Below, piece after piece: positions 1 to 47,379 of a DNA stretch of 47,379 nt; within the stretch, counting starts at the first letter, position 1; the number at the start of each line of letters is the position of its first letter. The position numbers and the translations under genes were made by a program. The notes below the pieces were generated by a model that saw only the letters and a list, made by a program, of their open reading frames with translations, ran no database searches and was not told the origin of the DNA. Source of the DNA: Opitutus sp. GAS368 (GTDB taxonomy: Bacteria > Verrucomicrobiota > Verrucomicrobiia > Opitutales > Opitutaceae); assembly GCA_945874455.1 (NCBI GenBank), contig CAMCHO010000011.1:1-47379 (forward strand). The letters run 5' to 3'.

Positions 1-1331
1 TAGATCGTCGCCGCGTAATCCTCGATCGTGTAAGCCATCGAACTCGTGATGTAGCCGCCGTCGCGATCCGTCGAGCCGACGAGTTGCCCTCCCGGCACGC
101 CTGCCCCGGCGAAGGCGAAACTAAACGCGTGCGTCCAGTGATCGCGCCCCTGCCGGTCGTTGATCTTCGGCGTGCGGCCAAACTCGGTGACGAAACACAC
201 CAGCGTTTCCTTGAGCAGTCCGCGTTGGTCCATGTCCTCGACCAGCGCCGCTAAGGCTTGGTCGGTCGAGCCCATCATCGGCCAGGTGCCGATGCCCCAG
301 CGCCCGGCACCCGCCCCGCCGCCGGGGATATTTGTGTGGCTGGTCGAGTAGATCGCGTCGTGGTGATCCCAGTTCATGTTGGTGCCGCCATCGTAGGATC
401 TTTCGACGCCATCGACCCACGATTGCCGCGGCTCGCGCACGTCCACGGTCACGAAGCGCACGCCAGCCTCGATGAGTTTTCGCCCTAGAAGGTAGCACTG
501 GCCGCGGTGGCCTTTGCCATAGCTGGCGCGCATCCGCTCCGACTCGCCCTCCAGATCGAAGGCCTCGCGGGTCTTCGGATTCGTCAGCATATTCTCCGCT
601 TGCTGGAGCAGCGCGTGCATCGCCGCCACGTCTTTCACGCTGCCGCCGTGCGCGAAACCGACATCAAGGTTGCTCAATAAATCGCGCCGCCGCTGGAAAC
701 GCTCCGGCGCGATGTCCGCCATCAGACCGAGATTGGGCACGCGCCACTTCGGGTCGGCGAGATTGCCGCCCGTTTTGAACACTGCATAGCCCGGCGGCAT
801 AAACCCGACGCGGGACTCCTTCGCCTGCTCGCTGGTGCCAGGCACGAGGATGTTGCTCGGCAGAAACTCGGAACGCGTTCCCATGATGGAGGCGACGACG
901 GAGCTTATATCAGGCATGTCCACCGCCCCGCCGGGGGCCTCGCCCGAAAAAATGTATTGCGAACCCTTCGGGTGCGAGTCGCCGATCCCCGGCGTCGGCT
1001 GCGTCATGCAGCGGACGACGCTCAGCTTGTCTGCCACTTTCGCCGTGCGACTCAGCAGCTCGGTAAACTGCATCCCCGGCACCACGGTCGAAATCGTCTT
1101 GAACGGACTGCGGTGCTCCGTGGTCGCGTCCGGCTTCGGATCGAAGGTGTCTATGTGCGACACGCCGCCTTGCTCGAAAATCACCAAGACCTGCTTCGCA
1201 TGCCCTTTCCGCCCGGAACTGGTCGCCGCTCGCGCGGATGGCAAACTCCCAAAGCCCGCCACATGCGCGAGGCCACCGAGCCCGAGGCCGATGAAACTGC
1301 GGCGTCTCAGGAGGGGCATGTGAATATCCAT
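1..1331 (-). CDS. DUF1501 family Tat-exported protein (3' part outside window)
   Basis: This reading frame runs off the window start, so only about 443 N-terminal residues are visible. The N-terminus has a twin-arginine signal (RRRSFIGLGLGG followed by an Ala/Gly-rich stretch ending SARA), pointing to Tat export. The body matches the DUF1501 family of sulfatase-like proteins common in Planctomycetes and Verrucomicrobia: an early FEQGGVSHIDTFDPKP segment, a SDPKG-like GDSHPKG stretch, WDHHD, and the late CFVTEFGRTPKINDRQGRDHW block. The start ATG at 1331 was chosen because it opens the frame; a second in-frame ATG four codons later (1319) is equally possible, and neither has a Shine-Dalgarno sequence. 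DUF1501 genes usually accompany DUF1549/DUF1553 cytochrome-like genes, which would lie beyond the window. The biochemical role is unknown. Confidence 0.9.
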   Translation of the reverse strand, partial: MDIHMPLLRRRSFIGLGLGGLAHVAGFGSLPSARAATSSGRKGHAKQVLVIFEQGGVSHIDTFDPKPDATTEHRSPFKTISTVVPGMQFTELLSRTAKVADKLSVVRCMTQPTPGIGDSHPKGSQYIFSGEAPGGAVDMPDISSVVASIMGTRSEFLPSNILVPGTSEQAKESRVGFMPPGYAVFKTGGNLADPKWRVPNLGLMADIAPERFQRRRDLLSNLDVGFAHGGSVKDVAAMHALLQQAENMLTNPKTREAFDLEGESERMRASYGKGHRGQCYLLGRKLIEAGVRFVTVDVREPRQSWVDGVERSYDGGTNMNWDHHDAIYSTSHTNIPGGGAGAGRWGIGTWPMMGSTDQALAALVEDMDQRGLLKETLVCFVTEFGRTPKINDRQGRDHWTHAFSFAFAGAGVPGGQLVGSTDRDGGYITSSMAYTIEDYAATI

Positions 1332-2122
1332 GGAAGGTAGGTGAGACGTATGGCTAGCCAGGAGGATTCCCCGAAACATCGCCCGCTGGACAATCCAAGT
1401 AAACAGACCTTTCGCCCGCTGAACAGTCCAGGCCAACAGAAACCGACCGTCCGACGCGGCCACGTCGACAGCCTAGCACGAATTTTTCATAATAAAGAAT
1501 ATTTCCGTGATAAGGGTTTTTGACACTGGGCCCTGAGACCAAACGCGGTCGTTGATGCAGAATTTACGCGGTAACAGACGGCCCGGATAGACGGAGAGCC
1601 GGCGCTCGCCGTCCCGTGGCAGGAATTTGTCGAAAGGCGGGACGTCGGCAAGCGACGGCCCGCCAATCTGCCGTATAGTTACGGTTATTACAATCGACTC
1701 GTCCGTTTCGGATTTTGGGGATGTCCCTGGGCGGACGGTCAGAGTGTCCTGCGGACAGGCGACCGACAATGAACCTAAAAAGCTGTCTGAAGAGTTCGCT
1801 TGCGCCCGCTGTGAGATGGAGAACGGGCTCAAAATCGGTGTTCATTTATATTACGGCCTGCGCGCTCCCTGCTCCCTGACGGGGCCTTTTTTCGGAGTGC
1901 TTGAACGCCTTTGTTGCCTCCACCGTCCCTCTGGGCGGATCCGGGCGGAGCGACCTTTCCCACGTGGGTTTGCTCTAACTGCCCCACTGAAGTCCTCTGG
2001 CTCTTCACGGCGCACTGAGCAATAAGGGGTGAGAATGAATCCGCCCTGAAGCCCGTCAGCGGTGATTCCGTGATTGCGGGTTGCCAACGCGCTCTGGCTT
2101 GGTGAATTTGGACGCCAATTTT
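1332..2122. other. gene-poor stretch
   Basis: About 790 bases without a convincing gene. It contains overlapping open frames on both strands (for example 1627-2025 plus and 1829-2137 minus), but their translations are mixed in composition, match no family I know and lack start signals. Around 1480-1525 there is a short AT-rich patch (AATTTTTCATAATAAAGAATATT region) that could hold the promoter of the DUF1501 gene. A 7-bp inverted pair (CGTCCCG/CGGGACG) lies near 1612-1648. I see no RNA gene here. Confidence 0.4.
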
Positions 2123-2347
2123 ATGGAAGAAACCCACGATCCCCTCGTCATCCCCGGTTGGGTTTGGTTCATGGTTGTGATGTTCGTCGTTGGCGTAATC
2201 GTCGCACTAGTGGTTAAGCGCGACCGACGTAGCAGTCGCAGCAGTCGCAGCAGGCGTAGCAGTCGCCGTGGCCACCACCGCAGCCGGCACGAGTCCTCTG
2301 CCCACCACCAACGCCGACGCAAGGACGCGCCGTTCGACAAACTTTAG
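2123..2347 (+). CDS. small single-pass membrane protein with Arg/Ser-rich tail
   Basis: A 74-residue frame starting at ATG 2123. It has a short acidic N-terminus (MEETHDPLVIPG), one strong hydrophobic helix (about residues 12-32, WVWFMVVMFVVGVIVALVV), then a very basic tail made of RRSSRSSRSRRSSRR followed by a His/Arg-rich stretch. The tail is encoded by a microrepeat of AGCAGTCGC-like units at about 2228-2268. The positive-inside rule would place the tail in the cytoplasm. An upstream TTG (2081) would add 14 residues, but the ATG fits the membrane-protein layout better. I do not recognise a family. The clear membrane segment suggests a real gene, but length and repeat content keep confidence moderate. 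Confidence 0.5.
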   Translation: MEETHDPLVIPGWVWFMVVMFVVGVIVALVVKRDRRSSRSSRSRRSSRRGHHRSRHESSAHHQRRRKDAPFDKL

Positions 2348-2463
2348 ACGCTCACAGGATGTTCGCCTTTAGTACCGGCCGCCCAAGGATCTGTCGTTAA
2401 TCGACTCGGGCCTTTTCCATTGACCGCCCCCGCCGCCCGCTGAGACGGTCCTAGTCTCTATTT

Positions 2464-3567
2464 ATGCTTAAAGCTGGTATCGTCGGCCTGCCCAACGTGG
2501 GTAAATCCACTCTCTTCAACGCCCTCACTCGCTCCCGCAAGGCCGAGGCTGCGAACTATCCTTTTTGCACCATCGACCCCAACGTCGGCGTCGTCGTCGT
2601 TCCCGACGAGCGCGCCTACGTTCTCCAAACCATCGCGAAAACGAAGGTCGTCGTCCCCGCCGCCATTGAATTTGTAGATATCGCGGGGCTAGTCGCCGGT
2701 GCCAGCAAGGGCGAAGGACTCGGCAACCAGTTCCTCGCCACCATCCGCGAGGTTGACGCCATCGTCCAAGTCGTCCGCTGCTTCGAGGACAACGACATCA
2801 TTCACACCATGGGCGGCGTGGATCCCGTTCGCGATATCGAGGTCATCACCACTGAGCTCATCCTCGCCGACCTCGACGCTGTCACCAAGCGGATCGACAA
2901 AACGCAGAAGAAGGCAAAGTCCGGCGACAAAGAAGCCATCATCGAAATCGCGCTCCTCGAAAAACTCGCGCCCCACCTCAACGGCGGCAAGACCGCCAAC
3001 ACCCTCTCGGCCACCCCGGAGGAAATTGCGCTGATGAAGCTCTTCCAGCTCCTCACCGCGAAGCCCGTGCTCTTCGCCTGCAACGTCGCCGAATCCGACC
3101 TCGCCACCGCCGAACAAAATCCTTTTGTCCAAAAAGTAGCCGAGTTCGTCCGCACCCACCACGACGCCGCCTACGTGCCCATCAGCGCCAAGATCGAGAG
3201 CGAGCTCATCGATCTCCCAGCGGACGAAGCCAAAGCCTTCCTCAAGGATCTCGGGGTCGACGACTCCGGCGTGTCCTCCCTCATCAAAGGCACCTACGGC
3301 CTCCTCGGCCTGATGACCTATTTTACTGCGGGCGAAAAAGAGGTTCGCGCATGGACCATCAAGAAGGGCTGGAAAGCCCCCCAAGCCGCAGGCGTCATCC
3401 ACACCGATTTTGAAAAGGGCTTCATCAAAGCCGAAATCGTTTCCTACGATGACCTCACGCGCCTCGGTAGTGTCGCCGCCGCGCGCGATGCCGGGAAATA
3501 CCGCCTTGAGGGCAAGGAATACGTGTTCGCCGACGGCGACGTCGCGCTGTTCCGTTTCAATAACTGA
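2464..3567 (+). CDS. ychF: redox-regulated/ribosome-associated ATPase YchF (OLA1 family)
   Basis: This is a full-length 367-residue YchF. The P-loop GLPNVGKS lies at residues 8-15, the G3 region DIAGLV follows, and the usual NKxD specificity motif is replaced by NVAESD. That NxxE variant is the hallmark of the family and gives it ATP rather than GTP preference. The central coiled-coil region ([17 protein letters not shown]) and the C-terminal TGS domain ([28 protein letters not shown]) are all present. YchF binds ribosomes and has been tied to stress responses and translation; the exact role is unsettled. The start [16 protein letters not shown] matches the family, and no Shine-Dalgarno sequence precedes it. 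The next gene follows after about 100 bases. Confidence 0.97.
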
Positions 3568-3672
3568 GCGGCGTTCTCTGGCCCACTCCGTTTGATCGCG
3601 AGCGCACACCTTGGGGATTGCGGCCGACTGCATGATTGCCTCCGTCGACTGCGTTCCCTTGGTATTTCCAAG

Positions 3673-4479
3673 ATGTCGCGCCGCACCAACCTCTTCGTTC
3701 TCGCACTCTTGAGCGCGACTCCAGCCGGCGCACATCCCGAGATTCAAGATGCACTCGACCGCCTCACGACGGCTCTCGCTACGACTCCAAACGAGGCTTC
3801 GCTCTACCTCGAACGTGGCGAACTTTACGCTCGGCACGAAGATTGGCCGTCCGCCGAGGCCAACTACCTGCGCGCCGCCGAACTCGCCCCTCGCTTGCCG
3901 CGCCTCGCCCTTGCGCGCGGATCGCTGTCCCTCGCGCGCGGGCAAGTCTCCGCAGCCCGCGCCTTCCTCGACCAAGCCATCGCCCTCGCCCCGTCTGATC
4001 CCACCGCGTTGATCCTTCGCGCCCGCGCGCTGGCCCGACTCGGCCTGACCCCGGACGCCCTGACCGACTACACGCAAGCGTTCGCTCTACTCGCCACACC
4101 CTCCCCCGAACTCTACCTCGAGCGCGCGGCACTCTTCGCCTCTCCAGCCGATGCCTTGCGCTCCCTCGCCGACGCCTTCGTCCGCCTTGGCCCCGTGATG
4201 TCGCTCCAGCTCCGCGCGCTCGATTTGGAAGTTGCACTGCGTCGCTTCGACGATGCCCTCGCTCGCGTGGATCTCCTGACTTCCGCCAGCGAACGTCGCG
4301 AGCTCTGGCTCAAGCGCCGTGGCGACATTCTCGTCTCGGCCGGCCGCCATGCCGAAGCCCGCGCCGCCTACGTGGCCGCCCAAACGGCGATTGCCGCCCT
4401 GCCCGCTTGGCTCGTGGCTTCACCCGACACGGTGCGACTTTCGACCGAGCTCACTCGTCTCGCTACCACCACACCCTGA
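3673..4479 (+). CDS. secreted tetratricopeptide-repeat protein
   Basis: A 268-residue protein with a short N-terminal signal peptide (SRRTNLFVLALLSATPAGA) and at least three to five TPR-like helical pairs. Clear repeats are ASLYLERGELYARHEDWPSA, ARAFLDQAIALAPSDPTALI and LRARALARLGLTPDALTDYT; a later unit is LWLKRRGDILVSAGRHAEAR. TPRs are protein-binding scaffolds, so this is probably a periplasmic or secreted adaptor. It lies 58 bases before the purple-acid-type phosphatase on the same strand and may be cotranscribed with it, which hints at a functional link but does not prove one. The frame is open further upstream (to 3592), but ATG 3673 begins the signal peptide cleanly. Confidence 0.8.
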   Translation: MSRRTNLFVLALLSATPAGAHPEIQDALDRLTTALATTPNEASLYLERGELYARHEDWPSAEANYLRAAELAPRLPRLALARGSLSLARGQVSAARAFLDQAIALAPSDPTALILRARALARLGLTPDALTDYTQAFALLATPSPELYLERAALFASPADALRSLADAFVRLGPVMSLQLRALDLEVALRRFDDALARVDLLTSASERRELWLKRRGDILVSAGRHAEARAAYVAAQTAIAALPAWLVASPDTVRLSTELTRLATTTP

Positions 4480-4537
4480 ATCCCGGCTCGCTCGCTCGCT
4501 TTCGGTAAAAATCCCCCGCTTGCTTTCCCTCTCACCT

Positions 4538-5926
4538 ATGCCTCCGTATCACCACCTCCGTTACATCGTGGCCGTCACAATCGCACTTTCCGCGATTTTC
4601 AGCCTCCCAGCAGCCACGGCTATTATCCGCGGGCCTTACCTCCAATCGGCGACCCCTACCAGCATGGTCGTCCGTTGGCGCACCGATAATACCGAGCCCT
4701 CCATCGTCCGCTACGGCCTCACTCGCACCGAACTCACGACGACCGTCAAAGCCGAGGGGATTACCACCGAGCACTTCGTTCACCTCGGTAACCTAAAACC
4801 AAATACCCGCTACTATTACACCATGGGCGCTGAGCCAGTCGCTAAGCCCGCAGCAGTCGGCACGAAAAAAGCCGGCGGCACCCCAGCCGCCGCCGAAGCG
4901 GAAGACGGTCCCGGCCGGGCACCGACGAGCTCATTCGTGACCCCACCCGAATCTGGCTTCTCCCAGCCGACGCGCGTGTGGGTCCTCGGCGACCCTGGCA
5001 CCAAAGGCGACACCCAGCGAGCCGTCCGCGACCAGTATTACAAATTCACCGACAAACGCGCCACCGACCTCTGGCTCCTGCTCGGTGACAACGCCTACCC
5101 CGACGGCACCGACACCGACTATCAAAAAGCCATTTTCGAGATGTATCCCGAGACCCTGCGCACCGTTCCGGTCTGGTCCTGCCTCGGCAATCACGACGGA
5201 AAATCCGCGAACTCGATCACGCAATCCGGCGTTTACTACAACGCATTCACCTTTCCCACCCGCGGCGAAGCCGGTGGCGTCGCCTCCGGCACCGAGGCCT
5301 ACTACTCGTTCGACTACGCGAATACCCACTTCATTGCCCTGGATTCGCACGACTCAGATCGCTCGCTGGGTGGGGCGATGATGACGTGGCTCAAGGCCGA
5401 CCTTGCCGCCACGAAACGCGACTGGATCGTCGCATTCTTCCACCACCCCACGTATACAAAAGGCACGCACGATTCCGACAAGGACAGTGACAGTGCCGGC
5501 CGCATGAATGACATGCGCCAGAATTTCCTTCCCGTCCTCGAAGCCGGCGGCGTCGACCTCATCTTGACCGGTCACTCCCACGTTTACGAACGCTCGTTCC
5601 TCCTCGACGGCCACTACGGAAAATCCACCACCTTCAACGCGGCCACGATGGTGAAACAGAAAGGCGAAGTACGGGCCGACGGCGTCGTCGTTTACCGCAA
5701 GCCCCGGGCCCGCACCGCTCACTTTGGGGACATCAACGTCGTCACCGGCAGTGCTGGCCATGCCGGCAGCAAGACCAAGCCCCCTGCCCTCAACCACCCC
5801 GCCTTCTACATCTCCCTCAACGAAGCCGGGTCCTCGGTCCTCGACATTGACGGGCTCAACCTGACCCTCACTTTTCTGAACGACAAAGGCGAACAGCGCG
5901 ACCGGTTCGCCATCATCAAAGAGTAG
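4538..5926 (+). CDS. secreted purple-acid-phosphatase-type metallophosphoesterase
   Basis: A 462-residue exported protein. A signal peptide ends near residue 28 (SLPAATA). A fibronectin-III-like domain typical of purple acid phosphatases follows (about 30-135, RGPYLQSATPTSMVVRWRT to LKPNTRYYYT). The calcineurin-like domain shows the metal-ligand motifs in order: GDPG (151-154), GDNAY (183-187), GNHD (217-220), FFHHP (300-304) and GHSHVYER (345-352). It should hydrolyse phosphomonoesters outside the cytoplasm; the natural substrate is unknown. An extra Ala/Gly-rich loop (about residues 105-130, KKAGGTPAAAEAEDG) interrupts the end of the FNIII domain and coincides with a DNA hairpin listed separately. 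The start was set at ATG 4538, where the signal peptide begins. Confidence 0.9.
   Translation: MPPYHHLRYIVAVTIALSAIFSLPAATAIIRGPYLQSATPTSMVVRWRTDNTEPSIVRYGLTRTELTTTVKAEGITTEHFVHLGNLKPNTRYYYTMGAEPVAKPAAVGTKKAGGTPAAAEAEDGPGRAPTSSFVTPPESGFSQPTRVWVLGDPGTKGDTQRAVRDQYYKFTDKRATDLWLLLGDNAYPDGTDTDYQKAIFEMYPETLRTVPVWSCLGNHDGKSANSITQSGVYYNAFTFPTRGEAGGVASGTEAYYSFDYANTHFIALDSHDSDRSLGGAMMTWLKADLAATKRDWIVAFFHHPTYTKGTHDSDKDSDSAGRMNDMRQNFLPVLEAGGVDLILTGHSHVYERSFLLDGHYGKSTTFNAATMVKQKGEVRADGVVVYRKPRARTAHFGDINVVTGSAGHAGSKTKPPALNHPAFYISLNEAGSSVLDIDGLNLTLTFLNDKGEQRDRFAIIKE
4873..4892. repeat. hairpin within phosphatase coding sequence
   Basis: CGGCGG and CCGCCG arms of 6 bp flank an 8-base loop. The hairpin lies exactly in the segment coding for the extra Ala/Gly-rich loop of the phosphatase, so it may be an inserted palindromic repeat. 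The GC-rich background makes short hairpins of this kind common, so the call is weak on its own. Confidence 0.35.
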
Positions 5927-5944
5927 CGTCACCGGCGTGGGCTG

Positions 5945-5976
5945 GGGCCGTTGCGCAGTGTGCGGCCTTGTTATTT
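5945..5976 (+). terminator. possible weak intrinsic terminator after phosphatase gene
   Basis: A GGCCG/CGGCC stem with a 12-base loop is followed by TTGTTATTT, 19 bases past the phosphatase stop codon. The stem is short and the T-tract is broken, so it is only a candidate. Confidence 0.3.
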
Positions 5977-6126
5977 CCAGCCGCGCACCCAGCCGCTCTT
6001 TCGACCTGCTCACTCGATCTCCGCAGTGCGCCGGTTAACTCCGCCCTTGAGCCCGCTCGTTCATCTGCCGCTCGTGCATCACGTGGTTGCGTGCTCCCGC
6101 CAAAACTTCCCATCATCTCTGCGCTC

Positions 6127-7734
6127 ATGAGTGAAACGCCTCCCGATCTTTCCGCCACTGCTGCTCCCACGCAGTCCCTCGATTCGACCATTTTGCACGT
6201 CCTGATGGACACGATCCCTGACCGGATTTATTTCAAGGATCTGCAGAGCCGTTTCGTGCGTAACAACCTTGCCCAAGCTCGCTCCCTCGGAGCCGCCAGC
6301 CCGGAAGACTGTGTGGGTAAAACCGACTACGACTACTTCTCCCGCGAACACGCCGACCAAGCCTTCATAGACGAACAGGTCATTATCCGCACGGGTCGCC
6401 CGATCATCGCCAAAGTCGAACACACCACCATGCGCGATGGCACCCGTACTTGGGTTTCCACCACAAAAATGCCGTGGCGCGACCACACCGGTCGCATCAT
6501 CGGAACGTTCGGCCTTACCCGCAACGTCACCGCCACCAAGCTGGCGGAAGAAAAACTCACCGAGGAACGCAATCTCCTCCGCATTATCATCGATCACCTC
6601 CCCAGTCGCATTTTCGTCAAGGACCTCGCTTCGCACTACGTCCTCAACAACCGCGCCCACCTCGACATCCTCCAAGTCGAACACCAAGAGGAAGCCCGCG
6701 GCCGCACCACGCTCGATTTTTTCCCGGGTGAACGCGGCCAACAGGCCATGGAAGACGACCGGCGCGTGCTCGACACCGGCACCCCGGTCCTCAATCAGGA
6801 AAAATCCGATTTCGGTGCCCAAGGGCAGGTCCACTGGTCGTTGACGACCAAAGTTCCGTATCGCGACATCCGCGAAAATATCATCGGCCTCGTCGGTATC
6901 AGCCACGACATCACCGAACGCATGCGGATGGAGCAGGAACTGCGGCAGCGGACCGAGGAAATGGAAACCGATGTGCGGATGGCCCGCCAGATTCAGGAGG
7001 CGTTTTTTTCGCAACCTTACCCCGTGTTTCCACGGGGCGTCGCCCCCGCCGAGAGTACGCTCCGTTTCGCGCATCGCTACGTGCCCGCATCGACCCTCAG
7101 CGGAGATTTCTTCGACATCGTCCGACTCTCTGATACACGTTGCGGCATCCTCGTATGCGACGTCATGGGCCATGGCGTCCGCGCGGGTTTGTTGACCGCA
7201 CTGATCCGCGGCATCGTAGAGGAAGTGGGCCCCCATGCGCGTGACGCCGCCCAGGTCCTAGGCGAGATCAACCGGAGCCTCATGCCCATCGTACACCAGA
7301 CGGGTCAGCCCGTCTTCGCCACCGCTTTCTACGCCGTGATCGATACCACGGCGCGCACGCTCTCCTACGGGAACGCTGGCCATCCACCTCCCCTTATTCT
7401 CCGGGCTGCCACCGGTGTCGTGGATCAACTTTCCCTGTCCGATCCCGAGCCCGCCACCGGCCTCATCGAGGATTTTTTCTACACCAACTACGAATGCGTC
7501 TTTGCGCCCGGCGATGTGTTCCTCGGCTACACCGACGGCCTCTTCGAAGCCGGCAATGCGAGCGGTCAGCAGTTTGGCGAGGCCCGCCTGCGCGCTTTCC
7601 TCACCCAACACCGTGGCACCTCGGGCCCTGCCCTCTTGCAAGGTCTCGTCAACGAGATCGTGGCCTTCACCGGGCACCCCCAGTTCGACGACGACATCTG
7701 CGCTCTCGCCGTGGAGTCAACCGGCCCGCGTTAG
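6127..7734 (+). CDS. PAS-PAS-PP2C (SpoIIE/RsbU-like) serine phosphatase
   Basis: A 535-residue soluble signalling protein. Two PAS domains are visible: PAS1 around residues 20-140 (HVLMDTIPDRIYFKDLQSRF) and PAS2 around 148-265 (IIDHLPSRIFVKDLASHYV), each ending in a PAC-like GTFGLTRNVT or GLVGISHDIT stretch. A coiled linker (RMRMEQELRQRTEEMETDVRMARQIQEAF) leads into a PP2C/SpoIIE domain with SGDFFDI, CDVMGHGVRAGLLTALI, YGNAGHPPP, GYTDGLFEA and FDDDICALAV, including the metal-binding aspartates. Proteins of this design dephosphorylate an anti-sigma-factor antagonist in response to a sensed signal. No STAS or anti-sigma kinase gene lies next to it, so its partner is probably elsewhere. ATG 6127 was chosen because the upstream extension is low-complexity and lacks homology-like features. 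Confidence 0.92.
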   Translation: MSETPPDLSATAAPTQSLDSTILHVLMDTIPDRIYFKDLQSRFVRNNLAQARSLGAASPEDCVGKTDYDYFSREHADQAFIDEQVIIRTGRPIIAKVEHTTMRDGTRTWVSTTKMPWRDHTGRIIGTFGLTRNVTATKLAEEKLTEERNLLRIIIDHLPSRIFVKDLASHYVLNNRAHLDILQVEHQEEARGRTTLDFFPGERGQQAMEDDRRVLDTGTPVLNQEKSDFGAQGQVHWSLTTKVPYRDIRENIIGLVGISHDITERMRMEQELRQRTEEMETDVRMARQIQEAFFSQPYPVFPRGVAPAESTLRFAHRYVPASTLSGDFFDIVRLSDTRCGILVCDVMGHGVRAGLLTALIRGIVEEVGPHARDAAQVLGEINRSLMPIVHQTGQPVFATAFYAVIDTTARTLSYGNAGHPPPLILRAATGVVDQLSLSDPEPATGLIEDFFYTNYECVFAPGDVFLGYTDGLFEAGNASGQQFGEARLRAFLTQHRGTSGPALLQGLVNEIVAFTGHPQFDDDICALAVESTGPR

Positions 7735-7735
7735 C

Positions 7736-8392
7736 TCAGTGGGTCTCACCGCCCGCTCGACGAATGTCGCGGCGGGTGGCCAGCGAAATAGCCACCACCC
7801 CAGTGATCGCGGCGATCATCGTACCGAGGGGGAGACTCGGTTGCCCGCGTTTCGCTTGCTGAGGAAGAAAAGGCACGTGCACGAATCCGCCGCGGATTCC
7901 TTTGCTGCGCACGAGTGCGTGCATCAGACGATAGAAAACGTGGTTGCACACAAACGTTCCGGCCGTCGGCGATACCGCCGAGGGGATCCCTTGCGCGGTT
8001 AGCCCAGCAACGATGGCCTTGATCGGTAGCGTGGACCAATACGCCGCCGGACCGCCGCGCAAGATCGGCACATCCACTGGTCTAACGCCGGCATTGTCCG
8101 GGATCAGCGCGTCGTCGACGTTGATCGCCACTCTTTCCGGCGTGATCGCCGAACGACCGCCCGCCTGCCCCACACACACGACTAACTCCGGCCGCACCAC
8201 CCGCAACCACCGTAGCAGCTCCTCCGCACTCGTGCCGAACACACACGGCAAGACCGCGCCAACCACTGGTCGGCCTTCGATTATTTTTCCATCCAGCGCG
8301 CGCGCAATCTCCGCCGACGGGTTGCTCGTCTCCCCGCCGAACGCCTCAAACCCGGTGATCAACACCATCCTGCGTTTTTTATCCGTGTTCAT
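7736..8392 (-). CDS. pcp: pyroglutamyl peptidase I (pyrrolidone-carboxylate peptidase)
   Basis: A 218-residue cysteine peptidase of family C15. It removes N-terminal pyroglutamate (5-oxoproline) from peptides in the cytoplasm. The start MVLITGFEAFGGETSNPS is diagnostic. The catalytic triad is visible: Glu86 in ITPERVAIN, Cys149 in GTFVCNHVFY and His172 in GGFVHVPFLP. It is the last gene of the minus-strand pyroglutamate operon, 31 bases after the DUF979 gene, so the enzyme that releases 5-oxoproline is made with the enzyme that opens it. The start is uncertain: ATG 8392 lies inside a repeated-looking motif (ATCCGTGTTCATCCGT), and ATG 8368 would give a 210-residue protein closer to the family N-terminus. 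Its stop codon is one base from that of the convergent phosphatase gene. Confidence 0.95.
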   Translation of the reverse strand: MNTDKKRRMVLITGFEAFGGETSNPSAEIARALDGKIIEGRPVVGAVLPCVFGTSAEELLRWLRVVRPELVVCVGQAGGRSAITPERVAINVDDALIPDNAGVRPVDVPILRGGPAAYWSTLPIKAIVAGLTAQGIPSAVSPTAGTFVCNHVFYRLMHALVRSKGIRGGFVHVPFLPQQAKRGQPSLPLGTMIAAITGVVAISLATRRDIRRAGGETH

Positions 8393-8423
8393 CCGTCGGC
8401 TACGTAGTTAAAAATCTATGACT

Positions 8424-9380
8424 TCAATAAACGCAGCCATACATCACCCCTATATTAAAAAGCCAGATCGCTCCCGCAAACGGCGCCTGCGCTTTGATCA
8501 CCGCATAGTGGTCTTTCAGCTCCAGTAGCCTTGCGGGCACGATATTAAAATTAGCCGCCATCGGCGTGACCAGCGTCCCGCAGTACCCGCTCAGCATCCC
8601 GAGTGCACCCATCACCGCCGGATCCCCTCCGTGGGCCTGCACGATAAACGGCAATCCCACTCCCAGCGTCATCACGGGAAATGCGGCGAACGCGTTCCCC
8701 AACAAAACAGTAAACAGTACCATACCTCCGCCATACGCGACCACCGCCACCAACGGAAACTGCACCGGCAACGCCGTCGCCACGAGCCCCGCAATGACAC
8801 CCCCCACGCCCGCTTTTGCCATGATGCCACCGAGAGCCGCCAACATCGCGGGTAAAATCAGCGACCAGCTGAGCAATTGCAGTAGCCTCCCGCCCTCGCG
8901 CGCTGCGGCCAGCGGGCGTTCACCCGTCGTCCGCAGCGCCGTAGCCAAGCCGATGATACAACCCAGCCCGAGTGCGATTTGGGCCACCTGCTTCGGATTG
9001 ACCAGCGAGACATCGCCGAATTTCACCCAGTCCAATCCCGCACCGCCCACGATCGCTACGACTGGCACCCATAGCACGGGCCACAGGAGCCGGTTGCCGA
9101 GCACCTCCGCACGTTTCGTCAACTCCGCAGAATCTCCCCGCGCAAACTGCGGGGCACCCACCCGCTTGGTCGCGACCAAGCTCGTGAGCCCGAGCACGGC
9201 ATAGCCCACCGCAATGGGCGGGAGCCACTTGCCCAAGCCGACCGCAACCGCTAGCAACAACCAAAAAACAGCCGAGCCCCATCGCTGCGGATGCGTCGCA
9301 TCCCACGCGATCAACGCGCCCACCGCCGCCAAGACGACGCCACACCCCACGAGAAACAGATCGAGCGTCAGCAACGTCAC
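8424..9380 (-). CDS. DUF979 membrane protein, predicted permease subunit
   Basis: About 318 residues with eight or more hydrophobic segments, matching the DUF979 family (LFLVGCGVVLAAVGALIAW at the start, VLLGNAFAAFPVMTLGVGLP and GMLSGYCGTLVTPMAANFN later). The best start is GTG 9380, which overlaps the DUF969 stop codon as GTGA; a longer upstream frame exists but would overlap DUF969 by about 90 bases. DUF979 and DUF969 proteins are almost always adjacent and resemble two halves of an ion-transporter-type permease. Their position between pxpA and pcp supports uptake of pyroglutamate or pyroglutamyl peptides; that substrate is inferred from context only. Confidence 0.9.
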   Translation of the reverse strand: MTLLTLDLFLVGCGVVLAAVGALIAWDATHPQRWGSAVFWLLLAVAVGLGKWLPPIAVGYAVLGLTSLVATKRVGAPQFARGDSAELTKRAEVLGNRLLWPVLWVPVVAIVGGAGLDWVKFGDVSLVNPKQVAQIALGLGCIIGLATALRTTGERPLAAAREGGRLLQLLSWSLILPAMLAALGGIMAKAGVGGVIAGLVATALPVQFPLVAVVAYGGGMVLFTVLLGNAFAAFPVMTLGVGLPFIVQAHGGDPAVMGALGMLSGYCGTLVTPMAANFNIVPARLLELKDHYAVIKAQAPFAGAIWLFNIGVMYGCVY

Positions 9381-10063
9381 GGCGCACGCTCCTTCGCTGC
9401 CGCCGCCGCTTTTTTCAATCGCGCATCGAGTCGCCGATACCGCCACCACCCCACGAGCACCACCCACAGGGCCGTCGGGAGACTCCAGAGCTTGAGGTCA
9501 CTCAGGGCTACAGCGACACCCGCATTGTCAAAAAACGCCTTGATCAGCAGCAATGCGCCAATCGCAACAAAGATATCGTCCGAGAAAAAGTTCCCCACGT
9601 TCTCCGCCGCCGCCGCGTGCGCCCGGATCTCGTCGCGCGATTGCCGGCTCGGCGTTCCGGGCCGCACCAACGCCGCACCTTCGGCCATCGGTGCAATCAA
9701 CGGACGGACCATGGCGGCATGATTGCCGATGCTCAGCCCAAACATGCTCGTGAAGCCCCGGAGCAGCTGATAGCCCCAAAGCACCCGCCCGGCCGTCGCC
9801 GCAGTGGCTCGCTGAATCAGCATCGCCACCCGCTCCTGCAGACCGTGCCGCTCCAATACGCCGACGATCGGCACCATCAAAATGATCGGCAACATGAGAG
9901 CCCGATTGTCGGTGAAAAACTGACCGATCATCGCCACGACTTCGTTGAACGAAAAGCCCGCCGCCACTCCCGTCGTGAGCCCGCCGGCCACGACGACTAG
10001 CAGCGGATTTGCCCGTAACGCAAAACCGACTACAACAACCAACATGCCGAGTAACGTGATCAT
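9377..10063 (-). CDS. DUF969 membrane protein, predicted permease subunit
   Basis: 228 residues, with hydrophobic helices at the N-terminus (LLGMLVVVVGFALRANPLLVVVAGGLTTGVAAG), a middle block LMLPIILMVPIVGVLERHGLQERV and the signature GFTSMFGLSIGNHAAMVRPLIAPMA (given here only as a landmark), then SDDIFVAIGALLLIKAFF. This is the DUF969 family. The ATG at 10063 overlaps the pxpA stop codon (ATGA), and its own stop overlaps the DUF979 start (GTGA), so the three genes are translationally coupled. It probably forms a membrane complex with DUF979. The transported compound is not shown by the sequence; 5-oxoproline is the contextual guess. Confidence 0.9.
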   Translation of the reverse strand: MITLLGMLVVVVGFALRANPLLVVVAGGLTTGVAAGFSFNEVVAMIGQFFTDNRALMLPIILMVPIVGVLERHGLQERVAMLIQRATAATAGRVLWGYQLLRGFTSMFGLSIGNHAAMVRPLIAPMAEGAALVRPGTPSRQSRDEIRAHAAAAENVGNFFSDDIFVAIGALLLIKAFFDNAGVAVALSDLKLWSLPTALWVVLVGWWRYRRLDARLKKAAAAAKERAP

Positions 10064-10755
10064 ACACCAAACGCTCTGATTTCGATTCCCGATTGCCGCA
10101 ACTCAACGTGCAAACGTCGCGCCAATGCCGCCGCGTGCGCCCCGTCGCCATGCAGGCAGATCGTATCCGCTCCCGCCCGCACCATCCGCAGCGCCTGCGC
10201 AATCGCTACCGCTTCATCCGTAATGACCGCTCCCGCTTCAGCTCGCGGCGTCAGCGCGCCATCCGCGCGATAAGTGCGGTCCGCAAATACTTCCTCGGCG
10301 ACCCGCAGCCCGAAACGTCGCCCCGCCCGCACCAGTTCACTGCCCCGTAACGCGAAGAGCACCAAGCGCGCATCGACCGCGTGGACCGCTCCCGCCACGG
10401 CCTCTGCGATGACCGCGTCTCGCGCCGCCAGATTATAGAGCGCACCATGTGGCTTCACGTGCACCACGGTGCCGATCTGTTGCAACGCCCGCACCTGCCG
10501 CTCCACGAGCGCCCTCACCTCGGTGGCCGCGAGGGCCCATTCCCGCCGCCCGAAATTTTCCCGATCTGCAAATCCCGGATGCGCGCCGATCGCCACGCCG
10601 TGTTGGCGCGCGAGCGCCACGGTCGCCTCCATCGTCGCCTCATCACCCGCATGCGCTCCGCAGGCGATGTTCGCCGACGTGATGACCGCCATCAGTTCGG
10701 CATCGTGCCCCGCGCCTTCGCCGAGATCGCAATTAAGATCAACGCGGAACGACAT
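10060..10755 (-). CDS. pxpA: 5-oxoprolinase subunit A (LamB/YcsF family)
   Basis: 231 residues of the LamB/YcsF family, now known as PxpA of the three-subunit prokaryotic 5-oxoprolinase. It acts with PxpB and PxpC to convert 5-oxoproline to glutamate with ATP hydrolysis. Family landmarks are all present: VDLNCDLGEG at the N-terminus, SANIACGAHAGD, GAHPGFADRENFGRR, VKPHGALYN, EVFADRTY and CLHGDGAHA. The length is close to the usual 240-255. It sits 2 bases after pxpC and overlaps the following DUF969 gene by 4 bases, so it belongs to the same transcript. Confidence 0.96.
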   Translation of the reverse strand: MSFRVDLNCDLGEGAGHDAELMAVITSANIACGAHAGDEATMEATVALARQHGVAIGAHPGFADRENFGRREWALAATEVRALVERQVRALQQIGTVVHVKPHGALYNLAARDAVIAEAVAGAVHAVDARLVLFALRGSELVRAGRRFGLRVAEEVFADRTYRADGALTPRAEAGAVITDEAVAIAQALRMVRAGADTICLHGDGAHAAALARRLHVELRQSGIEIRAFGV

Positions 10756-10757
10756 AG

Positions 10758-11681
10758 TCAGACCATCTTTTGGGCCAGGCCCTCTCGCAGCAAGGCCAGG
10801 GCTCTCGCGCGGTCGAGAATAAGTTGATGCGCCGCTTGAAGCGTTACTTCCCGAAAACGCAGCGTATCGCCCGGTTTGAGCTGCGCGACGAGCGGCAGAT
10901 CCACGCTGATGACGTGAGCGATTTGCGGATACCCGCCAATGGTCTGGGCATCCGCCATTAATACGATCGGTTGTCCGTCTGGGGGCACCTGCACGGTCCC
11001 CGGCGCGACGGTCGCGGAAACGAGTTCTCGCGCGTCACGACGGACCATCTCCGGTCCGATCAGACGCACGCCCATGCGGTCCGACTTCGACGTCACCTTG
11101 AAGCCCACCGTGGTCAGCGGGCCGTCAAACTCGCCCGCCTGCGCGCCGCGGACGATTCGCACCGTCGGTGCGGACGAGTAGGACGGTAAAATGCGTTCAG
11201 CGATCTGCCAGCGACCCACCATCTGCCGGGAGACCGCGGCGGCGCGCAGCTCATCGCCGTCGCGCAGCGCGCGGCCCTCCAGTCCACCCAGCGCCGCTCG
11301 CAAATACGTGCCCCGCCCACCCAACACGACGGGGACATCGAGCCCCCCGGCGACCGCCAGATAACCGCGACAGCCCGTCCGCGCAGCGCCGAATTTCACG
11401 CGCTCACCCCCGCGCACGCGCACCGGTTGCCACCTGGGCACGCCACCGAAATCCCCGCCGCCCATCGCAATCATGGTGTCGGCGGTGAAGACGAGTTCCG
11501 GACCCGTCAGGGTAAATTCCAGCGCCGCCGCGTCCTCCGCGTTGCCCACCAATAAATTTACCACGCGCAGCGCCATCGCATCCATCGCTCCGCCAAGTGG
11601 CACACCCGCTGCACGATGGCCGCGCCGCCCGAGATCCTGCACCGTCGTGAGCATCCCGGACCGAATAACCGTTATCGCCAT
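10758..11681 (-). CDS. pxpC: 5-oxoprolinase subunit C (KipA / allophanate hydrolase subunit 2 family)
   Basis: 307 residues from ATG 11681, matching the biotin-dependent-carboxyltransferase-like AHS2/KipA family. The landmarks are MAITVIRSGMLTTVQDLGR, GVPLGGAMDAMALRVVN, ALEFTLTGPEL, GCRGYLAVAGGL, SDRMGVRLIGP and AQTIGGYPQIAHV. Together with PxpA and PxpB it forms the ATP-dependent 5-oxoprolinase. The start overlaps the end of pxpB by 10 bases. An open frame continues upstream to 11801, but that extension would lie over pxpB and has no family similarity. Confidence 0.95.
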   Translation of the reverse strand: MAITVIRSGMLTTVQDLGRRGHRAAGVPLGGAMDAMALRVVNLLVGNAEDAAALEFTLTGPELVFTADTMIAMGGGDFGGVPRWQPVRVRGGERVKFGAARTGCRGYLAVAGGLDVPVVLGGRGTYLRAALGGLEGRALRDGDELRAAAVSRQMVGRWQIAERILPSYSSAPTVRIVRGAQAGEFDGPLTTVGFKVTSKSDRMGVRLIGPEMVRRDARELVSATVAPGTVQVPPDGQPIVLMADAQTIGGYPQIAHVISVDLPLVAQLKPGDTLRFREVTLQAAHQLILDRARALALLREGLAQKMV

Positions 11682-12346
11682 GCTGCAAACTCCTCCACGT
11701 TGATCGCGCGAAACGTCACCCGATCCCCCGCCCGCAGGAGCGCAGGCTCCTGGCTTCCTGCGTCGAAGAGTCGCAACGGCGTGCGCCCAATGAGATTCCA
11801 ACCGCCCGGCGTCATCAGCGGATAGACCCCCGTCTGCGCGCCACCGATTCCCACTGTCCCCGCCGGCACAATCGTGCGGGGCGTCGGCCTTCGCGGCGTG
11901 TGAATTTTCGCAGGCAGACCACCGAGATAAGCAAAGCCGGGCGCAAATCCGATCGCCTGCACGAGGTAGTCACCTCCGGCGTGCAGGACCACGACTTCCT
12001 CCGAACTGAGCCCCGCCTGTGCGGCCACGTCGGCGAGGTCCGGCCCTCCCTCGCCACCATAGCATACCGGAATTTCCATCACCTTCGCTTCCCTCCTCAA
12101 GTCGGCCGTCTCCACACGTTCCGCCCGCGTCTCGATCTCCCGGCACAGCCGCTCATACCCACCGACCTGAGCGAGTTCGTAAAACACGGTCACGCTCGCA
12201 AACGCTGGCACGACATCGACCACACCCGCAGGTCGATCGCGCTCGAGCGCCTCAGCCAAAGCCCGTGCTCGCCGAAGCCCGGTCTCGTCGAGGCCGGAGC
12301 CGAGCGCGACAACAACGGCGGAATCGCCGAGGGGTGTGAGCCTCAT
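11672..12346 (-). CDS. pxpB: 5-oxoprolinase subunit B (KipI / allophanate hydrolase subunit 1 family)
   Basis: 224 residues from ATG 12346, the first gene of the pyroglutamate operon. It matches the AHS1/KipI family: MRLTPLGDSAVVVALG at the start, ASVTVFYE, MEIPVCYGGEGGPDLADVA, YLVQAIGFAPGFAYLGGLP, the PRRPTPRTIVPAGTVGIGG block and TGVYPLMTPGGWNLIGRTP. PxpB and PxpC work as a pair with PxpA. The reading frame opens at 12394, giving 16 more residues, but those (MSFLFCGAPRHANSDG) do not look like the family, so the internal ATG is preferred. The promoter should lie in the 115-base gap to the divergent lipoprotein gene. Confidence 0.95.
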   Translation of the reverse strand: MRLTPLGDSAVVVALGSGLDETGLRRARALAEALERDRPAGVVDVVPAFASVTVFYELAQVGGYERLCREIETRAERVETADLRREAKVMEIPVCYGGEGGPDLADVAAQAGLSSEEVVVLHAGGDYLVQAIGFAPGFAYLGGLPAKIHTPRRPTPRTIVPAGTVGIGGAQTGVYPLMTPGGWNLIGRTPLRLFDAGSQEPALLRAGDRVTFRAINVEEFAAWR

Positions 12347-12461
12347 TCCGTCACTATTTGCATGCCGCGGTGCGCCGCAAAATAAAAAGCTCAATCCTGT
12401 GATCTAGAATCCACCAGTTTGGGTTGCTGTCGGGCACCAAACGCGAAACTTTAATTTACTC

Positions 12462-13070
12462 ATGCGATGCACAATCCTTCCCCTCGCCGTCACGGCTGCG
12501 GTGTGTTTTAGCGCCAGTGGCTGCCGCGATCCTGAGGTCACCACGTACCGCGTCTCCAAAGAAACTCCACCCGCCGCCAGCGCAGCGGCGAAGGTCCCTG
12601 CGGCCGCCGGCCCCACCACCATGGCCAACACCACTGTCCCCACGGCCGACGGCGAGAGCCTGACGTGGACCGCTCCAGCCCACTGGCAAGCAAAGCCTGC
12701 CACTGCCATGCGCAAGGGCAGCTACGCAGTCCCTACCGACGGAGGCCCGCCCGCTGACTTGTCGATCACGGCCTTCCCCGGCGATGTCGGAGGCGAACCC
12801 GCCAACATCAATCGCTGGCGCGGACAAATCCAACTCGCCCCCGCCAGCGACGCCGATCTCGCCACCGCCATCACCCGCTTCGAAAACAGCGGACTCACAT
12901 TCGCCGTCGTCGACTTTGAAAACGCCCAACAGCGCGTCCTCGGTGCCATCATCCCGTTCCGTGGGAGCACGTGGTTCGTCAAGCTCACGGGCCCAGCCAC
13001 TGAGCTCACCAAAGAAAAGCCGGCCTTTCTTGCGTTCCTGAAAACAGTGAAGCCCCCCTCTACGCCATGA
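12462..13070 (+). CDS. lipoprotein, first gene of cytochrome c maturation operon
   Basis: A 202-residue protein with a lipoprotein signal peptide: a hydrophobic N-terminus ending in SASGC, with the lipidated Cys at position 21. An Ala/Pro-rich linker (about 30-60) is followed by a domain starting LTWTAPAHWQAKPATAMRKGSY and ending TKEKPAFLAFLKTVKPP. I do not recognise a named domain, but the layout resembles small Verrucomicrobia lipoproteins with a single beta-rich domain. The stop codon overlaps the ResB-like start as ATGA, so a role in cytochrome c assembly or a linked respiratory function is suggested by context. Its upstream region (12347-12461) is shared with the divergent pxp operon. 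Confidence 0.8.
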   Translation: MRCTILPLAVTAAVCFSASGCRDPEVTTYRVSKETPPAASAAAKVPAAAGPTTMANTTVPTADGESLTWTAPAHWQAKPATAMRKGSYAVPTDGGPPADLSITAFPGDVGGEPANINRWRGQIQLAPASDADLATAITRFENSGLTFAVVDFENAQQRVLGAIIPFRGSTWFVKLTGPATELTKEKPAFLAFLKTVKPPSTP

Positions 13071-14245
13071 ATCCTCTCGTTCGTTCCGTCCGCGATTTTT
13101 GCGTTTCGCTCAGACTCACCGTCATTCTCCTCGCGCTCTCGCTCATCCTCGTCTTCGCGTCGACGCTCGCGCAGGTCGACCTCGGCATCTATGCCGTTCA
13201 GGAAGAATTTTATCGTTCGTTCGTCGCGATCTGGCAGGTCGGCGGCATTTTTATTCCCCTCCCCGGCGGCTACCTCGTCGGCGGCCTGCTCCTCATCAAC
13301 CTCCTTTCGGCGCACATCTACCGGCTCAAACTGGAGTGGCGTAAAGCCGGCATCCAGCTCACGCACTCCGGTCTGATCGTGCTCTTGCTCGGCGAACTGT
13401 TCACGGGGCTCTGGCAGGAAGATTTTCAGATGACGATCTCCGAGGGTGAGACGAAAAATTATTCCGAAAGCTTTCGCCTCTACGAACTCGCCATCATCGA
13501 CACGACGGACCCGAAGATGGATGAGGTCGTGGCGATCCCCGATGCCAAGCTCGCCGGGGCCGCCCTCGTCCAACACCCGAAACTGCCGTTCCGCGTGGCG
13601 ACCAAAGCCTACTACCCCAATACCACCCTCGCCCGCCGCGATGCGGCCGCACTTTCGCCCGCTGCCGCCGCCGTGCCGGTCGCGACGCGGGGCGTCGGCA
13701 GCAGTGTCGCCGTGACGCCACTCCCGCTCACCTACAAGATGAATGAAATGAACGTGCCTTCCGCGGTCGTGGAACTCATCGGTGACGAGGGCTCACTCGG
13801 CTCTTGGCTCGTCTCGCCCCATCTCGGTGCGCCGCAAACCTTGTCTCACGCCGGCCGCACGTGGCGATTGGAGCTGCGCATCGCCCGCGCTTACAAACCG
13901 TTTTCCCTGCAGCTGCTCAAGGTGACGCACGACATCTACGTCGGAACCGATCTCCCCAAGAATTTCTCCAGTCGGATCAAGCTCACTACCCCGGACGGTC
14001 GCGACGACCGGGAAGTCCTCATCTACATGAACAACCCTCTGCGCTACGGCGGCTACACGTTTTTCCAATATCAGATGGATAGCTCGCGGGGTCAGACCGG
14101 CCTGCAGGTCGTGCGCAATCCCAGCTGGCTGCTACCCTACATCGCCTGCATCATGATGACCTTCGGCCTCCTCTTTCAATTTGGCCTGAGCCTCCGCGCC
14201 TTCATCGCAAAACGCCGCACCACCGCCAAATCCGTCGTCGTATGA
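13067..14245 (+). CDS. resB: ResB-like cytochrome c biogenesis protein (system II)
   Basis: 392 residues with the ResB/Ccs1 layout. Three N-terminal membrane helices (LRLTVILLALSLILVFASTLAQ, GGYLVGGLLLINLLSAHIYRL, GLIVLLLGELFTGLW) precede a large periplasmic domain, which ends with DDREVLIYMNNPLRYGGYTFFQYQ, a typical ResB block. A last helix (WLLPYIACIMMTFGLLFQFGLSL) follows. ResB and CcsA together move heme across the membrane and attach it to apocytochrome c. It is coupled by 4-base ATGA overlaps to the lipoprotein before it and the CcsA gene after it. An Ala-rich stretch near residues 185-215 looks like a lineage-specific spacer. Confidence 0.88.
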   Translation: MNPLVRSVRDFCVSLRLTVILLALSLILVFASTLAQVDLGIYAVQEEFYRSFVAIWQVGGIFIPLPGGYLVGGLLLINLLSAHIYRLKLEWRKAGIQLTHSGLIVLLLGELFTGLWQEDFQMTISEGETKNYSESFRLYELAIIDTTDPKMDEVVAIPDAKLAGAALVQHPKLPFRVATKAYYPNTTLARRDAAALSPAAAAVPVATRGVGSSVAVTPLPLTYKMNEMNVPSAVVELIGDEGSLGSWLVSPHLGAPQTLSHAGRTWRLELRIARAYKPFSLQLLKVTHDIYVGTDLPKNFSSRIKLTTPDGRDDREVLIYMNNPLRYGGYTFFQYQMDSSRGQTGLQVVRNPSWLLPYIACIMMTFGLLFQFGLSLRAFIAKRRTTAKSVVV

Positions 14246-16086
14246 AAAAACACCTTCCGCTCCTCTTCCTGCTGCTCGGCCTCGCGCTCGTCGCTCGCTC
14301 CCTCCTGCCCGAGCCCAATAAAACCGACTTCGACCTCGCCGCTTTCGGTCGCCTCCCCGTCGTCGTCAACGGGCGCGTCAAGCCCGTGGATACCGTCGCC
14401 CGCACCGCACTCGTCGTCCTTCAAAGCAGCCAGAGCATCGCCGCTCCCGACGAGACCAAGCTCACCCCTAACGAGTGGTTGCTGGACGTCCTCTTTCGCA
14501 GCTCACGCGCCGACGCCTACCAACACTTCGAAATCAACCACCCCGACCTCCTCGCGATTTTCAGCCTCACGCCCGCGGAAGGTCGCGCCAAACGTCGCTT
14601 CTCGTTTCGCCAGCTCGAACCCAAAATCGACGAACTCCAGCGCCAAGCCCGCCTCGCCGAGCCCGTCGAAGTCGCGATCCGCACACCGTTCCAAAAGGCC
14701 GTCGCCCAACTCTACGCCAATCTCGGCCTCTACATCCGTCTCAAGGCCAGCTTGGTCGCTCCCGATCACCAAGATTTCCTCGGCGAGCTGCTGACGTATC
14801 AGAAAAATGTTACCGCAGGTGTCGCCGCAGTCCGGGCAAAAGAAGCCGGACAGCCCCACGATCCCGCCCTCGTTGCCCAAATGATGGAGTCCGGCGGACG
14901 ATTTTCGCGGATGGGCGAACTCGCCTATCTCCTCGCCGTCCCACCTAACGACGGGGAGAGCAACACCACGGGCTGGAAGAAAGTCGGCGAGTCCCTCCTC
15001 GATTCGTTTCCCACTGGCCAGATCAATCCCGCGATTATGGTCTACGCCGGTTTGGCGCGCACGTGGAAAGCCGATCAGCCGAAAGAATTTAACGAAATCC
15101 TCCGCCTCTACCGCGCGCAGCTCGAAAGAAATTTCCCCCAGTCACTGGTGAAATGCGATGCCGAGGCTCGCTACAACTCTGCCCAGCCTTTCTACAATGC
15201 GATGATTCTCTACGTCCTCGCGTTTCTGATCGCAGTCATCTCTTGGCTCGTGTGGCCCGTCGAGCTCGGTCGCGCGGCTTTCTCGCTCCTCGGGATCGCT
15301 TGGGTGCTCTCGACTGCGGGCCTCCTCGCCCGGATGTGGCTCGAAGGTCGCCCGCCCGTCACAAACCTCTACTCCTCGGCGCTCTTCGTCGGCTGGAGCG
15401 CCGTCGGTTTCTGCCTCGCACTCGAATACATTTATCGCAACGCCATCGGCTCCGTGGCCGGCGGCCTCGTCGGATTTGCGACGCTGCTCATCGGCTACTA
15501 CCTCTCCCTCGGCGGAGACACTTTGGAGATGATGCGCGCCGTGCTCGATTCGAACTTCTGGCTCGCGACCCACGTCGTCACGGTAACGGCCGGCTACGGA
15601 GCGACGTTCCTCGCGGGCTTTCTCGCAATCATCTACATTTTCCGCGGCGTCTTCACCAAGTCCCTCGACAAGGCCACCGCCGATGCCCTCTCACGCATGA
15701 TCTACGGTATCGTGTGCTTCGCCACTCTGTTCAGCCTCGTCGGCACGATCCTCGGCGGCATCTGGGCTGACCAGTCTTGGGGCCGTTTCTGGGGCTGGGA
15801 CCCCAAAGAAAACGGTGCCCTCATGATCGTAATTTGGAACGCCATCTATCTCCACGCGCGCTGGGGAGGATTGGCGAAACAACGCGGTCTCGCCGCCCTC
15901 GCCGTCTTCGGAAACATTATCACGGCTTGGAGCTGGTTCGGCGTCAACATGCTGGGCGTCGGGCTGCACAGCTACGGCTTCATGGACTCGGCGTTTCCGT
16001 GGCTGCTCGCCTTCGCCGGGAGCCAACTGCTCTGCATCGCCATCGCGAGCATCCCGCTCGCCATGTGGCGTAGCTTCCGGGCTTAG
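14242..16086 (+). CDS. ccsA: CcsA-like cytochrome c synthase with large periplasmic domain
   Basis: 614 residues. The N-terminal helix (HLPLLFLLLGLALVARSLL) leads into a roughly 300-residue periplasmic part beginning at FGRLPVVVNGRVKPVDTVAR. The C-terminal half has about eight membrane helices and the tryptophan-rich WWD motif (SWGRFWGWDPKENGAL, near residues 510-525) that binds heme, with conserved histidines in ATHVVTV and LHSYGF. This N-terminally extended CcsA form is known from Planctomycetes, Verrucomicrobia and Bacteroidetes. It is the last gene of the operon; about 206 bases without a clear gene follow before the recN stop. Confidence 0.92.
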   Translation: MKKHLPLLFLLLGLALVARSLLPEPNKTDFDLAAFGRLPVVVNGRVKPVDTVARTALVVLQSSQSIAAPDETKLTPNEWLLDVLFRSSRADAYQHFEINHPDLLAIFSLTPAEGRAKRRFSFRQLEPKIDELQRQARLAEPVEVAIRTPFQKAVAQLYANLGLYIRLKASLVAPDHQDFLGELLTYQKNVTAGVAAVRAKEAGQPHDPALVAQMMESGGRFSRMGELAYLLAVPPNDGESNTTGWKKVGESLLDSFPTGQINPAIMVYAGLARTWKADQPKEFNEILRLYRAQLERNFPQSLVKCDAEARYNSAQPFYNAMILYVLAFLIAVISWLVWPVELGRAAFSLLGIAWVLSTAGLLARMWLEGRPPVTNLYSSALFVGWSAVGFCLALEYIYRNAIGSVAGGLVGFATLLIGYYLSLGGDTLEMMRAVLDSNFWLATHVVTVTAGYGATFLAGFLAIIYIFRGVFTKSLDKATADALSRMIYGIVCFATLFSLVGTILGGIWADQSWGRFWGWDPKENGALMIVIWNAIYLHARWGGLAKQRGLAALAVFGNIITAWSWFGVNMLGVGLHSYGFMDSAFPWLLAFAGSQLLCIAIASIPLAMWRSFRA

Positions 16087-16292
16087 CCGCATCCAGGCAG
16101 TTGCGGGATGAGCGTCCGGTCCGGAGCTGAGTGACCATTTTCAGCGTCCAAAAGCGTACCGTCACACCTGAGCCCAGTCCCACTTTGGGGTGCTTGCTCG
16201 TCACTCAGATCTCAGCCAGATCTCAACCCGCCGCTATCAAAAATTGCGGGCTTGCGGATGGATAGGTCTAGGTAACCCCGTGGGAAGTCGCT

Positions 16293-17957
16293 TCAAGTCT
16301 TGCTCAACAATTCCTCCGCGTGGGCCAGCGCGCTCTTGGCCTTGCTATCTCCCAGCATCCGCGCGAGCTCGCTGACCCGGGTCTGCCGGCTCGCTTGGAT
16401 CGGTTCGATGGTCACGACGGCGCGATCCTTCGATTGATCCTTCGTCACCACCAAATGACACGTCGCCTGCGCCGCGACCTGCGGCAGATGCGTCACGCAC
16501 AAGACTTGGTGGCTCTTGGCAATCGCGGCCATTTTCTCGCCGACCACGCGGCCGATCTCACCGCCGACGTTCGCATCGACCTCGTCGAATACGAGCAGAG
16601 GAACGCCGTCGAGATCAGCCAGCACCGTTTTCAGCGCGAGCATCACGCGGGCCAGCTCACCACTCGAGGCCACGCGATTGAGGGGTAAGGGAGCTTCCCC
16701 TACATTCGGTGAGAACAAAAATTCGCACCCGCAATCACCGGTTGGTCCCATTTCCGCGAGGCCCACCACGCGCACCGAAAAATCCGCCTTCTTGAAACCC
16801 AGCTGGGCGATACTCTTAGCCGCCACCTTGGACAACTCCTTGGCCGCCTTCTCGCGCGCGGTTCGCAACGCCTGCGCCTCTTTCCTTGCTGCCCGCTCGC
16901 TCTCGGCAATAAGTTTTTCAAGGCGCGCGAGCGTGCCCTCGATATCCCCTTGCACCTCGAGCCGTCGCTCAAGCTCATCGCGCGCCGCCAGCACAGCGGA
17001 AACTTCACCCCCGTGCTTCCGCTTCAACTCCTGCCACGTATTCATGCGGGAGGTAAGCTGCTCGGCGTGCTCCGGATCGAACTGCAACTGCTGGCTCAAC
17101 GCCGAAAATTCCGCACCGAGGTCATTCAATTCCACAGCGGCAGAGGAAAGCCGATCCGCCAACGGCTTACTCGCTGCGTCGATCAACTCAAGTTGACGCG
17201 CCTCACGCAACAGCGCGCCCACCCGCGATTGCACACCCTCTTCACCCGTCAGACCCGCCGCCAGCGCCGACGACAACTCAATCAACTCTTGCGCCCGGCT
17301 CATGCGCTGAAAATCCCGCTCCAGCGCCTCGATTGCCTCGTCGGTCAATTCCAACGCGGCGATGCGGGCGAGTTGATTGCGTAAAAAATCGATCTGCTCG
17401 GGCGATAATCTCGTCTCGTGCGCGATCCGTTCGTGCTCATTGACCGAATCTCGCCAAGCTCGGTACTTCCCCTCGTAGGCAGCGAGGGTTGCCCCGCAGC
17501 GCCCGAACAAATCCAGCAAATCGAGCTGACAACTTTCCTTGAGTAACCGTCGCGGCTCGCTCGGCCCATGGAAATCGACCCAATGCTCGCCTAATCGCTG
17601 CAATGCGGACAGCGTCGCGAGACTCCCGTTGATCGTAATCTTAGGCGCTTTTTCCCGTGCCAGACTGCGCTTGATGATGAGCAATCCCTCCTCGCACGGC
17701 GGAAGCTCGAGTGCACCGAGGACGCCAGCAATCTGCGTCGGATCCTCGAAATAGAGTGCGGCTTCCACCTCGCACGCCGTTGCGCCCTGCCGAATGACGC
17801 TCTTATCGGCACGCTCGCCCGCTAAAAGACTCAGTGCGCCCAGCAAGATACTCTTGCCCGCACCCGTCTCGCCCGTGACTGCGGTGAAGCCGGCCTCAAA
17901 GTCGAGCGAGACCTCTTCGAGGAGTGCGAGATTGCGGATACGAAGCGATTGTAGCAT
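16293..17957 (-). CDS. recN: DNA repair protein RecN
   Basis: 554 residues, full length for RecN, an SMC-like ATPase acting in double-strand-break repair. The Walker A motif GETGAGKS is at residues 29-36, the central coiled coil follows (many Glu/Arg/Leu heptads), and the C-terminal half has the ABC signature region ASSGELARVMLALK, Walker B PLLVFDEVDANVGG and the CVTHLPQVAAQA switch. The start MLQSLRIRNLALLEEV is typical. An intrinsic terminator on the same strand ends only about 15 bases upstream of the start codon, so recN must be expressed by readthrough or from a promoter overlapping the terminator with an almost absent leader. No Shine-Dalgarno sequence is visible. Confidence 0.97.
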   Translation of the reverse strand: MLQSLRIRNLALLEEVSLDFEAGFTAVTGETGAGKSILLGALSLLAGERADKSVIRQGATACEVEAALYFEDPTQIAGVLGALELPPCEEGLLIIKRSLAREKAPKITINGSLATLSALQRLGEHWVDFHGPSEPRRLLKESCQLDLLDLFGRCGATLAAYEGKYRAWRDSVNEHERIAHETRLSPEQIDFLRNQLARIAALELTDEAIEALERDFQRMSRAQELIELSSALAAGLTGEEGVQSRVGALLREARQLELIDAASKPLADRLSSAAVELNDLGAEFSALSQQLQFDPEHAEQLTSRMNTWQELKRKHGGEVSAVLAARDELERRLEVQGDIEGTLARLEKLIAESERAARKEAQALRTAREKAAKELSKVAAKSIAQLGFKKADFSVRVVGLAEMGPTGDCGCEFLFSPNVGEAPLPLNRVASSGELARVMLALKTVLADLDGVPLLVFDEVDANVGGEIGRVVGEKMAAIAKSHQVLCVTHLPQVAAQATCHLVVTKDQSKDRAVVTIEPIQASRQTRVSELARMLGDSKAKSALAHAEELLSKT

Positions 17958-17971
17958 GGGATAACAGGCAC

Positions 17972-18002
17972 AAAAAAACCGCCGACATTCAAGCGGCGGT
18001 TT
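17972..18002 (-). terminator. intrinsic terminator after tRNA-Val, directly before recN
   Basis: On the minus strand a 9-bp perfect stem (AAACCGCCG / CGGCGGTTT) with a 9-base loop runs into a tract of seven T. It starts 5 bases after the encoded CCA end of the tRNA and ends about 15 bases before the recN start codon. It is a strong terminator for the transcript carrying the tRNA and possibly the whole nusA-ribF cluster. Confidence 0.85.
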
Positions 18003-18006
18003 CAGA

Positions 18007-18083
18007 TGGTGGACCTTACTGGACTCGAACCAGTGACCTTTTCGATGTCAACGAAACGCTCTAACCAACTGAGCTAAAGGTCC
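18007..18083 (-). tRNA. tRNA-Val (anticodon GAC), CCA encoded
   Basis: The minus-strand sequence folds as a full cloverleaf. The acceptor stem is GGACCTT/AAGGTCC, the D arm GCTC/GAGC, the anticodon arm TTTCG-TTGACAT-CGAAA with anticodon GAC, and the T arm ACTGG-TTCGAGT-CCAGT. The discriminator A and the CCA end are encoded (18007-18010). GAC reads GUC and GUU valine codons. It lies 38 bases downstream of ribF on the same strand and is followed at once by a terminator, so it may be cotranscribed with ribF. Confidence 0.96.
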
Positions 18084-18121
18084 GAAAATCTGAGGTTGGC
18101 GAGTAACGCCATCGCAGCCGT

Positions 18122-19069
18122 TCAGTGCAAGGAAAAATCCACATTTACGCACGCTCGGTCCTTCTCGATCTGCCCACGCAGTTCCTCCAAACCAGAAAAC
18201 GTCATCTCTGGACGCACGAAACGCAGCCAATCAACCCTGATAACGTCGCCTTCCGCAAACGGACACGGCCCCAGCACGTGGACCTCCAGCCGGGGCTCCG
18301 TCGATTGTTCAACGGTCGGCCGCAGTCCGTAGTTCGCCACCGCCGGAAGCCCCGCGGCCGATTTCACACCCGCTACCCGCACCGCATAGACGCCGAAACG
18401 TGGTTTTAAATCAGGCGCCCAGTCGATGTTCAGCGTGGGAAACCCCAAGGTCCGGCCGAGTCGCTTGCCGGGCACGATCATACCTTCGGCAAAGTAGGTG
18501 TAACCGAACAGTGCGTTCGCTTGCACGACTTCTCCCGCCTCAAGCAATCCGCGAATCCGGGTGCTGCTGATCATAGCCCCCTGCAAAGTCACCCGCGGGG
18601 CGCTCACGACGCGCAGCCCGTGCTGGCGGCCGCTCTGGATCAGCAGGTCAACATCGCCCATGCGCCCGCGACCAAAGCGAAAATTTTCGCCCACGTACAC
18701 ACTCGCCAGATACGGCAGCCGTTGTTGAAGCCACGGCAAAAAATCATCCGCCGCGACCCCGGCCAACGCCGGCGTGAAAGGCTCGGTAATCACCGCATCG
18801 ACTCCGAGCGTGAGTAACACGCGCGCCTTCATCGCTCCATCCTGAATCATGCGCGTCGGATTTTCCGGACAAAAGAGCGCGCTCGGGTGCGGCCAAAAGG
18901 TCAGCACGGCGGCGACGCCACCACTCTGGCGCGCCGCCTGCACCGCAGCCGCAATCACCGCGCGATGCCCCAAATGAGCTCCGTCAAACATCCCGATGGC
19001 CAAATGGAGCGGGCGGGCGGGGAGCGTACCCGCCGCTTCCAAACTGGAAAACTGGGCCGGCAGGCTCAC
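18122..19069 (-). CDS. ribF: bifunctional riboflavin kinase / FAD synthetase
   Basis: 315 residues, the normal length for RibF. The N-terminal FAD synthetase domain has the nucleotidyl-transferase motif [11 protein letters not shown] (residues 25-35) and the [14 protein letters not shown] block. The C-terminal riboflavin kinase domain shows [11 protein letters not shown] and a [19 protein letters not shown] stretch. It phosphorylates riboflavin to FMN and adenylates FMN to FAD in the cytoplasm. Its start overlaps the truB stop (ATGA), continuing the nusA-infB-rbfA-nrnA-truB-ribF order seen in many bacteria. Confidence 0.96.
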
Positions 19070-19791
19070 CGCACAAAACTGGGCACTGCTTCGCGGGCCG
19101 GAATCAGCCGCTGCTCGATCTCGGGCAGCGTCATCCCTTGAATCTGATCGAGAGTCAGTGCCTGCGAAACCGTAAACTTATCCGTCGCCGTGCGACGCAA
19201 GGCCGCCAGATGGGCTCCGCACCCGATTTTTGCTCCAAGATCGTGCGCCAAGGTGCGCACATAGGTGCCCTTCGTGCAGCGCAGCCGGAAATCAATTTGC
19301 GGCGACGCGAAGCGCAGCAGGTCCCAGCTCATCACCCGGATGAAGCGTGGTTCGCGCACGACCTCTTCGCCTTTCCGCGCAGCTTTGTAGAGCGGTTGTC
19401 CGGCTATCTTGATCGCGGAATACATCGGGGGCAGCTGGTATTGGTCGCCCAAGAACGACTTGATCGTGACCTGCACTTCATCCTCCGTCAGCACCGGCAC
19501 CGGCTTCGTTGCCATCACTTCGCCCTCCGCATCCTGCGTGTCGGTCACTTTGCCCAACTCGATCGTGCCTTCGTATTCCTTGTCGAGGCTGACGAGGTAT
19601 TGGGAAACCTTGGTCGCCTTACCCACTAAAATAACGAGCAATCCGGTCGCCATCGGATCCAGCGTACCGGCATGACCGATTCGCTTCATCTTAAGCTTGC
19701 CGCGCAGGCGGGCGACGACGTCGTGCGACGTATGGTCCCGCGGTTTGTCGATGAGGAGTATCCCCTCCAGTTCTCGTGCTTGAAACAACAT
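19066..19791 (-). CDS. truB: tRNA pseudouridine-55 synthase
   Basis: 241 residues of the TruB family, which makes pseudouridine 55 in the T loop of tRNAs. The motif [12 protein letters not shown] includes the catalytic Asp45. Other family blocks are [40 protein letters not shown] and [16 protein letters not shown]. It is somewhat shorter than E. coli TruB and appears to lack most of the C-terminal PUA domain, which is common outside the Enterobacteria. It is coupled to ribF by a 4-base overlap and starts 3 bases after the nrnA-like gene. Confidence 0.96.
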
Positions 19792-19794
19792 GGG

Positions 19795-20790
19795 TTAGAA
19801 TTTCCGGATGGCGTCGACGGTGATGATTTGTGCGGCCAGCGCCGCGACCAAGCGCTCGGGGAAGTCTCCGGCGCCGGACTTGAGATTGAGACCGGCGGCA
19901 CACGCGTGACCACCTCCGTTGAACTTCGCAGCGACCAAGTCGACCCGGAAGGCCGGCTCCTTCGCCCGCAGGCTCGCCTTCACGGAACCGTCGGATTTCT
20001 CCTCAATAAGCGCTCCTATATCCACACCATCGATACTGCGGGCATAGTCGACGAGCCCCTCGGTATCCTCGGCACTGGTACCGGTTTGCTCAAAGATTCC
20101 CGCTGACAGTTTACCCACGCAAACGCGCCCGCCACACTCGAGTCGCAGAGAAGCGAGAAAGTGTTGCAGCAGACGAATCTTACCTGGGGTTTCTCGCTCG
20201 TAGAGTTGATAGCCAGCCTCGCTCGCTTGCGCCCCGCGGGAGACGAGTTCCCCAGCGAGCACGAAGCAACGGCGCGACGTGGAGTTGAAACGAAACTGCC
20301 CCGTGTCGGTGAGAATGCCCACGTAGAGTGCTTGCGCGGTCTGGGCGTCCACCGGCAGATCATTATCAAAAAAAACACCCGCCAGAATCTCACAGGTGGC
20401 CGCCGAGGCACGGTCGATGAGATTGGTCACTCCATAGCCGACGTTGGAAATATGATGGTCCACGACCGCCACCGGCGAGGGATACCGGAGCTGCAAACGT
20501 TCCCCGCCTCTGGCGTGGTCCGCGCAATCGACAAAAATAGCCACCCGATCATCGGGCAACGCGAGGACGTCGTCCGTGCGGAGAAACGTCATCCCTGCGG
20601 AGAGAAATTGCAGGCGGCGGGGGACGGGGTCGGCGTTGACGCACACGACGTCGAAGCCCAAGGCCGCGAGTACCCGGGCCAACGCCACCTGCGAGCCGAT
20701 GCAATCACCATCCGGCCGGGCATGACCCACAATCGCAATGCGCCGACCCGCGAGCGAGGCCAGTAGCCGGGCAAATTCACCCGAGAGCAT
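19795..20790 (-). CDS. nrnA: DHH/DHHA1 phosphoesterase, NrnA/RecJ-like
   Basis: About 331 residues from ATG 20790. The DHH domain shows HARPDGDCIGSQVAL, FVDCADHARGG, the namesake VVDHHISN and a later GILTDTGQFRF; the DHHA1 domain ends with FNGGGHACAAGLNL. This layout is that of NrnA-type enzymes, which degrade nanoRNA and in some species pAp or linear dinucleotides. The position between rbfA and truB is the usual place of this gene in many phyla. A GTG at 20808, two bases after the rbfA stop, is an alternative start. The open frame extends to 20877 within rbfA, but that part is not family-like. Confidence 0.9.
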   Translation of the reverse strand: MLSGEFARLLASLAGRRIAIVGHARPDGDCIGSQVALARVLAALGFDVVCVNADPVPRRLQFLSAGMTFLRTDDVLALPDDRVAIFVDCADHARGGERLQLRYPSPVAVVDHHISNVGYGVTNLIDRASAATCEILAGVFFDNDLPVDAQTAQALYVGILTDTGQFRFNSTSRRCFVLAGELVSRGAQASEAGYQLYERETPGKIRLLQHFLASLRLECGGRVCVGKLSAGIFEQTGTSAEDTEGLVDYARSIDGVDIGALIEEKSDGSVKASLRAKEPAFRVDLVAAKFNGGGHACAAGLNLKSGAGDFPERLVAALAAQIITVDAIRKF

Positions 20791-20809
20791 TGGGTAGAAC
20801 GTCTCCACG

Positions 20810-21193
20810 TCAGGATGTTTTGTCGGCCTCCGGTTTCGGCTCCGACTCGGACGGTGCCAGGGGACCGAGATCGTCAATTAACCTCCGGGTGCGTTCGCCG
20901 CGGAGGACCGACTGATCAAGCACGTAGACAAACTTGGGCAAGAACTTGAGCACGATCCGACGCCCCAGTTCCTGGCGGATATCAACAGCGCGGGTACGTA
21001 GCCAACGGAGCTTCTTTTCCGCCATCTCGTCGTCACCGATCACAGAAATGAACACTCGGGCATCGTGCAAATCAGGGGAGACTTTCACGTCGGTAATCGT
21101 GATCGCAACCGCCTCGCTCTGGTAGCGTCTATGCAAAATGTCACTGAGCTCTTTTTGTACGAGCTCGTTGACGCGGATGGTGCGGTTGGACAT
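20810..21193 (-). CDS. rbfA: 30S ribosome-binding factor RbfA
   Basis: 127 residues with the KH-like RbfA fold: RTIRVNELVQKELSDILHRR, ITITDVKVSPDLHDARVFISVIGD and LGRRIVLKFLPKFVYVLDQSVLRGERTRRLIDDL in order (shown as landmarks). It binds 16S rRNA helix 1 during 30S maturation. The acidic/lysine-rich tail after residue 110 is variable in the family. It lies 83 bases downstream of infB and just before the nrnA-like gene, the conserved order. Confidence 0.95.
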   Translation of the reverse strand: MSNRTIRVNELVQKELSDILHRRYQSEAVAITITDVKVSPDLHDARVFISVIGDDEMAEKKLRWLRTRAVDIRQELGRRIVLKFLPKFVYVLDQSVLRGERTRRLIDDLGPLAPSESEPKPEADKTS

Positions 21194-21276
21194 GGAAATT
21201 TCGATCCCGAGCTCTCAATTTTCGATTGCTCGGTCGCCCATGAAGCCAATCGAAAATCGGTCGCCAGTAAGGGAGG

Positions 21277-23925
21277 TTACAGCGAGGCACGAACCTTTTG
21301 CACTTCGTAACACTCGATCATATCGCCAGGTTGGTAGCTGTTGAAGTCGTCGAGCTTGATTCCGCACTCGAGGCCGGCGCGAACTTCGTTGGCGTCGTCC
21401 TTGAAGCGTTTGAGGGTCCCCACCTTGCCCTCGTAGATGATTTCGCGGCCGCGGCGCAAACGGGCGGAAGCGTTGCGGTTGATTTTGCCCTCTGTGACGA
21501 GGCAGCCCGCCACAAACCCCTTGGCGAGCGGAAACACTTGGCGAACTTCCGCCGCGCCGGTCTTCGTTTCTTTGAGATCGGGGTCGAGCAGGTCGGCCAT
21601 CATCTCCCGGACCTTATCGCCCATCTCGTAAATAATCTCGTAAGTCTCGACCCGCACGCCGTGGTGCTTCGCCAAAGACGTCACGCCATTTTCAAGTTTG
21701 GTGTGGAATCCAACGATCACCGAGCCCGCGGCACCGGCCATTAAGACGTCGTTTTTCGTTACGATACCGACGTCGATCCCAACGATTTCGAGCGATACCT
21801 TGGCGCTCTTAATCCCCTCCAGCACGGAGCGCACGGCTTCACCGGACCCAAATACGTCGGTTTTCACGATCACCTTGAGCACCTTGGCCTGCGTGGCGGC
21901 GATGTTCTTAAACAGATCTTCGACGGAAAGCTCCTTCGGTGCAGCGTCGGCCGTCGACACCACTTTCTTGAGACGCATCTCCTCCACTTCCGCTATTTTT
22001 TCGGCCTCACGGGAATTTTTCACGGCCTTGAAGGCGGCTCCGCTGTCAGGCGTGCCACTCCAACCGATCACCCGCACCGGCGTGCCCGGGGAGGCTTCTT
22101 TTACGTTCGCGCCTTTGTCATCAAACATGGCTCGAACCTTGGCGTAATGCTGCCCGCAGACGATAGCGTCGCCGACGCGGAGAGTGCCGCGCTGGACGAT
22201 CACCGTGGCGAGCGGCCCACGGCCAAAATCGATTTCGGACTCGACAACGATACCGCTGGCCTCGGCCTTCGGGTTGGCCTTGAGCTCAAGCACATCTGCT
22301 TGGAGCAAGATCATCTCGAGCAGATCATTGATTCCGGTGCTCTTGATCGCCGAGACTGGCACGGTCACCGTTTCCCCACCCCAGTCTTCGGGCGCAATGT
22401 TACGTTGCTGCATCTGCGTCTTGACCTGCTCGATGTTGGCGCCCTTCACGTCCATCTTATTGATGGCGACCAAGAGCGTGACCTTGGCGTTTTGCGCGTG
22501 TTTCAGCGCCTCGTCCGTCTGCGGCATGAAGCCGTCATCGGCCGCGACCACAAGCACGGCGATATCGGTGACATTGGCTCCACGGGCGCGCATTTTAGAA
22601 AACGCCGCATGACCCGGAGTGTCGAGGAAAGTGACCTTCCGATTGTTAAACTCGATTTGGTAGGCACCGATGTGCTGCGTGATTCCTCCCGCTTCACCGG
22701 CGGCCACGTTAGCTTTTCGGATAGCATCGAGCAGGGACGTTTTACCATGGTCGACGTGCCCGAGAATACAGACCACGGGAGGACGCGGCACCAAAAACTT
22801 GGATTCGTCCTCGTCGGGTTTCTTCTCTTTCTTATCCTTGGCCTGCTGTTGCTGCAGGGCTGGATCCGCCCGGTGCTTGATCTCGAGGAGAAAGCCATAT
22901 TTTCCGGCTACTCTCTGCGCCACGGCCTCATCAATCGTCGAGTTCATCGCCGCAAAACCCACGAGCTGGTTCAGTTCGGAGATGAGCTTAAACGGCTTCA
23001 AGCTCAGCGCCGCGGCGAAGTCACGGACCACGATCGGCGGCTTCAGGTGAAGGATCTTGATGTCCCCCTGTATCGTAATCACCGGCGCAGCGACGAGCGC
23101 GGGAGGAGCGATATGAACCGGCGAGGAACCGGGCATGGGCGGCAACTTCGGGGCCATCACGGGAGCCGGAGCGGACACGCGCGGCGGCAGCGGCGGCGGC
23201 GCCATCACTGGAGCCGGAGGGGACATGCGCAACGGCAACGGCGGCGGCGGCGCCACGGGTTGCTTCGCCGCTGGAACCGGAACGGAAATAGCGGGCGCAA
23301 CCACAACCGGGGCCGGACGCACCATCACGGGCACAGGCGCGGGCAGAACCGCCGGCGTAGTAGGGCGAACCACCAGCGACGGCAAAGGCGCGGGAGAAGC
23401 TGGGCGCGGCATGGCCGGCAAAGACGCGGGCATCTTGGCCAGCGGCGGAGGCATCTTGGCCATCGGCGGAGTCACGACTACCGGACGCGGCGGCAGCGGG
23501 GCCGGTGAATTGCTCGGGGGCGGCGCTGGCGCGGGTGCCGGCGGGGCAACAAAAACCGGCGCGGTCACGGTCGGCGCAGGACCCTTGAGCGCAGCGGCTT
23601 TCGCCGCCGCCGCGACTTCGTGTTCGCGATCAATATCTAATTTTGACTTCACGAACGCTCCCGTGGGCTTGGCGGAGACGTTAGGCAGATCTGGCACGGT
23701 TATCGCCGGTGCAGCCACTGGAGTTGCCGGGGTGGCGGCGGCAGCCGCTACCGCTGCAATCGCAGCCGCAAACTCTTTTTCGATTTCCTCGATGTAGATC
23801 TTACTGACGGTGCTCGAAACCGACTTGGTATCAGCCGACACCCAATTGCGCGCCTTCAGCAGAGCAAGAAGTTCCTTGCCCTCCATATTGATTCGTCGGG
23901 CGAGTTCGTGGATGCGGAGGCTCAT
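21277..23925 (-). CDS. infB: translation initiation factor IF-2
   Basis: 882 residues. An IF2_N-like domain starts the protein ([19 protein letters not shown]). A roughly 200-residue Pro/Ala-rich linker (about 65-280) follows, then a second IF2_N domain ([20 protein letters not shown], about 299-340). The G domain has GHVDHGKT (389-396), DTPGH (435-439) and NKMD (489-492), followed by domains II, III and IV with [21 protein letters not shown] near the end. IF-2 places initiator tRNA on the 30S subunit. The linker is built from imperfect repeats such as [13 protein letters not shown]; its DNA is correspondingly repetitive at 23100-23550. No Shine-Dalgarno sequence precedes ATG 23925. Confidence 0.97.
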
Positions 23926-23969
23926 TCGTGATCGGTCGGTGTTAGTCGGTGAGTGATCTGGGGACGGGC

Positions 23970-25202
23970 TCAGGCTTTCGCACCGGTGACTCGTCCAATA
24001 ATATCCAAAGCTTCTTCGGTCGTGAAACCGGCGCCCACGAGGTCGTCGGCCTCGACGCCCTCGAACAGCTCGAGCGAAACAAAACCTGCCTTGACGAGAC
24101 GCAGCGAGATGGGTTCAGCGATCCCGAGCGTGGCAACCAGCTTACGCTTCGCATCGCCCTCCGGATCAGCGCCGACGGCACGGAACTCCTCGATATCCAG
24201 ACGCCAACCGATCAGGCGCGACGTGAGGCGCGCGTTCTGACCTTTGCGACCGATCGCAATGGCCAGATCATCCGTCGCGACTTTCAGGAGGATCCGGTGG
24301 GTCTTGTCGTCTAGCACGATCTCCCGTGGTACCGCTGGCTTGAGCGCCTCGATAATCATCTCTTTCGGGTCGGCGTAGTATTTGATGATGTCGATCTTCT
24401 CGCCACCCAGTTCGCGGACAATGGTCTTCACCCGAGCGCCACGAGCGCCGACACACGCGCCGACGGGATCCACCTTCGGATCGCTGCTCGTCACGGCAAT
24501 TTTCGTGCGATAACCCGGCTCACGGGCGAACGCCTCGATCTTTACCGTACCATCGGCCACCTCGGTGACTTCGAGCTCGAACAGCCGCCGGACAAACTTG
24601 GGGCTCGCGCGGCTGAGGATGATCTCGGGGCCACGCGGCGTGCTTTGAATTTCGACCAAGAGGCAGCGGATGCGCTCACCCGGCTGGTATTCTTCGCCTG
24701 GGACCTGCTCCTTACCCGGCATAATGGCCTCAGCTTTGCCGAGGTCGACGTAGAGATCGTTGCGTTCACGACGGCGGACCGTGCCGGTGACGATGTTGCC
24801 GACCTGATCCTTAAAGTCGTCGTAAATCCGGTCTTTCTCGAACTGGCGCAGGCGTTGCATGACCGCCTGACGCGCCGTCTGCGCGGCGATGCGGCCGAGC
24901 GTCGAAGGATCAATTTCCTTTTCAATCAGGTCGCCGATCACAGCGCCCGCCTTTAACGCTTGTGCCTTCTCGACGTGAACTTCCGTCTTGGGATTACTGA
25001 CGGAGTCAACGACCTTGACCACGGCCCAAGCGTGGAGCTGGCCGTTCTTAGGGTTGATATCAATTTTCAGCTCCTGACCGGAGTTGACACCCTTCTGGGC
25101 GGCCGTTTTCAGCGCATTCGTGATCGTGGAGATCATGTCGGCACGTGGAATGCCCTTCTCCTTCTCCATGTATTCCAGGACGGAAAGAATTTCGCTGCTC
25201 AT
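23970..25202 (-). CDS. nusA: transcription termination/antitermination factor NusA
   Basis: 410 residues with the N-terminal RNA-polymerase-binding domain ([18 protein letters not shown]), an S1 domain ([21 protein letters not shown], about 135-200) and two KH domains marked by [15 protein letters not shown] and [15 protein letters not shown] short C-terminal helix-hairpin-helix region follows ([20 protein letters not shown]). It lacks the two acidic repeats of E. coli NusA, like most bacteria. It heads the nusA-infB-rbfA-nrnA-truB-ribF cluster; rimP, often found before nusA, is not here. A strong terminator lies 17 bases upstream on the same strand, which suggests attenuation or a leaderless start. 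Confidence 0.96.
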
Positions 25203-25218
25203 AGGTTGGATTTATGGG

Positions 25219-25245
25219 AAAAAAAAAGCGGGCCAGACGGCCCAC
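25219..25245 (-). terminator. strong intrinsic terminator or attenuator between waaA and nusA
   Basis: On the minus strand GTGGGCC-GTCT-GGCCCGC forms a 7-bp stem (one T-G pair) with a tetraloop, followed by nine T. It lies 144 bases past the waaA stop and its T-tract ends 17 bases before the nusA ATG. A second small stem directly upstream (CCTCTT/AAGAGG, about 25246-25270) could stack on it or compete with it. It may simply end waaA transcription, but a nusA promoter upstream of it would need readthrough. Confidence 0.85.
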
Positions 25246-25388
25246 CTCTTGAGAGTGGTTGTTAAAGAGGGGCGGAACGTATCGGGCACCCAGAATCCTT
25301 GTCAAGCCCAGTGCCCCGCCCCGAGTGCCCCGCCGCGAGCGTCACCGTCGTTCAGGTGCGTGCGGAGCCAACGCCCCGTTTCATTCCG

Positions 25389-26672
25389 TTAACCTACCTT
25401 CGCCAACGCTTCGCGAATCACCACCACGGTTCTTTCCAAGGCCCCGACATTTGCCGCCCGCCACACTAACGCCGCCGCCGCCAGCGCCTCGCGCCGTCCA
25501 GAGTCGCGCATGAGCTCCTGCACCGCTGCCGCCAACGCCGCGGCGTCGGAGACCTCCCGCGCCGCACCACGGGCGAGCAGATCGCGCGCGAGCAGACGGA
25601 AATTCCCCATACCCGGGCCGAAGAGAATCGGTTTCCCGAGCGCCGCCGCCTCAACCGGCGTCTGACCTTCTGTATGCGGCGGCAAACTTTTCCCCACAAA
25701 TACGATATCGGCCAACTGCGTTATTTTTCTCAGCTCGCCGGTAGTGTCTCCCACCAGCACGTCAATTCGGTCGGGGGCCGGACCTTTCGATCGAAAATGA
25801 TAGCTCACCCCAGCCTTTACCAACCACCGCTCGATCTCGGTGCGCCTCTCCGCATGTCGCGGCACCAGTATCAGTGAACAGCGCACGCCGCGCTCGCGGG
25901 AGAGTCGCAGAGCCCCGAGCAGGGCGTCTTCCTCTCCCGGCCAAGTCGACGCACCGAGCAGCACGAGACCGTCCGACAGGCCAAGTTCTCGCCGTAATTC
26001 GGCGCGCTCCGGATCGGCGAGCGGCGGGATTTGCACATCCAGCTTGATGTTTCCCGTCATCGTCAGGTGCTCCGCGGGAACCCCTAGCTCGCGAAAGCGC
26101 GCCTCGTCCTGCGCGGAACAGGGCAGCCATCGGGTGACACCGTCCAACATGAGGTGAGCCGCCGGAGCGAACCACTTCATCCGCTGAAAACTACGGTCGG
26201 AGAGCCGCGCGTTGACACAGAGCAGAGGCACCTTGCGCATCGCCGCCTGCCGTATGTGCTCCGGCCATCGCTCGCCTTCCGTCAGGATCACGAGGTCCGG
26301 TGCGATCCGCTGCCAAGCCCGCACTGAAAACGGCCACCAATCGATGGGAAAATAGGCGACACCGGCGGTGCTCCCGCTGTAGCGTTCACGCGCGAGACGA
26401 TAGCCCGTGCTGGTCGTCGTGGTGAGATAAATTTCCACGCCATCGCACCGCAACGCCTCGATCAACGGCCCGATCGCCAGCATCTCACCCACGCTCACCG
26501 CTTGCAGCCACACGCGCCGCTTGCCCGCCGTTTGCTTCGCCAATCGCGGATGTCCGCCGAAACGCTGTCCGAAATTCTCCCGGTAGCCCCCGCGCCGCCG
26601 CATCCGCCAGAGATAGGCCGGCGCCATTGCGAGCAGCACAGGTATAAAGAAAAATCGGTAGAACCAAATCAT
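25389..26672 (-). CDS. waaA: 3-deoxy-D-manno-octulosonic-acid (Kdo) transferase
   Basis: 427 residues from ATG 26672, the usual WaaA length. It has an N-terminal membrane anchor (MIWFYRFFFIPVLLAMAPAYLW) and a GT-30 glycosyltransferase body: VWLQAVSVGEMLAIGPL, TTTTSTGYRLA, PDLVILTEGERWPEHI, the TGNIKLD block, GASTWPGEEDALL and the EAAALGKPILFGPGMGNF donor-binding motif. It adds Kdo to lipid A precursor at the inner face of the cytoplasmic membrane, implying an LPS-containing outer membrane. The open frame extends 25 codons upstream, but ATG 26672 begins the expected anchor. The divergent M16 peptidase gene starts 105 bases away. Confidence 0.95.
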   Translation of the reverse strand: MIWFYRFFFIPVLLAMAPAYLWRMRRRGGYRENFGQRFGGHPRLAKQTAGKRRVWLQAVSVGEMLAIGPLIEALRCDGVEIYLTTTTSTGYRLARERYSGSTAGVAYFPIDWWPFSVRAWQRIAPDLVILTEGERWPEHIRQAAMRKVPLLCVNARLSDRSFQRMKWFAPAAHLMLDGVTRWLPCSAQDEARFRELGVPAEHLTMTGNIKLDVQIPPLADPERAELRRELGLSDGLVLLGASTWPGEEDALLGALRLSRERGVRCSLILVPRHAERRTEIERWLVKAGVSYHFRSKGPAPDRIDVLVGDTTGELRKITQLADIVFVGKSLPPHTEGQTPVEAAALGKPILFGPGMGNFRLLARDLLARGAAREVSDAAALAAAVQELMRDSGRREALAAAALVWRAANVGALERTVVVIREALAKVG

Positions 26673-26776
26673 CGCGCGACAAGGCCGTATTGGCCCAAAA
26701 GCCATTATCGGCGCAAAGAAAAACGTCTTCCTGCATTTTCTTTGCACCCCATGAGGCCTCTTGCAGTGATACTCTC

Positions 26777-29602
26777 ATGCCTCTTCCGTTTTTAAAGTCC
26801 GTCCTCCTCGCATTTTGCTTCGGCCTCGCACTTCCCCTCTACGGGGCGATCCCCTTCGCCCACGACGGCAGCGATCTCAAACCCGACCCGGCTGTCCGCT
26901 ACGGCACCCTACCCAACGGTCTCCGCTACGCCCTCCGCGCCAATGCCGAGCCGAAACAACGCGCTTCACTCCGTCTCCTCATCGAGGCCGGCTCCCTCCA
27001 CGAAACCGAAGACCAGCGCGGCCTCGCTCACTTTCTCGAGCACATGGCCTTCAACGGTAGCGAACACTACGCTCCCGGCACACTCGTCGAATTTTTTCAA
27101 CGCATGGGGATGAACTTCGGCGGCGACACCAACGCCTCCACCGGCTTCGAGCGCACCCTTTATCTCTTGGAATTACCGGATACGAAGACCCCCACTCTCG
27201 CCGAGGGTTTGCGCGTTCTGAACGACTACGCCGGAGGCCTGCTCCTCTTAGCACCCGAAATTGAGAGGGAACGTGGCATCATCTTAAGTGAGAAACGCAC
27301 CGGCGACTCGGTCGGCTACCGCACCGCACTCGCCACCTATGGATTTCTTTTGGGCGGTTCGCTCTTTCCGCAGCGCTTCCCAATCGGCGACGCCACCATC
27401 ATTGCCACGGCCGGGCGCGAACGTTTCGTCGATTTCTATAATACGTGGTATCGCCCGGAACTCATGTCGGTCGTGATCGTCGGCGACATCGACGTCGCCG
27501 CAGTCGAACAACAACTCGTGAGCGCGTTTACCCCGCTCAAGGCTCGCGGTCCCACGCGGCCAGCACCCGACCGAGGGAATCTCTCCACCGCCGAGGGCAC
27601 CCGCGTATTCTACCACTTCGAATCCGAGGCCCCGAGCACTAGCGTCCAATTGGCGACCGTCACATCCTACACCCACGAACCAGACTCTGCCGCCAATCGC
27701 CGCAAACACCTGCCCCGCTCCTTGGCGGACATGATCATCAACCGCCGACTGTCCATTTTGGCTAAAAAGGAAAACGCCCCGTTTTCCCGAGGCAGCGCCG
27801 GCACCGGTGAGTCCTATAATTTTTATCGCCAGACGACCTTAGCCCTCACCTGCAAAGCTGAACAATGGGCAGCCGCCTTGGGCGTCGCCGATCAAGAACT
27901 CCGGCGCGCGCTAGCCCACGGTTTTCTCCCCGCCGAACTCACCGAGGTCGCGGCGAACTATCGCAATTACCTCGAGGAATCCGCCAAGACCGCCTCCACC
28001 CGCCGCTCCGAAGGCCTCGCGGAAGAGATCACTCAACAACTCCTCGACCGTGACGTGTTCACCACCCCGGCCGACGATCTCGCGCTGCTCGGACCGGCCT
28101 TGGATAAAATAACAGTCGCTGACTGCCTCGCCGCTCTCCGCCTCGCATGGAGCCCGCCGCACCGTCTCATCCTCGTTACCGGCAATGCAAAACTCGGTGA
28201 TGCCGCCGCCGCGACGATCGCCGCCGCCTACGACCGCACTCAAGCCACCACCGTCACCGCCCCCGAGGCGATCGCTGATCTCAAGTGGGCCTACACCGAT
28301 TTCGGTGCACCCGGAAAAATCGCGAAGCGCTCCCACGTCGCCGACTTGGATATTACCCTCGTCACCTTCGACAACGGCGTCCGCCTCAACCTCAAGAAAA
28401 CTGATTTCGAGGCCAACAGCATCCGCGTCGGCGTCCGCGTCGGCAGCGGAAGCCTGACCGAGCCCAAAAATCAACCGGGCCTCGGCTACTTCACGAGCCA
28501 GACATTTACATCCGGCGGACTCGGCCGGCACAGCGCCGACGATCTCCGTCGTATCCTCGCCGGCAAGACAGTCGGCGCCGGCTTCGGGGCCAGCGCCGAC
28601 GCGTTCACGCTGGGCGGAGGCACCAACGCCAAGGACCTCCTGCTCCAACTGCAACTCGTGACGGCCCATCTCACTGACCCGGGCTACCGACCTGAAGCCG
28701 CGCGCCAATCGCGCAAATCCCTTGACCAAATGTTCACCAGTTTTGCGCACACCACCGCCGGCCCCTACAATCTCGACATCGCGCGACTGCTCGTCAGCGG
28801 CGATACCCGCTTCGGCTTTCCCCCGAAAGAGGAGATGATCAAACGCAACACCGAGGAAGTGAAGGCCTGGGTCGGCCCACAGCTCGCGCGCGGCGCAATT
28901 GAAATCGCGCTCGTCGGCGATCTGGACATCGAGGCCGCCATCTTCGCCGTCGCCCAAACCCTCGGCGCCCTCCCCAAACGCGACCCAAAGCCAGCACATG
29001 ACGATTTAAAAAAGGTCTCCTTCCCGTCCGCCCCGTTCAGTCGTGAGTTCCCGATCGCGACAGACATCCAGAAAGCGGATGTCCGCCTCTACTGGCCCAC
29101 CACCGATGGTCGGGACATCCGCCGCCAACGTCGCCTCAACCTCTTGGCCAATGTCCTGAACGATCGGTTACGCGTAAAAGTCCGCGAGGAACTGGGCGAC
29201 GCCTACAGCCCCGGCGCGGGCAGCAACGCCAGCGATCTGTATCCCGATTACGGTTACATGATTGCCGGCACAACCGTCGAACCGGCAAAGGCCAAAAAAA
29301 TCCTCGATGTTATCTCGGCCCTCGCCGCCAACCTCGCGGAAAAGGGTGTGACCGATGAAGAGCTCGACCGCGCCAAGCAACCCCTCCTCACCGGCCTCCG
29401 CGAAAGCGCCCGCACCAACGGCTATTGGCTCGGAAGCGTCCTCTCCCGCGCTCAGGAAAAACCCGAAGTCCTCGACTGGTCCCGGTCGCGCTACGCGGAC
29501 AACGAAGCCATCACCGCCGCCGAACTTTCCGCACTCGCCAAATCTTACCTCGGCGCCGATCACGCTTCACGCGTCGTTATTCTGCCCGCCGCTAAACCGT
29601 AG
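26777..29602 (+). CDS. secreted M16 family zinc peptidase (pitrilysin-like, two-domain)
   Basis: 941 residues with a signal peptide (FLKSVLLAFCFGLALPLYGA). The N-terminal half carries the inverted zinc motif HFLEH (His85, Glu88, His89) and the downstream EIERERGIILSEKR block with the third ligand. The C-terminal half repeats the fold without the zinc motif, as in other M16 proteins, with RVKVREELGDAYSPGAGSNAS near residue 800 as the conserved RxY-like region. Such enzymes degrade peptides in the periplasm. ATG 26777 starts the signal peptide. The 3' end overlaps that of the exosortase gene by 11 bases on opposite strands. Confidence 0.93.
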   Translation: MPLPFLKSVLLAFCFGLALPLYGAIPFAHDGSDLKPDPAVRYGTLPNGLRYALRANAEPKQRASLRLLIEAGSLHETEDQRGLAHFLEHMAFNGSEHYAPGTLVEFFQRMGMNFGGDTNASTGFERTLYLLELPDTKTPTLAEGLRVLNDYAGGLLLLAPEIERERGIILSEKRTGDSVGYRTALATYGFLLGGSLFPQRFPIGDATIIATAGRERFVDFYNTWYRPELMSVVIVGDIDVAAVEQQLVSAFTPLKARGPTRPAPDRGNLSTAEGTRVFYHFESEAPSTSVQLATVTSYTHEPDSAANRRKHLPRSLADMIINRRLSILAKKENAPFSRGSAGTGESYNFYRQTTLALTCKAEQWAAALGVADQELRRALAHGFLPAELTEVAANYRNYLEESAKTASTRRSEGLAEEITQQLLDRDVFTTPADDLALLGPALDKITVADCLAALRLAWSPPHRLILVTGNAKLGDAAAATIAAAYDRTQATTVTAPEAIADLKWAYTDFGAPGKIAKRSHVADLDITLVTFDNGVRLNLKKTDFEANSIRVGVRVGSGSLTEPKNQPGLGYFTSQTFTSGGLGRHSADDLRRILAGKTVGAGFGASADAFTLGGGTNAKDLLLQLQLVTAHLTDPGYRPEAARQSRKSLDQMFTSFAHTTAGPYNLDIARLLVSGDTRFGFPPKEEMIKRNTEEVKAWVGPQLARGAIEIALVGDLDIEAAIFAVAQTLGALPKRDPKPAHDDLKKVSFPSAPFSREFPIATDIQKADVRLYWPTTDGRDIRRQRRLNLLANVLNDRLRVKVREELGDAYSPGAGSNASDLYPDYGYMIAGTTVEPAKAKKILDVISALAANLAEKGVTDEELDRAKQPLLTGLRESARTNGYWLGSVLSRAQEKPEVLDWSRSRYADNEAITAAELSALAKSYLGADHASRVVILPAAKP

Positions 29603-30587
29603 GTTCAGACCGCCCGCGATCGCCCCCGAACGAGATCGTGAGATTCAGCAAGGGCAGCAGACAGAGCAGACCCACCACCGTAAACCCGAGCACCGCGTAG
29701 CCCGCGACATCGTGGACCGTGCCTTCGATCGCGCTCGGGCCGTAGCCATACGCCCACGCCGTCAGAAAGAGACTCCGGCCGAGGTTGGTCATAAAGGCCA
29801 AGCACATGGCCGCGCCAACCAAGGTGATTTTCTTCCACAACGTTTCCAAAAAGATAGCCGATAAAAACGACCCAGCAAACAGACACGCCGTCAACGAACG
29901 AATCCCCGAGCACGCGTCCTCGACGCCGACGCGGCCCGTCGGGAGCAACAGCACGTTACCTTGCTGTTCAATCGGCAGCCCAAGTACGTCAAAAACGAAC
30001 GCAACGACCGTCACGACTTTTCTCAACAAAAATAGATTTAGCTGCTGCTCCACCGCCGACACCATCGGCGCCGACACCAGCCACACCAACACGGGGAAGA
30101 CAAACCACCCCGTCAATCGCACCCGTGCATCGGAAAAAATATTCGACTGAATGGGCGACACCGCCTCCGGCGCGTTCAGCCACAACAAAGGCAGCAACAG
30201 CCCAATCATCCCCAACGTGATCGCGAGCGTTCCCGGCTGTGATGTCCCTGCACCCGCGCGATAAAATGCGCCCAATAAAAACATCGCCGCCCCTCCCACC
30301 AGCGCCGCGCCCACAAGGCCTCGCACGACCCATTTCTGCCAACCCGCCACGCGAGGACTTCCCTCGGCCGCACACGCCGCCGCCGCGCCAACGATTCGCG
30401 ACCAGCGATCATGAATCGCGAAAATCACAAACGCCGGCACGAGCCAACCAAAGCTATAATCGGCCTTCACGCGCCACCAGTGCGATTGGTCCCAGGCCAC
30501 AAATCCCCAAAATCCCGCACACAGCAGCAGCGCCGCAAGAAACGAAGACGATACCTCCGACGAGAGCTTTCTCCAGAGAGCAGACAC
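29592..30587 (-). CDS. exosortase/archaeosortase family transpeptidase
   Basis: 331 residues (GTG start at 30587) with about eight membrane helices. The exosortase catalytic triad is visible: Cys226 in VEDACSGIRSL, Arg271 in TNLGRSLFLT and His292 in TVHDVAGY. Exosortases cut C-terminal sorting signals such as PEP-CTERM and are usually tied to exopolysaccharide export. No PEP-CTERM protein, EpsI-domain partner or polysaccharide cluster lies in this window, so its substrates are elsewhere. It is the last gene of the minus-strand set that starts with the TetR regulator, 56 bases after a small hypothetical gene. Confidence 0.92.
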   Translation of the reverse strand: MSALWRKLSSEVSSSFLAALLLCAGFWGFVAWDQSHWWRVKADYSFGWLVPAFVIFAIHDRWSRIVGAAAACAAEGSPRVAGWQKWVVRGLVGAALVGGAAMFLLGAFYRAGAGTSQPGTLAITLGMIGLLLPLLWLNAPEAVSPIQSNIFSDARVRLTGWFVFPVLVWLVSAPMVSAVEQQLNLFLLRKVVTVVAFVFDVLGLPIEQQGNVLLLPTGRVGVEDACSGIRSLTACLFAGSFLSAIFLETLWKKITLVGAAMCLAFMTNLGRSLFLTAWAYGYGPSAIEGTVHDVAGYAVLGFTVVGLLCLLPLLNLTISFGGDRGRSEPTV

Positions 30588-30643
30588 GACCGGCTAACGA
30601 ACAAACGCCCCGACCAAAAGCGAGCCCGATCAAAGCGCAGTCG

Positions 30644-31006
30644 TCACTTTCGCGCGGCGAGGCGTGCACTAACCCACTCCCGCAATCCCAACTCCAATCC
30701 CGCGCCGCGTTCCCCGAACAGGCTCTCGATTTGCGGCCAAGGCACCACCCCGGCGGGCACCAAAATCGGCGTCAGCTTATTTCCCCCGGAGGAATCGTCG
30801 CCTTGGTCGATCCGATTGTGCGCAAAGCCAGATTTCGGCCGCCACGTCAGCGCATGCTCACCGCGCCCGAAATCGTAGCACACCTGAAACCCATCGCAGT
30901 CGCCCGCCGCATCGTACCAAACCACCAACTCAAATCCTTCCGACTCAAACCATCGCCGACGACCTGCGCCCTTCTCCTGACGCACATTTCGAATTTCTTT
31001 TAACAC
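30644..31006 (-). CDS. conserved hypothetical protein
   Basis: 120 residues from GTG 31006, chosen because the resulting N-terminus MLKEIRNVRQEKGAGRRRWF fits the pattern of a small conserved family I have seen in proteobacteria and other Gram-negatives. Landmarks are ELVVWYDAAGDCDGFQVCYDFG, EHALTWRPKSGFAHNRID and KLTPILVPAGVVPW. The protein looks soluble and cytoplasmic. No function is known to me. It lies between the hotdog protein and exosortase genes on the same strand. A longer form from TTG 31042 is possible. Confidence 0.75.
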   Translation of the reverse strand: MLKEIRNVRQEKGAGRRRWFESEGFELVVWYDAAGDCDGFQVCYDFGRGEHALTWRPKSGFAHNRIDQGDDSSGGNKLTPILVPAGVVPWPQIESLFGERGAGLELGLREWVSARLAARK

Positions 31007-31073
31007 AAGTCCCGATCTGCAACCAGCGGACACTTCTGTCAAAAGCGATTCCCTGCCCGCGCCCTCGCAAAAA

Positions 31074-31508
31074 CTACGCGCCCGCCACCGGTCGTCGCGT
31101 CACAAACCACTCCACGCTTCCCGTGAGCGTGTGCGCCCCCGTCTCGTCAAATACCTCCACCCCGAGCGAAAAGAACCAGGCCCGCTTGGTCGCCAGGTCG
31201 GCCGCCAATTGCGCGCGCACCGCCGCACCGACGACCGCTTTGCCAAATATTTTCCCACGCGCCGGATGCTTAAACTTCGTCTCCATCCGACGCACGACCG
31301 CGATAAACTCGTCCGCGTGGTCGCCAAAATTCCGCAACATCCAGTCCCCACTCGCCGCTTCCGCAACTGCGAGTTGCGCCGCCGCGTGCACCATCCCGAG
31401 GTGATTATGGTAGCACGCGTCCGCCGGGAGGCTCACCGCAAACTCCCCTCCCGCCGGCTCGCGCCGCAGACCAATCAGTCGGTTAAACGCAATATCCTCG
31501 ATGTTCAC
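31074..31508 (-). CDS. hotdog-fold DUF4442/PaaI-like thioesterase
   Basis: 144 residues from GTG 31508, which has one of the few good Shine-Dalgarno sequences in the window (GGGGAAGG about 7 bases upstream). The sequence has the hotdog-fold pattern: CYHNHLGMVHAAAQLAVAEAASG as the central helix region (landmark), VVRRMETKFKHPARG, and a final strand GSVEWFVTRR. The DUF4442 group is related to acyl-CoA thioesterases. Placement 14 bases after the fabF-type ketosynthase gene suggests acyl-thioester chemistry, but the substrate is unknown. The open frame extends to 31646 inside fabF, which is not part of this gene. Confidence 0.8.
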   Translation of the reverse strand: MNIEDIAFNRLIGLRREPAGGEFAVSLPADACYHNHLGMVHAAAQLAVAEAASGDWMLRNFGDHADEFIAVVRRMETKFKHPARGKIFGKAVVGAAVRAQLAADLATKRAWFFSLGVEVFDETGAHTLTGSVEWFVTRRPVAGA

Positions 31509-31522
31509 TGGCGGCCTTCCCC

Positions 31523-32851
31523 TCACACGCGCGCAAAGACCACCGACGCATTGGTGCCGCCGAAACCAAACGAATTCGCGAGCGCCGCGCGCACGGGCTT
31601 TCGCACGGCCACATTTGGCGTGAAATTCAATCCGAGCGCCGCACACGCCGGATCCACGTTTTCGAGATTGATCGTCGGTGGTACGATCCCGTCGCGGATC
31701 GCCAAGACCGCCGCCATCGCCCCCATCGCGCCGGCCCCACCGAGCAAATGTCCAGTCATCGACTTCACGCCGCTCACGTGAAGGCTAGCCTTGTTGTCCG
31801 CAAACACCGAGGCGATCGCCGTCGCCTCTTCCCCATCGCCGCCCGGCGTCGAGGTCGCATGCGCCGACACGTAATCAACGTCCGTCGCCCCGAGTCCGCC
31901 ACGCGTGAGCGCGGCCTTCATCGAACGCGCCGAGCCTTCCGCACCCGGCGCCAAGGACGACAGGTGAAACGCATCCGCCGTCGCACCGTACCCGCGCAAC
32001 TCCGCATAAATCCGCGCGCCGCGTCGCTGCGCATGTTCCCATTCCTCGAGGATAAACACCACCGAGCCCTCGCCCAAAACGAAACCATCGCGGTCCTGGT
32101 CGTAGGGCCGCGAGGCTTTTTCCGGTGCCTCGTTCCGCGTCGAGAGCGCCCGCATCTGCGCAAACGCCCCGATCGCCAGCGGCGTCACTGTCGACTCCGC
32201 CCCGCCCGCCACCATCACATCGACATCGCCACGCGCGATCGCCGCCGCCGCTTCGCCGAGCGCGTGTCCACTCGTCGCACACGCCGAGGCCACGCTCATG
32301 TTCGGCCCCCGGGCGTCCAGTAACAAGCTCACCTGACCCGCGAGCAGGTTGGGAGCGATTTGAATAATGAAGAACGGCGATATTTTCCGAAACCCTCCGG
32401 CCTTCCACGTATCGTGCATCGCCTCCATCTCCGGCAATCCGCCCAGCCCCACCCCGAGATTCACTCCCATGCGTTCGGCATCCAGCGTCGCCCGGTGCGC
32501 ATCGAGTCCAGAATCTGCATACGCCTCGATCGCCGCCCCGACGCCGAGATGCGTAAAACGCCCAAACTTCTTCAGGTCCTTCTGCGTCAGCGCCTGCGTC
32601 AGCGGTTCGCTCCTAGCACCGCGGGGGTGCAAGGGCGTCGGCAAGAGCCGCGCCGGGTCAAAGTTCTTCACCTCGCCCGCGATCCGCGCCGTACAGCCCG
32701 TCGCGTCAAATCGCGTGATCGGGCCAATTCCGCTGCGGCCCGCGATGAGCGCGGCCCATGTGTCCGGCGCAGAGTTTCCGCAGGGTGTGACCGCGCCAAT
32801 GCCGGTGACGACTACGCGACGGCGGGGTGAGGTGATAGATGAATGACTCAT
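31523..32851 (-). CDS. fabF: beta-ketoacyl-ACP synthase II (FabF-type)
   Basis: 442 residues with the ketosynthase catalytic triad: Cys191 in SVASACATSGHA, His331 in SAHATSTPGGD and His368 in KSMTGHLLGG. The C-terminal NSFGFGGTNAS motif is also present. It should elongate acyl-ACP with malonyl-ACP in fatty acid synthesis. It is longer than the usual 410-415 residues, partly because of an extra stretch near residues 69-90 (PTPLHPRGARSEPLT) encoded over a DNA palindrome. It sits 12 bases downstream of a TetR gene on the same strand rather than in a fab cluster with acpP and fabD, so it could be a second, regulated ketosynthase. No Shine-Dalgarno is seen. Confidence 0.92.
   Translation of the reverse strand: MSHSSITSPRRRVVVTGIGAVTPCGNSAPDTWAALIAGRSGIGPITRFDATGCTARIAGEVKNFDPARLLPTPLHPRGARSEPLTQALTQKDLKKFGRFTHLGVGAAIEAYADSGLDAHRATLDAERMGVNLGVGLGGLPEMEAMHDTWKAGGFRKISPFFIIQIAPNLLAGQVSLLLDARGPNMSVASACATSGHALGEAAAAIARGDVDVMVAGGAESTVTPLAIGAFAQMRALSTRNEAPEKASRPYDQDRDGFVLGEGSVVFILEEWEHAQRRGARIYAELRGYGATADAFHLSSLAPGAEGSARSMKAALTRGGLGATDVDYVSAHATSTPGGDGEEATAIASVFADNKASLHVSGVKSMTGHLLGGAGAMGAMAAVLAIRDGIVPPTINLENVDPACAALGLNFTPNVAVRKPVRAALANSFGFGGTNASVVFARV
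32612..32634. repeat. imperfect palindrome inside fabF
   Basis: GCACC-GCGGG-GGTGC (32616-32630) forms a 5-bp stem and 5-base loop, extended past one A-A mismatch by CCT/AGG. It codes for the HPRGARS part of the extra loop in FabF. It resembles a REP-type element embedded in frame; copies elsewhere in the genome would prove this. Confidence 0.5.
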
Positions 32852-32863
32852 AAAAAAGTGTTC

Positions 32864-33517
32864 TCAAACAGCGTGAAAAAAATCGTGGGCCGCAACCCTT
32901 CCGTTGGTCCGCACTCGGGTTGCGACCGCGGCATCGCCACCAAACTCCACCCGCAAACACCGGCGCATCGAGTGCAGAATCGCATCGCTTTGCGCCGGAT
33001 CATCAACGGCCCGCGCAAACAAGAGCGCCCCCACCAGCGAACTCATCAGGTGCGTCACGCGCACCCGATTCACGCTCGCGTCGTCACTCAAGCGCAACGC
33101 ACCGCACAACCGGTCGATATGCTGCGCAAAACCCCGCGAGTACCCCGCCCGCGCCGCCCCGCGCAACCGCGCCATGTCCGCCGCGACTGCGACAACCATA
33201 CACCCCGCCCCCCGGTTGTCCCGATGCCGCGGCGCTAAATAACTATCGATCAGCAACCGCGCCCGCGCCGCCGGAGAGCGCAACGCCGCAATCCGCTCCA
33301 GATTCGGCACAGCCGTGTCAAACGCCGCCGCACACGCCTCCGCCAGCAATTCGGTTTTGTCGCGAAAGTGCGCATAAAATCCCCCGTGCGTCAGTCCCGC
33401 CCTCCGCATCACCTCATCCACACCCGTTTCCGCCACTCCACGCTCACGAAACGCCTGCCCCGCTGCCTCGAGAATCCGACGGCGCGTCGCAGTTTTGTGT
33501 TCGGGTGGATATCGCAT
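32864..33517 (-). CDS. TetR/AcrR family transcriptional regulator
   Basis: 217 residues. The N-terminal helix-turn-helix is clear (ILEAAGQAFRERGVAETGVDEVMRRAGLTHGGFYAHFRDKTELL region, residues 15-58). The C-terminal ligand domain includes GCMVVAVAADMAR. Such repressors bind short palindromes and release DNA on ligand binding. A perfect 14-bp palindrome lies 36 bases upstream of the start codon and is a natural operator. The gene is the first of a same-strand run (TetR-fabF-hotdog-hypothetical-exosortase), so it may autoregulate the whole set. It has a plausible Shine-Dalgarno AGGA before ATG 33517. Confidence 0.92.
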   Translation of the reverse strand: MRYPPEHKTATRRRILEAAGQAFRERGVAETGVDEVMRRAGLTHGGFYAHFRDKTELLAEACAAAFDTAVPNLERIAALRSPAARARLLIDSYLAPRHRDNRGAGCMVVAVAADMARLRGAARAGYSRGFAQHIDRLCGALRLSDDASVNRVRVTHLMSSLVGALLFARAVDDPAQSDAILHSMRRCLRVEFGGDAAVATRVRTNGRVAAHDFFHAV

Positions 33518-33547
33518 GAAAAAATCCTGCTGCTCGCGGGCTCGAGA

Positions 33548-33571
33548 GTGAGATGACGATCGTCATACCAC
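33548..33571. promoter_or_regulatory. palindromic operator candidate for the TetR regulator
   Basis: The core ATGACGATCGTCAT (33553-33566) is a perfect 14-bp palindrome, and GTG and CAC flank it symmetrically two bases further out, so 20 of 24 positions are symmetric. It lies between the tetR start (33517) and the divergent HIT gene (33777). Size, symmetry and place fit a TetR-family operator. The rest of the 259-base gap holds only pyrimidine-rich DNA and a boilerplate motif near 33642-33673. Confidence 0.65.
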
Positions 33572-33776
33572 GATTCAAGCACGTTTTCCGATCCCCCAGC
33601 CCGCCCACCTTTTTTCTCCCCTCCTGTTTCGCAGCGTTCGTCTCCGTGCTCATCCGGGTCCGTCCGTGGTTAACCCAACGTCCCGCTCCGCTCTCCCGTT
33701 CCGCTGTCTCCCGATCCGCTGCGGCTTTGACTTCCCGCGTGGACCCCCTTTCCTTCGTCTCTTTTCCCTATCGCAC

Positions 33777-34280
33777 ATGCAACAGCTCCATCCTTACTGG
33801 CGCATGGAATACATCGAAGCGCCGCGTTATCCGGCCGCGATGAAGCGCCCTTTCACGGAGTTGCCAGCCCTCGGTGACGATCGCGCCGCGCTCATCATTC
33901 ACCGCAGCCCGTTGTCCTATTTGGTACTCAATCGGTTTCCCTACAACCCCGGCCACCTGCTCGCCGTCCCTTTCCGCGAGGTCTCCGATCTCGACGACCT
34001 CACCCCCGCCGAACGCGCTGACCTCTTCGAGGAGCTCACCTTCGCCAAGCGCCTGCTCACCGCCGCACTGAAACCGGACGCGTTTAACCTCGGCTTCAAT
34101 CTCGGTGGCCCAGTCGCCGGCGGCAGTATCGACCACTTGCACGGCCACATCGTCCCGCGGTGGAACGGGGACAGCAATTTCATGCCCGTGATCGGCTCCA
34201 CCCGAATCCTCCCGCAATCGCTCGAAGCCACCTGGGAACGTCTCGCCATCGCGGCGGCGGATTTACCCAAGGCGCAATGA
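33777..34280 (+). CDS. HIT family nucleotide hydrolase/transferase
   Basis: 167 residues from ATG 33777. The histidine triad is HLHGHIVP (His120, His122, His124), and the NPGHLLAVPFREV block upstream is typical of HIT/AP4A-phosphorylase-like proteins. These act on nucleotide phosphodi- or triesters such as Ap4A or adenylylated compounds; which one cannot be told here. The start MQQLHPYWRMEYIEAPRYP fits Opitutaceae-type relatives. The frame is open upstream to 33666 but that part is low complexity. The gene is 141 bases before phoH on the same strand. Confidence 0.92.
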   Translation: MQQLHPYWRMEYIEAPRYPAAMKRPFTELPALGDDRAALIIHRSPLSYLVLNRFPYNPGHLLAVPFREVSDLDDLTPAERADLFEELTFAKRLLTAALKPDAFNLGFNLGGPVAGGSIDHLHGHIVPRWNGDSNFMPVIGSTRILPQSLEATWERLAIAAADLPKAQ

Positions 34281-34421
34281 TCAGGGGCCACGTCGCTGCA
34301 CTCACCGCGACAGCCAAACTCTGCCACCTTCAACGTCCTCTCCGCCGCCCGCACTCGCCCTGGGCGCTTCGTCATCGGCCCTAATTCCTTCACTTTTTCC
34401 CTCTTCTCCAGACCTCCTTTC

Positions 34422-35444
34422 GTGCCCTCCCGCACCCTCCACTTCCCTAGTCCCCGTCACCTCAGCTCCCTCTACGCGGGCCGCGAGGAAAACCTCGCCC
34501 ACGCCGAGCGCGCCCTCGGCGTCAAACTGATCACTCGCGAAGACTGGCTGAAGATCGAACCGCCCACCGGCACGAGCGCCGCCGCCGCCGAGCCGGCCAT
34601 CGCCTGCGCCGAATCGCTCTTCACCTTTCTGAACGAGGCCCGCTCGCAGGGCATGACGATCCGCACGCCGGACTTCCACCGCATCACCGACGGATTTGCC
34701 CGCGGCGAAGGCGATCAGATGCGCTCCCTCGTCACCGAGCCGCTCGTCATCGCCACCAACCGCAAGACGATTGTGCCGAAAACGCTCGGCCAAAAACTTT
34801 ACCTTCAGTCGATGCTCGCCCACCCGATCGTCTTTGGCATCGGCCCCGCCGGCACCGGTAAGACCTACCTCGCGATGGCCGCCGCCGTCTCCGCGCTCCT
34901 CAAAAACGAAGTCGAGCGCATCATTCTCACCCGTCCCGCCGTCGAAGCCGGCGAGACCCTCGGTTTCCTCCCCGGCGATCTCCGCGAAAAAATCCTCCCC
35001 TATCTCCGCCCGCTCTACGACGCGCTCAACGATATGCTCGACGCCGAGGATATTAGCCGCCTGACCGAAAAAGGCGTCATCGAGATTGCCCCCCTCGCCT
35101 ACATGCGCGGCCGCACGCTGTCCCACGCCTTCGTCGTTTTGGATGAAGCCCAAAACACCACCCCCGAGCAGATGATGATGTTCCTCACGCGCCTCGGCGA
35201 AGACAGCCGCATGGTCATCACCGGGGACATCACGCAAATCGATTTACCCCGCTCGAAAGCCAGCGGCCTCCTCGAAGTCCGCCACATTTTGTCCGCCATC
35301 CCCGGCATCGACTTCCATACCTTCAGCGGCAGCGACGTCGTCCGCCACCCCCTCGTCGGCAAAATCATCGACGCCTACGAAAATTACCGCTCCCCCCTCA
35401 CCGGCGACCACTCACACGCCTCCTCGGCAGGATCAACGCCTTAG
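34422..35444 (+). CDS. phoH: PhoH family ATPase
   Basis: 340 residues (GTG start 34422). The P-loop GPAGTGKT is at 141-148, and DEAQNTTPEQ with the Walker B residues at 241-250. Other family blocks are ILTRPAVEAGETLGFLPGDL and ITGDITQIDLP. PhoH proteins of this type are predicted RNA-related ATPases and in many bacteria lie beside ybeY, as here. The GTG follows a pyrimidine-rich leader without a Shine-Dalgarno sequence. The gene begins the conserved phoH-pgpH-ybeY cluster. Confidence 0.95.
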   Translation: MPSRTLHFPSPRHLSSLYAGREENLAHAERALGVKLITREDWLKIEPPTGTSAAAAEPAIACAESLFTFLNEARSQGMTIRTPDFHRITDGFARGEGDQMRSLVTEPLVIATNRKTIVPKTLGQKLYLQSMLAHPIVFGIGPAGTGKTYLAMAAAVSALLKNEVERIILTRPAVEAGETLGFLPGDLREKILPYLRPLYDALNDMLDAEDISRLTEKGVIEIAPLAYMRGRTLSHAFVVLDEAQNTTPEQMMMFLTRLGEDSRMVITGDITQIDLPRSKASGLLEVRHILSAIPGIDFHTFSGSDVVRHPLVGKIIDAYENYRSPLTGDHSHASSAGSTP

Positions 35445-35520
35445 CCGAGCATTTCTCCGTGTCTCGGTGGTTAAATTCCATTCAAGCCGACGCGTCCCCA
35501 GAGAAACCTCCCCCCAGCAG

Positions 35521-35632
35521 TCATCACTCATCAGTCATTAGCCATCATTCATCATTCATCAGTCATCATTCATTAGTCATCATTCATTAGTCATTGGTCA
35601 TTGGTCATTAGTCATTGGTCATTAGTCATTAC
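35521..35632. repeat. heptamer tandem array, 16 units
   Basis: Sixteen consecutive 7-base units fill 112 bases without a gap. The units vary between TCATTAG, TCATTGG, TCATCAT and TCATCAG, all sharing the TCAT start. The array ends 12 bases before the ATG of the HD phosphodiesterase gene, so it forms most of its leader. It is strikingly AT-rich against the local GC-rich background. The pattern recalls short tandemly repeated heptamers described in heterocystous cyanobacteria. Confidence 0.95.
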
Positions 35633-35644
35633 TTACTCCCTCCC

Positions 35645-38158
35645 ATGTCCGTCCGCAATCAGCTCAAACTCCTCCTCGGCGGCCTCAACGCCCGCCGCGC
35701 GGATGAGTTTGCGTCCGGTCATCGCACCCCAGCCTCCTCAGGCAACAACGCCGCGCACTCCGCCACCCGCGATTTTCTCGATCGTAACGGTCTCGTCTCC
35801 GCAGCCATCTTCGTCCTCACCGTCGTCGCCATCGTCCTCATCAGCTGGGCCGGCATGACCACGTCAAACTTCGCGGTTCTCCCCGACCAACTCGCCACCG
35901 TCCGCGTCACCGCCAACGCCGCCTTTGTGTACGAGAGCGCCGAAAAAACCCGCGCCGAGCGCGCCCAATTCCTCGACCGCCTCCCGCCCGTCTACCGCCT
36001 CGAAACCGAGCCGTTCCGCCGTTTCGAACTCGCCGCCCGCACGCTCCTCACCCAACTCGACGTCTACGAGGCCGCTCATCCGGCCGCCGATCCCGCGGCC
36101 AATAGCTCGGGCCTTTCCACATCGGGCGCACTCCTCCCACCGACCGCTCCGCCCGCGGCATTCAACGTCTTCCCCGTCCGCCCCGCCGAATTCACCGCCA
36201 TCGCCGAATCCTTCAACGTCCGCGGCCCCTACCATGCGACCGTCGAGGATATCGCCTCCCTCCTCGCCATTGGCGATGCCAAGGCCCGCTCCGTGCTCTT
36301 CGAAAACGGCCTCGCCACCCTCCGCGATCTTTACGCCGAGGGCGTGACCGACTCCGCGCTCACCGGCACCGGTGCCGGCACGGCCGTCGTCTTTCAAATC
36401 GCCCGGCCGACCGGCGATACCGCTCCCCGCTCCGTGCAGATCATGGAAGACGCCCTCACCGTCCTGCGCGTGAGCCTCGCCACCGACGGAGTCCCGCTCC
36501 CTTCCACCCAGGCCCTCTTCCGCGTATTCCGTTTCGGCCTCGTCCCCAATGTGGTCTTCGACCGCGCGGCCACTCAGGCCCGTGTCGCCGCTGCCATCCG
36601 CACCCTCAAACCCGTTTCAATCAGCGTCGCCCGCGGCCAGTCCATTATCGAACCCGGCGATCGCGTGACCCCCGAGCAACACGAAATGTTTCAGGCCCAC
36701 CGCCGCTATCTCCTCGATCACGGAGACACCGAGCTCAACGAGGGCCTCACCCTCTTCGGTCGCGTCCTCCTCGTGCTCGCGATGGTCTTCGCTTCCCTCA
36801 TTTACATCCGTATCGAAGATCCTGAGACGCTCCGCTCCAACGTCCGCTGCGGCCTCCTCGCACTCGTCGTCATCGTTAACCTCGCCCTCATCCGCGCCAA
36901 TTACTCCCTCGGCGGTGCCGAGTTTTTCGTGCGCGACGGCTCCTGGGCCAGCACCCTCCCGTACGTCGCGCCGACCGCCCTCGCGCCCCTGATCGTCGCC
37001 ATCTTAATCGACGCCGGCTCCGGCATCTTCATGGCGCTGTTCATCTCTATTTTCACCGGTGTCATCTACGGCAACCGCCTCGATCTCCTCGTCCTCACCT
37101 TCCTCGCCTCCCTCGTCGCCATCTACCTCGGCCGTGATGCCCGCCGCCGCGGTCGCGTCGTCCGCGCCGCCGGTGCCGGCGGCCTCACCGTCGCCGCCTT
37201 CGCAGCCCTCATCGGCTACGCCGACAAGATCCCTTACGAAACCCTCGCCCGTCAGATGACTGCCGCCGGTGCCACCGGCCTCCTCACCGGCATCGCCGTC
37301 GTCGGCCTCCTCCCCATTCTCGAATCCCTCTTCAAACGCACCACGGACATCACACTCCTCGAGCTCACGGACTACAATCACCCGCTCCTCCGCCGTATGC
37401 AGCTCGATGCGCCCGGCACGTATCACCACTCCCTCGTCGTCGCCCAACTCTCGGAAAACGCCTGCAACGCCATCGGCGCCAATCCCCTCCTCGCCCGCGT
37501 CTGCGCCTTGTTCCACGACGTCGGAAAAACCGCCCAAGCCGCCGACTTCGCCGAAAACCAACGCGACAGCATTAACCCCCACGACGCCCGCGATCCCGCC
37601 GAATCCGCTCGCATCATCAAACAACACGTCACGGACGGCGTGCGCCTCGCCCGCGAGCACAATCTCCCTCGCGCCGTCGTTGACGTCATCCGACAACACC
37701 ACGGCACGAGCTTGGTTCGCTATTTTTATCAACTCGCCGTCGATCAGTCGCTCGCGACTTTCGCTTCATCTCCTCGCCCCTCCTCGTCCAAAACTTCCCC
37801 GCCTAACCCACCGGTCGCCAACGCCGATTCGGCGTATCTCCAACCGGCCGTCGTCGAAGCAATTTTCCGCTACGACGGTCCGCGCCCCCAGTTCAAAGAA
37901 AGTGCGATTATCTCCCTCGCCGACGGACTCGAAGCCGCCTCGCGCTCCCTCCGCCAAGCTACTCCCGGAGCGCTCCACCTCCTGATCGCGCGCGTCGTCA
38001 ATGATCGCATCGCCGACGGCCAACTCGACGAGGCCCCGCTCACTTTCGACGAAATCACGAAAGTCAAAAACAGTTTTCACTTCACGCTACTCAACATGCT
38101 TCACGCGCGCATCGCCTATCCCGCCGGCCAGGAGCCTGCCAGCGCCGCCAAGGCGTAA
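35645..38158 (+). CDS. pgpH: 7TM-HD phosphohydrolase (PgpH/YqfF-type)
   Basis: 837 residues from ATG 35645. An N-terminal membrane helix (LVSAAIFVLTVVAIVLISWAG) precedes an extracytoplasmic 7TMR-HDED-type domain, about seven membrane helices (about residues 375-570), and a cytoplasmic HD domain with YHHSLVVAQLSENACNAIG, CALFHDVGKTAQAADF, ENQ, IIKQHVTDG and DVIRQHHGTS. Relatives such as PgpH degrade cyclic di-AMP; that activity is inferred here. The gene lies between phoH and ybeY, a widely conserved arrangement. The HD domain contains a low-complexity insert (SSPRPSSSKTSPPNPP, around residue 710). The leader is the heptamer array. Confidence 0.93.
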   Translation: MSVRNQLKLLLGGLNARRADEFASGHRTPASSGNNAAHSATRDFLDRNGLVSAAIFVLTVVAIVLISWAGMTTSNFAVLPDQLATVRVTANAAFVYESAEKTRAERAQFLDRLPPVYRLETEPFRRFELAARTLLTQLDVYEAAHPAADPAANSSGLSTSGALLPPTAPPAAFNVFPVRPAEFTAIAESFNVRGPYHATVEDIASLLAIGDAKARSVLFENGLATLRDLYAEGVTDSALTGTGAGTAVVFQIARPTGDTAPRSVQIMEDALTVLRVSLATDGVPLPSTQALFRVFRFGLVPNVVFDRAATQARVAAAIRTLKPVSISVARGQSIIEPGDRVTPEQHEMFQAHRRYLLDHGDTELNEGLTLFGRVLLVLAMVFASLIYIRIEDPETLRSNVRCGLLALVVIVNLALIRANYSLGGAEFFVRDGSWASTLPYVAPTALAPLIVAILIDAGSGIFMALFISIFTGVIYGNRLDLLVLTFLASLVAIYLGRDARRRGRVVRAAGAGGLTVAAFAALIGYADKIPYETLARQMTAAGATGLLTGIAVVGLLPILESLFKRTTDITLLELTDYNHPLLRRMQLDAPGTYHHSLVVAQLSENACNAIGANPLLARVCALFHDVGKTAQAADFAENQRDSINPHDARDPAESARIIKQHVTDGVRLAREHNLPRAVVDVIRQHHGTSLVRYFYQLAVDQSLATFASSPRPSSSKTSPPNPPVANADSAYLQPAVVEAIFRYDGPRPQFKESAIISLADGLEAASRSLRQATPGALHLLIARVVNDRIADGQLDEAPLTFDEITKVKNSFHFTLLNMLHARIAYPAGQEPASAAKA

Positions 38159-38181
38159 AGTCCCCACGCTTTCTCTTTCCT

Positions 38182-38238
38182 CGTTCTCTTAATCTTTCCT
38201 CTTTCTCTTAATCTTTCCTCTTTCTCTTAATCTTTAGT
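38182..38238. repeat. 19-bp tandem repeat, three copies
   Basis: Three consecutive copies of CTTTCTCTTAATCTTTCCT with slight changes at both ends (38182-38200, 38201-38219, 38220-38238), 24 bases after the pgpH stop. The rest of the gap to ybeY (38239-38437) holds purine- and pyrimidine-rich stretches and a CTCCGCCTCTGCGG-type boilerplate run at 38340-38369. No gene or clear terminator is seen in it. Confidence 0.85.
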
Positions 38239-38437
38239 CAGTTCGTCATTCCCTCAATCACTCAGGCCCCGAGAGAATAACTAAAAATAAAGGAGAAGGA
38301 GAAAGAGAAAGACTCCCTCGACCCTCGCAGAACCCGCATCTCCGCCTCTGCGGTCTCCGCGTCCTCCGCACATTACCCTCCGTCCTCCGCTGTCCGCCTC
38401 CCACCCACATCACGCGGACAAATTCACGCCCACAAAA

Positions 38438-39037
38438 ATGCCCGCCCGCGAAATCGCCATCGCCAACCGCCACCCGCGCCTCCGCCTCGACCGCCGCGCC
38501 GTCGCCCGCGTCATTCACACCCTCGACGCCTATTTTTTCGCAACGCCCCTGCACTCTCCGAAATCTCCTCGGCGCTCTCCAAAATCCGCCTCTCCGCTCC
38601 CTGCCGTGCCCGCCGGCGAACTCTCCCTCGTCTTCCTCACCGACGCAGCCCTCGCTCAACTCCACGCCGACTTCCTCGATGATCCGACGACCACCGACGT
38701 CATCACTTTCGAAGGCTCTCCAGCCCTCGGCACCGCCGGCGAGATCTGTGTCTCTGCCGACGCCGCCCTCCGCCACCTCACCGCGACCACTCCGCCCCTC
38801 CCTTCACGAGCTCGCCACGTCACCGCGCTGGCTCCGTCACTCAGCGCCCAGCTTTCAGCGCTCAACTCCGCCGCCTTCAGTACCGAGCTCACTCTTTACC
38901 TCGTGCATGGCTGGCTCCACCTCGCCGGCTACGACGACCTCGTCCCCGCGAAGAAACGCCTCATGCGCCGTGCCGAAAGCCGCGCCCTGAAAATCCTCCG
39001 CGCCCATGAGTGTCTTCCCTCGTTCCGCCTCGTTTGA
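38438..39037 (+). CDS. ybeY: endoribonuclease YbeY (16S rRNA maturation factor)
   Basis: 199 residues; YbeY is usually 150-160. The metal motif is HGWLHLAGYDD (His157, His161), with Asp167 where most family members have a third His; an Asp or similar residue is known in some phyla. Upstream blocks LSLVFLTDAALAQLHADFL and TTTDVITFE are typical. Two extra stretches explain the length: residues 39-56 (SPKSPRRSPKSASPLP) and about 114-147, which includes the LSAQLSALNS microrepeat. The enzyme works in 16S rRNA 3'-end processing and ribosome quality control. It completes the phoH-pgpH-ybeY cluster. Confidence 0.93.
   Translation: MPAREIAIANRHPRLRLDRRAVARVIHTLDAYFFATPLHSPKSPRRSPKSASPLPAVPAGELSLVFLTDAALAQLHADFLDDPTTTDVITFEGSPALGTAGEICVSADAALRHLTATTPPLPSRARHVTALAPSLSAQLSALNSAAFSTELTLYLVHGWLHLAGYDDLVPAKKRLMRRAESRALKILRAHECLPSFRLV
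38838..38869 (+). repeat. CTCAGCGC-type microrepeat inside ybeY
   Basis: Two CAGCGC(T/C)CA units in series encode SLSAQLSALNS within a YbeY insertion. The same wording appears in the helicase gene at 42075-42090 and 43490-43522. It is read in the same frame each time (LSAQL), which is unusual for chance. Confidence 0.6.
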
Positions 39038-39200
39038 ATTCCCTGTGAACACAGTCACTGACGTTTCCGCCTAGACGTCTCGCGCAGCTCCGCCGCCCGC
39101 ACCTCCGTGTAGCCGCGAGCGCCAACGAGTGGACTCAACCCCGCAACCCCGCGATTTTTCCGTGCCAAGCCGCGCGCGGCCCCTACGCTCAATGCACTTT

Positions 39201-39863
39201 ATGTCCGACGCTCCGCCGCCCACTCACCGCCTTGCCACGATCCGCAACGCCTTTTTCACCGGCGCGCTACTGCTCGCCCCGCTGGTTGTCACCCTGTGGG
39301 CACTCGGCAAAATCATCGACGTCGTCGGCGGCACCTTCCGTCCGCTCTTTGAGTCCCACCTCCCGGAGTCACTTCAGGGACTCGCCCTCGTCTGGGACCT
39401 CGCTGCCACCGTGGTCATCTTCGCCCTCGTCACCGCTCTCGGTTTTCTTTCGCACTACGTTTTCGGGAAATTTTTCCTGCGGCTGCTTGAACGCTTCATC
39501 CAGAGCATCCCCGGCGTCAGCGCGGTCTACAACTCCGTCCGCCAAATCGTCGCCACCTTCGGCACCAAAAACCGCAACCTCTACAACAAGGTGGTGCTCG
39601 TCCAATTCCCCCGCGCCGGCACTTGGACGCTCGGGTTCCTCACCAACAAGACGCAAAGCGAAGCCCAGCTCAAAGCCGGGGTCGGCGAACTCTGGACCAT
39701 CTTCGTTCCCACCACCCCTAACCCCACCGGCGGCTACCTTCTCATGTTTCCGCCCAGCGAAGTCATCGAACTCGAAATGAGCGTCGGCGACGGCATGAAG
39801 ATGATCATCTCCGGCGGCGCCGTCGTCCCGCCTTGGCCCCACCCAGAATCACCCGCTCCATAA
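39201..39863 (+). CDS. DUF502 family membrane protein
   Basis: 220 residues from ATG 39201. Two N-terminal helices (FFTGALLLAPLVVTLWALG and LVWDLAATVVIFALVTALGFL) are followed by the DUF502 signature region: FLRLLERFIQSIPGVSAVYNSVRQI, then VVLVQFPRAGTWTLGFLT and IFVPTTPNPTGGYLLMFP (landmarks in order). The function of DUF502 proteins is unknown; they resemble COV (CONTINUOUS VASCULAR RING) proteins of plants. Starts at GTG 39129 or ATG 39192 are possible; the ATG at 39201 was preferred because it keeps a short cytoplasmic N-terminus. Confidence 0.88.
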   Translation: MSDAPPPTHRLATIRNAFFTGALLLAPLVVTLWALGKIIDVVGGTFRPLFESHLPESLQGLALVWDLAATVVIFALVTALGFLSHYVFGKFFLRLLERFIQSIPGVSAVYNSVRQIVATFGTKNRNLYNKVVLVQFPRAGTWTLGFLTNKTQSEAQLKAGVGELWTIFVPTTPNPTGGYLLMFPPSEVIELEMSVGDGMKMIISGGAVVPPWPHPESPAP

Positions 39864-39883
39864 ATCTTTCGGGTCATCGTTTT

Positions 39884-39946
39884 CCCTTCGCCTCTCCGCC
39901 CTCTGCTCTCGGCCGTTCGCCCTTCGCCTCTCCGCCCTCCGCTCTC
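39884..39946. repeat. 27-bp pyrimidine-rich direct repeat
   Basis: Two 27-base copies (39884-39910 and 39920-39946) differ at one position and start 36 bases apart. They begin CCCTTCGCCTCTCCGCCCTC. They fill the leader of the RecO-like gene, whose GTG follows within 9 bases. Confidence 0.8.
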
Positions 39947-39954
39947 CGCCCCCC

Positions 39955-40572
39955 GTGCCCGGCCTCCCGCTCCAGACCGACGCTTTCGTCCTCTCGAAAC
40001 GCCCGCCCGCCGACACGTTTCAGACGTTCAACGTCTTCTCCGCAGAGCATGGCGCTCTCCTCATCTTGCAACGCCTCGGGAAAAAGTCCGGCGGGACGGC
40101 TGTGGCGCTCGACCTCTTCGACGAAGCCTCTCTGCTCCTCGAATCCTCCAACCAGGGCCGAACTTGGTTTGTGAAAGAAACGCGCCTCGTCACGCGCCAC
40201 CCCGACTTGGGCCGCAGCTACGAAACCCTCGTCGCCGCCTCCGCCCTCACCTCCCTCGTCGCCCGCAACCCTGTGCCCGAGGAAAGCCGCCGCGCCGTCA
40301 CCTCCCTTCTGCGCACCGCCTTGGCCGCGCTCGCCGCCGGTGCCCGACCCGATATCGTGTATCTAAAATCCTTGTACTGCTTCGCTCGCGACGAGGGCTA
40401 TCCGCTCAAGCAGCAATGGTTCCCACTGCTGCCCGCCGCGGACCGCGCCACGGTCGCCCCTCTCCTCAACCGCCCACTCTCAGACCAAACCGCCCCACCC
40501 GCCGTCGTGCACACGCTCCAACGCAACCTCGAAAACTATCTGCGCGGTCACACCGACATCCTGCTCGACTGA
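39955..40572 (+). CDS. recO: RecO-like DNA repair protein
   Basis: 205 residues (GTG start 39955). The N-terminal part looks like the RecO OB fold: LQTDAFVLSKRPPADTFQTFNVFSAEHGALLILQRLGKKSGG region, followed by ALDLFDEASLLLE. The C-terminal helical part has SRSYETLVAASALTSL-like and YLKSLYCFARDEGYPLKQQW stretches. RecO loads RecA with RecR. The protein is shorter than E. coli RecO (242) and lacks the four-cysteine zinc site found in some family members. The assignment rests on overall pattern and length, so it is less certain than most here. The start follows the 27-bp repeat. Confidence 0.65.
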   Translation: MPGLPLQTDAFVLSKRPPADTFQTFNVFSAEHGALLILQRLGKKSGGTAVALDLFDEASLLLESSNQGRTWFVKETRLVTRHPDLGRSYETLVAASALTSLVARNPVPEESRRAVTSLLRTALAALAAGARPDIVYLKSLYCFARDEGYPLKQQWFPLLPAADRATVAPLLNRPLSDQTAPPAVVHTLQRNLENYLRGHTDILLD

Positions 40573-40654
40573 AAACACCCCTCGGCCTTCACTCCGCCTG
40601 CAACCACTCTCTCTCGTCCTCCGCGTCCCCCTTCGCTCTTCCGCTCTACTCGCC

Positions 40655-41386
40655 GTGCCCATCGTCCCTCCCGCGTCCCACCCCTCGCCCGGCGTTTTTC
40701 GTCGTCTCGGCGCCGCCGGTCCCGTCGCCATCGTGCTCTCCTTTTGGCCCCCGCTCGGCGGCTTCCTACTTCTGACCACCCTCACGACCTTTGCCCCTTG
40801 GCTCCGTGAAAATCCGGCGCCCGGCCTCGTGCTCTACTTCTTCGCCACGACGCTCCTCGTCGGCTTCTCGTTCCTGCCCACGTTCGCGGTGGCGCTCTAC
40901 GCCGGTTGGACTTTCGGCTTCGGCCTCGGTTTTTCCATCGCCTTGGCGGCCCTCATCGTCGCCTCACTCATCGCCTACGCGATCGGTCGTTGCATCGCGC
41001 GCGATCGGGTCCTCGAGCTGATCGCCGAAAAACCGGCGTGGCAGGCCGTCCACCGCGCCCTGCTTGGCGATTCCCGGCGCATCATCTTCGTCACTACGCT
41101 CCTTCGCATCCCGCCGCTGTCCCCCTTCGCAATCGTCAACTTCGTCCTCGCGGCCGCTCGCGTCCCCCTCTGGAACTACACGCTCGGCACGGCCCTCGGG
41201 ATCGCGCCGCGCACCGCTGCCACCGCCTTCGTCGCCGCGGGGCTGGAGCAGTTACAGGCCAAGGACCTCACGGACACTCCCCGCTGGATGCTCCTCAGCG
41301 GCATGATCGCCTTCGTCCTGATGTGCATTGTCCTCGGCTCCCTCGCCAACCGGGCCCTGCGCACGATGACCGCCCCCGGAAAATAG
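40655..41386 (+). CDS. TVP38/TMEM64 (VTT domain) membrane protein
   Basis: 243 residues (GTG start 40655) with five to six membrane helices. The VTT domain pattern is seen: FLPTFAVALYAGWTFGFGLGF, ASLIAYAIGRCIARDRVLELI and RRIIFVTTLLRIPPLSPFAIVNFVLAAARV (landmarks). The family is related to DedA proteins, which help move lipids such as undecaprenyl phosphate between leaflets; for TVP38-type bacterial members the role is mostly unproven. It sits between the RecO-like gene and the helicase on the same strand, with 82- and 94-base gaps. Confidence 0.88.
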   Translation: MPIVPPASHPSPGVFRRLGAAGPVAIVLSFWPPLGGFLLLTTLTTFAPWLRENPAPGLVLYFFATTLLVGFSFLPTFAVALYAGWTFGFGLGFSIALAALIVASLIAYAIGRCIARDRVLELIAEKPAWQAVHRALLGDSRRIIFVTTLLRIPPLSPFAIVNFVLAAARVPLWNYTLGTALGIAPRTAATAFVAAGLEQLQAKDLTDTPRWMLLSGMIAFVLMCIVLGSLANRALRTMTAPGK

Positions 41387-41480
41387 GGCGGGCTTCAGCC
41401 GCCGTCCGGATCACTCCGTCCGCTCGCGGACCCCGCGTTCGTTTTTCCTCTCCGGCCCTCCGGTCTCCTTCGCCGCTCGC

Positions 41481-44213
41481 ATGGATTTTTCCCTCGATGC
41501 CCGCACCGCCCGACTGAGCGTCGGGGAGTTCTCCTCCTTCAAGCTCGGCCCCCACGCCGCCGGCAGCGGCGGCGGTTCCGCGGGTGTCTGGCGCGCCCAA
41601 CTCGGCACCCACTGGCACCACGAACTCCGCGCGCAAGCCACCGCCACCGCCCCCGCCACCGAATTTGAAGTTCCCATCGCAGGCCGCCTCGTCCACCGCG
41701 GCTGGACGCTCACGCTCACCGGCCGCATCGACCAGCTCCTCCGCCCCACCCCCGCGCCCGTCGACTGCCGCGACGCCCCCCTCCGCCCCCCCGGCGACAC
41801 TTGTCACGTATTACGTGACAAACCCTCGGTGCCACCTCCTGAAAAGTGTCACGTATTACGTGACACTTCGCCCGTCGCGCTCCCAAACGTCTTGATCCTC
41901 CGGGAAATCAAAACCGTCACGCGGGCACTGCCCGTCGACGAATCTGAACTCCGCCGCGACTATCCGGAATATTTCGTCCAACTCGCCACCTACGCCGCCC
42001 TCTGGCGCCTTGATCCTCAGAACGCCCTGTTGCGCCCTAGCGCCGCCGAAGTTTCCCGCTCTCCGCTCTCTGGTCTTAGCGCTCAGCTCATCTTCGTCGA
42101 AGCTTCCAGCGGCCTCGCCCAAACCGTCACCCTCACTTCCGCCGACGACGCGCTCCTCCGCGGCCAACTCGAACGCGTCGCCGAGTTCCTCACGCTCCGC
42201 CACCGCGCCCGCGAACGCCTCCGTCACCTGCGTTTCCGACCTCCTTTCGCCACCCCACGCCCAGGCCAAGAAACCACCCAACGCGATCTCACCGCCACCT
42301 TCGAGCGCCACCCACTCGTTCTGTTCGAAGCTCCCACCGGCTTCGGCAAAACCGGCGTCCTCCTCGAATTTGCCCTCGGCCAACTTCGTTCCGGCCACTT
42401 CGACCGCGCCCTCTACCTCACGAGCAAATCCACCGGCCAGCTCCAAGTCGTTCGTACCTTGGCGGCCATGACGGCAGAACCGACATCGCCGCCAGTGCAA
42501 AGCCAGGAGTTAACAGTTGAGGTTGCCCCGTCCGCAGCCCTGCCCGCTTCCGCCTCTGCAACGTTCAACTCCCCGCTCCCCACCGACGCGACCGCGCCGG
42601 CCGTCGCGTCCTGGCATGTCCGCAATAAATCCGAGCACTGCGTCAACGCCGTCTTCCACTGCGTCCGCGAATCCTGCTCCTACCTCGACAACCTCGCCCA
42701 GCGTTGGCCCACCACCGGCCTCGCCCGTTTCTACATCGACGAACACCACGCGCGCGACCTCGACACACTCCGCGCCGCCGGTCGCGACGCCCGCGTCTGT
42801 CCGTACGAAATCACCCGCGCCGCCCTGGCCTTCAACGATGTCTGGATCGGCGACTACAACTACGTCTTCGCCCCCGCCAACCGCTCTCTTTTCTACAACC
42901 AACCCGGCTTCGACCCCGCCCGCACCCTGCTGCTCCTCGACGAAGCCCACAATCTCCCCTCGCGCGTCGCCGACGCTCACTCGCACGTCGTCCGCGCCGA
43001 GGATGTCCGCGCCGTCCTCGCCGAGCTCGATCACCTCCACTCACCCGCCGCCCTCGTCCGTGCTTGGGAATCTTGGACGCTCCTCGTCGGCGCCTTGCAA
43101 CCCGTCGACCTACTCGACCACGCCCTCGAAGCCGATGCCGCCGACACCCTTTCGAAAATCGCCGACCAACTCGCTCTCACGCCCCCCGATCCCTCCGCCC
43201 TGGGCCCGACCCTCTCCGCCATTCTGTGGCAAGCCCCCCAGCTCGCCGCGTGGCTCGCCGACCCCGCGCTGAAAAAACTTCTCTGGACTCCGCGCGCCGC
43301 CGAACTCCATTTCACCTGTATCGACGCGGCTGACACCATCGGCGAAACGCTCCGCACCTTCGGCGGCGCCGTCTTCGCCAGCGCCACGCTCACCCCCATC
43401 GACGCTTTCACGAGCGCCATCGGCCTCTCCCCATCACTCGTCTCAAACCTCAAATCCCCAGTCTCAAATTCGCCCGCCTCCGTGCCGATGCTCAGCGCTC
43501 AGCTCTCGACGCTCAGCGCCTCCACCGCCCTCTCCGCCCCCACGCACCTCCGCGCCCACACCCCGTGGCGCGACGCCGCCTACGACCTCGCCGTCGATGC
43601 CCGCGTCGACACCACCTTCCACCATCGCTCGCGCCACTTCGCCACCACCGCCGCCACCATCGCTGCCCTCCACGCCTCCGCCGCATCGTGCGTCGCCGTC
43701 TTCTTCGCTTCCTACGCTTACGCCGACTCGATCGCGCGCCTGATCACCGCCGGCTTTCCTCTCCGCGTCGCCGTCCAGCCCAAGCTCCGCGACCTCGCCG
43801 CGCAATCTGCCTGGGTCGACGAATCCCTCGCCCTCGCCGATGCGCTTTTCCTCGTGCTCGGTTCCAGTTTCGCCGAAAGCATCGACGCACTCGGTGGCCG
43901 CATCACGCACGCCATGGTCGTCGGCCCCGCGCTCCCCGAGGTCAACGCCCTCCAACGCGCCCGCCTCGACGAAGCCACCCGCGCCGGTCTCACCCGCGAG
44001 CAAGCCTTCCGCCGCGTGTATCAGATTCCCGGTATCACGCGCGTGAACCAAGCCCTCGGTCGCCTCGTGCGCGCCCCGGGCCAACGCGCCCGCGTCATTC
44101 TCCACTGTAAACGCTTCCTCGAGCCCAGCTACGCGAGCCTCCTCGCCCCCGAATACCAACTCGGTGCCAACCTCCTCGCCGACGCCGACCTCACCGCTTG
44201 GCTCGCGCGCTAA
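41481..44213 (+). CDS. Cas4/RecB-like nuclease fused to XPD/DinG-type helicase
   Basis: 910 residues. The N-terminal third carries PD-(D/E)XK nuclease motifs: His46/47 in THWHHEL, GRIDQL (Asp84), REIKT (Glu142, Lys144) and QLATYA (Gln167, Tyr171). The rest is a superfamily-2 Rad3/XPD/DinG-type helicase: Walker A EAPTGFGKT (283-291), four cysteines that could hold an iron-sulfur cluster (387, 394, 399 and 440, the last in CPYE), DEAHNLPS (487-494), FASATLTP (642-649) and NQALGRLVR (856-864). It probably unwinds and cuts DNA in repair. The gene stands alone with no CRISPR genes nearby. Low-complexity or palindromic inserts lie at residues 104-136, 335-380 and 650-690, always between motifs. Confidence 0.9.
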   Translation: MDFSLDARTARLSVGEFSSFKLGPHAAGSGGGSAGVWRAQLGTHWHHELRAQATATAPATEFEVPIAGRLVHRGWTLTLTGRIDQLLRPTPAPVDCRDAPLRPPGDTCHVLRDKPSVPPPEKCHVLRDTSPVALPNVLILREIKTVTRALPVDESELRRDYPEYFVQLATYAALWRLDPQNALLRPSAAEVSRSPLSGLSAQLIFVEASSGLAQTVTLTSADDALLRGQLERVAEFLTLRHRARERLRHLRFRPPFATPRPGQETTQRDLTATFERHPLVLFEAPTGFGKTGVLLEFALGQLRSGHFDRALYLTSKSTGQLQVVRTLAAMTAEPTSPPVQSQELTVEVAPSAALPASASATFNSPLPTDATAPAVASWHVRNKSEHCVNAVFHCVRESCSYLDNLAQRWPTTGLARFYIDEHHARDLDTLRAAGRDARVCPYEITRAALAFNDVWIGDYNYVFAPANRSLFYNQPGFDPARTLLLLDEAHNLPSRVADAHSHVVRAEDVRAVLAELDHLHSPAALVRAWESWTLLVGALQPVDLLDHALEADAADTLSKIADQLALTPPDPSALGPTLSAILWQAPQLAAWLADPALKKLLWTPRAAELHFTCIDAADTIGETLRTFGGAVFASATLTPIDAFTSAIGLSPSLVSNLKSPVSNSPASVPMLSAQLSTLSASTALSAPTHLRAHTPWRDAAYDLAVDARVDTTFHHRSRHFATTAATIAALHASAASCVAVFFASYAYADSIARLITAGFPLRVAVQPKLRDLAAQSAWVDESLALADALFLVLGSSFAESIDALGGRITHAMVVGPALPEVNALQRARLDEATRAGLTREQAFRRVYQIPGITRVNQALGRLVRAPGQRARVILHCKRFLEPSYASLLAPEYQLGANLLADADLTAWLAR
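41801..41868. repeat. two perfect palindromes inside the helicase gene
   Basis: The 19-base palindrome TGTCACGTATTACGTGACA occurs twice, centred at 41811 and 41856. The first is symmetric over 21 bases (41801-41821), the second over 25 bases (41844-41868). The copies are 45 bases apart, exactly 15 codons, and both are read as CHVLRD, giving two near-repeats in the protein (residues 107-137) between nuclease motifs GRID and EIKT. This looks like an in-frame REP-type insertion and duplication. Confidence 0.95.
42075..42090 (+). repeat. short CAGCGCTCAGCT-type microrepeat in helicase gene
   Basis: TTAGCGCTCAGCTCA encodes part of LSGLSAQL (residues 196-203), the same wording and frame as the copies in ybeY and at 43490-43522. 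It is short, so it is supported mainly by those other copies. Confidence 0.45.
43437..43522 (+). repeat. CTCAAA/CTCAGCGC microrepeat cluster in helicase gene
   Basis: A run of TCTCAAA-CCTCAAAT-TCTCAAAT units (43437-43470) is followed by GCTCAGCGCTCAGCTC and a GCTCAGCGCC unit (43490-43522). In the protein this is SNLKSPVSNS and LSAQLSTLSAS (about 655-681), a stretch between helicase motifs with no conserved residues. It is probably an inserted low-complexity segment. Confidence 0.65.
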
Positions 44214-44323
44214 AATTCATCGCCCCCTTTTTCTCTCAGCCGCGAAACCACGAGCTCGCTCGCGCTCCTCTCACGCGCGCCGCTCCTCTTATCCCGATCA
44301 TTTTCACCATCCCATCCTGCGGC

Positions 44324-44396
44324 TTGTCCACGCACACTATTCGTGTAACAATTCGGATGGTTTGACGTCCATCCGTGGAGCGCAGCTTCTGCGCTC
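44324..44396 (+). promoter_or_regulatory. possible promoter and two leader hairpins before the secreted protein gene
   Basis: TTGTCC (44324-44329) and TAACAA (44346-44351), 16 bases apart, could be a sigma-70 promoter. Downstream, CGGATGG/CCATCCG (44354-44375, 8-base loop) and GAGCGCAG-CTT-CTGCGCTC (44378-44396, 8-bp perfect stem) form two hairpins, the second ending 12 bases before ATG 44409. The hairpins are clear; the promoter is weak. Confidence 0.4.
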
Positions 44397-44408
44397 TTCC
44401 TTCTACCC

Positions 44409-47297
44409 ATGCACTCTTCCGTCCGCTTCCTCTGCTCTGCCGCCCTCGTCTTCTCGCTCACCGCACTCGGCACCTCCTCCGCATTCGCGCAAGGCGGCGG
44501 GGCCGCCGGTGGGGGTGCCGCGCCACGCCCCACGGTTCCCCCTGGGGGCGGCGGCGCGGCCGTTTTCCCTGGTGCCGGAGGCGGGGGGGCGGGCGCAGGC
44601 GGCCAGATCACCATCATCGGCGGCGTTGTCATGATCCCGGGTGGCGGTGGCGCTAATGCCACGACAGGCCGCATTGTTTCCGCCGCAGGCGTTCTCGTTG
44701 GCGATGAAACCCAAGCCGTCGCAATCGCCCCCAATCAAGGCCTGACAGCCGCGGCCGGTGCGGCCGGTGCCGCGGGTGCTGCCGCCTCCAATGCGACCTA
44801 CGCTTGGACCATTGCCGGCGGTCGCATCGTCGGTTCCACCACGAACGCCATTGTGGACTACGTCGCCGAAGCCGCCGGCACCGTCTCCCTCAACGTCGCC
44901 ATCACCGCCAACGGTATCACCACCACAGCCACCACGAGCGTCACGGCGATTTCGGCCACGCTCGCCGGCGTCATCACCGCCCCGGCCACCGCAGCCGCCA
45001 CCCCAGCCGGCACGCCTGCCGCCACCGCCGCGACCGTTTCTCTGTCAGTGCCTCCCGCCGTCAGCGCCGACCGCACCTTCCGCTGGAATGTCTCCGGGGA
45101 CGCCGCGATCACCAGCGGCCAAGGCACCGATAAAATCACCCTCCGCCCCGGCACTCCCGGGGTAAAAGTTGTCACCTGTACCGTCACCTTGCAGCGGCTT
45201 GTCAACGTTCCGCTCACCTCCTACATCGTCGTCAATGGCGACGGCCCGGCCACTACCCTCACCATCACCAACGGCACCGGCGGCGGTACCTACACCGGCA
45301 ACTCCCGCGTCGACATCTTCGCCAATCCGCCCCCTGCCGGCCAAGTCTTCGACCGTTGGACCGGTGACGTCGCCGTTTTCGGTGCCAATGCCCTCGTCGC
45401 CCCCTTCGTCAGCCATCTCGTGCTGACGATGCCCAACACGCCCGTCAGCCTGACAGCGACCTACAAAGCCGCCCCGGTCTGGGCACCTATCATAACCACA
45501 GGGTTCAATCCCCAAACCGCTGCCGCCACCCCCAACAATCCGTCCCCCGCCACCGTCACCAGCACGCTCTCCGCCTTCCTTCCGACCAATGCCACGGGGC
45601 TAGTTTTTCTCCTCCACGAGACGGGCTCCAATGCCAGTTCGTGGTTCAACACCCCCGAAGCCGCCATCCTCACCCGTGATCTGGTGGCTGCCGGCTACGG
45701 CGTCGCCGCCCTGAACAGCGTCAATCGCAACGCCGGCGCGTGGGCCACCCAGGCTGCCCTCGCGAATAATTTGGACGCCCAGAACCACCTCGCCGCCCTC
45801 AATAAATTTATCCAAGACGGCACCTTCACCGCCACGAAGCCCGTCTTCTTCCTCGGCTTGGCCGCCGGTGCCGATGCCGCCAACCGCTACGCCCACATCC
45901 TCGCCACCGCCACACCGGCGCGCCCAGTAAACGGCGCCATCCTCTACGGCTCCGACGGCGATGAGACCCTCGCCGTCACGTCCAAGGTTCCTCAATACTA
46001 CGCCAACGCCGCCAACGACGAAACCCTCGGCGCTGCCGGCCTCGCCGCCGCCCGTGCCAATTCCCAACTCATGGCCGGTCGCGGTCTCCCCACCGGCACG
46101 TTCACCAATACCTTCTCCCCGGTTCACCCCGGCCGCTTCCGCGCCCTCAGTGTCACGAATCCCACCTTCACCGCCGCCGACGCCACCGCCATTCACACCG
46201 CCCTAAAGACCGCGTCCTTCCTCGATTCTAATAACTACCTCACGGCTCTCCCGACCACCGCCGCCCTCACCGCCGCACTCCCCGAAGCCTACCGCGCCCG
46301 CGCCGCCGACGTCGCCGCCCAGCTCGCTGTCGCCCGCGCGTCCCAGGAATTCTACAGCGACGCCAACGCCCGCGTCATCGCCTTCCTCAACGCGCGCGTC
46401 GCCGGCACTCCCGGGGCCACCCCAGGCCGTCTCGTCAACCTCTCGACTCGCACCAAAATCTCCTTCGTCGGTGATAGTTTCGCCCTCGGCTTCAACATCA
46501 GCGGCGGCACCGAGCGCGCCACGCTCCTCATCCGCGGCATCGGCCCCGCCCTCGCCAAGTTCGGCCTCGACACCGCGATTTCCGCCCCCCGTCTCGAGGT
46601 CAACGACAACACCGGCCGGCTCATCGCGTCCAATGAGCGCTGGGACGCCCCTGGCGGCTCCGCCACCGCTGCGCAGATCGCCGCCGCTGCCGCCGGCGTG
46701 GGCGCATTCGCTCTCACCGTGGGCGATCTCGATACCGCCGTTCTCCTGACGAACCTCGCCCCCGGCAGCTACACCGCCACCATCAAGGGTATCAACGGCT
46801 CGACCGGCGATGTCTTGGCCGAAGTTTACGACGTCTCGAAAAACTCTACCCGCCTCACCAACCTCTCGACAATTGCCCAGATAGCGAACCCCGGCGACCT
46901 CCTCATTCCCGGTATCGTCATTCAGGGCACCGCCCCACGTACGTTGCTCGTGCGCGCTGTCGGCCCCGGCCTTAGCGATTTTGGTATCCCCGCCAATGCC
47001 GTCATCACCGATCCCCTCATCTCCGTCCTGAACGCCGCCGGCGGCGCCGTCGACAACAACAATAATTGGACCCAAGGCGGTGCCGCCACCCTCACCGCCG
47101 TCTTCCCAGTCGTCGGCGCGTTCCCCCTCAAAACCACCAACCCCGCCGATGCCGCGCTAGTCACCGCCATCACTGCCGGTAACTACACGCTTCAAGCCGG
47201 TGCCGCGCCCATCAATCCCAACGCGCCCGTCAATCCCAACGCTCCCGCGGTCAACGCCACCGGCACCGTCCTCGTCGAGGTCTACGCGGTCCCGTAA
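44409..47297 (+). CDS. large secreted multi-domain protein with duplicated C-terminal domain
   Basis: 962 residues. A signal peptide ends at AFA-QGG (near residue 28). A Gly-rich stretch (about 29-80) follows, then Ig-like beta domains (NATYAWTIAGGRIVGSTTNAI and RTFRWNVSGDAAITSGQGT) and an InlB-type B-repeat (about 295-355, FANPPPAGQVFDRWTGD). Next is an alpha/beta-hydrolase-like segment (LVFLLHETGSNASSWF to NGAILYGSDGDE, about 398-520), where I see no clear GxSxG nucleophile; GLAAGAD stands in its place. The end has two copies of a domain with LLIRGIGPALAKFGL and LLVRAVGPGLSDFGI, each followed by a NDNTGR- or NNNNW-type stretch and an EVYDV or EVYAVP end. I know this domain mainly from Opitutaceae surface proteins. 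No PEP-CTERM signal is present. The role is unknown. Confidence 0.85.
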   Translation: MHSSVRFLCSAALVFSLTALGTSSAFAQGGGAAGGGAAPRPTVPPGGGGAAVFPGAGGGGAGAGGQITIIGGVVMIPGGGGANATTGRIVSAAGVLVGDETQAVAIAPNQGLTAAAGAAGAAGAAASNATYAWTIAGGRIVGSTTNAIVDYVAEAAGTVSLNVAITANGITTTATTSVTAISATLAGVITAPATAAATPAGTPAATAATVSLSVPPAVSADRTFRWNVSGDAAITSGQGTDKITLRPGTPGVKVVTCTVTLQRLVNVPLTSYIVVNGDGPATTLTITNGTGGGTYTGNSRVDIFANPPPAGQVFDRWTGDVAVFGANALVAPFVSHLVLTMPNTPVSLTATYKAAPVWAPIITTGFNPQTAAATPNNPSPATVTSTLSAFLPTNATGLVFLLHETGSNASSWFNTPEAAILTRDLVAAGYGVAALNSVNRNAGAWATQAALANNLDAQNHLAALNKFIQDGTFTATKPVFFLGLAAGADAANRYAHILATATPARPVNGAILYGSDGDETLAVTSKVPQYYANAANDETLGAAGLAAARANSQLMAGRGLPTGTFTNTFSPVHPGRFRALSVTNPTFTAADATAIHTALKTASFLDSNNYLTALPTTAALTAALPEAYRARAADVAAQLAVARASQEFYSDANARVIAFLNARVAGTPGATPGRLVNLSTRTKISFVGDSFALGFNISGGTERATLLIRGIGPALAKFGLDTAISAPRLEVNDNTGRLIASNERWDAPGGSATAAQIAAAAAGVGAFALTVGDLDTAVLLTNLAPGSYTATIKGINGSTGDVLAEVYDVSKNSTRLTNLSTIAQIANPGDLLIPGIVIQGTAPRTLLVRAVGPGLSDFGIPANAVITDPLISVLNAAGGAVDNNNNWTQGGAATLTAVFPVVGAFPLKTTNPADAALVTAITAGNYTLQAGAAPINPNAPVNPNAPAVNATGTVLVEVYAVP

Positions 47298-47379
47298 GGC
47301 GCACGTCGCATCTCGGCCGGCGTGTGGTCTTTGGTCCCATTTACGCCGGCGTGCACCCGGCCGCGGCATCTAATCCCCA
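47298..47379. other. intergenic end of window
   Basis: No gene is seen. A GCCGGCGT/ACGCCGGC inverted pair (47316-47323 and 47343-47350) with a 19-base loop lies shortly after the secreted protein gene; it has no T-tract, so it is not a convincing intrinsic terminator. Confidence 0.35.

Follow-up and report, generated by a model that had tools for sequence, protein, structure and literature searches.

The window, by which we mean the whole 47,379-nucleotide stretch of the Opitutus sp. GAS368 contig CAMCHO010000011.1 that was analysed, carries a helicase gene with two copies of a perfect palindrome inside its reading frame (Table 1). The N-terminal segment of this helicase (GRIDQ...EIKT) is presumably nuclease-like, a reading that does not come from a domain match. 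Both copies contain the 19-mer TGTCACGTATTACGTGACA, located on the forward strand at 41802-41820 and 41847-41865 with a spacing of 45 bp, and their symmetry axis is the central T. They are in frame, are translated as CHVLRD and lie between GRIDQ and REIKT of the 910-aa open reading frame. The positions and the extent of the symmetry (21 and 25 bases) are exactly as given in a preliminary description of this DNA, and the CHVLRD reading between the GRID and EIKT motifs is seen in the translation. The same description held a chance origin to be unlikely, in agreement with the count of the 19-mer at up to 3 mismatches: 4 matches (two places, each on both strands) versus 0.01 on average over 100 dinucleotide shuffles.

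Table 1. Coordinates of the helicase gene and of the palindrome pair that it contains
Feature	Position (strand)	Description	Basis
Host gene	41481..44213 (+)	910-aa helicase, DEAD_2 + Helicase_C_2	ORF and Pfam
Stretch from GRIDQLLR to LREIKT, containing the palindrome pair	41745..41897 (+)	51 codons	Orthologue comparison
Palindrome copy A	41801..41821 (.)	ACTTGTCACG...GACAAAC type; symmetry perfect across 21 bases	
Linker joining copies A and B	41822..41843 (+)	near-identical in G002 and G003; recognisable in G005	
Palindrome copy B	41844..41868 (.)	GAAAAGTGTCACG...GACACTT type; symmetry perfect across 25 bases	

Insertion of the palindrome into genes

The orthologous helicases of G006 and G007 (L244/L245) are empty at this place, with 6 codons between GRIDQLLR and LREIKT versus 51 in the window, a net gain of 45 codons from the palindrome pair. 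Two palindromes are present in the gene of the window's own genome (G000), G002 and G003, the second one being imperfect in G002 and G003. The gene of G008 has three, of which the first is degenerate, and that of G005 has a variant pair, TGTCACGTATTAAGTGACA and TGTCACTTATTAAGTGACA. Because some relatives have an empty orthologue and others one with variant palindromes, we regard the palindrome as an insertion. At the insertion place, several further helicase orthologues carry stretches that differ in length and contain no palindrome, which indicates that additions are tolerated there. The host helicase has probably survived since the 45 residues of the pair fall in this length-variable stretch.

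Insertion in frame is found in unrelated protein genes, as for Rickettsia palindromic elements (RPEs). The palindrome lies inside Pfam domains of RNA methyltransferase, radical SAM, 3Beta_HSD, AAA_28 and methyltransferase proteins; the RNA methyltransferase host is presumably RsmE-like and the radical SAM host RlmN-like, names that we assign to domains identified with Pfam. Other hosts with an open frame are a UvrA-like protein, a glycosyltransferase and a lipase maturation factor, and in the methyltransferase host the palindrome occupies one and the same place in four loci. By strict criteria for coding, 17 of 149 site clusters were assigned to the interior of a gene and the other 132 were not. 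The CHVLRD/CHVIRD frame is used by 12 of the 17, among them L058, which comes from G002 and is orthologous to the window gene. Among the five in the other frame, L119 (DmsC) looks real; one palindrome falls at residue 4, so that it probably precedes the true start, one would hit a stop, one gave no open frame, and that of L102 lies past its Pfam match. The preliminary description had proposed a REP- or RPE-like family that enters coding DNA. This proposal is borne out by such insertions and by the 42 places at which the palindrome occurs in the genome. Neither finding that would have refuted it applies: the palindrome is not unique to the helicase gene, and the segment is missing from several orthologues.

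Distribution, anatomy and upkeep of the palindrome family

The 42 places in the own genome (5.07 Mb) were found with up to 2 mismatches to the 19-mer, and a reversed control pattern gave 0. With at most one mismatch, the 19-mer is present in 21 of 57 genomes, namely in 21 of the 37 Opitutaceae (own genome included) and in 0 of the 20 genomes of the order's other families. A scan across species genomes gave the exact 19-mer in at least 110 stretches, and the 80 titles listed from these all name Opitut-, Synoicihabitans or Verrucomicrobia bacteria; in viral contigs its exact count was 0. A covariance model, in whose counts one palindrome may score on both strands, matched 17 of 35 genomes; one of these is not of the Opitutaceae and has one weak match (E 0.003). 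Near-matching half-sites without a partner numbered just 4 in the 1.06 Mb of DNA fetched.

The TATTA centre is constant in most copies, and the stem differs between copies by matched two-sided changes, giving the stem types TGTCAC, TGTAAC, TTTCAC, TGTCAT, AGTAAC and others. For 50 copies drawn from 137 diverse ones, the stem covariation score was 0.307 versus 0.107 after shuffling, with none of 500 shuffles as high and a maximum at slide 0. The outer pairs next to the stem match in 92% and 71% of 151 copies, versus 40% and 34% when shuffled. Copies occur singly, in pairs (with a spacing of 45-58 bp for most of those observed) and in arrays (C25 of the own genome), a dispersal like that of REPs and REPINs. 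Five copies of the own genome lie within MITE-like units of about 115 bp bearing AGTATTACTCTGTTA ends; at the other own-genome loci read, these ends are missing or the likeness is weak. As to an autonomous parent of the units, the listing for nine genomes contained no pair of ends 1-5 kb apart. One pair of unit ends was seen 10.6 kb apart in C4 of G005. With respect to genes, 29 of 130 copies at 3' sides versus 4 of 98 at 5' sides lie within 40 bp (other-genome set), and many copies of G011 lie between divergent genes, both contexts resting on crude gene calls.

Upkeep was compared at 75 gap-free pairs out of 80 orthologous pairs, five with core gaps being excluded and one place entering several pairs. 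At a flank identity of at least 0.93 the 19-mer cores were identical in 22 of 24 pairs. Core differences numbered 14 versus 30 expected at flank identities of 0.87-0.93, 39 versus 71 at 0.8-0.87, and 82 versus 67 at 0.6-0.8, the last class including decayed copies such as those in the RNA methyltransferase gene of G006 and G007. Upkeep is overstated by these figures because nearly all pairs were fetched for having the palindrome in both members.

A small predicted HTH protein and its match to the stems

Clustering of 495 predicted proteins encoded near palindromes yielded a small, predicted helix-turn-helix (HTH) protein of about 120 aa, the gene of which has palindromes on either side in the own genome, G003, G005, G006, G007, G011 and others. 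An IS21-like transposase, considered as the palindrome neighbour, was rejected, that cluster being the HTH family itself; L130 (and the G100 frame, L445) fuses the HTH family to an IstA-like piece. No enzyme for copying the palindrome was found. Pfam matches of the HTH protein were all below the cut-off, NCBIfam gave nothing relevant, PDB sequences gave nothing at E<=1 and PHROGs gave chance-level matches only. The AlphaFold model has a mean pLDDT of 71, and about 80-89 over residues 51-90, with predicted helices at 51-67, 70-77, 81-89 and 97-111 (L125 numbering, equal to L017 numbering minus 7). Foldseek matches were weak (best E 0.3) and mostly to HTH domains of XRE/lambda-repressor type.

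The HTH gene is present in 20 of 57 genomes, all of them Opitutaceae, and in 130 of 252 Opitutaceae genomes, and was not found in the other 122. In viral contigs 23 stretches match HTH peptide patterns, none of which encodes a relative. An HTH match was found in all palindrome-rich genomes, i.e. those with at least eight 19-mers plus G011 and G017 by the covariance model, kinship being uncorrected (G000, G002, G003, G005-G008, G011, G014, G017, G018, G028, G030, G034 and G035). We read 89 HTH loci (L411-L499) of a family that contains more. A palindrome with a 5-nt loop lies within 170 bp of 72 of them (380 bp searched), versus 25 of 89 for control windows further out (340 bp), which may contain real copies. 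The loop is TATTA or TAATA in 119 of the 163 palindromes near HTH loci. TATTA-type palindromes lie within 170 bp of 67 of the 89 genes, on both sides of 47 and on one side of 20, and are missing near 22; this denominator includes a doubtful palindrome-free paralogue clade (L424, L434, L435 and L436), the weak locus L437, and L445 with its misassigned gene position.

For the 67 HTH genes with a TATTA-type palindrome, protein residues were matched to stem bases. Genes with R88 have G at base 2 (61/61), and those with P88 or A88 have T (6/6). For residue 92, H and D go with C at base 4 (44/45) and Q goes with A (6/7), N92 being ambiguous (C 7, A 6), which counts against the match. Residue 87 is D with A at base 6 (4/4) and S with T (4/4), and P occurs with C 52, T 6 and G 1. 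At base 7, G is present in 74 of the 78 arms that belong to E93, and the arms that belong to Q93 have T 17, G 13, A 6 and C 2. Contacts of R to G and of Q or N to A are classical ones. Out of 103 variable columns, residues 88, 92 and 87, which map to the predicted recognition helix, rank first for bases 2, 4 and 6; for bases 3, 5 and 7 the first-ranking columns are 95, 100 and 100, which fall immediately outside the helix core or past it and count against the match. This ranking is a control of a kind because all columns share one tree. A protein tree from which the helix columns were left out shows a single origin of T at base 2, so that the R88 link amounts to one evolutionary event; base 4 changed 6 times and base 6 changed 8 times. 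Independent pairs on supported branches agree in 1 of 1 cases for base 2, about 2.7 of 3 for base 4 and about 2.3 of 5 for base 6; the remaining pairs show no difference and none is contrary, 1, 3 and 5 pairs being too few for significance.

Gene and dispersed stem can also be compared genome by genome. Variant stems adjoin the HTH gene in G005, G011, G025 and G034, and in G005 and G011 these are also the dispersed stems. In G017 both TGTCACC and TGTCATC are dispersed, plus minor stems, with one HTH gene adjoining each; no palindrome adjoins a third HTH gene. The HTH cassettes of G000, G003, G005, G006 and G008 have matching surroundings. The helix of G005 differs by E93Q and V91I (RIHQ for RVHE), and TGTCACT half-sites make up 16 of 28 read in this genome, orthologous places included, versus 2 of 58 in G000 and 2 of 58 in G008. 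Several genomes count against such a correspondence. In four palindrome-rich ones the HTH gene is unmatched to the dispersed stem: the sole gene of G002 is a palindrome-free paralogue, the genes of G018 and G028 adjoin TGTAACG and TGTCACC, their 19-mers having TGTCACG, and no palindrome adjoins the gene of G030. Likewise, G012 has 7 19-mers and 16 model matches and no HTH gene was found in it, and G004, G025, G031, G032 and G036 have the gene and only 0-4 19-mers.

Interpretation and relation to known systems

As far as anatomy goes, there is good support for a REPIN/RPE-like insertion family and its association with an HTH protein. We consider it likely that this family of the Opitutaceae has the HTH protein, and not a RAYT, as its partner. 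From the covariation of protein and site, the palindrome appears to be the binding site of the HTH protein, in line with the protein-binding site named as an alternative in the preliminary description. A dimer would bind the palindrome with one recognition helix per half-site, with predicted contacts of residue 88 to base 2, 92 to base 4, 87 to base 6 and 93 to base 7, and a change in the recognition helix would shift the stems of that genome. This specificity leaves unexplained the covariation of the outermost arms within one genome (types A and B of the own genome). The weakest step of the scheme is that HTH binding would be required for copying or upkeep of the element. By analogy with RAYT systems, the HTH protein may have a role in spreading the palindrome; since it has no recognised catalytic domain, it could play the RAYT-like part via a recruited enzyme encoded elsewhere. 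That HTH protein and palindrome form a self-spreading two-part system, in which a mobile operator enters reading frames, the palindrome set follows helix changes and no transposase of its own is encoded, is put forward tentatively, as something possible rather than probable.

The covariation of HTH protein and stem could also mean that the dispersed palindromes are operators of a regulon, controlled by an XRE-like autoregulated HTH protein, and not a mobile element; the weak structural matches, mostly to XRE-type folds, and the G011 copies between divergent genes, as far as crude gene calls place them, fit this reading as well. It is nevertheless unlikely, because the copies are insertions of tens of bases with linkers, lie inside genes, in arrays and in the MITE-like units, and crowd the 3' and not the 5' ends of genes. 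Decidedly unlikely is that the palindromes are chromosome-organising sites bound by the HTH protein and kept for their usefulness, as matS, SlmA and Noc sites are. The 19-mer is often identical at orthologous places despite differing flanks, and in G011 1 of about 27 places lies within 2.54-4.66 Mb, an interval picked post hoc. However, conservation is overestimated by the selection of pairs and turns into an excess of differences at flank identities of 0.6-0.8, decayed copies exist in the G006 and G007 RNA methyltransferase gene, the 19-mer is missing from 16 of 37 Opitutaceae genomes, including G001 and G004 of the same genus, and the HTH gene was not found in nearly half of the 252 genomes.

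It is very unlikely that the palindromes are an ordinary REP/REPIN family that owes its mobility to a RAYT (Y1_Tnp) transposase, which the preliminary description had suggested. Such a family would be consistent with palindromes dispersed in pairs and arrays near gene 3' ends, and Y1_Tnp genes are common, being present in 29 of 35 genomes. The four of the own genome, however, have no palindrome within about 3 kb around each, and the TATTA palindrome occurs in 0 of 93 Y1 stretches (76 distinct; 6 of the 93 belong to the order's other families). Many of these stretches have GC-rich hairpins of their own, repeated around the transposase, and such hairpins act as a positive control that the test can detect REPs. 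A GTAG/GTGG foot immediately outside the stem is found in 0 of 302 arms (151 copies), and within 8 bases of it in 8 of 302 arms versus 2 of 302 in the control. Y1 genes also occur in genomes that lack the palindrome, for example G001 and G013. A RAYT partner is thus largely refuted by the Y1 stretches without palindrome and the missing foot. Finally, selection for an RNA hairpin (terminator or mRNA stabiliser) with a secondary link to the HTH protein would suit the perfect stems and the many copies near gene 3' ends, but is extremely improbable given that one-sided (G-U type) changes fill 1 cell versus 13 for two-sided ones over the eight inner pairs, and that 20 own-genome palindrome loci have no match in Rfam at E<=1.

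The insertion family with its HTH partner can be compared with known systems. The REP/REPIN-RAYT system (REPtron; PMC2817692, PMC3116915, PMC3733652) likewise has short dispersed palindromes, in pairs and arrays and in part intragenic, with matched stem changes and with such palindromes flanking the gene of the partner. In contrast, the candidate partner in Opitutaceae is an HTH protein without Y1 domain, and the palindrome has a TATTA centre and no GTAG foot, the Y1 loci having other hairpins. In-frame insertion in unrelated genes, often as dimers, is shared with RPEs and CGTC-tagged REPs, and PMC3733652 reports no transposase association for the CGTC repeats. These belong to other lineages, whereas a candidate cognate gene exists here; the likeness is one of behaviour. 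The same paper describes GTAG repeats in Opitutus terrae, from the same bacterial family, that are intragenic in uvrA, DNA ligase and RNA helicase genes. Unlike the present palindromes these are GTAG/GTGG-tagged, although some overlap with the palindromes of G011 is conceivable. The predicted HTH fold and the palindromic sites adjoining the protein's own gene recall XRE/lambda-repressor-like autoregulators, from which the tens of dispersed sites, spread by insertion and also intragenic, differ. No printed description of the palindrome family or of the 19-mer was found in the literature searched, in which few subscription journals were represented.

The HTH protein is a candidate partner for REP-like palindromes of the kind without assigned transposase, such as RPEs and CGTC REPs. 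Its gene, present in about half of the 252 genomes, offers natural specificity variants together with matching site variants, and since such variants exist, binding, specificity code and spreading role are all directly testable. In the Opitutaceae, the same peptide (CHVLRD/CHVIRD) has been repeatedly added to unrelated proteins.

Units centred on the palindrome

In Opitutus sp. GAS368 itself (loci L019, L023, L025, L028 and L032), the palindrome lies in the middle of MITE-like units of about 115 bp, the ends of which are AGTATTACTCTGTTA. No autonomous parent of these units was identified: among the ends listed for 9 genomes, no pair is spaced 1-5 kb apart. A much longer symmetrical structure is present at another locus (Table). 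Along contig C1 of genome G011, only one of about 27 palindrome places falls within 2.54-4.66 Mb, an interval picked post hoc.

Table. Coordinates of the longer repeat and of the composite HTH frame
Feature	Locus	Positions	Remarks
Imperfect inverted repeat, much longer than the palindrome	L140	15-173	Arms of ~65 bp, palindrome at the centre
Open frame uniting an HTH domain and an IS21 IstA-like piece	L130	2724-3458	

Variants of the HTH protein

The piece joined to the HTH domain in L130 is presumably IS21 IstA-like, and a frame resembling this composite is found in genome G100 (L445). A clade of HTH-protein paralogues with SRQRLH occurs within the genus of Opitutus sp. GAS368 (L424, L434, L435 and L436); the palindrome was looked for beside these four paralogues and none was found.

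Y1_Tnp genes and a probable old insertion in a methyltransferase gene

Many Y1_Tnp (RAYT-type transposase) genes of Opitutaceae are flanked by GC-rich hairpins of their own (L045, L201/L317, L181/L304, L320 and others), for example CATGGGCT-TTCC-AGCCCATG, and together they look like ordinary REPtrons.

The palindrome, read as CHVIRDT, occupies the identical place of one methyltransferase gene at four loci (L135, L163, L171 and L037), where it is probably an old insertion of common origin.
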